From Sphingobacteriaceae bacterium (GTDB lineage: Bacteria > Bacteroidota > Bacteroidia > B-17B0 > Aurantibacillaceae): a stretch of DNA of 36,913 nt. The stretch lies in contig CANGGP010000034.1 in NCBI GenBank assembly GCA_947453445.1, positions 1 to 36,913 on the forward strand. The letters run 5' to 3'. The notes below the pieces were generated by a model, which had not been told where the DNA came from, did no database searches, and saw only the letters and a program-made list of their open reading frames with translations. Below are positions 1 through 36,913 of this stretch, in pieces. Each line of letters opens with the position of its first letter. The first letter of the stretch is position 1. A program made the position numbers and the translations under genes.

Positions 1-534
1 TAAAAACGATAAAATGGGCAAAGGTAAAAACACCAATAATGTGAGTTGTGCATTTACCTGCAGCATAAAAATTAAGATGGTTAAGGTGGTCACAAAAGTA
101 TTGGTTAAATACATGATGGCCGGACCGGTGTACATGCGCACTTTACTTACGTCTTCGCTGATGCGGTTCATTAAATCGCCTGTGGTATTGCGTTTGTAAA
201 AACCGGCATCCAATGATTGATAATGCTTGTAAATTTCATTTTTTTGGTCGAATTCAATGTGTCGACTCATAACAATGGTGGTTTGACGCGTAAAAAACAT
301 AAAAACCCCGCTGGTTAAGGCCAAAGCGATTAAAGTTAAACCGTATTGCAGAAAAATGCTGCCATTCACCGATTGTTTTGATTTGATCAGTTCTAAAATT
401 TCGTTGGTGCCTTTGCGCACCACCACCCCTTGGTAAGTGGCTAAAATGGTGGACAATGAAACAAACAAGATACCGCCCAAAAAGTGCCATTTGTACTGTA
501 AAAAGTAGTGGTTCAGAACCTTTAAGTGTTTCAT
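1..534 (-). CDS. ABC exporter, N-terminal membrane domain (partial)
   Basis: The first 178 codons of a type I ABC exporter that runs off the left edge; the nucleotide-binding domain lies outside the window. The open frame starts at the ATG at 534 and has no stop down to base 1. Residues 1-178 are the start of the ABC transmembrane domain: a basic/aromatic N-terminus, a first hydrophobic helix at about 17-38, a second at about 70-90, and then the well-conserved coupling segment (TGDLMNRISEDVSKVRMYTG) at about 125-145, followed by another helix. This is the MsbA/MdlB-like half-transporter form, presumably exporting a lipid or small molecule from the inner membrane; the substrate cannot be told. 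It is divergent from the dehydrogenase gene at 639. A TAnnTTTG box lies only 4 bases before the ATG (see the promoter entry). Confidence 0.88.
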   Translation of the reverse strand, partial: MKHLKVLNHYFLQYKWHFLGGILFVSLSTILATYQGVVVRKGTNEILELIKSKQSVNGSIFLQYGLTLIALALTSGVFMFFTRQTTIVMSRHIEFDQKNEIYKHYQSLDAGFYKRNTTGDLMNRISEDVSKVRMYTGPAIMYLTNTFVTTLTILIFMLQVNAQLTLLVFLPLPILSFL

Positions 535-538
535 GGGG

Positions 539-546
539 CAAAAGTA
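539..546 (-). promoter_or_regulatory. TAnnTTTG box next to the ABC exporter start
   Basis: On the minus strand TACTTTTG matches the Bacteroidota -7 consensus TAnnTTTG and ends 4 bases before the ATG at 534. No good TTTG partner is seen about 20 bases upstream, so it is only a candidate. If used, the transcript would start at or next to the start codon and be leaderless. Confidence 0.45.
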
Positions 547-584
547 ATCTTTTAAAAAAATATGCCGCTTTAATGTTGAATTTC

Positions 585-616
585 TTTGGTATATTGTTGA
601 TAGAAACCTACCTTTG
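585..616 (+). promoter_or_regulatory. Bacteroidota-type promoter of the dehydrogenase gene
   Basis: TTTG at 585-588 and TACCTTTG at 609-616 are separated by 20 bases, an exact match to the -33/-7 pattern (TTTG, 19-21, TAnnTTTG) used by the main sigma factor of this phylum. It lies 22 bases upstream of the ATG at 639, leaving a short leader. Confidence 0.75.
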
Positions 617-638
617 ATGTCTTGATTTTTAAAATGTT

Positions 639-1742
639 ATGGAAGTAAAAGTTTTGAATAATGCTGATTTATCGAATAATCCGGTAATCGCTCAAATGTC
701 ATTATATAACCACGAGCAAATTGTTTTTTGTAACGATAATGCCACCGGCTTAAAAGCCATCATTGCCATTCACAACACAATCTTGGGTCCATCTTTGGGT
801 GGTACCCGTATGTGGAATTACAACAATGAGATGGAAGCATTGAATGATGTATTGCGTTTATCACGCGGTATGACTTACAAATCGTCGGTTGCAGGCTTAA
901 ACCTAGGTGGCGGAAAGGCCGTAATTATTGGTGATCCAAAGAAAATTAAAAACGAAGCCTTGTTGCGTCGTTTTGGGAAATTTGTAAATAGTTTAGGTGG
1001 AAAATACATTACCGCTGAAGATGTGGCAATGACGAGCAGAGACATGGAAATTATTCACATGGAAACAGATCACGTAAGCGGATTACCTGAAAATATGGGT
1101 GGCAGCGGAGATCCTAGTCCGGTTACAGCTTATGGTGTGTACGTGAGCATGAAGGCCAGTGCCAAGGAAGTTTGGGGCAGCGATTCACTGAGCGGAAAAA
1201 AAGTATTGGTGCAAGGCATTGGGCATGTGGGTGAAGTATTGGTGAGTCATTTAACCAAAGAAGGCGCGAAAGTTTACATTAACGATATTAGTGAAGAGCG
1301 TTTAAAAGCGGTGGCTGATGCGCATAAAGCAGAAGTGGTGAGTGCTGATAAAATGTTTGATTTAGACATTGACGTTTATGCACCTTGTGCTTTGGGTGCA
1401 ACGGTGAACGATGCCACCTTGGCAAAATTAAAATGTAAAATTATTTGTGGTGCCGCCAATAACCAGTTGGCCAATGAAGTTGTGCATGGTGAAGCGGTAG
1501 GTAAACAAGGCATTTTATATGCACCGGATTATGTAGTGAATGCCGGCGGTATCATCAATGTGTATTATGAATTAGAAGGATACAACCGTGAAAGAGCGAT
1601 GCGTCATGCAGAAGGTATTTACAATACCACTTTTAATTTGTTTCAATTGGCTAAAAAAGACAGTATTCCAACTTATATGGCAGCCAACCGTTTGGGTGAA
1701 CAGCGTTTGGCTTCAATTGCGGCCATTAATGCTGTATTATAA
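639..1742 (+). CDS. Leucine/glutamate-type amino acid dehydrogenase
   Basis: NAD-dependent oxidative deamination of an amino acid, most likely leucine or another branched-chain substrate, to its 2-oxo acid in the cytoplasm. The 367-residue protein has the ELFV dehydrogenase layout. The N-terminal catalytic domain contains GLNLGGGKAVI with the substrate-binding/catalytic Lys at 93 and a second Lys at 81, followed by the AEDVAMTSRDM segment (about 126-136) and the GGSGDPSPVTAYGVY segment. The C-terminal Rossmann domain has VQGIGHVGE at 191-199, and CGAANNQLAN lies near the end. Length and motifs fit leucine dehydrogenase of Bacteroidota better than the roughly 450-residue glutamate dehydrogenases; substrate specificity is inferred. 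A consensus promoter precedes it, and nusB follows 60 bases later on the same strand. Confidence 0.9.
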   Translation: MEVKVLNNADLSNNPVIAQMSLYNHEQIVFCNDNATGLKAIIAIHNTILGPSLGGTRMWNYNNEMEALNDVLRLSRGMTYKSSVAGLNLGGGKAVIIGDPKKIKNEALLRRFGKFVNSLGGKYITAEDVAMTSRDMEIIHMETDHVSGLPENMGGSGDPSPVTAYGVYVSMKASAKEVWGSDSLSGKKVLVQGIGHVGEVLVSHLTKEGAKVYINDISEERLKAVADAHKAEVVSADKMFDLDIDVYAPCALGATVNDATLAKLKCKIICGAANNQLANEVVHGEAVGKQGILYAPDYVVNAGGIINVYYELEGYNRERAMRHAEGIYNTTFNLFQLAKKDSIPTYMAANRLGEQRLASIAAINAVL

Positions 1743-1757
1743 TTTTTTGTTTTAGGG

Positions 1758-1772
1758 ACTGAAAGCTTCAGT
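1758..1772 (+). terminator. Small hairpin between the dehydrogenase gene and nusB
   Basis: ACTGAA / TTCAGT arms with a 3-base loop, followed by a T-rich stretch (TGTTTAGATTTT). It could be a weak terminator or attenuator before nusB. The stem is short and AT-rich, so function is uncertain. Confidence 0.35.
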
Positions 1773-1802
1773 GTTTAGATTTTATTATATATTATTTCCT
1801 CC

Positions 1803-2741
1803 ATGTTAAACAGAAGATTTTTAAGAATTAAAGTGATGCAGGCCTTGTATGCCTTTTTCCAGCATGAAAATGCCAATGCAGCACAGTTTGAAAAGGAATT
1901 GTATAAAAGTTTGGATAAAATTTACGAATTGTATTTTTCAATTCTTGCCCTCATCTTGGATTTGCACCATGTTTCATTGGTGATGATTGACGAAAATAAG
2001 AACCGTTATATTTTGCGCAAAGACGATTTAAATCCCAATATGCGTTTTGCGAACAATCAATTGCTCACCAGTTTGGCGAATAACAAGCAATTACAAGGTG
2101 AAATTGAAAAGCGTAAAATTTCGTGGCAAAACGACTTTGATGTGGTGCGTAAATTGTTCAATGAGATAAAAAATTCACCTTTATATCTTGATTATTTAAG
2201 TGCGAAGGAAGTTGGTGTAAAAGAAGACCGCGACTTTATCGTTGAGTTAATTACTTCTTATTTAAGTGAGAATGAACTTTTAATTTCTTTGTTTGAAGAA
2301 AAAAATATTCATTGGGCCGATGATACTTTTGTGGCTTATAATTCGGTGATACGAAATCTTGAAGACTTTAACGGTGAATTTAAAATTCAACCCTTGTTAA
2401 AGGATGAACAAGATGATTTGGCTTTTATGAGTTTGTTGTTCAATAAAACTATTTTGTACAAAAAACAATTTGAAGAGCTCATTGGTAAACACACACAAAA
2501 TTGGGAAATTGAACGTATTGCCAACATGGACATGCTTTTAATGGAGATGGCCTTGGCTGAAATTCTTTACATACCAAGTGTTCCGGTGAAAGCTTCCTTA
2601 AATGAATACATCGATATAAGTAAGGAATACAGTACACCAAACAGCAAGACTTTTGTGAATGGTGTCTTGGATAAAATCATCTCTGAATTGCGTTCGCAAA
2701 ATAAAATCGTAAAAGAAGGTCGCGGTTTAAAAGAAAGCTAA
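1803..2741 (+). CDS. nusB: Transcription antitermination factor NusB (long form)
   Basis: NusB binds boxA RNA with NusE/S10 and supports antitermination on rRNA operons. The 312-residue product is about twice the usual NusB length of 140-160. The start MLNRRFLRIKVMQALYAFFQ is the conserved first helix, and the conserved C-terminal core (EIERIANMDMLLMEMALAEI and YIDISKEYSTPNSKTFVNG) lies at about 237-290. The extra 150 residues between them are helical and rich in Lys, Glu, Asn and Asp. This expanded arrangement is common in NusB of Bacteroidota. ATG 1803 is chosen because it puts the conserved RRFLRIKVMQ segment right at the N-terminus. It is convergent with the gene at 2784. Confidence 0.93.
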   Translation: MLNRRFLRIKVMQALYAFFQHENANAAQFEKELYKSLDKIYELYFSILALILDLHHVSLVMIDENKNRYILRKDDLNPNMRFANNQLLTSLANNKQLQGEIEKRKISWQNDFDVVRKLFNEIKNSPLYLDYLSAKEVGVKEDRDFIVELITSYLSENELLISLFEEKNIHWADDTFVAYNSVIRNLEDFNGEFKIQPLLKDEQDDLAFMSLLFNKTILYKKQFEELIGKHTQNWEIERIANMDMLLMEMALAEILYIPSVPVKASLNEYIDISKEYSTPNSKTFVNGVLDKIISELRSQNKIVKEGRGLKES

Positions 2742-2771
2742 TTATTGTCAATTCTCAATGTTTAATTTTGA

Positions 2772-2792
2772 TTTAAGTGCTTCTCACTTAAA
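2772..2792. terminator. Hairpin between convergent genes
   Basis: TTTAAGTG (2772-2779) and CACTTAAA (2785-2792) form an 8-bp stem with a 5-base loop between nusB and the convergent gene ending at 2784. It overlaps the last codons of the minus-strand gene. Possibly a bidirectional terminator; there is no long T-tract. Confidence 0.4.
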
Positions 2793-3716
2793 CTTCCGCG
2801 CATAGGCGATATAAGGAATTGGTATGGTGTTGGTATTTAATTTTAATTTGTTGTTTTCGCTGATCACATTGGTATAACAGCCAAAAGTCCATGCAATACG
2901 GTTGCTGTGTAAGTATTTAAATCCGGCGCCTGCCAAGGCAACCATGGTTTGTGGAAACAACCAAACTTCACCATTAAAAGCAAATTTTTCGGTAAAACGA
3001 TTGCAATAGGCGCCACTAACAAATGGAATATTGAAGAAGTATTGGCTCGAGCTTGGATCAATCATCATGGCATTGATGGCTAGTAAGCCTGAAGAGATGG
3101 TAAAGTTTTTGTTGCCGGTGCCATGTGTGAATTTAGCCATGGCATTGTAACCCCAAAAAAATTGAGCGCCGCTGCTTCCTGCAAAAATATTACCAAGGGC
3201 ATTGACTGAAAATCCGTAGTAATTGTAATCGTTAATTTTAAAATTACACTTTGTGCCAATCGACACAGGATAAAACAACAAAGATCCTACTGTGATGGCC
3301 CAGTGATCGGTTAGGGCATAATCCATGTTTTGATAAATCAAATAATGGGTGTTGGAGTATGATTCGCCTTCACTAAATAAAAATGCAGTTCCTGAAAACA
3401 TATAATTCGCTGCGTGTTCATTGTCGCCAAAAATTTCTTCAGTATATCGCGTGTTTTGTTTTTTTTGTTTGTTGTCAATAATTTGTGATTTGTTGATTTC
3501 TACTTTCTCGAAATTGTTTCTGTTTTCAATTACAATGTAGTCTTTGGTTTCCTCCACAATAAAGCCCGTGTGCTTGGTGCCGATGCTGGTTTCGATGGTG
3601 TATAAAACGCCATGTCTATATTGTGGAACAAAAGTTGCTGTATCTTTGCCGGTTTGTGAAATTACCGCCAAATGCGCTGTAAGGATGAAAAATAATATAA
3701 CAAAGTGCTTTTTCAT
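2784..3716 (-). CDS. Exported hypothetical protein, barrel-like
   Basis: 310 residues, not assigned to a named family. Residues 1-20 are a signal peptide (MKKH, hydrophobic core, then ISQT). Residues about 35-75 (RHGVLYTIETSIGTKHTGFI and the following strands, ending in VEINKSQI) look like a small beta domain. The rest, from about 105 on, is Gly/aromatic-rich and alternating, as in a small outer-membrane beta-barrel, and it ends AYARKFK. The start ATG overlaps the prmC stop (ATGA), so it is probably translationally coupled as the last gene of the protease-prmC operon. The location in the outer membrane or periplasm is inferred from the signal peptide and composition only. Confidence 0.7.
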   Translation of the reverse strand: MKKHFVILFFILTAHLAVISQTGKDTATFVPQYRHGVLYTIETSIGTKHTGFIVEETKDYIVIENRNNFEKVEINKSQIIDNKQKKQNTRYTEEIFGDNEHAANYMFSGTAFLFSEGESYSNTHYLIYQNMDYALTDHWAITVGSLLFYPVSIGTKCNFKINDYNYYGFSVNALGNIFAGSSGAQFFWGYNAMAKFTHGTGNKNFTISSGLLAINAMMIDPSSSQYFFNIPFVSGAYCNRFTEKFAFNGEVWLFPQTMVALAGAGFKYLHSNRIAWTFGCYTNVISENNKLKLNTNTIPIPYIAYARKFK

Positions 3717-4585
3717 TTTTTAACCGCCTTTAAAAAACGACTTTTTCCACTCATGTCGTTGATGAGTTCAATCGTTTGAAACAATCCGGTTGAAGTGGCA
3801 AAATTACGCACTTCTTGGGCTGTAATTGGATTTAATTCAAAAAAGAGGTGAGCGCCCGCATTTAAATGTTTTTCACAAAGTTGAATGATGCGGCGGTAAA
3901 ATAGGATGGGATCTGAGTCAAAAACAAATAAGGCAGTATGTGGCTCATGATTTAGAACTGGGGCTTCAATTTGCGCTTTTTCACTTTCTAGTATATATGG
4001 TGGATTACTAATAATTAAATCAAAGGTCTTTTCATTTAAGTATGCATCAGCCTCGGTGCTTAAAATATCACAATTAAAAAAGTGAACGGGTGACTTGAAT
4101 TTAACTGCATTTTTTTCAGCTGTTGAAAGTGCCTCTGTACTTATATCACAGGCGCTTACATCACACAATGGACTGTGTTTTTTGAGGGTGATAGGGATGC
4201 AACCGCTGCCGGTACCGATGTCGAGTGCCGACTTGTAATTTAGTTTTTCTTTTAAGATGATCGACACCAATTCTTCGGTTTCAGGCCTTGGAATTAAAAC
4301 CGAATCATTAACGATAAAAGGCATATCATAAAAATACGCTTCACCCAATACATACTGAATAGGTATTTGTTTTTTGATGGCTTTACAGGCATCATAAATA
4401 TCCAACACATCACTTTGGTTGAGGTTTTCATGCATAGAGGTGAGCAGTTTTTTTTTAGGGATACCTAAATAATGTTCTACCACCAAGGCAAATTGCGCTT
4501 CTACTTCTGAAAGTTGCATCAAGGGCTTCAACTCGCTTAAATAATAGGCTTGAAGGTGTGCTAATTTGTTACCGGCAATTTTCAT
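3713..4585 (-). CDS. prmC: Release factor glutamine methyltransferase PrmC
   Basis: Methylates the Gln of the GGQ motif of peptide chain release factors using SAM. It has 290 residues, the usual length. An N-terminal helical domain recognises the release factor, followed by PIQYVLGEAYFYDMPF and the LIPRPETEELV segment (about 97-107). The SAM-binding motif LDIGTGSGCIPITL is at about 121-134, and the catalytic NPPY signature is at about 194-197. The ATG is directly adjacent to the stop of the upstream protease gene, and its own stop overlaps the next start, so all three genes on this strand are likely one operon. No prfA neighbour is present. Confidence 0.95.
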   Translation of the reverse strand: MKIAGNKLAHLQAYYLSELKPLMQLSEVEAQFALVVEHYLGIPKKKLLTSMHENLNQSDVLDIYDACKAIKKQIPIQYVLGEAYFYDMPFIVNDSVLIPRPETEELVSIILKEKLNYKSALDIGTGSGCIPITLKKHSPLCDVSACDISTEALSTAEKNAVKFKSPVHFFNCDILSTEADAYLNEKTFDLIISNPPYILESEKAQIEAPVLNHEPHTALFVFDSDPILFYRRIIQLCEKHLNAGAHLFFELNPITAQEVRNFATSTGLFQTIELINDMSGKSRFLKAVKK

Positions 4586-6709
4586 TTAGTCCTTAATTAT
4601 TTTAAAGCGATAAGCTTCTTGTCTGCTTTGAATGTTAATTAAAAGAAGGCCATGGTAATTGCTGAGTTTGTTAGAGGTGATGATAAATGCATCACTGTTG
4701 AAATTGCCTTCACATATTTTATCTCCGTTTAAGGCGTATACTTCATAATATCCGCCATCGCCATTGTTTAATTTAATTTGAATTTGTTCTTTAAAAGGAT
4801 TGGGGAAAAATTGAATGTTATTTTTTTCAAAGGCATCAATACCTGTATAAACTTTAATGTCGTTGCAGGTCATGCTGGCCTTGCCGTCTAATTTCCCGAA
4901 TCCCCATTGGTAATTGGGCACATTGCTGCCGGTATAAGCATCTTGGTATGCGCAGTAACGGATGGCATCGCGCACATCGCGGTTACTTGCTGAAGGATTT
5001 TTTTGTAAATACAAAGCGGCCAATCCCGCCACTACCGGCGCGGCTGCCGAAGTGCCGCCACCCATTACATGGTAACCGCCGGGCGCAACATTTTGCGGTT
5101 GCACCGAAATATAAACGGGTTTTAACGACATCACCACTGCACTAAATACCGAATTGCCGGTAGCACATACATCAGGTTTTATGCGTCCGTCGCGGGTAGG
5201 ACCGCTGCTGCTGGTTTGCGCAATTTTTCCGCCTGTTTCACCCAATGATTGAATTGTATTGTTGTAATCCTTAAACCGATACATGTTCACATAGTTGCCA
5301 ACCGTTATGACTTCTTCGCTATTTTGAAAACCACTCACCATGGTGTAAAAGGTGTCGGGCATCAAATATTTGGTGATTTTAGGATACTGCAATTGACTTG
5401 GTAATCCACTTGACACAAAATCAAAATTCCATGCGTGGTGTAAACCCTTGCCTGTTGTTTCTACACGCCAAAAAGTATTCACCGAGTCGGCGCGAATTTT
5501 ATAATACCATTCACACACACCGGAGGAGTTAACTGAACTGCTCATTTCGACTATACCAATGCGTTTGTTGTTTGCATAAATGGTGTCGCGTTTTATGCTG
5601 CTTAGTCCTGCCGTGTAATTTCTAAAAGGCGTTTTTGGCAGTTGACTATAATTTAAACGGTTGGCACCAATGCTGATTTTTAAATTTTTAAATTGAGCGG
5701 TATCGCCGTAACACCAATATTCAACTACTGAGGTATTGTTATTTAACCAGGTAAAGAGGGTGTCATTCGCAGTGCTGTTTGTTTTCACATGAAATTTATA
5801 GGCACCTGCATTGCCGGCTGCGGCAACCAAAGCTCGACCCGGATGATTGATGAGTTGGGCTTCAATGAGTTTTGATTCTAAGTCGGTTGCGTCGTGACTG
5901 CCATAATAGTCGCCCACGCTCACGTTGATGGCACATGCTTTATTGAATTGTTGTGCTTTTGAAAAAATGTATTTCACGGCATCGGCAATGGTTGGCCCAA
6001 AGCGATTAAAATCCAATGCCACCACAATTAAATCGGCTTTTGAAGCAACGCCTTCATGGGTGCCGTTGGCTCTGCCATTGCCGGCAGCAATGCCCGAAAC
6101 ATGGGTACCGTGACCATAATATGCCGCGTCGCTATGGCTGCATTGTCCGGCATTGATTTCGGTGGCTGTCCATTCGCGCCCATAATTAAATGGTGTTGGT
6201 GCATTCAAACTTGGGGAAACACTTTGATCCCACAAAAATTGGATGCGTGTAAGGCCAAGTGAATCTTTAAAATCAGGATGGTTAAAATCAGTGCCGGTAT
6301 CAATGATGCCAATTAAAACACCTTCACCGTTGTAGGCCTGCGTTAGCGGTGCCGTCCATACCTTAACCTGCTTAATTCGGTTGCGGTAAATCATGGTATC
6401 GTTTAATGGTCTTTTTTTTGAGTGAGGTAATTCGGCATATTGAATCAATCCTTTTTCCTGTAATGAAAAGAGCGTTGCGTAATTACATTCAATGGATGCA
6501 ATGTTTTTATCGCTGTACAATATTTTGAATTGCTCGCTTTTTTCGTATTTTTTAAGATCGTTAACTGAGCCTTCCACCAATATATTTAAACGTAAATCAT
6601 TGTTCGGTGAATTTTCATACATAAAGCGCAAGGCTGCATTCATCTGAGCGTTTTGGGAGACGCCGATAAAAATCCGAAACAAAAATATGGCGAGGAATAT
6701 CTGCCGCAT
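4586..6709 (-). CDS. Subtilisin-family (S8) protease with T9SS type A signal
   Basis: A secreted serine endopeptidase of 707 residues from the ATG at 6709. An upstream TTG at 6736 would also be open, but MRQIFLAIFLFRIFIGVSQ at the ATG is a proper signal peptide. The catalytic triad is visible: Asp in IGIIDTGTDFNHPDF (about residue 137), His in GHGTHVSGIAAGNG (about 200) and Ser in GGGTSAAAPVVAGL (about 554). The oxyanion Asn is in VAAAGNAG. About 350 residues separate His and Ser, so the catalytic domain carries a large insertion. The C-terminal 75 residues (from FFPNPFKEQIQI to the terminal RFKIIKD) are a T9SS type A sorting domain, so export across the outer membrane is expected. It is the first gene of the operon with prmC. 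Confidence 0.93.
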   Translation of the reverse strand: MRQIFLAIFLFRIFIGVSQNAQMNAALRFMYENSPNNDLRLNILVEGSVNDLKKYEKSEQFKILYSDKNIASIECNYATLFSLQEKGLIQYAELPHSKKRPLNDTMIYRNRIKQVKVWTAPLTQAYNGEGVLIGIIDTGTDFNHPDFKDSLGLTRIQFLWDQSVSPSLNAPTPFNYGREWTATEINAGQCSHSDAAYYGHGTHVSGIAAGNGRANGTHEGVASKADLIVVALDFNRFGPTIADAVKYIFSKAQQFNKACAINVSVGDYYGSHDATDLESKLIEAQLINHPGRALVAAAGNAGAYKFHVKTNSTANDTLFTWLNNNTSVVEYWCYGDTAQFKNLKISIGANRLNYSQLPKTPFRNYTAGLSSIKRDTIYANNKRIGIVEMSSSVNSSGVCEWYYKIRADSVNTFWRVETTGKGLHHAWNFDFVSSGLPSQLQYPKITKYLMPDTFYTMVSGFQNSEEVITVGNYVNMYRFKDYNNTIQSLGETGGKIAQTSSSGPTRDGRIKPDVCATGNSVFSAVVMSLKPVYISVQPQNVAPGGYHVMGGGTSAAAPVVAGLAALYLQKNPSASNRDVRDAIRYCAYQDAYTGSNVPNYQWGFGKLDGKASMTCNDIKVYTGIDAFEKNNIQFFPNPFKEQIQIKLNNGDGGYYEVYALNGDKICEGNFNSDAFIITSNKLSNYHGLLLINIQSRQEAYRFKIIKD

Positions 6710-6745
6710 GATTAATTTTATGTCTAAATTAGTCAAAAAAACCGA

Positions 6746-7393
6746 TTGGCCTTCAGGAAGAAATATACTTGCTTGTTAATTGTTATGTTGCTGGCTATTT
6801 TAAATAGCAAAGCGCAAAACGACAGCATTCCATTGAATGTGATTTTCGGTATTTCTGATGGTGTATATTTGAGCTACTTTGATTTCAGGCATGGGCACGC
6901 CATTAAAAAAGCAGATATCGTCTCTAAATTGGATAGCAGCCAGATTGATTTTATGACCAAGGTTTTGAGTCAGGATAAATTTCAATTTAGCAAAGATGGT
7001 CAACTCAATACCATGGAAAGCAAAAAGGTGTTTGCTTATTTTCAAAACAATGCCCTGCATTTGGCCTATAATGATGAATTTTACAGGGTACCGGTTTTTG
7101 GTGCTATATCATATTTGGTGGCCAAGGTGAAGGTGATCACACCGGGATATTATGATCCGCGGTTTGGTTATCAAACCGGCAGTACCACTACTACTGAATT
7201 AAAAGAATTTTTAATGAGTGTTTATGATGGCAGCATTCAGGAATTCACCTTGCAGCGTGCAGAGAATTTAATGTCGACAGATAAAACTTATTATGAAGAA
7301 ATTAAAAAATTGAGCGCCAAAAATCGTAGAAAGCAAATTTATAGCCTAATTCGGCGCTTTAATGAATTGCATCCTGTTTATGTGCTGAAGTAA
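6746..7393 (+). CDS. Small exported hypothetical protein
   Basis: 215 residues, function not recognised. No ATG precedes the signal peptide, and the frame is closed by a stop at 6725. The TTG at 6746 gives MAFRKKYTCLLIVMLLAILN followed by SKAQN, a good signal peptide with an Ala-Gln cleavage site, so TTG is chosen. The ATG at 6785 would remove the basic N-region. The mature part contains a region with strand-like segments (FRVPVFGAISYLVAKVKV-like, about 110-130) and ends in a basic helix (KKLSAKNRRKQIYSLIRRFN) near residue 200. It is divergent from the protease gene, with only about 36 bases between starts, and convergent with the GNAT gene. Confidence 0.65.
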   Translation: MAFRKKYTCLLIVMLLAILNSKAQNDSIPLNVIFGISDGVYLSYFDFRHGHAIKKADIVSKLDSSQIDFMTKVLSQDKFQFSKDGQLNTMESKKVFAYFQNNALHLAYNDEFYRVPVFGAISYLVAKVKVITPGYYDPRFGYQTGSTTTTELKEFLMSVYDGSIQEFTLQRAENLMSTDKTYYEEIKKLSAKNRRKQIYSLIRRFNELHPVYVLK

Positions 7394-7417
7394 AATAATT
7401 TAAGTTTAAAATTAATC

Positions 7418-7864
7418 TCAAAGCCCAATTAGTTTTTTCGACATTAAAAAATGTTGAATTTGCCCCCACAATGAAAATGTTTTTTCCACCATTTGGTAAC
7501 CTTGTTTTTCGTAAAATATGAGGGCATTTTCGCGGGCCTGTAATTCAATGACTTCTAATGATAGTAATTTGGCCTTTTCTTCCAGAAATTGAAGAATTTT
7601 TTCGCCGTAACCTTTTCCTTGTTCGCTTTTTGCAACAGCCATAAAACGAATTTGCCCAATGTTGTTTGTGTTTATTTGCAAACGACCGCAGGCAATTATG
7701 TCGGTATTTTCATTTTCTATATAGGCATTGTAACTCGTGGCCTCCAATTCATCGGTGGCTGATTCGATACTCTGCTGCCAATCTTGGCGTAGTATCAAAT
7801 AACGCAGTTGAATGATGCGCTGAATTGTTTCATCGTTATGAGCCAATTGCACATTAAATTTCAT
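7418..7864 (-). CDS. GNAT-family N-acetyltransferase
   Basis: About 148 residues from the ATG at 7864. Upstream in-frame starts exist (to 7960), but they lie inside the end of the CoA-transferase gene and add no family-like sequence. The acetyl-CoA binding loop is visible in the segment AVAKSEQGKGYGEKILQFLE (motif A, V-x-x-x-x-Q-G-x-G-x-G). It is followed by IELQARENALIFYEKQGY, the usual beta5/alpha region. The form resembles ElaA/YjgM-like GNATs of unknown substrate. The start overlaps the 3' end of the CoA-transferase gene by 11 bases, so it is probably the last gene of the pheT operon. Confidence 0.82.
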   Translation of the reverse strand: MKFNVQLAHNDETIQRIIQLRYLILRQDWQQSIESATDELEATSYNAYIENENTDIIACGRLQINTNNIGQIRFMAVAKSEQGKGYGEKILQFLEEKAKLLSLEVIELQARENALIFYEKQGYQMVEKTFSLWGQIQHFLMSKKLIGL

Positions 7865-8936
7865 CTTCAATAAATTTAAAGGCGATACCTGACACAGCTT
7901 GAATTTTCTGTTTTTTAAATGCGAAGCTTTTGACCATATTTTGGGCAGCTGGCAATTCAAATACTTCTTTCAAGTTTCTAATTTTTCCTATCGGCACATC
8001 TTGCTGCAAACAGGCATCAAACAAATAGTTGTATGGAATTTTTTTGATGGCATTGTACAATACTACGTAAAGCTCCGAACGGTTAGTAACCCTTAATTGG
8101 TTGTTACGGTATTTGTTTTGTGCAGGAATCAGAGGCAGATCAATGATTTCACACAAACATTTAAATTGTTTGTTACTGCCGATGGCAAATGTGATCAGGT
8201 GTTGGTCTTTGGTTTCAAAAAGTTCGCCATAGGGTGCGATATTTGGATGTAAACTGCCACTCTGAATTGGTAAGTGTGTTGCATTTAACCAATTGCTTGC
8301 CTGATTGACCAAAGCCGCGATAGCTGCGTCAAACAAAGACACTTGAATGTGTGATCCTTTTTGTTCTTTGTACCTTTTAAGTAAAGCGATTAAGATGGCT
8401 TCTTTTAACTGATGACCTGCCAAAACATCAATGAGTGCCACCGGCATCTTCAATGGTTTTTGTTTGGCTTCACCGTTCATCGACATGAAGCCACTTTCAG
8501 CTTGAAGGATTAAATCGTAGGCACTACGGTCTGAATCTTTTCCAAATCCATTAATGGCAGCATAAATTATCTTTGGGTTAATTTTAGCGATGCTTCGGTA
8601 ATCTACTTTTAGTTTTACATCGTCACCTTTTTTAAAATTGCTGAGGATAATATCGGCGTCTTCACAAAGTTGATAAAGGCTTTGAAGATGTTTGGGATTT
8701 GTTAAATCTAACATCAAAAAATCTTTAAAAGCATTAATGCTCCAAAAATAAGCGCTGCCTTCATCATCCGCTTTTTCGCTTTTCAGTTTCCAACTGCGGG
8801 TTACATCGCCCAGTGTTTTTGGATTTTCAACTTTTATGACCTTGGCGCCAAGTTCAGCAAAAAAATAACCAACGCTTGGGCCCGCTAAAACACCGGCCAA
8901 TTCAATAACTTTTAAATCTTTAAATAATGAATTCAA
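7854..8936 (-). CDS. CaiB/BaiF family (class III) CoA-transferase
   Basis: Transfers CoA between carboxylic acids; the substrate is unknown. The 360-residue protein shows the family N-terminus (FKDLKVIELAGVLAGPSVG), the AKVIKVENP segment at about 31-39, and SAYDLILQAESGFMSMNGE with the probable catalytic Asp at about 141. Class III enzymes are usually 390-430 residues, so this is a somewhat short member, but no internal break is seen. The start is a TTG at 8936 that overlaps the stop of the upstream gene (TTGA), which suggests translational coupling. It belongs to the minus-strand operon pheT - DUF5808-like - CoA-transferase - GNAT. Confidence 0.88.
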   Translation of the reverse strand: MNSLFKDLKVIELAGVLAGPSVGYFFAELGAKVIKVENPKTLGDVTRSWKLKSEKADDEGSAYFWSINAFKDFLMLDLTNPKHLQSLYQLCEDADIILSNFKKGDDVKLKVDYRSIAKINPKIIYAAINGFGKDSDRSAYDLILQAESGFMSMNGEAKQKPLKMPVALIDVLAGHQLKEAILIALLKRYKEQKGSHIQVSLFDAAIAALVNQASNWLNATHLPIQSGSLHPNIAPYGELFETKDQHLITFAIGSNKQFKCLCEIIDLPLIPAQNKYRNNQLRVTNRSELYVVLYNAIKKIPYNYLFDACLQQDVPIGKIRNLKEVFELPAAQNMVKSFAFKKQKIQAVSGIAFKFIEDEI

Positions 8937-9148
8937 TTTTTTTGAGGTAAAAAGATAATCAGTAAAATGATAAGGACAATAGGCAATAAAAGCAAGTAAG
9001 ACACCGGTTTTGCAAAGTTCAATGTTGCCCCCATGGCAGGATTTCTTTTGGGAACCAATATGCGTGAATCAATTGGATTATAGTAAATAAAACCTCCCCA
9101 ACGGTAATTGTTGGGATCTTGTTCAGGCTTATCTTCCCATTCGCTCAT
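8933..9148 (-). CDS. Small DUF5808-like membrane protein
   Basis: 71 residues. The N-terminal half is hydrophilic with DPNNYRWGGFIYYNPIDSRI, then LVPKRNPAMGATLNFAKP, a pattern (W-G-x-x-Y-x-N-P-x-D-x-R, V-P-K-R, x-x-L-N-F) that I recognise as DUF5808-like. A single transmembrane helix (SYLLLLPIVLIILLIIFL) lies at about 49-67. Function is unknown. The ATG overlaps the pheT stop (ATGA), and its own stop overlaps the start of the CoA-transferase gene, so expression is tightly coupled to both neighbours. Confidence 0.75.
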   Translation of the reverse strand: MSEWEDKPEQDPNNYRWGGFIYYNPIDSRILVPKRNPAMGATLNFAKPVSYLLLLPIVLIILLIIFLPQKN

Positions 9149-11565
9149 CGCAATTCGGCTTGAAATTTCTCTTTATACTGTTTAATTAATTTTTCCATCA
9201 CCCCATCAATTTGTTTGTCGGTTAAGGTGCTTTCGTGGTTGGATAAAGTGAAACTAAGGGCGTATGATTTTTTGCCGCCTAATTTTTCACTTTCAAAAAT
9301 ATCGAAGAGGTTTACTTCCTTCAATAGTTTGCGTTCGGTGTGCATAGCCGCATCTACCAAATCTTGGTACTTCACCGATTTGTCGAGCAACAAGGCCAAA
9401 TCGCGGCGCACACTTGGAAATTTATTCAACTCTTCAAATTGGATGTGGTTTTTATTCATGGCCTTGTGCAACATGTCCCACTCTATACAAGCATAAAAAA
9501 CCGCTTGCTGAATGTCGAATGCTTTTAAAGTTTTGGATTTTACCAAACCCACATTGGCCAATAGTTTATTGTGAAGGGTATACGTGATGCCGTATTCAAA
9601 TTGGGTATAATTGCTTTCAATGCTTTTGAAATCCTTAATGCCTAATTTGTGAAACAAACCGGTAACAATTGCTTTGATAGTATTTAAATCAACGGCTTGG
9701 TTGAGTTGAAAAGGATTTTCGGCAAACATCTGACCGCACATAAAAATGCTTAAATGTTTATGCTCCAAATATTTTATTTCTTCGCCTTCTGCCATTTGGT
9801 AACTGCGACCAATTTCAAACATTTTTAAATCGCTGTTCTTGCGGTTTAAATTATAAGCAATGCTCTCTAATCCGCTTGGCAACATATCGGCACGCAATAC
9901 ATTTAAATCCTGACTCAATGGATTGAGCACCTTCACAACTTTTGCATCACCATAATGTGTTTCTTTCGACAATGAAAGATTCATCATTTCGTTGAATCCT
10001 GAGTTTTCAAGTAATTCACCAATTTTATTTTCCAATTCCAAATCAATGTTGCGCCCGCCGTGTGATGCTGTATAACTAATGCTTTTACTTACTTCAATGT
10101 TGTTGTAGCCGTATATGCGCATCACCTCTTCAATCACATCCACTTCGCGGGTCACGTCGTTTTTGTATCGGGGTACGCTTAACAACAATCCATCGTTGCC
10201 TTCTTTTAAAATGCCGATGCCCAAATGGTTTAAAATGGATTTAATGACCGCATTGTCGATATTTTTACCAATTAAATCTTTGCAATTTTGGTATGAAAAG
10301 GCCACTTGGTAGGCTTCCATTTTTTCGGGATAGAAGTCTAGCACATCCATGCTGAGTGTTCCGCCGGCAAGATCAAAAATTAATTCTGCAGCACGCTGCA
10401 AGGCGCTAACCGTTATTTCAGGATCGGTGCCTCTTTCGAAACGGAAAGACGCATCTGTTTTTAAGCCATGTTGCTTTGAACTCACACGTACAGTGCCGGG
10501 GTCAAAGTAAGCACTTTCTAAAAACACTGCCGTACTGCTTTCTGTTACACCACTGTTTTTGCCGCCAAATACGCCGGCCAAACACATTACTTCTTTATCA
10601 TTGGCAATCACCAAATCATTGGTTTTTAATTTTCTTTCAACACCATCCAAGCTTAAAAATATTTCATTTTCTTCCGCTTTTCTTACAATAACGGTTTTGC
10701 CGCTGATTTTTTCTAAATCAAATGCATGCAAAGGCTGACCGGTTTCATGCAATACATAATTGGTGATGTCGACAATGTTGTTAATCGGACGAAGCCCGAT
10801 GGCTTTGAGGCGATTTTGCAACCATGTTGGACTTTCCTTCACTTGAATGCCACTGATAACCATGCCGGAGTAGCGTTTGCAAACCGCTGTGTCTTGTACA
10901 TGAATTTGCACATTGTTTAAACCACTGGCTTCGCCAAAATGTTTTTTTATTTTTAAGGATGCAGTGTAATTTGAATCTTTTTGATGACAATTTAAAATGG
11001 CTGCCAAATCACGCGCAACGCCATAATGGGAGGTGGCATCACTTCTATTGGGTGTTAAACCGATTTCAAGAACTGTATCGTTTTCTATTTTAAAATAATC
11101 GGCGGCAGGAAGTCCAACAACCGTATCTTCGGGCAATACCATAATACCGGCATGGCTTTCACCCAAACCAATTTCATCTTCTGCACAAATCATGCCTTCA
11201 CTTAATGCACCGCGTATTTTTGATTTTTTAATTTCGAAGGGTTCTCCTTTGCTCGGATACAACTTTGTGCCAACAGTAGCCACAATTACTTTTTGTCCGG
11301 CAGCCACATTGGGCGCACCGCATACAATATTTAAAGCTTCAGCCTGACCAACATCCACTTTGGTAATGTGCAAACGATCGGCATCAGGATGTTTTTCGCA
11401 GCTCAAAATATGGCCAACCACCAAGCCTTTTAATCCGCCCGGCAAAGACTCGAAGGGCTCAATGCCTTCGACTTCTAATCCGCTTGCAGTTAGCAGCGCC
11501 GCCGCTTCATCGATGTTAATATCAAGATTGATAAGGCTTTTCAACCAATTAAAAGAAATTTTCAT
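9145..11565 (-). CDS. pheT: Phenylalanine-tRNA ligase beta subunit
   Basis: Beta subunit of the (alpha-beta)2 phenylalanyl-tRNA synthetase, which charges tRNA-Phe in the cytoplasm. It has 806 residues, the normal bacterial length. The N-terminal segment MKISFNWLKSLINLDI and the tRNA-binding OB domain (about 40-155, with VVGHILSCEKHPDADRLHIT) come first. The B3/B4 editing domain follows (about 215-390, including PINNIVDITNYVLHETGQPL), then the B5 domain (about 400-475), the catalytic-like core, and the C-terminal FDX-ACB anticodon-binding domain (from about 710, starting KFPSVRRDLALLLD). pheS is not in the window. It is the first gene of the minus-strand operon. Confidence 0.96.
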   Translation of the reverse strand: MKISFNWLKSLINLDINIDEAAALLTASGLEVEGIEPFESLPGGLKGLVVGHILSCEKHPDADRLHITKVDVGQAEALNIVCGAPNVAAGQKVIVATVGTKLYPSKGEPFEIKKSKIRGALSEGMICAEDEIGLGESHAGIMVLPEDTVVGLPAADYFKIENDTVLEIGLTPNRSDATSHYGVARDLAAILNCHQKDSNYTASLKIKKHFGEASGLNNVQIHVQDTAVCKRYSGMVISGIQVKESPTWLQNRLKAIGLRPINNIVDITNYVLHETGQPLHAFDLEKISGKTVIVRKAEENEIFLSLDGVERKLKTNDLVIANDKEVMCLAGVFGGKNSGVTESSTAVFLESAYFDPGTVRVSSKQHGLKTDASFRFERGTDPEITVSALQRAAELIFDLAGGTLSMDVLDFYPEKMEAYQVAFSYQNCKDLIGKNIDNAVIKSILNHLGIGILKEGNDGLLLSVPRYKNDVTREVDVIEEVMRIYGYNNIEVSKSISYTASHGGRNIDLELENKIGELLENSGFNEMMNLSLSKETHYGDAKVVKVLNPLSQDLNVLRADMLPSGLESIAYNLNRKNSDLKMFEIGRSYQMAEGEEIKYLEHKHLSIFMCGQMFAENPFQLNQAVDLNTIKAIVTGLFHKLGIKDFKSIESNYTQFEYGITYTLHNKLLANVGLVKSKTLKAFDIQQAVFYACIEWDMLHKAMNKNHIQFEELNKFPSVRRDLALLLDKSVKYQDLVDAAMHTERKLLKEVNLFDIFESEKLGGKKSYALSFTLSNHESTLTDKQIDGVMEKLIKQYKEKFQAELR

Positions 11566-11648
11566 AATCTAAAAGTAGATAAAGTTAAGCATAAATTTTG
11601 GCAGGCATTCGCTCGTATGCAGGTTCTTTTTTCCTTGTTTTGTGGAAT

Positions 11649-12671
11649 TTAAATTGTCCAGGTAATCAAACCTTGTTGGGTAAATTTAAAAGGTTGACAA
11701 TTACCGCCCATGCTTTGAATGGCATGTGCCACCTTGTTTTTGGTAACGCCGGGGCAATAAAAGAACATAAAGCCGCCGCCGCCGGCACCGGATATCTTTC
11801 CGCCGGTAGCACCATGGTTGATGGCATTTTGATAAATTTCATCAATAAAATGATTGGAAATGCTTTGCGCCATCTGTTTTTTATTTTGCCAACCAAAATG
11901 CAAAATCTCACCAAATTTTGAAAGTTCTTCTCGCAGCAAAGCATCCTTCATTTGTTGGGCTTGTTCTTTTAAATTATGCATGGCCTCAATGCTTTTGGTA
12001 TTTTTCTCATTCACGTTTTTAACCTGCTCATTGATAATACCGGCCGAAAGTCGCTGTGTTGAGGTAAAGTAGAGCAGTAAACTAAATTCTAATTCATTCA
12101 CAATTTTAGATTTTAATTGCAAAGGATTTACAATCACTTTGTCATTGGCGGAAAATTCCAAAAAATTGATGCCGCCAAAAGTAGCTGCATACTGATCTTG
12201 TTTGCCGCCGGCCATTTTTAAGTCGATGCGTTCGATGTCATATGCCAAATGCGCAATGTCGTACTTGCCCAAAGGTAATTTTAACCATTCAACAAATGCA
12301 CCCAGTAATGACACCACAATGGTGGAAGAAGTGCCAAGTCCTGAACCCTGCGGCGCCTCAATAAAAGAGGTTAAGCGAAATGAAAGGGGTTTTAAATTAA
12401 ATTGTTTGATCACACGGTTATAAACGCCGATAAACAATTCAAAGCCCTCATGCATGGGCAATTCTGAATCTGATTTCAATTTAATCTGTTTATTTTGCCC
12501 GTCGATAACAAATTCAATTTGTCCGTCATCTGTTGGTTCTAATGAGGCATAGGCATATAAATTAATGGTGGCGTTTAAAATGGCGCCGCCATATAAATCG
12601 GAATAAGGACTCACATCGGTGCCGCCGCCGGCCAAACCGATTCTTAAAGGTGCTTTGCTTCTTATGATCAT
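11649..12671 (-). CDS. GHMP kinase, probable D-glycero-D-manno-heptose 7-phosphate kinase
   Basis: A cytosolic ATP-dependent sugar kinase of 340 residues. It has the three GHMP motifs: the N-terminal segment MIIRSKAPLRIGLAGGGTDV, the glycine/serine phosphate-binding loop PQGSGLGTSSTIVVSLLGAF at about 107-126, and ISGAGGGGFMFFYC near residue 293. The N-terminal APLRIGLAGGGTD pattern is typical of the heptose-7-phosphate kinase (HddA) / fucokinase-like branch used in making surface heptose or deoxysugar nucleotides. Exact substrate is inferred, since no other heptose pathway genes lie in the window. Upstream, at about 12880-12908, there is a short relic of a second copy of its 5' end. Confidence 0.85.
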   Translation of the reverse strand: MIIRSKAPLRIGLAGGGTDVSPYSDLYGGAILNATINLYAYASLEPTDDGQIEFVIDGQNKQIKLKSDSELPMHEGFELFIGVYNRVIKQFNLKPLSFRLTSFIEAPQGSGLGTSSTIVVSLLGAFVEWLKLPLGKYDIAHLAYDIERIDLKMAGGKQDQYAATFGGINFLEFSANDKVIVNPLQLKSKIVNELEFSLLLYFTSTQRLSAGIINEQVKNVNEKNTKSIEAMHNLKEQAQQMKDALLREELSKFGEILHFGWQNKKQMAQSISNHFIDEIYQNAINHGATGGKISGAGGGGFMFFYCPGVTKNKVAHAIQSMGGNCQPFKFTQQGLITWTI

Positions 12672-12699
12672 ATTTTTTTCTTAGTCAAAAAGGATAATT

Positions 12700-12830
12700 T
12701 TTTGGGCGCCAACCGGGCTGCTTCAGGCTGCGGCTTTTTTCAAGGGAAAGAGGCAGGCTTGAAAAAGAGCTAAACCCTCCGCATCCCTGGCGCAGCATTT
12801 CGACCCTTTAACATGTCGATTCAATTCTAT
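12700..12830. repeat. Intergenic palindromic repeat element
   Basis: A non-coding stretch more GC-rich than its surroundings. It begins TTTTTTGGGCGCCAACCGGG and contains an inverted repeat CTTTTTTCAAG (12734-12744) / CTTGAAAAAG (12758-12767) with a 13-base loop. GGGCG-headed intergenic elements with an internal hairpin are a common type in Bacteroidota genomes; a second relative is at 18830-18960. The boundaries are approximate. Confidence 0.5.
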
Positions 12831-12879
12831 TTTAAAATCCTGCAAAAAATTCTTTTATGTGTCAATAATGAAATAATTT

Positions 12880-12908
12880 CTAAATGGTGCTTTGCTTCTG
12901 ATGATCAC
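12880..12908 (-). pseudogene. Relic of a GHMP kinase 5' end
   Basis: On the minus strand the bases from 12908 read V-I-I-R-S-K-A-P-F-R and then leave the family after about ten codons, with a stop soon after. This matches MIIRSKAPLR of the intact kinase that starts at 12671. At DNA level 12886-12907 is identical to 12649-12670 at 21 of 22 bases. The start codon is GTG in place of ATG. It looks like the residue of a tandem duplicate, the rest of which has been lost. Confidence 0.6.
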
Positions 12909-12918
12909 GTTGTTTTTT

Positions 12919-13638
12919 TTATTTTAGTTTAAAGACGATTCCTGTTTGGAGTACTGTCCATTTATCAAAACCTGCTTCAAAATATAGTGCCATAACACGG
13001 CTTAAATACAAACGCACACCCGTGGTGGCGGAAAAATTTACCGGGAAAGGTGTGAGCTTTTGTGTGTTTAAAGCACTTGATTTAATTAAGGGATTGCTGG
13101 AACCGAAACGAAGGTAAAAATCATCAATATTAATTCCGGTGCCAAAGCCGCTGTAAACATCAACGGCAGTTGAAATACAGTAGTGAAAATTAAATCTCAC
13201 ACCAAGTGAAATACTTTTGTATTGCACGGTTGTGGTGTCGGCATATTTAATGGTGTTGGTGTTTGTGCTTGATGGAATATAATACGTGTGTGTTTCTGAA
13301 GCATTCACTTGAAAATAATTACCCGTAAACTGCAGTCCAATGTTTTTACTTAGCGCTGCTTCAATTCTTATTTCTCTGTTCAAAGTACTGCTCACGCTGT
13401 ATGAATAGGCATTTTGAACAATGTTATCAATTGCATGCAATTCTTTATTGACCTTATCAATTTTATTCACCAATATTTTTTGGTACAGATTCGGAAAACC
13501 CAAGCCCAAAGATAGATAACCACAGTTATCGGCAAATGCAATCACCTTTGGTTTTTGTAGACTGTCTTGGGCCTTCATTTGCCCAAATACAATGCTGAGG
13601 CACAAGCAAACTAAAATTGTTAGTCGGGTTTTTTTCAT
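12919..13638 (-). CDS. Outer-membrane beta-barrel-like protein
   Basis: 239 residues; exact family not recognised. The signal peptide is MKKTRLTILVCLCLSIVFGQ followed by MKAQ with cleavage after Ala. The mature protein alternates polar and hydrophobic residues, with Gly and aromatic-rich strands (GLQFTGNYFQVNAS, YKSISLGVRFNFHYC, DVYSGFGTGINI, ATTGVRLYLSRVMALYFEAG), as expected for an 8-10 stranded barrel. The last strand ends TGIVFKLK without the usual terminal aromatic. It is 7 bases downstream of yajQ on the same strand and so probably cotranscribed with it. No function can be assigned. Confidence 0.7.
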   Translation of the reverse strand: MKKTRLTILVCLCLSIVFGQMKAQDSLQKPKVIAFADNCGYLSLGLGFPNLYQKILVNKIDKVNKELHAIDNIVQNAYSYSVSSTLNREIRIEAALSKNIGLQFTGNYFQVNASETHTYYIPSSTNTNTIKYADTTTVQYKSISLGVRFNFHYCISTAVDVYSGFGTGINIDDFYLRFGSSNPLIKSSALNTQKLTPFPVNFSATTGVRLYLSRVMALYFEAGFDKWTVLQTGIVFKLK

Positions 13639-13645
13639 CTTGCTT

Positions 13646-14134
13646 TTATTTCATATTGATAAATTGCAATGGCACCTCATAATCTCCTTTGCGGCAAAGG
13701 GCAATCACTTTTTGCAAGTCATCAATGTTTTTGCTGCTAACGCGAATGATTTCATCCATGATTTGCGCTGTTACTTTTATCTTACTGTCTTTAATGTCCT
13801 TCATTATTTTTTTGGAGGCCTCTTTATCAAGGCCTTGACGCGCCTTGATGTCTTTCTTAATCAGCGGTCCGCTGGGATAATGTTCCTTGCTTTCATCCAA
13901 TCCCCTGGGATCTAATCCCTGTTTGATCATGCGCGAGTGAATGGCATCAATAATGGCTTCCAAACGCATGTCGTTTTCGGTGGCAATTAAAATGGTGTTC
14001 TCCTTTTTGTTGAGTTCAATACTGCTTTTACTATCTCTAAAATCCCATCGGTTTAAAATGTCTTTTTTTGCTACATTTATAGCATTATCTAATAATTGAG
14101 CATCCAGTTTACTGGCGATATCAAATGAAGGCAT
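13646..14134 (-). CDS. yajQ: YajQ-family nucleotide-binding protein
   Basis: 162 residues, the normal length of the YajQ (UPF0234) family. It begins MPSFDIASKLDAQLLDNAIN, the diagnostic N-terminus, followed by DILNRWDFRDSKSSIELN, DPRGLDESKEHYPSGPLIKK and the C-terminal VRVSSK-like segment ending VPLQFINMK. Family members bind cyclic di-GMP or nucleotides in some species and may act with transcription factors, but the role here is not known. A TAnnTTTG box lies upstream on the minus strand. The barrel-like gene follows 7 bases downstream. Confidence 0.95.
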   Translation of the reverse strand: MPSFDIASKLDAQLLDNAINVAKKDILNRWDFRDSKSSIELNKKENTILIATENDMRLEAIIDAIHSRMIKQGLDPRGLDESKEHYPSGPLIKKDIKARQGLDKEASKKIMKDIKDSKIKVTAQIMDEIIRVSSKNIDDLQKVIALCRKGDYEVPLQFINMK

Positions 14135-14150
14135 AGGTGTAAATTGTACT

Positions 14151-14158
14151 CAAAATTA
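14151..14158 (-). promoter_or_regulatory. Candidate -7 box of yajQ
   Basis: TAATTTTG on the minus strand matches TAnnTTTG and ends 16 bases before the yajQ ATG. No clear -33 TTG is seen about 20 bases upstream, so this is a half-supported promoter. Confidence 0.45.
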
Positions 14159-14188
14159 GGGAATAGATTTAAATAAGAAACTGATTCA

Positions 14189-14932
14189 TTGGAAATTTTT
14201 AAGCGATATCTTTTAATTCTTTGCTTTTTTGCCTTGCAACTTTCTAGTCGCGCTGAAATGCCCGTTATTCAAAGAGAGCAGAAGGTATTCCATTGTTCTT
14301 TGATTCAGCCGCCGGATACCTCTTATTTAGAATATGTTTACGGCATGTATGATTTGGTGAATATTCAGGACATTGACTCAAGTATTCATGTTCAATTGCG
14401 TTACGCCGACACCGCTAATTTTTTGCACCGTGATTTTTATGACGGACTTCGACATGCTTATTTAACCTGTTATGCGGCGGTTAAATTGGCAACAGCACAA
14501 TGGTATTTAAAACAAGTGAATGCCGATTATTCGCTTTTGGTGCTCGATGCGGCAAGACCATTACACATTCAACAAATGATGTGGGACTCTGTGCGTTTGC
14601 CGGAAGAAAAAAAACAAAAGTATTTAACGCCGGCTTCGGTCACCTCTTTACATAATTATGGCGTGGCCCTTGACATTACCATTCTTGATACACGCAGCGG
14701 TAAAGTATTGGACATGGGTACCGACTTTGACCACTTTGGTGACTTGTCGCAGCCAATTTTCGAAGAAGAATATTTGCAAAAAAAAATACTCACAAAAGAA
14801 CAAGTTGACAACAGACGCCTGCTTCGTAAAGCGATGAAAAGTGCCGGCTTTAAGCACATCAGCAGTGAATGGTGGCATTTTGTGGCATGCAGCAGAGAGA
14901 AAGCCGTTAGTCAATTTGAATTAATAAAATAA
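14189..14932 (+). CDS. VanX/DdpX-like D-alanyl-D-alanine dipeptidase (M15)
   Basis: A zinc peptidase of 247 residues predicted to cleave D-Ala-D-Ala or related muropeptide dipeptides. The start is TTG at 14189; it gives a signal peptide MEIFKRYLLILCFFALQLSS ending near RAEM, so it should act in the periplasm. Zinc ligands and active-site residues of M15D are visible: Arg in DAARPLHIQQM (about 123), His155 and Asp162 in SLHNYGVALD, and Glu227 and His230 in SEWWHF. The early part has VNIQDIDSSIHVQLRYADT and NFLHRDFYD, typical of VanX. Bacteroidota carry such enzymes as peptidoglycan turnover proteins, so vancomycin resistance should not be assumed. uvrB starts 1 base after its stop. Confidence 0.92.
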   Translation: MEIFKRYLLILCFFALQLSSRAEMPVIQREQKVFHCSLIQPPDTSYLEYVYGMYDLVNIQDIDSSIHVQLRYADTANFLHRDFYDGLRHAYLTCYAAVKLATAQWYLKQVNADYSLLVLDAARPLHIQQMMWDSVRLPEEKKQKYLTPASVTSLHNYGVALDITILDTRSGKVLDMGTDFDHFGDLSQPIFEEEYLQKKILTKEQVDNRRLLRKAMKSAGFKHISSEWWHFVACSREKAVSQFELIK

Positions 14933-14933
14933 C

Positions 14934-16958
14934 ATGGCCTTTGAATTAATATCTGAATTTCAACCCACCGGTGATCAACCGGAAGCCATTCGCCAATTGG
15001 TGGAAGGCATTCACAATGGGACTAAAAACCAAGTGCTTCTGGGCGTAACAGGTTCTGGGAAAACCTTTACTGCAGCAAATGTCATTGCGCAAATAAACAA
15101 ACCCACACTCATACTTTGTCACAACAAAACATTGGCAGCTCAATTGTATTCAGAGTTCAAAATGTTTTTTCCCAACAACGCCGTTGAGTATTTTGTAAGT
15201 TATTACGATTATTATCAACCTGAAGCCTATTTACCAACCACCGGCACCTACATTGAAAAAGACTTGGCCATCAATGACGAAATTGAAAAGTGCCGTTTGA
15301 GTACTACTTCGGCATTGCTTTCAGGCAGAAGGGATGTAATAGTGGTGAGTTCAGTGAGCTGCATTTATGGTATGGGTAATCCAACTGATTTTAAACAAAA
15401 CATTTTGTCGATACATGTTGGGCAGGCTATTTCACGTAATAAATTGTTGCATCAATTTGTGGGTGCTCTATATTCAAGAACGACCGGGGATTTCGACAGA
15501 AGTACCTTTAGGGTAAAAGGCGACACCGTTGAAATTAATTTGCCGTACGCCGATTATTGTGTACGTATATTATTTTTTGGTGATGAAATTGAAACCATCG
15601 AAACTTTCGACAATGCCAATAACCACATCTTAAACAAACACGAGTCCATTACCATTTATCCCGCCAACATATTTGTGACCACGCCTGATACCATGCGCAA
15701 AGCCATGGTGTTTATTCAGGAAGACATGGAAAAACAAGTGGCCTTTTTTAAGACACAGGATAAAATGTTGGAAGCAAAACGCTTGGAAGAAAGAGTGAAT
15801 TATGATCTTGAAATGATGCGTGAATTGGGTTATTGCAGTGGCATTGAAAACTACTCACGTTATTTCGACGGTCGTTTACCGGGCACCAGACCTTTTTGTT
15901 TGATGGATTATTTTCCAAATGATTTTATCATGATGATTGATGAAAGCCACGTGACTTTACCACAGGTGAGGGCCATGTTTGGCGGGGATTTGAGTCGTAA
16001 ACAAAATTTGGTGGAATATGGTTTTCGATTGCCTGCGGCGCTTGACAACAGGCCTTTAAAATTTGAAGAGTTTTATGCCTTGTTAAATCAAACAGTGTAT
16101 ATTTCTGCTACGCCGGCTGATTTTGAATTGCAGGAGGCAGGTGGCATAGTGGTAGAGCAATTGATTCGTCCGACCGGCGTATTGGATCCTTTGATTGAAG
16201 TTCGACCATGCACCAATCAGGTGGATGATTTGTTGGATGAAATTCACAAGGTGGTGGAATTGGATGAACGCGTGTTGGTGACCACTTTAACCAAACGCAT
16301 GGCAGAAGAGTTGACCAAGTACTTGACGAAATTAAATGTACGTTGCAGATATATACACAGTGAAGTGGATACTTTGGATCGTGTAGAAATTTTAAGGCAG
16401 TTGCGTGTTGGCATGTTTGATGTATTGGTGGGCATTAACTTATTGCGTGAAGGATTGGATTTACCGGAAGTATCGCTGGTGGCTATTTTGGATGCAGATA
16501 AGGAAGGCTTTTTAAGAAATGAACGCAGTTTGGTGCAAACCGTTGGTCGTGCTGCCAGAAACGTGAATGGTCGCGTGATCATGTATGCTGATAAAATAAC
16601 TGACAGTATGCAAAAGACCATGGATGAGACTTTGCGGAGAAGGAAAAAACAAATAGAACATAATTTTAAACACAACATCACGCCCATTCAAGCCGGTAAA
16701 AAAAGCAAGCTCAGCAATTTTAGCGGCTTAGAAATTACGGTGGATGGTAAATTGGTGAAACCATACATTGAGCCGGATGAATTCAGCATGGCTGCAGATC
16801 CTGTGGTGCAATACATGAGCGCCGAAGAATTAAAAAAACAAATCGGTAAAATTAAAACAGCCATGATCAAAGCGGCTAAGGATATGGACTTTGCTCAGGC
16901 AGCAAGGTTGAGGGATGAAATGTATTCCTTGGAAAAAATGCTGGAAGGGAAGGAGTAG
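14934..16958 (+). CDS. uvrB: Excinuclease ABC subunit B
   Basis: The damage-verifying helicase of nucleotide excision repair, acting with UvrA and UvrC. 674 residues, the normal length. Walker A GVTGSGKT is at about 39-46, and the damage-probing beta-hairpin region starts at YYDYYQPEAYLP (about 92). Also seen are the IYGMGNP segment, DESHVTLPQVRAMFGGD (about 338-354), YISATPADFE, the motif VI region LVQTVGRAARNVNGRV, and a C-terminal UVR domain from about 635 (DMDFAQAARLRDEMYSLEKM) that contacts UvrC. The last 81 bases (16878-16958) have a second, 79% identical copy at 17586-17666 beyond a toxin-antitoxin pair. The junction with the upstream gene is 1 base, implying cotranscription. Confidence 0.97.
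   Translation: MAFELISEFQPTGDQPEAIRQLVEGIHNGTKNQVLLGVTGSGKTFTAANVIAQINKPTLILCHNKTLAAQLYSEFKMFFPNNAVEYFVSYYDYYQPEAYLPTTGTYIEKDLAINDEIEKCRLSTTSALLSGRRDVIVVSSVSCIYGMGNPTDFKQNILSIHVGQAISRNKLLHQFVGALYSRTTGDFDRSTFRVKGDTVEINLPYADYCVRILFFGDEIETIETFDNANNHILNKHESITIYPANIFVTTPDTMRKAMVFIQEDMEKQVAFFKTQDKMLEAKRLEERVNYDLEMMRELGYCSGIENYSRYFDGRLPGTRPFCLMDYFPNDFIMMIDESHVTLPQVRAMFGGDLSRKQNLVEYGFRLPAALDNRPLKFEEFYALLNQTVYISATPADFELQEAGGIVVEQLIRPTGVLDPLIEVRPCTNQVDDLLDEIHKVVELDERVLVTTLTKRMAEELTKYLTKLNVRCRYIHSEVDTLDRVEILRQLRVGMFDVLVGINLLREGLDLPEVSLVAILDADKEGFLRNERSLVQTVGRAARNVNGRVIMYADKITDSMQKTMDETLRRRKKQIEHNFKHNITPIQAGKKSKLSNFSGLEITVDGKLVKPYIEPDEFSMAADPVVQYMSAEELKKQIGKIKTAMIKAAKDMDFAQAARLRDEMYSLEKMLEGKE
16878..16958 (+). 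repeat. Direct repeat, copy 1: 3' end of uvrB
   Basis: The last 26 codons plus stop of uvrB. It aligns without gaps to 17586-17666 with 17 differences in 81 bases; in the final 45 bases only 4 differ. Similarity fades but persists for about 15 T-rich bases past the stop. It marks the left edge of a roughly 630-base segment carrying the toxin-antitoxin genes. Confidence 0.85.
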
Positions 16959-16964
16959 TTACAG

Positions 16965-17270
16965 TTATTTTTTTCGTTTAACGCTTTTGTATTTTTTGTT
17001 TGTGCTTGCCCTGCTTGGATAAACACCGTGGATATAAATAAAACTTTTTTCTACAGTATAAATAAGTTTGTAAGGAAAGTTTTTAGTTTTTCTTTCTCGT
17101 GTCGATTTATAGTAACTTGCATAGCCTAGCGGTAACAGAGATATTTCTTCTGCGGCCAAATCAACTTCTTCCATAAAACGGATACCAAGTCCATTCTGTT
17201 TTTCTTCATAGTACAAAGCATGTTTAACAACATCTGCTTTTGCATTTTCAGTGAAGATAAAAGGAAGCAT
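16965..17270 (-). CDS. RelE/ParE-family toxin
   Basis: 101 residues, a typical type II toxin size. The fold signature is recognisable: FTENAKADVVKHALYYEEKQ (first helix), GIRFMEEVDLAAEEISLLPL (second helix), then RERKTKNFPYKLIYTVEKSF and IYIHGVYPSRAS, the beta-sheet with the conserved FPY-x-[IL]-x-Y pattern and Arg near the end. Members inhibit either gyrase (ParE) or translation (RelE); which one cannot be told here. The gene lies one base downstream of its antitoxin gene, on the strand opposite to uvrB, and its stop is only 6 bases from the uvrB stop. Confidence 0.85.
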   Translation of the reverse strand: MLPFIFTENAKADVVKHALYYEEKQNGLGIRFMEEVDLAAEEISLLPLGYASYYKSTRERKTKNFPYKLIYTVEKSFIYIHGVYPSRASTNKKYKSVKRKK

Positions 17271-17271
17271 T

Positions 17272-17505
17272 TTACTTTTTTATTGCTTGTAATACGGCCT
17301 TTCTTACTTCATCAATTGTGTAATATTTTAACTTACCGGCTTTGTGGTCTGCCAATCGCTTATCTAATTCCTTTTTTTCCGCAGAAGTTAAATCTACGGT
17401 TTGTTCTGAAGGATTAAGTATAGATTCAACTGCTTTCAAAATCCTTTTATCTTCCGTGTCAAACAGTTTCTGGGCTAATAATATTTTATTTTTTGCAGTT
17501 ATCAT
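17272..17505 (-). CDS. Antitoxin of the RelE/ParE pair
   Basis: 77 residues. The C-terminal half, LTSAEKKELDKRLADHKAGK followed by LKYYTIDEVRKAVLQAIKK, matches the unstable antitoxin (addiction module protein) type that partners RelE/ParE toxins. The N-terminal half, MITAKNKILLAQKLFDTEDK and the next helix, has no recognised DNA-binding fold but probably helps dimerise. The start is the ATG at 17505. A TAAATTTG box on the minus strand at 17529-17536 may be the promoter. Antitoxin first, toxin second, with 1 base between them, is the usual order. Confidence 0.82.
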   Translation of the reverse strand: MITAKNKILLAQKLFDTEDKRILKAVESILNPSEQTVDLTSAEKKELDKRLADHKAGKLKYYTIDEVRKAVLQAIKK

Positions 17506-17528
17506 TCTTCAAGTATTTACCTTAATAA

Positions 17529-17536
17529 CAAATTTA
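17529..17536 (-). promoter_or_regulatory. Candidate -7 box of the toxin-antitoxin operon
   Basis: TAAATTTG on the minus strand fits TAnnTTTG and ends 23 bases before the antitoxin ATG. The -33 element is not convincing in this AT-rich stretch. Confidence 0.4.
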
Positions 17537-17570
17537 ATGATTTTATTTTTATGTTTATTAAGTTAATAGG

Positions 17571-17666
17571 ATGTTTAAAGCTTTCAAGTGTATAGACTTT
17601 TCGATGGCACCGAGATTAACAGATGAAATGTATTCCTTAGAAAGAATGCTGGAGGGGAAGGAGTAA
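17571..17666 (+). pseudogene. Detached second copy of the uvrB 3' end
   Basis: A 31-codon reading frame (ATG at 17571, TAA at 17664-17666) whose last 26 codons align with the end of UvrB: C-I-D-F-S-M-A-P-R-L then TDEMYSLERMLEGKE against the UvrB end RDEMYSLEKMLEGKE. Of the 4 base changes in the last 45 bases, 2 are silent, 1 swaps stop codons (TAG/TAA) and 1 is Lys to Arg. This is the right-hand copy of the direct repeat around the toxin-antitoxin pair (17586-17666 versus 16878-16958). It is most likely a stranded gene end rather than an expressed peptide. Confidence 0.75.
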
Positions 17667-17731
17667 TTTCAATTTTTTTTGTAAATTGTATTGTGTTTGG
17701 AACCCATTTTTCTTAATCAAATCGGAATAGA

Positions 17732-18715
17732 ATGAAAAAAGTCTTACTTCCATTTATTTTAGTTTTCTTTTTTAATTATGCAAAATCACAAGTAGTTTTT
17801 TGTCCACCGGGTGCAACTTGGAATTATGTTGAGAAAGGAATTATTGCCGGGATTGATGGCATTATGGAATTTAAGTATACAAACGATGTAATGGTAAATG
17901 GTATTAATTGTAAATTAATTCAGGGTTCTTTTAAAGGAAGTAGAATAGGTTATACAATTAATGGCAATGCTGGTTTTCAAAATGTTGTTGATTATAAGGT
18001 CTACGAAAACAATAAAGTTATTTATTTGTACAATGGCTCAAGTTTTGATACAATAATAAATTTTAACGCTGTTATCGGCGATAAGTGGCGTGAATTGTAC
18101 CGTGCCCAAAGTGTTCGTTGCTCAAATCGGAGGGGGTATTATACGGTTATTGACACTAGCCATATTACTATTAATAACATAAGTTTAAAAAGAATACAAG
18201 CAGCTTATTATAAAGTTCCACTTGCTATTGGAATTCCAAGTGTTCTCACATTCACAACTTATTTTGTGGAAAGATTAATGTTTCAGGGTAGCATTTTCAA
18301 TACTTATGGTGATTTGTTCAGTTATTATTGCAATTACAATGATATTAATGAGAATCCTTCGTTTTACTTGTTATGCTATCATGATGATACTTTCTCTACT
18401 TATCAAACTTCTGCCAGAAATTGCGATGATCTCACTGGAATAACAAATACAAAATCCCAAAGTTTTAACATACAATTGTATCCTAATCCAACAAATGGTC
18501 TGCTGACTATTAATTTTGAAAGTGCTGACCATATGGGTAATTGCGAAATTAAATTGATTGATGTTTTAGGCGTAACTGAGATTTTACATTTAAATAAGTC
18601 GAAACAAATTGGTGAAATACGACTTGATTTAAGCCCATTACAGAACGGCATTTACTTTTTACAAGTTTGGGATCATGGAAAACTAATTGCCAATGAAAAA
18701 GTGCTGAAGGATTGA
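17732..18715 (+). CDS. Secreted protein with T9SS type A sorting domain
   Basis: 327 residues. The signal peptide is MKKVLLPFILVFFFNYAKSQ with cleavage near Ser-Gln. The middle (about 25-240) is strand-rich, has several Cys (CPPGATWNY, NCKLIQGSF, SVRCSNRRGYY, YYCNYND, CDDLTGI) and no recognised enzyme motif. From about 248 the C-terminus is a type A sorting domain: FNIQLYPNPTNGLLTINFES, then IKLIDVLG, LDLSPLQNGIYFLQV and the final KVLKD. It is therefore an outer-surface or released protein of unknown role. It lies just beyond the duplicated uvrB tail, and its third-position base use is more AT-rich than that of uvrB. Confidence 0.82.
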   Translation: MKKVLLPFILVFFFNYAKSQVVFCPPGATWNYVEKGIIAGIDGIMEFKYTNDVMVNGINCKLIQGSFKGSRIGYTINGNAGFQNVVDYKVYENNKVIYLYNGSSFDTIINFNAVIGDKWRELYRAQSVRCSNRRGYYTVIDTSHITINNISLKRIQAAYYKVPLAIGIPSVLTFTTYFVERLMFQGSIFNTYGDLFSYYCNYNDINENPSFYLLCYHDDTFSTYQTSARNCDDLTGITNTKSQSFNIQLYPNPTNGLLTINFESADHMGNCEIKLIDVLGVTEILHLNKSKQIGEIRLDLSPLQNGIYFLQVWDHGKLIANEKVLKD

Positions 18716-18718
18716 TTC

Positions 18719-18820
18719 GATTAAATGGAACGCAGATGACGCTGATAATCATGATTTTAATTGATTAATCTGCGACTATCTGCTCAATCTTAGTTATCTG
18801 TGTGCAAAATATAATCTGCG
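18719..18820. repeat. Degenerate CGCAGAT/ATCTGCG repeat region
   Basis: Non-coding sequence with CGCAGAT at 18731 and recurring ATCTGCG/ATCTGC/ATCTGTG words at 18768, 18778, 18796 and 18814, spaced irregularly. This wording (ACGCAGAT...GATAATCATGATTTT...ATCTGCG) resembles a dispersed intergenic repeat found in Bacteroidota. It occupies much of the 288-base gap between the convergent genes at 17732 and 19004. Confidence 0.5.
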
Positions 18821-18829
18821 CTAGGGACA

Positions 18830-18960
18830 TGCAGGGCTTGGTTCTTTTGGGTCGGTGCCTCTTTTACCGACCCAAAAAACCACGACAAATTGCATTGCAC
18901 TTTTGGGCGAGCCTGTGTGAGGATAGCGGAGCCCGAAATGGCCCGCTCGAGCGCCCAAAT
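18830..18960. repeat. Intergenic palindromic repeat with strong hairpin
   Basis: TTTTGGGTCGGT (18845-18856) and ACCGACCCAAAA (18866-18877) form a perfect 12-bp stem with a 9-base loop. This is followed by a second, imperfect inverted repeat bounded by TTTTGGGCGAGC and GCTCGAGCGCCCAAA near 18900-18960. The hairpin sits between convergent genes and might stop transcription, but neither strand has a T-tract directly after the stem, so a repeat element is the better call. Compare 12700-12830. Confidence 0.55.
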
Positions 18961-19003
18961 AAAATAAGTATAATTGTTTAAGTGTATAAAACTTTATATG
19001 TCT

Positions 19004-19495
19004 CTACTTTCCCCACACCATCACAAAATCGTTCATCACATAACCGTTACCAATATCAAAATCAGCCACACGTTCAATCACAAAGCCATTTTTAAAATAA
19101 AAATTAATGGATTTGTAATTCTGACGGTTTACGGTTAAGGTTATTTTTTTTACTTGCAGTTGTTTGATGATCATTTGCAAGGCAGCGCTACCAAGTCCTT
19201 TGCATGCTTTGTGCTGATTAATGTAAAATTTATTGAGAAACCATTCATCTTTTGCTTCTTCATGCATTGACAAAAAACCAATGGCTTCATTGCTCAAGTG
19301 CAAAAGAAAAAAACGGTGCTTTTTAATTTGTATTTGCTCCTTTAAACTATCGGCACTATACATTTTTTCAAGCATGTAATCAATTTGGTCTTGACTAATA
19401 ATACTTGGATAATGTTGTTGCCAAATGATGTGCGCCAATTCGGCAATCACAGGAATATCTTGTTCTTTGGCCTCAATCAATTGTAAGGGCTGCAT
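19004..19495 (-). CDS. GNAT-family N-acetyltransferase
   Basis: 163 residues. It begins MQPLQLIEAKEQDIPVIAEL with the usual first strand and helix. The acetyl-CoA loop is in the segment NQHKACKGLGSAALQMIIKQ at about 112-131, followed by ITLTVNRQNYKSINFYFKNG, which is the N-x-x-a-x-x-x-Y-x-x-x-G signature, and FVIERVADFDIGNGYVMNDF. This is the RimI-like branch common in Bacteroidota; the substrate is unknown. It is divergent from smpB, with only 20 bases between the two starts, and the -33 part of the smpB promoter lies inside this gene. Confidence 0.87.
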   Translation of the reverse strand: MQPLQLIEAKEQDIPVIAELAHIIWQQHYPSIISQDQIDYMLEKMYSADSLKEQIQIKKHRFFLLHLSNEAIGFLSMHEEAKDEWFLNKFYINQHKACKGLGSAALQMIIKQLQVKKITLTVNRQNYKSINFYFKNGFVIERVADFDIGNGYVMNDFVMVWGK

Positions 19496-19511
19496 AATTT
19501 TCGTAACTTTG
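19481..19511 (+). promoter_or_regulatory. smpB promoter, 4 bases from the start codon
   Basis: TTG at 19481-19483, 20 bases, then TAACTTTG at 19504-19511, matching the Bacteroidota consensus. The -7 box ends 4 bases before the predicted GTG start, so the transcript is probably leaderless or nearly so. Confidence 0.6.
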
Positions 19512-19515
19512 TGTT

Positions 19516-19968
19516 GTGACGAAGTTAAGCAATACCGTTAATATAGAGAACCGCAAAGCCAAGTTTGATTATCAGTTTTTAGATACGCTGACTGCCGGAA
19601 TGGTATTAAAAGGAACTGAGATAAAATCAATTCGCGAAGGCAAAGCCGGTTTGGCCGATAGTTTTTGTTATTTCAAAAACGACGAGTTGTATGTGCGTAA
19701 CTTCCACATTACCGAATACGAAAATGCTTCCTTCAGAAACCATGAACCCATGCGCGAGCGCAAATTGTTGCTCACCAAACATGAATTGCAAAAATGGTTG
19801 CGCAAGGTGAAAGACCAAGGTTTAACCATTGTGCCCATCCGTTTATTTATCAGCGATAAAGGCTTTGCGAAAATGGACATTGCTTTGGCCAAAGGTAAAA
19901 AGGCATTTGATAAAAGGGAAGACATTAAAAAACGCGATGTTGAACGTGAAATGAACCGTAAATTCTAA
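19516..19968 (+). CDS. smpB: SsrA-binding protein SmpB
   Basis: Binds tmRNA and delivers it to stalled ribosomes in trans-translation. It has 150 residues, the usual length. It has TVNIENRKAKFDYQFLDTLT, then AGMVLKGTEIKSIREGKAGL, DSFCYFKNDELYVRNFHITE, and the basic tail containing KGKKAFDKREDIKKRDVERE, all diagnostic. The start is a GTG at 19516; no upstream ATG is in frame, and this start places the conserved N-terminal strand correctly. The stop overlaps the ATG of the downstream lipoprotein gene by 1 base (TAATG). Confidence 0.95.
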   Translation: MTKLSNTVNIENRKAKFDYQFLDTLTAGMVLKGTEIKSIREGKAGLADSFCYFKNDELYVRNFHITEYENASFRNHEPMRERKLLLTKHELQKWLRKVKDQGLTIVPIRLFISDKGFAKMDIALAKGKKAFDKREDIKKRDVEREMNRKF

Positions 19969-20285
19969 TGAAAAAATTCGCCATTCTATTTTGCAGTATT
20001 CTTTTCTTGAGCGCTTGTGATAAAGGTTATCAAATTCGTTTCAATAATTTGTATACTGAAGCGATGGATTCGGTGGTGGTGGGGAATAAGAAAATTATTT
20101 TTACCAATATTGAACGGGGCGCCGCCACCTCATATACTGCCATTGCACGCGGACAATACGATGCCAAATGTGTAAGTCATTCGAAGAAAAGATTCACAGT
20201 GTCTTTTTTCGTTTCAGGGAAAGGAACCGGTACCAAAACCATTCAAGTTGATGCCAGCGGGCAAACGCAATTAATTGAAAATTAA
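19968..20285 (+). CDS. Small lipoprotein of unknown function
   Basis: 105 residues. The N-terminus MKKFAILFCSILFLSACDKG is a lipoprotein signal peptide with a lipobox LSAC, so Cys17 should be lipidated and the protein anchored in the inner or outer membrane. The remainder is a small strand-rich domain (IRFNNLYTEAMDSVVVGNKK, then TSYTAIARGQYDAKC and KTIQVDASGQTQLIEN). No family recognised. The start overlaps the smpB stop (TAATG), so the two genes are cotranscribed and probably translationally coupled. A perfect AT-rich palindrome follows. Confidence 0.8.
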   Translation: MKKFAILFCSILFLSACDKGYQIRFNNLYTEAMDSVVVGNKKIIFTNIERGAATSYTAIARGQYDAKCVSHSKKRFTVSFFVSGKGTGTKTIQVDASGQTQLIEN

Positions 20286-20317
20286 AAATTCATAATTTTT
20301 AATTTTTAATTTTCAAT
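20274..20317. terminator. Perfect AT-rich palindrome between convergent genes
   Basis: Two 17-base arms, ATTGAAAATTAAAAATT (20274-20290) and its exact complement (20301-20317), with a 10-base loop. The palindrome overlaps the last codons of the lipoprotein gene and ends 6 bases before the stop of the gene ending at 20324. A/T runs lie on both sides, so it can serve as a bidirectional terminator. Confidence 0.65.
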
Positions 20318-20323
20318 TATTAA

Positions 20324-22225
20324 TCAATAAGCTCTCTTATTACTGCCTTCCATATAATTCACAAAAGCTTGATTGCTCACTTTATTACCACCCGGTGTAG
20401 GGTAGTTACCGCTAAAATACCAATCGCCGAGGTGATTTGGACAAGCTGCATGTAAACCATCAAGGTCTTGGTAAATGAGTTCAAACTCTGCTTTTAAATC
20501 TGACGGTTTAATGAGTTGGGCAATTTTTGCAGTCACTTCATCATCGGTAAAAGGCGCGTAAATTTCTTTCACCACGTTTACTTGTTCTTCCTTTGGTTTT
20601 AGTAATTCAGCTTTTGCCTTTTCATAAATTTCTTGAATCAGATGCCCTTTGCCGGTGTCTTTTAATAAACCGATGGTGGCTTCAAATGCAACAAATTTGC
20701 CCAACACAGCCATATCGATACCATAACAATCGGGGTAACGAATTTGAGGAGCAGAACTGACAACAATAATTTTTTTAGGATTTAAGCGATCCAATATTTT
20801 GATGATGCTTTGTTTTAAAGTAGTACCACGCACAATGCTATCGTCTAACACCACCAAATTATCTTTTCCTTTATGAACAGTGCCATAAGTGATGTCGTAA
20901 ACCAAGTTTACCAAACTGTCGCGGCTTTCGTCGTTGGTGATGAATGTACGTTGTTTGGCATCTTTTAAAACCACCTTATCCACGCGTGGTTTTACACTTA
21001 AAATTTTATCAAGTTCAGCTTGTGTGGGTGCGCCTTTTAACTTGAGTAATTCATTTTTTTTCCACTGGTTGGTGTAATCATACAATCCTTCTACCAAGCC
21101 ATTAAAGGCCAATTCGGCGGTATTAGGTATGTAACCAAAAACAGTGTTGTTTAAATCGTAATTCACTGTTTTGAGTACATGTTCGGTTAAATTTTTACCC
21201 AACTGTAAACGTTCCCGGTATATTTCGGCATCGTTGCCGCGGCTAAAATAAATGCGTTCGAAAGAGCAAGATAATTTTTTAGCAGGTTCAATAATTTCTT
21301 CTTCTTTAATTGTTCCGTTTTTCTTCACAATCAAAGCATGTCCGGGTTTTAATTCATGCACCGTTTCAAAAGGCACATTTAAAACAGTTTGAATCACCGA
21401 ACGTTCGCTTGCAGCCACCAAAATTTCATCGTCCTGGTAAAAAAAGGCAGGACGAATACCGTTAGGATCGCGCAAAACGAAGGCATCGCCATGACCAATC
21501 ATACCGGCCATCACGTAACCGCCATCCCATTTTTTACTACTTTCTCTTAAAATGGCAGCCACATCCAAATGTTCTTGAATGAGTTTAGATATTTCGTAGT
21601 TTTTATCGTTTTGTTCCTTGAATTTTTTAAAGAGTTTATCATTTTCTTTGTCCAAAAAATGCCCGATTTTTTCCATAACGGTTACCGTATCGGCTTTTTC
21701 AACGGGGTGTTGGCCCAATTCAACCAAATGTTGAAACAATTCATCCACATTGGTGAGGTTAAAATTACCTGCCACTACCAAATTACGGCTCATCCAGTTG
21801 TTTTGGCGTTTAAAGGGATGGCAAGATTCAACGCCATTTTTCCCAAAAGTGCCATAACGCAGGTGACCCAGCATTAATTCGCCCAAAAATGGGATGTTTT
21901 GTTTTTGCCAGTCCGGATTTTGGTAATCATTGGGGTTGGCTTTTTGGGCTTCAGAGAAATTATGGTTGATTTTGCTGAAAATATCCATGGTTGCCCGCGA
22001 ATTGATGGAGCGCAGGCGGTTTAAGTATGAAGTTCCGGGTTCGGCATCGAGTTTTATGGTGGCAACACCGGCCCCATCCTGACCCCGATTAATCATTTTT
22101 TCCATGATTTGATACAGCTTGTGTAAGCCATAGCGGGCGCTTCCGTACTTGGTTTTGTAATAGTCAATAGGCTTTAATAACCGGATTAGGGTAACGCCGC
22201 ATTCGTGGTGGATAAAATCGCTCAT
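20324..22225 (-). CDS. Amidophosphoribosyltransferase-like protein (long form)
   Basis: About 633 residues from the ATG at 22225 (MSDFIHHECGV). An open frame continues to a TTG-side start at 22240, but the promoter box covers it. The N-terminal class II glutamine amidotransferase domain has its catalytic Cys at position 9, after a short propeptide, and MEKMINRGQDGAGVATIKLD, GHLRYGTFGKNGVESCHPF and RNLVVAGNFNLTN, all typical. The C-terminal phosphoribosyltransferase domain has the PRPP loop VVLDDSIVRGTTLKQSI at about 450-466 and SSAPQIRYPDCYGIDMA. It carries extra segments compared with canonical PurF (about 470-500 residues). This long form is widespread in Bacteroidota next to a normal PurF elsewhere, so its exact reaction is not certain. 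Confidence 0.88.
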   Translation of the reverse strand: MSDFIHHECGVTLIRLLKPIDYYKTKYGSARYGLHKLYQIMEKMINRGQDGAGVATIKLDAEPGTSYLNRLRSINSRATMDIFSKINHNFSEAQKANPNDYQNPDWQKQNIPFLGELMLGHLRYGTFGKNGVESCHPFKRQNNWMSRNLVVAGNFNLTNVDELFQHLVELGQHPVEKADTVTVMEKIGHFLDKENDKLFKKFKEQNDKNYEISKLIQEHLDVAAILRESSKKWDGGYVMAGMIGHGDAFVLRDPNGIRPAFFYQDDEILVAASERSVIQTVLNVPFETVHELKPGHALIVKKNGTIKEEEIIEPAKKLSCSFERIYFSRGNDAEIYRERLQLGKNLTEHVLKTVNYDLNNTVFGYIPNTAELAFNGLVEGLYDYTNQWKKNELLKLKGAPTQAELDKILSVKPRVDKVVLKDAKQRTFITNDESRDSLVNLVYDITYGTVHKGKDNLVVLDDSIVRGTTLKQSIIKILDRLNPKKIIVVSSAPQIRYPDCYGIDMAVLGKFVAFEATIGLLKDTGKGHLIQEIYEKAKAELLKPKEEQVNVVKEIYAPFTDDEVTAKIAQLIKPSDLKAEFELIYQDLDGLHAACPNHLGDWYFSGNYPTPGGNKVSNQAFVNYMEGSNKRAY

Positions 22226-22239
22226 AGTAAAAAGGAGCA

Positions 22240-22271
22240 CAAAGTTAGGTTTTTGCTTTGGGAATTAACAA
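22240..22271 (-). promoter_or_regulatory. Promoter of the purF-like gene
   Basis: On the minus strand TTG (22271-22269), 21 bases, then TAACTTTG (22247-22240). The box ends 14 bases before the ATG at 22225. It overlaps the alternative upstream start at 22240 and so supports the start at 22225. Confidence 0.65.
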
Positions 22272-22309
22272 TTACAATTTGAAAATAATGTGAAGGCTTT
22301 TAATCATTT

Positions 22310-22341
22310 TTTGAGTTTTGTGGATGTTATGTGTATATTTG
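22310..22341 (+). promoter_or_regulatory. Promoter of the CotH-like gene
   Basis: TTTG at 22310-22313 and TATATTTG at 22334-22341, 20 bases apart, an exact fit to the -33/-7 consensus. It ends 32 bases before the ATG at 22374 and probably drives the CotH-like, PorP/SprF and DUF4340-like genes. Confidence 0.7.
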
Positions 22342-22373
22342 AAAAGTACTAAGAACTATAACTTTTATTTAAC

Positions 22374-25187
22374 ATGATATTAAAGAGAAAACTTTTACTG
22401 GTTTTTGCATTTTTATTTATTCTAAGTCTGACCAAAACCATTAAAGCTCAACCAACCCCTAGCATAGGTATTGTTTTGAATGAGTATTGCGTAACCAACA
22501 CCAGTGGTCCTACCGACAACTTTGGTGTTTACAGCGATTGGGTTGAAATTGCCAACGTGCAATCGTATTCGGTTACCCTAGCCAATTATTATTTGAGTAA
22601 CGACAGAAACAACCTGAAAAAATGGGCTTTCCCATCTTCATTTAGCTTGCCTGGTGGCGGTTTAGGCGTTGTTTGGTTATCGGGTAAAAACGGGGTGTTT
22701 AGTGGAAACTACCATGCCAATTTCAGTTTGGATCAGTGTAAAAACCAATGGTTAATTTTAAGTACTTCAGCCGGAACCATTCGTGATTCGGTTTTTGTGC
22801 AACAAACCAAGGCGGGACATACAAGAGGCAGGATTGACTACAACACCAAAGGCATCAATGCTTGGCGTTTATATACCACCAATTCACAGATGATCATCAA
22901 TCCATTAACCAATAATTACATGGGTTATTTGCCAAAACCAAGTTTGGCACCTGTAAATCCTACGGGCACATTGAGCATTGGAAACGCCACTTCAAATACC
23001 GGTTTTTTTGCTGCAGGTTCACAAATTATGAAAGTGATGATCAACGGCAGAAATTACGATACAATTAACTATCCTTGTTTGTCGGTTTATTATACCACCA
23101 ACGGCGATTATCCTCGTCCGGGCGCTTCAAGTACCAAAGTATACGTCGACAGTTCTGCGCCAAACCCTATTAACATTGATGTTACCACCATGGTGCGTGT
23201 GATTGTTGTGCCGCGAACGTATTCAAGTTCATCAGGAGCCTCTACGCTTGTGTGTTCAGAAATGGCCAATTACTTGGAGAGTTTCTGCGAAACCAATACT
23301 TATTTTGTTGATCCGGGTCATCAAACTTTTAACAAGGATTTTGGTGTTGTTTCCATTGCGATGGATTATGCTGACACATCATGGTTCACAGCCCAAGGTA
23401 ATCCGCCGGCCACCACCATTCATGTGGAATATTACGATAAAATGAAACAAGTGAGTGAAGGTTATGGCACTATTGATAGGCCTATAAACGAAACTTGGGC
23501 CACCAAACAAAGGGGTTATAATATCAGTATTGACGACCGAAATGGATTTGGTTGTAATTTTGAAGGTCCGATTTTTAACCTCGATAGTTTAGGCTCATCC
23601 AAACGTCGTGTGTTTCCAACCTTGCAATTATATGGCGGCGATATTGAAAGCCATTCCTCACCTTTGTCGGTTACCACAAATACCTCGTTCGGTACTTCAT
23701 TGAGGGATGTATTTATAGAATCATTGGCAGCCAAGTATAATTTAAATGTAAATCCGCTGCACATTAAACCGGTTGTTACATTTGTTAACGGTAAATACAC
23801 CGGCTTGTACAACTTTAAAGAAGTGTATGATAAGTATTACGAAAATTATTATTACGGTCAGTCGAAAGATTCGGTAGACATGTGTTTTTACCACAATGGG
23901 GAGGGTTCAGTAAACTATGCTGACGGAACCAAATCAAATTTCAATAATAATTTTAGATCCACCATTATTGATAAAGCGTCGGCCTCTTCATTAAAAGGAG
24001 CCACCAATCCAAATTACACCACGATGATGAATAATTTGGATAAGGCAAGTTTTATGGATTACATGATTTTACAATCTTTCTTCTTGAATAGTAACTTGTG
24101 GAATTACAATATTGCTTTTGCAAAAGGCGGTCAAGCCAAGCCGGGTAACAAATACCATTTTTATTTATGGAACATGCCGGCCATTCTTAATTTCACCAGC
24201 GTAGCCACCAATACCTTAGTTATTAATAACACCCTTCAATCACCTTGTGCTTACGAACAAGCCAATTATCTATTAAGCACAAGGGGTTTTAATGGTGCAG
24301 CCTATGTATTTAGCCGTTTAATGAATGGCATTACAGGAAACGACGGCTTTAAATTGGAATATAAAAACCGTTATCAAGATTTATTGAACAGTGCCTTAAA
24401 ATGTGATAATTTGATGAAGCACTATAACTATGTATATAATTTGTACCGTTCAGAGATGCGTTGTCATGAAGATCCAAGTTGTGTTGCCGGAAACAATCCG
24501 TTTAACACGGTAACAGATTTATGGGACACCAACGTATACAGAATGAAAACGAAATTGTTGCAACGTTGCGATTATGTTGCTAGTTCATTTACCACATCAG
24601 GTTGTTATGGCGTAACAGGCCCATATCCTCTAACGGTTCGTGTTGAACCGGAAGGTGCAGGAACAGTAAAAGTGAATAGTTTGCCGCTTGTGACTTATCC
24701 ATGGACTGGTAATTATTACGCTACGTTAATGAGCTTTAAAGCCACATCAAGCAATACAACCAATTTTTCTTTCCACCATTGGAAGTTTCAAAACCACACC
24801 ACTATTGAGCCTAGCAGTAAAGATTCGGTGACCACAAACTTTTATACTTTCGATGATGTAACCGCGGTATTTACTGATAAATCAAAAGACATTTCAAACA
24901 GCGGTGATAATCCGAATATCCCAACCGGTTTTACGCCAAATGGCGATGGCAGAAACGATTATTTTAAACCATTGGGCTCAGCCGAGTTTGTAAGTGAATA
25001 CCAAATGACCATCTGGAACCGTTGGGGACAAGAGGTTTATCGTTCGGTAGATCCAAATGATTTGGGTTGGGATGGTAATTTTAGCGGCCAAATGGCCATT
25101 ACAGGTGTATATGCTTATGTGATTACCTATAAAAATGTTTATGGTGAATCAAAATTATTAAAAGGCAATGTTACACTCACCAGATAA
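22374..25187 (+). CDS. CotH-like, lamin-tail protein with T9SS type B signal
   Basis: 937 residues. Signal peptide at 1-25 (hydrophobic core, then KAQ). Residues about 30-150 form a lamin-tail domain (VLNEYCVTN, DWVEIAN, and YYLSNDRNNLKKWAFPS). Residues about 205-280 look like a chitobiase-C/FN3-like strand domain (YYTTNGDYPRPG). Residues about 310-620 align with CotH-type atypical kinases: VTFVNGKYTGLYNFKEVYDK at about 462-481, SFMDYMILQSFFLNSNLWNY at about 560-579, and KYHFYLWNMPAILNF at about 592-606. In active CotH proteins the last segment reads WD-x-D; here both Asp are replaced. A repeat-like strand domain lies at about 755-840. The C-terminal 90 residues (FTPNGDGRNDYFKP, WNRWGQEVYRS) are a gliding-motility/type B sorting domain. 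Likely a large cell-surface protein. Confidence 0.85.
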   Translation: MILKRKLLLVFAFLFILSLTKTIKAQPTPSIGIVLNEYCVTNTSGPTDNFGVYSDWVEIANVQSYSVTLANYYLSNDRNNLKKWAFPSSFSLPGGGLGVVWLSGKNGVFSGNYHANFSLDQCKNQWLILSTSAGTIRDSVFVQQTKAGHTRGRIDYNTKGINAWRLYTTNSQMIINPLTNNYMGYLPKPSLAPVNPTGTLSIGNATSNTGFFAAGSQIMKVMINGRNYDTINYPCLSVYYTTNGDYPRPGASSTKVYVDSSAPNPINIDVTTMVRVIVVPRTYSSSSGASTLVCSEMANYLESFCETNTYFVDPGHQTFNKDFGVVSIAMDYADTSWFTAQGNPPATTIHVEYYDKMKQVSEGYGTIDRPINETWATKQRGYNISIDDRNGFGCNFEGPIFNLDSLGSSKRRVFPTLQLYGGDIESHSSPLSVTTNTSFGTSLRDVFIESLAAKYNLNVNPLHIKPVVTFVNGKYTGLYNFKEVYDKYYENYYYGQSKDSVDMCFYHNGEGSVNYADGTKSNFNNNFRSTIIDKASASSLKGATNPNYTTMMNNLDKASFMDYMILQSFFLNSNLWNYNIAFAKGGQAKPGNKYHFYLWNMPAILNFTSVATNTLVINNTLQSPCAYEQANYLLSTRGFNGAAYVFSRLMNGITGNDGFKLEYKNRYQDLLNSALKCDNLMKHYNYVYNLYRSEMRCHEDPSCVAGNNPFNTVTDLWDTNVYRMKTKLLQRCDYVASSFTTSGCYGVTGPYPLTVRVEPEGAGTVKVNSLPLVTYPWTGNYYATLMSFKATSSNTTNFSFHHWKFQNHTTIEPSSKDSVTTNFYTFDDVTAVFTDKSKDISNSGDNPNIPTGFTPNGDGRNDYFKPLGSAEFVSEYQMTIWNRWGQEVYRSVDPNDLGWDGNFSGQMAITGVYAYVITYKNVYGESKLLKGNVTLTR

Positions 25188-25239
25188 TTTAACAGGCATA
25201 AACAGATAACATAGCGATAGGCAAATATAGAATTTGAGT

Positions 25240-26283
25240 ATGAAGAAAATTTATTATTTAGTTGTTTTACTAACGGTTCTCTACAAAGGGCAATTTACTT
25301 TGGCGCAAGATATTCATTTTTCGCAAGCGCTTGAAACACCATTGGCATTGAGTCCTGCCAACACCGGCTTTTACAATGGTTACGTGCGTGCAATTGTAAA
25401 CTACCGCAACCAATGGGCGTCGATGAATAAAGCTTTCCAAACGCAAGGTATTTCAATCGACGGGGGTTTGTTTAAATCAAAAAAACGTCCGGCTTTTATG
25501 GGCTTGGGATTAACCATTTTTACCGATGCAGCCGGTTCAGCCAAATTAAGAACAACCGGTGCATTATTAAATGTAAGCGGCTTGGTGAAATTAGGTCGTC
25601 GCAGTGCCATTAGTGTGGGATTAGCAGGTGGTACACAGGCCACAAACGGCAACTACGGTAGTTTAACCTATGCCAATCAATTTAATGGCAATTTTATCGA
25701 TCCTAATATTAACAGCGGCGAAACGCCTAACCGCCAATTTACAAATGTAGACATGGCTGTTGGTGCTGCTTATGAATTTACGAGCTATAAAAAAGATCAA
25801 GACCACGATGATATTTTCTCTTTTAAGTTGTCTTTTGGCGGCTTTCATGTGAATCAACCTGTGCAAGATTACAGAGCCGGGGCCAATTATAAATTACCGG
25901 TTAAATATGTTGGTGCATTAACCTCAGTAATTGATTTGGAAGATACCAAGTTTACAATTACACCTACTTTTATTTATCAAGCACAGGCCAGAAGCCAAGA
26001 AATATACATGGGCTCTTATTTAAAATACAGAATGAGTACAGGCACAAAGGTAACCGGTGTTAAAACACAAAATGCCATTGGTTTTGGATTGTTTTACCGC
26101 CGTAACGCCGACATAATTCCTTCATTAATTTTCGATATGGGTGATTATTCAATTGCCATGGCTTATGATGTGAATGTTTCGGCTTATACTACTGCGTCAA
26201 AAGGTTTTGGCGGATTTGAAATTGCTTTGCGCTTTAATAGTTTAGCATCTTCACTCTTCGAATCGAGAAAAGAATTTAAATAG
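25240..26283 (+). CDS. PorP/SprF-family type IX secretion protein
   Basis: 348 residues from the ATG at 25240; a TTG two codons upstream is also open but less likely. Signal peptide MKKIYYLVVLLTVLYKGQFT followed by LAQ. The mature N-terminus DIHFSQALETPLALSPANTG and AIVNYRNQWASMNKAFQTQG is the hallmark of the PorP/SprF family, which forms an outer-membrane barrel. SprF-like members retain the partner type B substrate at the surface. It lies 52 bases downstream of a gene with a type B sorting domain, the usual cargo-plus-SprF pairing, so it probably serves the CotH-like protein. Confidence 0.92.
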   Translation: MKKIYYLVVLLTVLYKGQFTLAQDIHFSQALETPLALSPANTGFYNGYVRAIVNYRNQWASMNKAFQTQGISIDGGLFKSKKRPAFMGLGLTIFTDAAGSAKLRTTGALLNVSGLVKLGRRSAISVGLAGGTQATNGNYGSLTYANQFNGNFIDPNINSGETPNRQFTNVDMAVGAAYEFTSYKKDQDHDDIFSFKLSFGGFHVNQPVQDYRAGANYKLPVKYVGALTSVIDLEDTKFTITPTFIYQAQARSQEIYMGSYLKYRMSTGTKVTGVKTQNAIGFGLFYRRNADIIPSLIFDMGDYSIAMAYDVNVSAYTTASKGFGGFEIALRFNSLASSLFESRKEFK

Positions 26284-26296
26284 GATTATTCAATAC

Positions 26297-27334
26297 ATGA
26301 ATAAAAAGAACTCGGTTATTTTTATTGTACTTTTTTTATTGATCCTAGTTTCGGTATGGGTTTACCGTTCTAAATCCAAACTCAGTACCGTGGATGAAGA
26401 TTCACGCAATTTTAGGGTGAAAGACACCGCATCGATAACCAAAATTTTTATTGCTGATAAGGCCGGTGATCAAGCCGTTGTTGAGCGTACAAGCAAAGGC
26501 TGGGTGGTGAATCAAAAATACCCTTGTCGTGCCGAAGCCATTTTGAATTTGCTTGAAGTGATTAAAAACGTGGAAGTGAAAATGGCTGTGCCTAATTCAA
26601 TGAAAAAGAATGTCATCAAGTTTATGGCCACCAATGCATTGAAAGTGGAAATTTACAGTGGTGATGAAAAAATTAAACAATATTATGTAGGCCACGAAAC
26701 CGATGATTCTGAATCGAGTTATATGTTGCTCACAAATTTGGATGAAGATAAAAATTATGACAGTCCTTACGCTTGTTTTATCCCCGGATTCAAAGGCTTT
26801 TTGTTGCCAAGGTACATTGCCAAAGAAACCGAGTGGCGCGATCGTGTGGTGATGAATTTTTCTCCGCCTCAAATTAAGCAAATCAATGTGATTTATCCTC
26901 AAACACCCGATTCATCGTTTAGCATTGATGTAATGGATGCAAAGTTTTTTAAATTAAAAGACAATAAGGCGAAGGAATTGGCTTTTGATGAAGTGAAAAT
27001 GCGTCAATATTTGGTGTATTTTCAAAACATTTCGTACGAAAACTTAATTAGTGGCAGAAATAAAAAATTACAAGATTCCTTATTAAAAGTGAAGCCATTT
27101 GTAAGTATTCAAATTGTGGGACAAGATTTTAAAACCAAGGTGTTTGATTTTTACCGCAAGGCTTTTACAGGTGACGTGAATCCTGAATTGGGTGTAAAAT
27201 ATCCTTATGATCCCGATCGTTTGTTTTTGAATTTCGACGACAAAAAAGAATGGGCACTAATACAATATTTTGTGTTTGGTAAATTATTGATCGGACCAAA
27301 TTATTTCAGTCCAAAAATTACTGTTAAAAAGTAG
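26297..27334 (+). CDS. DUF4340-like membrane-anchored protein
   Basis: 345 residues. One N-terminal transmembrane helix (SVIFIVLFLLILVSVWVYRS) at about 6-25 with basic residues before it, so the rest is extracytoplasmic. The body has repeated short strand modules of the DUF4340 type (ITKIFIADKAGDQAVVERTS, GWVVNQKYPCRAEAILNLLE, VEIYSGDEKIKQYYVGHETD). I recognise the DUF4340 layout but the function of these proteins is unknown; in gliding or ABC-transport gene clusters related proteins accompany GldG-like subunits. It lies 13 bases after the PorP/SprF gene, and dnaN follows after 75 bases. Confidence 0.75.
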   Translation: MNKKNSVIFIVLFLLILVSVWVYRSKSKLSTVDEDSRNFRVKDTASITKIFIADKAGDQAVVERTSKGWVVNQKYPCRAEAILNLLEVIKNVEVKMAVPNSMKKNVIKFMATNALKVEIYSGDEKIKQYYVGHETDDSESSYMLLTNLDEDKNYDSPYACFIPGFKGFLLPRYIAKETEWRDRVVMNFSPPQIKQINVIYPQTPDSSFSIDVMDAKFFKLKDNKAKELAFDEVKMRQYLVYFQNISYENLISGRNKKLQDSLLKVKPFVSIQIVGQDFKTKVFDFYRKAFTGDVNPELGVKYPYDPDRLFLNFDDKKEWALIQYFVFGKLLIGPNYFSPKITVKK

Positions 27335-27343
27335 TTTAAAACT

Positions 27344-27365
27344 AAAGCCTTGTTTCTATGGCTTT
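27344..27365 (+). terminator. Weak hairpin before dnaN
   Basis: AAAGCC (27344-27349) and GGCTTT (27360-27365) form a 6-bp stem with a 10-base loop, then TTCGGG rather than a T-tract. It may reduce readthrough from the secretion genes into dnaN. A GGGCG-headed repeat fragment follows at about 27368. Confidence 0.3.
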
Positions 27366-27409
27366 TCGGGCGCTTCCCTTAATTTCGCTTAATCTAAAAT
27401 CGTCTAACT

Positions 27410-28531
27410 ATGAATTTTGTTGTTTCAGCATCTACCTTATTAAAACATTTAAAAGCAATTGGAGGCGTATTAAATACGAATAATACAATTCCTATTCTTG
27501 ATTGTTTTTTATTTGAAATTCATCAAGGTGAATTGTTGTTGTCGGCCAGTGATATGGAAACAACCATTACCACCTCGATGAAAATTGATTCGAATGATAA
27601 CGGAAGTTTTGCAGTGCCTGCTAAAACCTTGATGGATTCATTAAGTAATTTGCCTGAACAACCTATCTCCTTTATTGTAGATAAAAACAAACATTCGGTT
27701 AAGCTTAAAACTGAAACCGGTGATTATAACATTAGCGGACAAAATGGCGATGAGTATCCAAAAATGCCGCGTTTAGAGTCGCAAAATTCAATTGTGATTA
27801 AGAGTGAAATTTTGGCCAACGCCATTAACAAAACTATATTTGCTACCGGTAACGACGATTTACGTCCTGTGATGAGTGGTGTGTTTTGTCAATTTAGCGA
27901 AACCAATTCAATATTTGTGGCCACCGATGCACATAAATTGGTACGTTACACACGCAACGATGCCAAAGCGGGTGCTGCGGCCTCATTCATCATGCCTAAA
28001 AAACCTTTGAATGTATTGAAGAATTTATTGTTGGGTGTTGACGATGCTGTGAAAATTGAATTCAACAAAACCAATGCATTGTTTAGTTTTGGCAACATCA
28101 ATTTGATTTGTCGCTTAATTGACGGCAAGTATCCAAATTATGAAGCGGTTATTCCGAAACAAAATCCGAATAAATTAACGGTTGATCGTTCTTCTTTTTT
28201 AGGTGCTTTAAAGCGTGTGAGTGTTTTCTCGAACAAAGCCACCCATCAAATTCGCGTGAAAGTGGCCGGTAGTCAATTGCGCATTAGTGCAGAGGATTTA
28301 GATTTTGCCAACGAAGGCCATGAAACACTCACTTGTAGTTATGTTGGTGAAGACATGGAAATAGGCTTCAACTCTCGCTTTTTGGTTGAGATGGTGAGCA
28401 ACTTAGATTCAGATGAAATTATTTTGGAAATGAGTGCACCGAACCGTGCCGGGATTATTTTACCGAATAACAAAGCCAATCCCGCTGAGGATGTATTGAT
28501 GCTGGTAATGCCGGTAATGCTAAACAATTAA
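27410..28531 (+). CDS. dnaN: DNA polymerase III sliding clamp (beta subunit)
   Basis: The ring-shaped processivity clamp for DNA polymerase III. It has 373 residues, the usual length, in three similar domains of about 120 residues. Visible signatures are NTIPILDCFLFEIHQGELLL (domain 1), NISGQNGDEYPKMPRLES, ATGNDDLRPVMSGVFCQFSE (domain 2), VATDAHKLVRYT, and the C-terminal GRIPNNKANP-like segment with DVLMLVMPVMLNN. The peptide-binding pocket lies between domains 2 and 3. dnaA and gyrB are not neighbours here, so this is not an oriC-type cluster. A clear intrinsic terminator follows the stop. Confidence 0.97.
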   Translation: MNFVVSASTLLKHLKAIGGVLNTNNTIPILDCFLFEIHQGELLLSASDMETTITTSMKIDSNDNGSFAVPAKTLMDSLSNLPEQPISFIVDKNKHSVKLKTETGDYNISGQNGDEYPKMPRLESQNSIVIKSEILANAINKTIFATGNDDLRPVMSGVFCQFSETNSIFVATDAHKLVRYTRNDAKAGAAASFIMPKKPLNVLKNLLLGVDDAVKIEFNKTNALFSFGNINLICRLIDGKYPNYEAVIPKQNPNKLTVDRSSFLGALKRVSVFSNKATHQIRVKVAGSQLRISAEDLDFANEGHETLTCSYVGEDMEIGFNSRFLVEMVSNLDSDEIILEMSAPNRAGIILPNNKANPAEDVLMLVMPVMLNN

Positions 28532-28560
28532 GCAAGCAAAAAATTTTCTTTAGATAATTG

Positions 28561-28591
28561 ACCGGCCCTATTAGAAGGCCGGTTTTTCTTT
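28561..28591 (+). terminator. Intrinsic terminator of dnaN
   Basis: ACCGGCC (28561-28567) and GGCCGGT (28577-28583), a GC-rich 7-bp stem with a 9-base loop, followed directly by TTTTTCTTTT. It is 29 bases past the dnaN stop and faces the convergent gene ending at 28620. Confidence 0.85.
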
Positions 28592-28619
28592 TATGTAAAG
28601 CGAAAATGCTTTACACCAT

Positions 28620-29060
28620 TTATTCTTGCGCAGAAAAATAAGATTCCAATAAAACTTCCTTGTTATTTTTATCCAAAACCAAATCGCTTACGCCATTGGT
28701 AATCATCAGTAATTCGGCTTGTAGCACCAAATTATAACGTTTGGCCTGTGCAACAGTATTCAAATCGAGTTGAATGTAAGGAGCCTTGCATTCAATAATC
28801 ATTAAGGGTGTGAGGGTATTGTTATACACCACAATATCGAATCTTTTTTTTAGGTCGTTGAGTTGCAATTCTTTTTCGATGGCAATTTTACTTGCAGAAA
28901 TTTTCAACACATTGATAAGGTAATGCAGTACATGTTGGCGCACCCATTCTTCAGGACTCATCACCAGCCATTTTTTGCGAACAGCGTCGAAAATATAGGT
29001 TTTATCCTTGTTTTTTTTCAGCCGCACATCGAAAGTGGGATATTTTAAGCCATTGTTCAA
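28620..29060 (-). CDS. Stand-alone HsdR-N-type PD-(D/E)xK domain protein
   Basis: 146 residues, a single domain similar to the N-terminal part of type I restriction HsdR proteins (HSDR_N_2). The nuclease signature is visible: RFDIVVYNNTLTPLMIIECK contains the Asp and the E-C-K pair of a PD-(D/E)xK site, preceded by a helix with SPEEWVRQHVLHYLINVLKI and followed by a conserved Q-A-K-R-Y segment. No helicase, methylase or specificity subunit is nearby, so it is not a restriction system. Such solo proteins occur near replication genes in Bacteroidota and may serve DNA processing; function is unknown. The start used is TTG at 29060, since no ATG is in frame upstream of the conserved part. Confidence 0.8.
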   Translation of the reverse strand: MNNGLKYPTFDVRLKKNKDKTYIFDAVRKKWLVMSPEEWVRQHVLHYLINVLKISASKIAIEKELQLNDLKKRFDIVVYNNTLTPLMIIECKAPYIQLDLNTVAQAKRYNLVLQAELLMITNGVSDLVLDKNNKEVLLESYFSAQE

Positions 29061-29126
29061 TTGGATGAATTTTTTTTTAAATATATTTACATTAATTCAA
29101 TTGCAAACACTTAAGTTTTAAACCGA

Positions 29127-29897
29127 ATGAAGTCCAAAGCCGAAATAGTAAATGACTGGTTACCGCGTTACACGGGCTTGGGCTTGGCAGAATTTGGCGA
29201 ATACATTTTATTGGTAAATTTTTCGAATTATGTACATCTGTTTGCAAAACTAAATGGTGTAGAAGTAAAGGGATTGGATAAACCAATGCTTTCAGCCACC
29301 TGTGATAATATCACCATTATTAATTTTGGTATGGGGAGCGCAAGTGCGGCAACCGTTATGGATTTGTTGACGGCTATTTCGCCCAAAGCTGTATTGTTTT
29401 TGGGTAAGTGCGGTGGTTTAAAAAAGAAAAATCAAATAGGTGATTTAATTTTACCGATAGCCGCCATTCGTGGTGAAGGCACCAGCAACGATTATTTACC
29501 GGCTGAAGTACCTGCCTTGCCGGCTTTTAGTTTACAAAAAGCAATTTCTTATACCATCCGTTTAAGTCAAAAAGATTATTGGACCGGCACAGTGTTTACA
29601 ACCAACCGCAGGGTTTGGGAGCACGATGAAAATTTTAAAGAATATTTACGATCGATTAGGGCCATGGCCATTGATATGGAAACGGCTACCATTTTTACCG
29701 TTGGGTTTCACAATGAAATTCCAACAGGGGCTTTGTTGTTGGTAACCGATCAACCCATGATTGCAGAAGGTGTTAAAACCGAAGCCAATGATAAATTGGT
29801 GAGTCAAACTTATTCAGATCAACATTTGTTGTTGGGGGTGAATTCTTTAAAAGAACTACAAAACAGTGGTATTTCTGTAAAGCATTTGAAATTTTAA
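29127..29897 (+). CDS. amn: AMP nucleosidase (short form)
   Basis: Predicted to hydrolyse AMP to adenine and ribose 5-phosphate. It has 256 residues with only the phosphorylase-like catalytic domain, unlike the roughly 480-residue E. coli Amn. Visible: INFGMGSASAATVMDLLTAI (substrate/phosphate-binding loop, about 69-88), FLGKCGGLKKKNQIGDLILP (about 92-111), RGEGTSNDYLP, and MAIDMETATIFTVGFHNEIP with the conserved E of the ribose site. This short type is the usual one in Bacteroidota. It is divergent from the HsdR-N-like gene and is followed after 2 bases by meaB. Confidence 0.9.
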   Translation: MKSKAEIVNDWLPRYTGLGLAEFGEYILLVNFSNYVHLFAKLNGVEVKGLDKPMLSATCDNITIINFGMGSASAATVMDLLTAISPKAVLFLGKCGGLKKKNQIGDLILPIAAIRGEGTSNDYLPAEVPALPAFSLQKAISYTIRLSQKDYWTGTVFTTNRRVWEHDENFKEYLRSIRAMAIDMETATIFTVGFHNEIPTGALLLVTDQPMIAEGVKTEANDKLVSQTYSDQHLLLGVNSLKELQNSGISVKHLKF

Positions 29898-29899
29898 AA

Positions 29900-30886
29900 A
29901 TGGCTGCGGTAAGAGATTCAAAATATTATGTGGATGGGATTTTGTCGCAAGACCTCGGTGTATTGAGTCAAGCCATTACATTGATTGAATCAACACGTGC
30001 CGATCACCAAGTATTGGCACAAGCCATATTATCGGCCTTGATGCCAAAAACCGGCGCATCGTTTCGCTTGGGAATTACAGGTGTTCCGGGCGTAGGCAAA
30101 AGTACATTTATAGAAAGTTTTGGTATGGCGGTGATACAGCAAGGTCACCGATTAGCGGTTTTGGCCATAGATCCTTCGAGTGCCAAAAGTAAAGGCAGTA
30201 TTTTGGGCGATAAAACACGCATGGAGAAGTTATCGGCCAGTGACAAGGCGTATATTCGTCCCTCGCCCAGTGCCGGTTATTTGGGCGGTGTGGCCAGGGC
30301 AAGCTATCAAAGCATGTTGTTGTGTGAGGCAGCGGGTTTTGATTTTATCATGATTGAAACAGTGGGTACGGGTCAAAGTGAGATAACGGTTGCCAACATG
30401 ACGGATTTCTTTTTACTGTTGATGTTGGCCGGGGCGGGTGATGAGTTGCAAGGCATTAAGCGCGGTATTATGGAAATGGCAGATGCCTTGATTATTACCA
30501 AAGCCGATGGGGATAATTTGGCCAAGGCGAAACTGGCAAGGGCAGAGTATGCACAAGCCATGCATCTTTTTCAAACGGATGAAAAGGCTTGGATTCCGAG
30601 AACAGGCATTTGTTCTGCATTACAAAATGAAGGTATTGACAGCATCTATCAGATGTTGCGTGAATATAAAAATGCAGCCATTGCAAATAATCAATTCACG
30701 CAAAAACGCAATGCCCAGCAATACGATTTATTGATGTCGATTATTCACACGCAAATGATGAATGGCTTTCAGCAAAACGCTGCTATTGCATCACAATTGA
30801 AGTACTTAAAAGAACAAATACACTTCGAACCTTATCAAAAAGCACAAGAACTATTAGCCCTTTATTATTCTACATTGGCTCTATAA
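29900..30886 (+). CDS. meaB: Methylmalonyl-CoA mutase-associated GTPase MeaB
   Basis: A G3E-family GTPase that protects and helps load the B12 cofactor of methylmalonyl-CoA mutase. It has 328 residues, normal length. Walker A GVPGVGKST is at 61-69; switch and base-binding parts are AIDPSSAKSKGSILGDKTRM, IETVGTGQSEITVANMTDFF and the ITKADGDN motif (the T-K-x-D version of N-K-x-D). The basic/helical C-terminus is a dimerisation arm. The mutase genes are not in the window. It starts 2 bases after the AMP nucleosidase gene and is followed by a 187-base gap. Confidence 0.94.
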   Translation: MAAVRDSKYYVDGILSQDLGVLSQAITLIESTRADHQVLAQAILSALMPKTGASFRLGITGVPGVGKSTFIESFGMAVIQQGHRLAVLAIDPSSAKSKGSILGDKTRMEKLSASDKAYIRPSPSAGYLGGVARASYQSMLLCEAAGFDFIMIETVGTGQSEITVANMTDFFLLLMLAGAGDELQGIKRGIMEMADALIITKADGDNLAKAKLARAEYAQAMHLFQTDEKAWIPRTGICSALQNEGIDSIYQMLREYKNAAIANNQFTQKRNAQQYDLLMSIIHTQMMNGFQQNAAIASQLKYLKEQIHFEPYQKAQELLALYYSTLAL

Positions 30887-31032
30887 GTCGAGGAATTAAA
30901 GCTTCAAGTGAATAAAGTTTTACAGTTTAAAGCGGAATATATTGTAAATAGTTGATAATCAATTAAATAGGCTATATTCCCATTTCTTATTTATTTTTAT
31001 TTTTCTTTTTTCTTATCAAAAATTTTTTTTCT

Positions 31033-31062
31033 TTTGCATGAAATTAAAACGCTTATACTTTA
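31033..31062 (+). promoter_or_regulatory. Candidate promoter of the DUF2795-like gene
   Basis: TTTG at 31033-31036 and a near-match -7 box (TATACTTT, about 31054-31061), 17-19 bases apart. It lies 12 bases before the ATG in the otherwise featureless AT-rich gap at 30887-31073. The -7 box has one or two mismatches to TAnnTTTG. Confidence 0.45.
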
Positions 31063-31073
31063 AATAAACAATT

Positions 31074-31295
31074 ATGTATTGGACATTAGAATTAGCAAGT
31101 TGGTTAGAGGATGCTCCTTGGCCGGCAACAAAGGATGAGTTAATTGATTATGCGATGAGGAGTGGTGCACCAATGGAAGTAATTGAAAACTTGCAAGAGA
31201 TGGAAGACGAAGGGGAGAGCTACGAAAGTATTGAGGAAATTTGGCCGGATTATCCAACCAAAGATGATTTCTTTTTTAACGAGGATGAATTTTAA
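31074..31295 (+). CDS. Small acidic DUF2795-like protein
   Basis: 73 residues, very acidic (about 21 Asp/Glu). The sequence MYWTLELASWLEDAPWPATK, then DELIDYAMRSGAPMEVIENL, EDEGESYESIEEIWPDYPTK and DDFFFNEDEF is the form of DUF2795 that I know from many Bacteroidota. It has two helices and two short Pro-Trp-rich segments, no signal peptide and no membrane helix, so it should be cytoplasmic. Its function is unknown. It stands alone, with its own candidate promoter and an intrinsic terminator, which argues for independent and possibly strong expression. Confidence 0.88.
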   Translation: MYWTLELASWLEDAPWPATKDELIDYAMRSGAPMEVIENLQEMEDEGESYESIEEIWPDYPTKDDFFFNEDEF

Positions 31296-31317
31296 AATTC
31301 ATTCCATCATGTAAATT

Positions 31318-31346
31318 AACCGCGGCTTTGACTGCGGTTTTTTTTT
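31318..31346 (+). terminator. Intrinsic terminator of the DUF2795-like gene
   Basis: AACCGC (31318-31323) and GCGGTT (31334-31339), extendable by a G-T and a G-C pair, followed by nine T. It lies 23 bases past the stop. Confidence 0.8.
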
Positions 31347-31367
31347 GCAGGCACCCTTGAAGGGATT

Positions 31368-33662
31368 TTAATCGATTGATTTTTTGTTGAAAATAATGTA
31401 TCCAACATGAAAGAAAAACGAAAAAGGATTTTGGTATTGGTCGTAATAATTTAAACTTAAACTAATGGGGCCAATAGGACTATTGTACACCAATGCAGCA
31501 GTGCCCGAGAAGTGATGATACAAAAAGGGTTTGCTGTAAGATGCTTTACCGTCGCTGCCCTTAATGATGGCCAATACGGGTTGAAAGACATAGGCTTCGA
31601 GGCGGAAGTCGAGGTTTTTTAAAGGACTCATAACGGTTTTCAGTCCACCGGCAAGATAGTTGTGCGCACGATAGGCATCAATAAAAAATGTTTGACTTTC
31701 GGCGGTTGGATTAAAGGCCGGTGCCGAGAGAATGGTGGCTTGGTAATTGCTAAAAAATCCTTGCGTAGAATAAACGCCTTCTAAAAATGTACCCAACTTT
31801 ATTTGGCGACTGGTTTTGATGTATTTGTCAAAAGTCATTTTTAACTGAAACCAAGGTTGTTGTTTTTTGTTTTTAAATCCACTGAAATCATCTGATGTAC
31901 TGCCGGGTATATATGTTTCTAGTCCTTGTAAATACCTTGCCCTTATGTTTAAATAAGTACCTTCGGAAGCGTACATTTTGCGGTTGAGTGTATTGATGAG
32001 GTAGTTGGCTTGAAAGTAATTGTACTCAAAGGTGGTGATGTCGGCGGTATCTTTTTTGGTGAACACATCACCAATATAATACTGATTGCGCCATTCGGTA
32101 ATACCTGCCGAGACACTTAGTTTAGAAAAATTGCCGATTGGAACTCCTGCTTTTAATTCACCGAATTTGTCTTCCTGAATTAAATAAGCGGGTTTTAAAA
32201 AATCGTAAAACAACACACTGCTGCTAAAATAATCCCAACGGGCATAAGTAAATGATGGTTCAATAAAAACAGGGATCCTTCCGGGTATATCACAGCGTAA
32301 ACGTAAAAAAGTACCTGAGGTTAATTTACCCAAATAAGCATTGCCGTATGCTGAAAATCCAACGCGACCAAGGTGATTGTATTGTAATCCTAAGAAAGCC
32401 TCACTGATCGGGCGATTAGAAAGGATGGCACCGGGCTCTAAGTAAAAAGGTTTCTCTTTTTTACCGGCAATTTTAAGGACATATTTTTTGCTGCTACTAT
32501 CCAGTTCGGCGATTGGGAAAATATTTTTGATTTTGTCTTCACCCGCCAAACGTAAATACCTTTTGCGTAGTTGCAGCATGTTAAATTCTTTTTTTCTGTA
32601 AAAAATGCTGTGTTTAATAAAGGCTTGTTGTCGGTTGTTAAATCCCGAAACTGAGAGTGCATTGAATTCGATGCTTTCGGGTTGGCGATACAACATGAAT
32701 TGGCGTCTCTTTAAATTTATTTTGGCTGTATCGTTTCTTTCGCTTATTTGTTCTTTTATAAGCGGCATCACACGCAAGGTAGCGGCATAACCACTGTCGA
32801 TTAGCCGTTGTGCATTTTCGAAATTAAAAACCGCTACATTACACCAAGGATTAATGATGATGGTTTGTTTATTACTTGCAACTGTGTTTGTTGCGGCCAT
32901 CAATAAATGACGCAACTGCATATACAAGTTGTCGTCGTCGGGTTTTTGGTTTGTTTCCGAAGCATTTGAACCAATGATGATATCGGGATGAAAATCATTT
33001 TTCATCACATCAATCGGAAAATTATTATACAATCCCCCATCGAATAATAATTTATCGTTGATACTGATTGGTCGCACATAAAAGGGGTAAGTCATGCCGG
33101 CGCGAATAGCAGAGCCCAAATCGCCACGACTAAATACAACTGATTTTTTATCTTCGATGTTAGAGGCAAGGCATCTAAAGGGCACAAATAAGCTGTCGAA
33201 GCTATTGTAAAAATGATTTGAAATCCCTGTAAATGTTTCCATCATATAATAATCGATGGGAACCGAGTTCACAAAGTTGGTGGGTAAATTTTTAATGTAG
33301 TCGTTTCTAAAATCATATTTAAGCGTGAGCCAAGCAGCGTAATCATCACGTTTTTTAAATAAGTATTCGTATTTAACCGGAACATCACCTTTTGTAACAG
33401 TTAGAAAGAAATAGGTTTTCACTAGCTCTTCAATTTCCTTGGGTGAATATCCGGCGGCATAATATCCGCCAATCAATCCGCCAATGGAAGTGCCGGTAAT
33501 AAAGTTCACCGGAATTTGATTTTCTTCCAAGGCTTTAAGCACACCAATGTGACACAAGCCACTTGCGCCACCGCCGCTTAATACAATGCCGGTTTGCTGG
33601 GCTTGTAAAGGCTTGATAAAAAGCAACAACAGGGCAATAAAAATATGTTGGAAAATCTTCAA
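31368..33662 (-). CDS. Patatin-like phospholipase with outer-membrane barrel
   Basis: A predicted lipid hydrolase with an autotransporter-like barrel (RssA/PlpD-type fusion), 764 residues. Signal peptide 1-21 (MKIFQHIFIALLLLFIKPLQ, then AQ). Patatin domain at about 25-300: the oxyanion GGGASG at 30-35, nucleophile Ser59 in GTSIGG (G-x-S-x-G), and the catalytic Asp in LLFDGGLYNNFP at about residue 208. A short POTRA-like linker with INLKRRQFMLYRQPESIEFN (about 310-395) follows. The C-terminal 350 residues are Gly/aromatic-rich strands resembling the BamA/TamA barrel (YSKPFLYHHFSGTAALVYNS, FSFFFHVGYIIF). It is expected to be in the outer membrane with the enzyme facing the surface or periplasm. 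A candidate promoter box lies just upstream. Confidence 0.92.
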   Translation of the reverse strand: MKIFQHIFIALLLLFIKPLQAQQTGIVLSGGGASGLCHIGVLKALEENQIPVNFITGTSIGGLIGGYYAAGYSPKEIEELVKTYFFLTVTKGDVPVKYEYLFKKRDDYAAWLTLKYDFRNDYIKNLPTNFVNSVPIDYYMMETFTGISNHFYNSFDSLFVPFRCLASNIEDKKSVVFSRGDLGSAIRAGMTYPFYVRPISINDKLLFDGGLYNNFPIDVMKNDFHPDIIIGSNASETNQKPDDDNLYMQLRHLLMAATNTVASNKQTIIINPWCNVAVFNFENAQRLIDSGYAATLRVMPLIKEQISERNDTAKINLKRRQFMLYRQPESIEFNALSVSGFNNRQQAFIKHSIFYRKKEFNMLQLRKRYLRLAGEDKIKNIFPIAELDSSSKKYVLKIAGKKEKPFYLEPGAILSNRPISEAFLGLQYNHLGRVGFSAYGNAYLGKLTSGTFLRLRCDIPGRIPVFIEPSFTYARWDYFSSSVLFYDFLKPAYLIQEDKFGELKAGVPIGNFSKLSVSAGITEWRNQYYIGDVFTKKDTADITTFEYNYFQANYLINTLNRKMYASEGTYLNIRARYLQGLETYIPGSTSDDFSGFKNKKQQPWFQLKMTFDKYIKTSRQIKLGTFLEGVYSTQGFFSNYQATILSAPAFNPTAESQTFFIDAYRAHNYLAGGLKTVMSPLKNLDFRLEAYVFQPVLAIIKGSDGKASYSKPFLYHHFSGTAALVYNSPIGPISLSLNYYDQYQNPFSFFFHVGYIIFNKKSID

Positions 33663-33674
33663 ATACTGTATTTA

Positions 33675-33682
33675 CAAAAATA
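33675..33682 (-). promoter_or_regulatory. Candidate -7 box of the patatin gene
   Basis: TATTTTTG on the minus strand matches TAnnTTTG and ends 12 bases before the ATG at 33662. A matching -33 TTG is not evident at the expected distance. Nothing else is seen in the 176-base gap 33663-33838. Confidence 0.4.
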
Positions 33683-33838
33683 AACTTTTATCGGGCATAC
33701 GCTGCACTGAATGCGGTTAATTGGGCGCAATTTGAGAGAATTTACCAACCTGTTTTTAAACAATTGAATTGTGTATTCATTTTACACAAGCGGTAGCAAT
33801 TGTGATTGAAATAATTATCTTAGTGCAATTCATAGGCC

Positions 33839-34918
33839 GTGTTAAATTATTTACTCAGAAAATGTTTTTATGCCCTGCTGGTATTGTTTGGTGTGGTGAG
33901 TACCATTTTCTTTTTGTTTAATGTATTGCCCGGTGATCCGGCTTCAATTATGCTTGGACAAAGGGCTAACAAAGAAGCCATTGATGCCATTCACAAAGAT
34001 TTGGGAACCGATCAAGCATTGGGCATACAATACCTGAATTACCTGAATGATTTATCTCCTGTTTCATTGCATAGTTTAAATGCTGAAAATGCTTTTTGGT
34101 ATTTGAACAAAGACAAATACACCTGGTTGCCGCTTTTGCAAATTGGCCGTCACAAAGTGCTGGTTTTAAAACAACCGTATTTGCGTCGGAGTTATATCAC
34201 CAAACGACATGTGGCTGATATCATCCGTGAAACCTTGCCCGAAACAGCGGTTTTAGCAGTAAGTGCCATTCTTATTGCCACAGTGCTTGGCATTGCCTTG
34301 GGTGTTTTAACGGCCATTAAAAAAAATTCATTCTTCGATCGTTCAGTGTTTGTTTTGGCCACAGTGTTTGGTATGAGTGCACCATCATTTTTAGTGGGTT
34401 TGTTGGTGGCTTGGTTGTTTGGTTATTTACTGGCCCAATACACAGGACTGGGGCCTTCGGGAAGTTTGTTTGAATTGGATGTTTGGGCCGGACAACAAAT
34501 GCAATTAAAAAATTTAATCTTACCGGCCATTACACTTGGTGTTCGGCCTTTAAGCATTGTGATTCAACTCACGCGTTCATCATTGTTGGAAGTATTGTCG
34601 CAAGATTATATTCGCACAGCAAAAGCCAAAGGCTTGTCTTTTTCAAAGGTAGTAATGAAGCATGCTTTAAAGAATGCTTTAAATCCGGTTGTGACCGCCA
34701 TTTCGGGCTGGTTTGCAGGCTTGATGGCAGGCGCAGTATTTGTTGAAAAAATATTCAGTTGGAAGGGGATAGGGAATGAAGTGGTTGAAGCGCTTAATAA
34801 CAATGATTTGCCGGTAGTGATGGGGGCTACTTTAATTTTTGCTTGCATTTTTATTGTGATTAATATTGTTGTCGATATTATTTATGGATTGTTAGATCCA
34901 CGTGTTAGAATTCAATAG
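33839..34918 (+). CDS. DppB-type ABC transporter permease
   Basis: An inner-membrane permease of the dipeptide/oligopeptide (DppB/OppB) class, 359 residues. TM1 is at about 8-28 (CFYALLVLFGVVSTIFFLFN) followed by VLPGDPASIMLGQRANKEAI, typical of DppB. There is then an approximately 85-residue extracytoplasmic region (34-120) before the remaining helices. The conserved cytoplasmic EAA loop for ATPase docking is DYIRTAKAKGLSFSKVVMKH at about 256-275. The start is GTG at 33839, which gives the proper N-terminal TM1. Partner permease, ATPase and binding-protein genes are absent, so it works with proteins encoded elsewhere or has an orphan role. tpiA starts 4 bases after its stop. Confidence 0.9.
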   Translation: MLNYLLRKCFYALLVLFGVVSTIFFLFNVLPGDPASIMLGQRANKEAIDAIHKDLGTDQALGIQYLNYLNDLSPVSLHSLNAENAFWYLNKDKYTWLPLLQIGRHKVLVLKQPYLRRSYITKRHVADIIRETLPETAVLAVSAILIATVLGIALGVLTAIKKNSFFDRSVFVLATVFGMSAPSFLVGLLVAWLFGYLLAQYTGLGPSGSLFELDVWAGQQMQLKNLILPAITLGVRPLSIVIQLTRSSLLEVLSQDYIRTAKAKGLSFSKVVMKHALKNALNPVVTAISGWFAGLMAGAVFVEKIFSWKGIGNEVVEALNNNDLPVVMGATLIFACIFIVINIVVDIIYGLLDPRVRIQ

Positions 34919-34921
34919 CTT

Positions 34922-35677
34922 ATGAAGAGAAAAAAAATAGTGGCCGGAAATTGGAAAATGAATACCACGGCCAAAGAAGCGTCGAATTTGGTAAGCGAGA
35001 TCTTATCAAAAAAAGTTGATGCAGATGTAGAAAAAATATTTTTTCCCCCATTCACTTTTTTACAAACTGTTTGTGATTTAACAGCACATTCGGATGAATT
35101 TACGGTTGGGGCGCAAAACTGTAGCAACCATGCCAAAGGTGCATTTACAGGAGAAATTTCAGCAAGCATGATACGCTCAGTTGGGGCCCATTATGTATTG
35201 GTTGGCCATAGCGAGCGCAGAACTTTTTTTAATGAGAATGCACAAGAATTAATTGAAAAAATTCAACAAGCATTTGCCAACGATTTAAATGTTATTTTTT
35301 GTTTCGGTGAACAATTGGCCGAGCGCAAAACCAACCAACATTTTGAAACAGTAAAACAACAATTGACGGAAGTTTTGTCTCAGATTGATAAAGATCAATT
35401 AAATCGTTTGGTATTGGCTTATGAACCGGTATGGGCCATTGGTACGGGCGAAACGGCCAGTCCTGAGCAAGCACAAGAAATGCATGCTTTTGTTCGCGAA
35501 GAATTAAAATCATTCTTGGGTGCTGAGGTGGCCGACTCAACATCTATTTTATACGGCGGTTCATGCAATGCACAAAATGCCAAACAATTGTTTGCTTGTG
35601 CCGATGTGGATGGTGGTTTAATTGGCGGGGCAAGTTTAAAGGCAGAAGATTTTTGTAGCATTATCAATTCATTCTAA
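34922..35677 (+). CDS. tpiA: Triosephosphate isomerase
   Basis: Interconverts dihydroxyacetone phosphate and glyceraldehyde 3-phosphate in glycolysis. 251 residues, normal TIM-barrel length. The substrate residues Asn10 and Lys12 are in AGNWKMN, the catalytic His96 is in VLVGHSERR, the catalytic Glu168 is in LAYEPVWAIGTG (followed by the flexible loop), and the phosphate-binding segments ILYGGSCNAQNAKQL and GLIGGASLKAEDF are at the C-terminus. The stop and the prmA start share a base (TAATG), and the permease gene ends 4 bases upstream, so the three are likely cotranscribed. Confidence 0.97.
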   Translation: MKRKKIVAGNWKMNTTAKEASNLVSEILSKKVDADVEKIFFPPFTFLQTVCDLTAHSDEFTVGAQNCSNHAKGAFTGEISASMIRSVGAHYVLVGHSERRTFFNENAQELIEKIQQAFANDLNVIFCFGEQLAERKTNQHFETVKQQLTEVLSQIDKDQLNRLVLAYEPVWAIGTGETASPEQAQEMHAFVREELKSFLGAEVADSTSILYGGSCNAQNAKQLFACADVDGGLIGGASLKAEDFCSIINSF

Positions 35678-36510
35678 TGGCGTATTTGGCGTATCATTTT
35701 AAAGTAACACCTGTCCAACCCGGCGCGGAGATTGTGATGGCTTTTTTGGAAGATTATCCTTTCGAATCTTTTGAAAATAATGATGAGGGATTTGTGGCTT
35801 ATATTCCCGAAGAGGCCGCTCAAAATTTGACATTCGATTTTGATTTAGATGAGATTCAATACAGTTATGAAATAAAAAAAATTGAAACCGTCAATTGGAA
35901 TGCCGAATGGGAAAATAATTTTGAGCCTGTTGTGCTAGATGATTTATTGTGTATTCGTGCGCCATTTCATGCAGAAAACAAAAGTGTAAAGCATGAAATT
36001 GTCATCATGCCAAAAATGAGTTTTGGAACAGGACATCATCAAACAACCCGCTTGGTGTGTAAACAAATGTTTGAGATTGATTTTAAAAACAAACGTGTTT
36101 TAGACATGGGCACCGGCACCGGTATCTTGGCCATTCTTGCCAAACAGCTGGGTGCTGCCGATGTGGTGGGAATCGACATCGATGCCTGGAGTGTGGAGAA
36201 TGCCATTGAAAATTGTGCAAGCAATGCTTTTCCTGATATTCACATTTATCAAGGTGATGTAACATCGCTTGAAACAGAAAAGCCTTTTGAAATCATCATT
36301 GCCAACATCAATAAAAATATTTTAAAACAACAAATTCCTGCTTATGCAAAATGCATGAAGGTAGGTGGCCATTTATTTTTAAGCGGTTTTTTTAGCACCG
36401 ATGTGCAAGATTTAACAGCAATTGCAGAACAAAACAACTTTAAATTCGAACTTACCAAAAATGAGAATGAATGGGCGGTGATGGTTTTGAAATTAAATTT
36501 TGAATGTTAA
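35677..36510 (+). CDS. prmA: Ribosomal protein L11 methyltransferase
   Basis: SAM-dependent methylation of ribosomal protein L11. 277 residues, normal length. A substrate-recognition N-terminal domain (about 1-80) with WNAEWENNFEPVVL comes first. FGTGHHQTTRL is at about 116-126, then the SAM motif VLDMGTGTGILAILAKQLGA at 141-160, the acidic GIDIDAWSVENAIENC, and IIANINKNIL, which replaces the usual NIL-type motif IV. The tail ends with EWAVMVLKLNFEC. It is the third gene of a plus-strand run (permease, tpiA, prmA) and overlaps the tpiA stop by one base. Confidence 0.95.
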   Translation: MAYLAYHFKVTPVQPGAEIVMAFLEDYPFESFENNDEGFVAYIPEEAAQNLTFDFDLDEIQYSYEIKKIETVNWNAEWENNFEPVVLDDLLCIRAPFHAENKSVKHEIVIMPKMSFGTGHHQTTRLVCKQMFEIDFKNKRVLDMGTGTGILAILAKQLGAADVVGIDIDAWSVENAIENCASNAFPDIHIYQGDVTSLETEKPFEIIIANINKNILKQQIPAYAKCMKVGGHLFLSGFFSTDVQDLTAIAEQNNFKFELTKNENEWAVMVLKLNFEC

Positions 36511-36632
36511 ATGTTGAATTTTGAATGCTGTCCCTTGACTGATTGAAATACCACTAATTTAAATGAGAGGAATTTGAAGAGGCTAAATTAGGTTCACAAC
36601 CCGCAACCCGAAATAATCAATAATTAAAAAAA

Positions 36633-36913
36633 TTATTCCACTTTTATTAGCTTGCTATACCAAGCTGTGGCTCCAAGGTTTGCTTTTATACTATACATCC
36701 CAGCATTAAGCAGTGCTAAATTCAATTCATTTTTACCTTGTTGCAGATTTGTTTGCAGAACCAATTGACCGCTGATGTTATAAATTTGAATATCACATGC
36801 AGCGCTCGTTTCAATAAATAGTTTGTTTGTAGCAGGATTAGGGTATATACGAATGTCAGTTCGAGCGGAGTCGAGAACGACAGGAGAGAGCCCCAAACAA
36901 GGATTTACAGTAA
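36633..36913 (-). CDS. T9SS type A cargo protein, C-terminal end (partial)
   Basis: The last roughly 93 codons of a gene that enters from the right edge; the upstream part is not in the window. The frame is open from 36913 to the TAA at 36633-36635. The C-terminal 75 residues are a type A sorting domain: IRIYPNPATNKLFIETSAAC, then IQIYNISGQLVLQTNLQQGK, LNLALLNAGMYSIKANLG and a final YSKLIKVE. The bases encoding the linker just before it (VVLDSARTD) form a palindromic repeat, 36854-36882. The passenger domain and function are unknown. Confidence 0.8.
   Translation of the reverse strand, partial: TVNPCLGLSPVVLDSARTDIRIYPNPATNKLFIETSAACDIQIYNISGQLVLQTNLQQGKNELNLALLNAGMYSIKANLGATAWYSKLIKVE
36854..36882. 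repeat. Palindromic repeat read as a protein linker
   Basis: A 29-base imperfect palindrome beginning TGTCAGTTCGAGCGGAG and ending AGAACGACA. It resembles the GTTCTCGACTCCGCTCGAAC-type intergenic repeat of Bacteroidota. Here it sits inside a reading frame immediately upstream of the T9SS sorting domain and is translated as part of V-V-L-D-S-A-R-T-D. Confidence 0.6.

Follow-up and report, generated by a model that had tools for sequence, protein, structure and literature searches.

Toxin-antitoxin (TA) pairs recur between two copies of the end of an adjacent gene, a sandwich that suggests how they might spread with no recombinase of their own and so bears on how chromosomal TA pairs move without a transposon, phage or integron. 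At uvrB in a contig of a Sphingobacteriaceae bacterium (the window, the whole 36,913-nt stretch analysed), a TA pair (16965-17505) lies between the functional 3′ end of the gene (D1) and another, decayed version of it (D2). Repeat search and alignment bear out this layout, which a first-pass annotation had described, and other genes show the same sandwich. Probably, the pair is a minimal mobile unit and reached its site by recombination within a conserved gene, bringing a foreign gene end and leaving the native end behind, and we infer that uvrB of this genome followed this route.

Table 1 Features of the uvrB locus in the window.
Feature	Position	Strand	Basis
uvrB, intact host gene, 674 aa	14934..16958	+	ORF; Pfam UvrB, UvrB_inter and UVR domains
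D1, functional uvrB 3′ end, first repeat copy	16863..16958	+	repeat search, alignment, relatives' states
Extra DNA between uvrB and gnat, 2,045 nt	16959..19003	.	gap length versus same-genus genomes
ParE/RelE-like toxin ORF, 101 aa, convergent, end 6 nt from uvrB stop	16965..17270	-	ORF; PF05016 below cut-off
Antitoxin ORF, 77 aa, PF09720/TIGR02574 family	17272..17505	-	profile matches
65-nt leader upstream of antitoxin, presumed promoter region	17506..17570	-	position only; presumed
D2, second, decayed uvrB 3′ end copy with own stop	17571..17666	+	repeat search, alignment, codon differences
T9SS-sorted protein gene (Por_Secre_tail), further cargo of the uvrB-gnat gap, outside the sandwich	17732..18715	+	profile match

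A single direct-repeat family was found at the uvrB locus (16863-16972 and 17571-17680, 76% identity over 110 nt, spacing 708). The copies had previously been placed at 16878-16958 and 17586-17666 with about 79% identity; this value holds for the last 81 nt, but the repeat starts further upstream, and over the 96 nt from its start to the stop codons the identity is 76%, with a reading frame common to both copies. The tails translate as DEMYSLEKMLEGKE in D1 and DEMYSLERMLEGKE in D2, ending in TAG and TAA respectively, and the similarity extends 14 nt beyond the stop in blastn. Likeness by chance is excluded, because the blastn match has E=1.65e-18 and other uvrB loci, searched with their own tail, reach an ungapped identity of at most 0.56. 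An assembly artefact was also rejected, since both tails lie in frame on one contig and the pattern recurs in other genomes.

By gene order, sizes and antitoxin family, the pair is predicted to be a type II TA system of the PF09720/ParE-like kind, and the flanking gene-end sandwich is its sole unusual feature. The antitoxin passes the cut-offs of both PF09720 (31.3 bits, cut-off 23.3) and TIGR02574 (34 bits, cut-off 31.9), whereas the toxin scores 19.1 bits against PF05016 (ParE_toxin), below the cut-off of 23, with E=0.002. Aligned to ten toxins from other loci, it is 15-32% identical, and 9 of the 11 aligned toxins, the window toxin among them, match PF05016 at E<=0.01.

In 13 same-genus genomes, where the cassette is absent, uvrB is followed after 15-134 nt by the convergent gnat gene, so the TA pair next to uvrB is evidently an insertion, as the first-pass annotation had proposed, and the arrangement is not one shared by all relatives. 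Single-copy empty sites occur at uvrB, at a locus in genus g9 and at an xseB-like gene in G353, all in other species, not strains. Among 136 readable uvrB loci, 125 of them with at least 600 nt of downstream DNA, a second uvrB tail was found in the window only, making it the sole case of cargo between duplicated uvrB ends; this set holds some genomes more than once (L082/G035, L083/G013), and at 11 loci the end of uvrB could not be read. One candidate, G060, has a contig (C18) that ends right after uvrB and another (C4) that starts with the uvrB end, which we read as a contig-end overlap. None of the 16 TA proteins tried matched any of 144 further loci of the uvrB region, some genomes being repeated among them.

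Direct repeats spanning the TA pair are enriched at TA loci in Bacteroidia, with 37 of 168 loci (16/78, 9/30 and 12/60) against none of 30 acetyltransferase control loci (p=0.0017), the controls being a single family represented by its best-scoring members. For the 78-locus set, repeats with a spacing of 450-1,100 lay over the antitoxin centre at 16 loci, and at 17 of 78 at offsets of +200 and +400, falling to 0-4 of 73-77 positions once the offset reached 1,200 nt. The PF05016 sets (9/30 and 12/60) were scored with a lower spacing limit of 400 (400-1,100), those loci, controls included, that came straight from searches being given one assumed centre; the two TA sets do not overlap. In at least 13 of the 37 repeat cases, chosen by eye from the repeat matches, the repeat is the 3′ or 5′ end of a neighbouring gene: 7 of 16 in the 78-locus set (L284, L308, L329, L338, L340, L342, L347) and 6 of 21 in the PF05016 sets (L381, L395, L415, L421, L445, L463). 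L271 (-6) and L309 were left out because no clear gene X was recognised. This is more than the roughly 2 orphan ends among 944 background genes (13/168, p about 1e-9), while gene ends alone do not differ significantly from the controls (13/168 vs 0/30, p=0.22). Of the repeats counted, many are dispersed, of low complexity or unread (L290, L298, L302, L323 and L402 among them), and 131 of the 168 loci carry no such flanking repeat.

The same sandwich is found at an mrp-like gene in G028 (L037, spacing 707) and at genes read as xseB-, MBOAT-, SafE-, cysteine-desulfurase- and rnfA-like, and the copied ends include gene starts as well as 3′ ends, so uvrB is not the unusual target that it had been suggested to be. 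Related toxins, 59% identical, occur at different genes and in opposite orientations, implying that the repeated end belongs to the target and not to the TA pair. Three copies of a gene end are arrayed at L338, G433 and G439.

Measured from the end of the stop codon, the copied homology stops at -1 to +2 nt in 10 of 15 three-prime cases, the exceptions being the window (+14), L308 (+36), L340 (+133), L284 (-66) and L395 (-7). The junctions of L338, L342 and L381 fall after the 'TA' of the stop, their third-base differences reflecting general synonymous divergence. RelE toxins cleave mRNA at stop codons; such cleavage was rejected as the cause of the codon-precise junctions, since gene starts behave alike and some TA pairs are antisense. 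Integron cassettes were set aside on boundary type, the boundaries here being in-frame ends of coding genes.

The two ends of a pair seem to come from two lineages and not from a fresh target duplication, since their differences are mostly synonymous. Summed over ten D1-D2 pairs outside the window, 38 of 48 differences are synonymous and 10 nonsynonymous (neutral expectation 21%, p about 1e-17), with an excess also when D1 is treated as constrained and D2 as free (p about 3e-10); the 5′ set, with 25 synonymous and 19 nonsynonymous, lies weakly over a mixed expectation (p=0.037). L308 (gapped), L284 and L395 (copy short of the stop) and G452 were left out of this test, L037 entered with its first nine codons only, L347 contributes no difference, and the D1-D3 comparison of L338 was computed and not summed. 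The window, summed apart, has 11 synonymous and 12 nonsynonymous single-base differences, and its D2 is too decayed to tell a carried-in end from a local duplication with later decay. The earlier suggestion that the cassette carries its own gene end therefore stands for the class, through the synonymous divergence and the g9 series, while the uvrB copy fits either origin. On which copy is the ancestral tail, D1 carries the state of at least 31 of 36 relative sequences at 8 of 11 first- and second-position differences, and the nearest tail for both D1 and D2 is that of the same relative, G001.

These data bear on insertion with a long target duplication, by which about 40-200 bp of the target would be doubled as the TA pair inserts, D2 decaying later. 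Such events are known for restriction-modification genes (Nobusato 2000 and Furuta 2010, via excerpts of PMC3874152 and PMC1643837), the duplications in Helicobacter pylori being long, variable and of the order of 100 bp in the excerpted account of PMC3874152. As far as that account goes, the architecture and lengths are alike, with an addiction-type gene pair within long, variable direct target repeats; here, however, the cargo is a TA pair, the hosts are Bacteroidia, and most repeats stop at a codon boundary, with synonymous differences that make the copies look like two lineages' versions. Near-identical copies at L347 (100%, 51 nt) and L445 (98.5%, 66 nt) favour this explanation, and the window is compatible with it, its differences fitting duplication and decay. 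It is nevertheless rather unlikely, given the mainly synonymous differences of the ten other pairs, start codons that differ between copies in 7 of 10 g9 cases, and homology that mostly stops at codon boundaries, none of which decay after insertion predicts.

The W-X locus of genus g9 provides a comparative series. From gene W through D2, G044 aligns unbroken onto the TA-less G429 (84%) and G220 (82%), whose intact X start sits at the position of D2; G429 even has the TTG start of D2 and 10 of 12 of its upstream bases. The TA-less species thereby show that what is displaced in G044 is the gene's native start. In G339 the copy reaches upstream of the start codon, with 11 of 12 bases equal, in G452 copies of the end of the neighbour on the other side flank a related TA pair, and G428 has a TA pair with no gene-end copy detected. 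G190 and G423 are near-identical (TA 99%, W 100%). Gene X appears to recombine, being 92% identical between G044 and G452 (W 80%) and 90% between G190 and G440 (at most 155 nt compared; W 77%). This would suit a duplication of the target followed by homologous replacement of the intact gene on the D1 side with a diverged allele, which we nonetheless hold to be improbable, as most cases would require one event more, and homology that breaks off at the stop codon would not be expected from it.

By our preferred route, recombination in a conserved gene, DNA carrying a gene end and a TA pair would recombine with the host gene on one side, by homologous or homeologous exchange. The other end, just past the TA pair, would be joined by a short-homology or illegitimate event inside the final 40-200 nt of that gene. 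The product would be a gene with an intact end (D1), the TA pair, a displaced, truncated end (D2) that decays afterwards, and the old downstream DNA. Copied homology would stop at the stop codon because the coding sequence alone is conserved between the two lineages. Homology-facilitated illegitimate recombination, defined by experiment as joining one end by homology and the other illegitimately (PMC3240628), would place foreign DNA beside a homologous gene, and a short displaced gene end may be one of its products. The synonymous divergence of D1 and D2 and the g9 series fit such an event, in which the allele at the homologous joint would be foreign and the opposite junction abrupt and non-homologous; no donor sequence was found.

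The toxin ends 3-26 nt from D2 in 5 of 6 codirectional cases, a tightness of the unit that random end joining leaves unexplained and that counts against the proposed route, as do the loci with no flanking repeat, the five three-prime cases whose homology misses the stop, the weak excess in the 5′ set, and the G339 and G428 cases.

More tentatively, chromosomal ParE-type TA pairs might form a recombinase-free mobile class in which the copied coding end, 3′ or 5′, serves as a portable homology arm. If so, ordinary homologous recombination would insert a TA pair in another species with the gene kept intact and without shared intergenic DNA, and repeated rounds would give the three-copy arrays.

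Integrative elements and phages at gene 3′ ends (e14 and phage 21 at icd; others at tRNA genes) supply a replacement end. Site-specific integration of this type, with a recombinase acting in trans, would likewise yield a substituted functional end and a displaced native end, but is highly improbable here, as the target ends come from different genes and include starts, the repeats vary in length and position, a single locus can hold related TA pairs with different gene ends around them, and the units (~0.6-1 kb) show no recombinase among the ORFs listed between repeats. The comparison with integrative elements drawn in the first-pass annotation is thus not sustained, nothing indicating a site-specific type and recombination in a conserved gene fitting better, whereas its minimal unit without a visible recombinase is confirmed: the ORF list between the two window copies holds the TA ORFs and short overlapping frames only. 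No recombinase was seen, by eye, in the ORF lists of other TA units.

These loci supply actual insertion events and empty sites, as well as a route that can be tested, namely recombination in the ends of conserved genes. They also advise caution, since a short in-frame piece of a gene end in a genome can be the scar of such an insertion.

An Rfam search gave one sub-threshold, chance-level match, and a PDB sequence search two weak matches, both to designed proteins. A dispersed hairpin repeat (18817-18965) was rejected as a cassette boundary, lying ~1.1 kb away from D2. Escherichia coli folA-apaH with ccd was rejected as a further example: the ccd strains listed match the query in two pieces, which cover 89-90% of it, and the DNA between the genes therefore looks replaced.

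The window (36.9 kb on a single contig of a 3.7-Mb genome in 153 contigs) carries a toxin-antitoxin (TA) pair between the functional 3' end of uvrB (D1) and a second copy of that end (D2), confirming the arrangement reported by the first-pass annotation, and this sandwich also belongs to a recurrent class. By profile match the antitoxin is of the PF09720/TIGR02574 family, while the toxin is ParE-like with a Pfam score under the cut-off; nine of eleven aligned toxins matched PF05016 at E<=0.01. D1 and D2 share a reading frame and end in TAG and TAA, respectively, with an identity of 76% across 96 nt and 79% across the final 81. A DNA search of the same genome with the 861-base stretch returned no copy besides the window's.

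Positions, boundaries and orientations of the sandwiches, and W-X site content in genus g9 (G, genome; L, fetched locus)
Feature	Position or members	Remark
uvrB	14934-16958	
TA pair	16965-17505	convergent with uvrB
Second uvrB 3'-end copy (D2)	17571-17666	
Homology end -1 to +2 nt of stop-codon end	L037, L329, L338, L342, L347, L381, L421, L445, L255, W gene end in G452	
Homology end +14 vs stop	window	blastn
Homology end -7 vs stop	L395	
Homology end -66 vs stop	L284	
Homology end +36 vs stop	L308	
Homology end +133 vs stop	L340	
TA codirectional with gene	L347, L342, L338, L329, L308, L381	
TA convergent with gene	window, L037, L340, L284, L255, L445, L421	
W-X site empty	G429, G220, G246, G397, G127, G413, G435, G430, G445, G159	
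W-X site with related TAs	G044, G272, G439, G440, G428, G433, G190, G423, G339, G452	

We carried out the proposed comparison with relatives on 37 same-genus uvrB stretches. A convergent acetyltransferase-type gene (gnat) lies downstream of uvrB in 21, at 15-134 nt in 13, at 239-3,079 nt in seven and at ~460 nt on a second contig in G060; it was not visible in the other 16, in some because the contig ends there. Larger gaps in relatives are filled by other sequence; the window's gap measures 2,045 nt. No second uvrB tail was found in the other readable loci (136 including our own; runner-up identity 0.56), and 16 TA proteins gave zero matches in 144 uvrB-region loci. Short gaps, single tails and missing TA matches together mark the window cassette, on this comparison, as a derived insertion. 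Different ORFs occupy 1.3-3.1 kb of the same convergent gap in L188 (G017), L198 (G021) and L199 (G035), so the gap may be a general landing place.

The question of which copy is functionally ancestral was also pursued. At eight of the 11 differences in first or second codon position, D1 agrees with at least 31 of 36 relative sequences (one genome entered twice) and D2 does not; at the remaining three, relatives vary or match neither copy. By codon position (1/2/3) the differences number 6/5/12; 11 are synonymous and 12 nonsynonymous, a pattern that fits a D1 under constraint and a D2 decaying freely. At third positions the copies diverge less (11 of 31 codons, 0.355) than G000 and G009 do (tail 0.516, whole gene 0.455), hinting that the copies split inside the window's own lineage; the hint is weak, since the tails of G019 (0.355) and G001 (0.387) are equally or nearly as close. 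The differences are unevenly spread, with 19 in the first 51 nt and four in the final 45 (p=0.0065 by permutation), which hints at mosaicism.

A first search for recurrence, in which TA loci were blasted against themselves, revealed an mrp-like gene in G028 with the same architecture and a nearly equal spacing (707). The first-pass annotation had suggested seeking such cargo between duplicated uvrB ends in other genomes; TA pairs between duplicated ends occur at other genes, and its view of uvrB as an unusual target is not supported. PF09720 is present in 11 of 40 genomes of the genus and 95 of 395 of the class; PF05016 in 172 of 295 of the class. Among 80 fetched PF09720 loci, 16 of 78 had a direct-repeat pair (spacing 450-1,100) across the antitoxin centre, and 17 of 78 had one across each of the points +200 and +400 nt downstream; the count fell to 4-6 at 600-1,000 nt and to 0-4 of 73-77 at offsets of at least 1,200 nt. 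With a spacing of 400-1,100, spanning repeats occurred in 9/30 and 12/60 PF05016 loci and in 0/30 Acetyltransf_3 controls (pooled TA loci 37/168 vs 0/30, p=0.0017). Thirteen of these 37 repeats read as gene ends, the others being dispersed, low-complexity, non-coding or unclear. Gene ends alone do not differ significantly from the 30 controls (p=0.22), but do from a background set comprising the 944 genes of 117 uvrB-region loci (p about 1e-9), where most C-terminal copies resemble tandem paralogues or repeats and orphan-like ends are limited to the window and perhaps L144. The 44 PF09720 loci that came straight from searches also include the window, L037 (as L239) and L255. In L039 (G036:C45), three ~100-nt repeat copies (313-425, 1267-1377, 2158-2257) alternate with two apparent TA modules. 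L295 (G040:C8) has a duplicated ABC-ATPase gene end (3552-3627, 5448-5523; 76 nt, 95%; lptB-like by sequence reading), its copies separated by ~1.8 kb of other ORFs, with a TA just outside.

We read 15 3'-end cases, each with a recognisable gene; apart from uvrB, the genes were named from sequence reading (mrp-like, xseB-like and others). Ten D1-D2 pairs outside the window show 38 synonymous and 10 nonsynonymous differences, exceeding both a neutral expectation of 21% synonymous (p about 1e-17) and the ~34% expected for a constrained D1 and free D2 (p about 3e-10); all eight coding differences in L340 are synonymous. Target duplication at insertion followed by decay would not yield this excess. 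Copies that are working ends evolved in different lineages would explain it, and would also account for homology breaking off at the codon that borders intergenic DNA. On the evidence so far, the earlier proposal that the cassette brings its own version of the end holds for the class, while uvrB itself (11 vs 12) does not separate the readings.

The best account of the sandwiches is that one side would form by recombination in the conserved gene and the other by an illegitimate or short-homology joint; the analogy with integrative elements found no support. Homology-facilitated illegitimate recombination is reported from three competent species and also, though at low frequency, from E. coli (PMC3240628), and transformation is described as able to yield duplications via pairing across chromatids (PMC3784515). 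The proposed mechanism does not account for how tightly the unit is trimmed around the TA, which lies 3-26 nt from D2 in five of the six codirectional cases, nor for a copied end of ~40-200 nt. Insertion accompanied by long target duplications is reported for some restriction-modification systems, also addiction modules (PMC3874152, citing Nobusato 2000 and Furuta 2010; PMC1643837, citing Nobusato 2000), with variable lengths on the order of 100 bp (PMC3874152), so the pattern is not wholly new for such modules. Gene-end sandwiches around TA pairs were not found in the literature searched, where coverage of subscription papers is thin.

L338 holds two distinct TAs in tandem with a gene-end copy behind each (synonymous/nonsynonymous 9/1 for D1-D2, 4/0 for D1-D3); in four of six sibling genomes the match to its gene stops at the stop codon and the adjoining TA match is absent. 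L338, L505 (G433) and L502 (G439) are arrays with at least three gene-end copies separated by cargo, as would result from repeated insertion at one gene end.

Genus g9, with a match in 43 of its 45 genomes, offers a natural series between W (enoyl-CoA hydratase-like) and X (flippase-like), both named by sequence reading; in further genomes the W-X content is other or unread. Eight genomes hold ten X-start copies; the start codon differs from that of intact X in seven of the ten, and the 12 bases upstream agree with X at 1-6 positions in nine copies and 11/12 in G339. From W through the displaced copy, G044 aligns unbroken to W-X of TA-less G429 (84%) and G220 (82%), which identifies that copy, on this alignment, as the native X start. 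No X copy was detected in G428, where a TA is present, and in G452 the TA is instead flanked by two W-end copies (127/133 positions equal, reaching the stop). Gene X seems to recombine; G044 and G452 are 92% identical in X against 80% in W. Among the 5' copies, synonymous differences (25, against 19 nonsynonymous) exceed the mixed expectation only weakly (p=0.037). In L519 (G427) and L511 (G091), X-start copies lie close to short TA-like matches (~60 and 134 nt) that may be remnants of TAs; if so, sandwiches can persist after TA loss.

Elsewhere in the window, a strongly hairpinned dispersed repeat (18817-18965) has matches on >10 other contigs of the genome and no above-threshold Rfam match. 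Another short dispersed repeat occupies ~18723-18780, and a solitary 146-aa ORF (28620-29060) scores 109.8 bits against PF13588, the N-terminal domain of HsdR.
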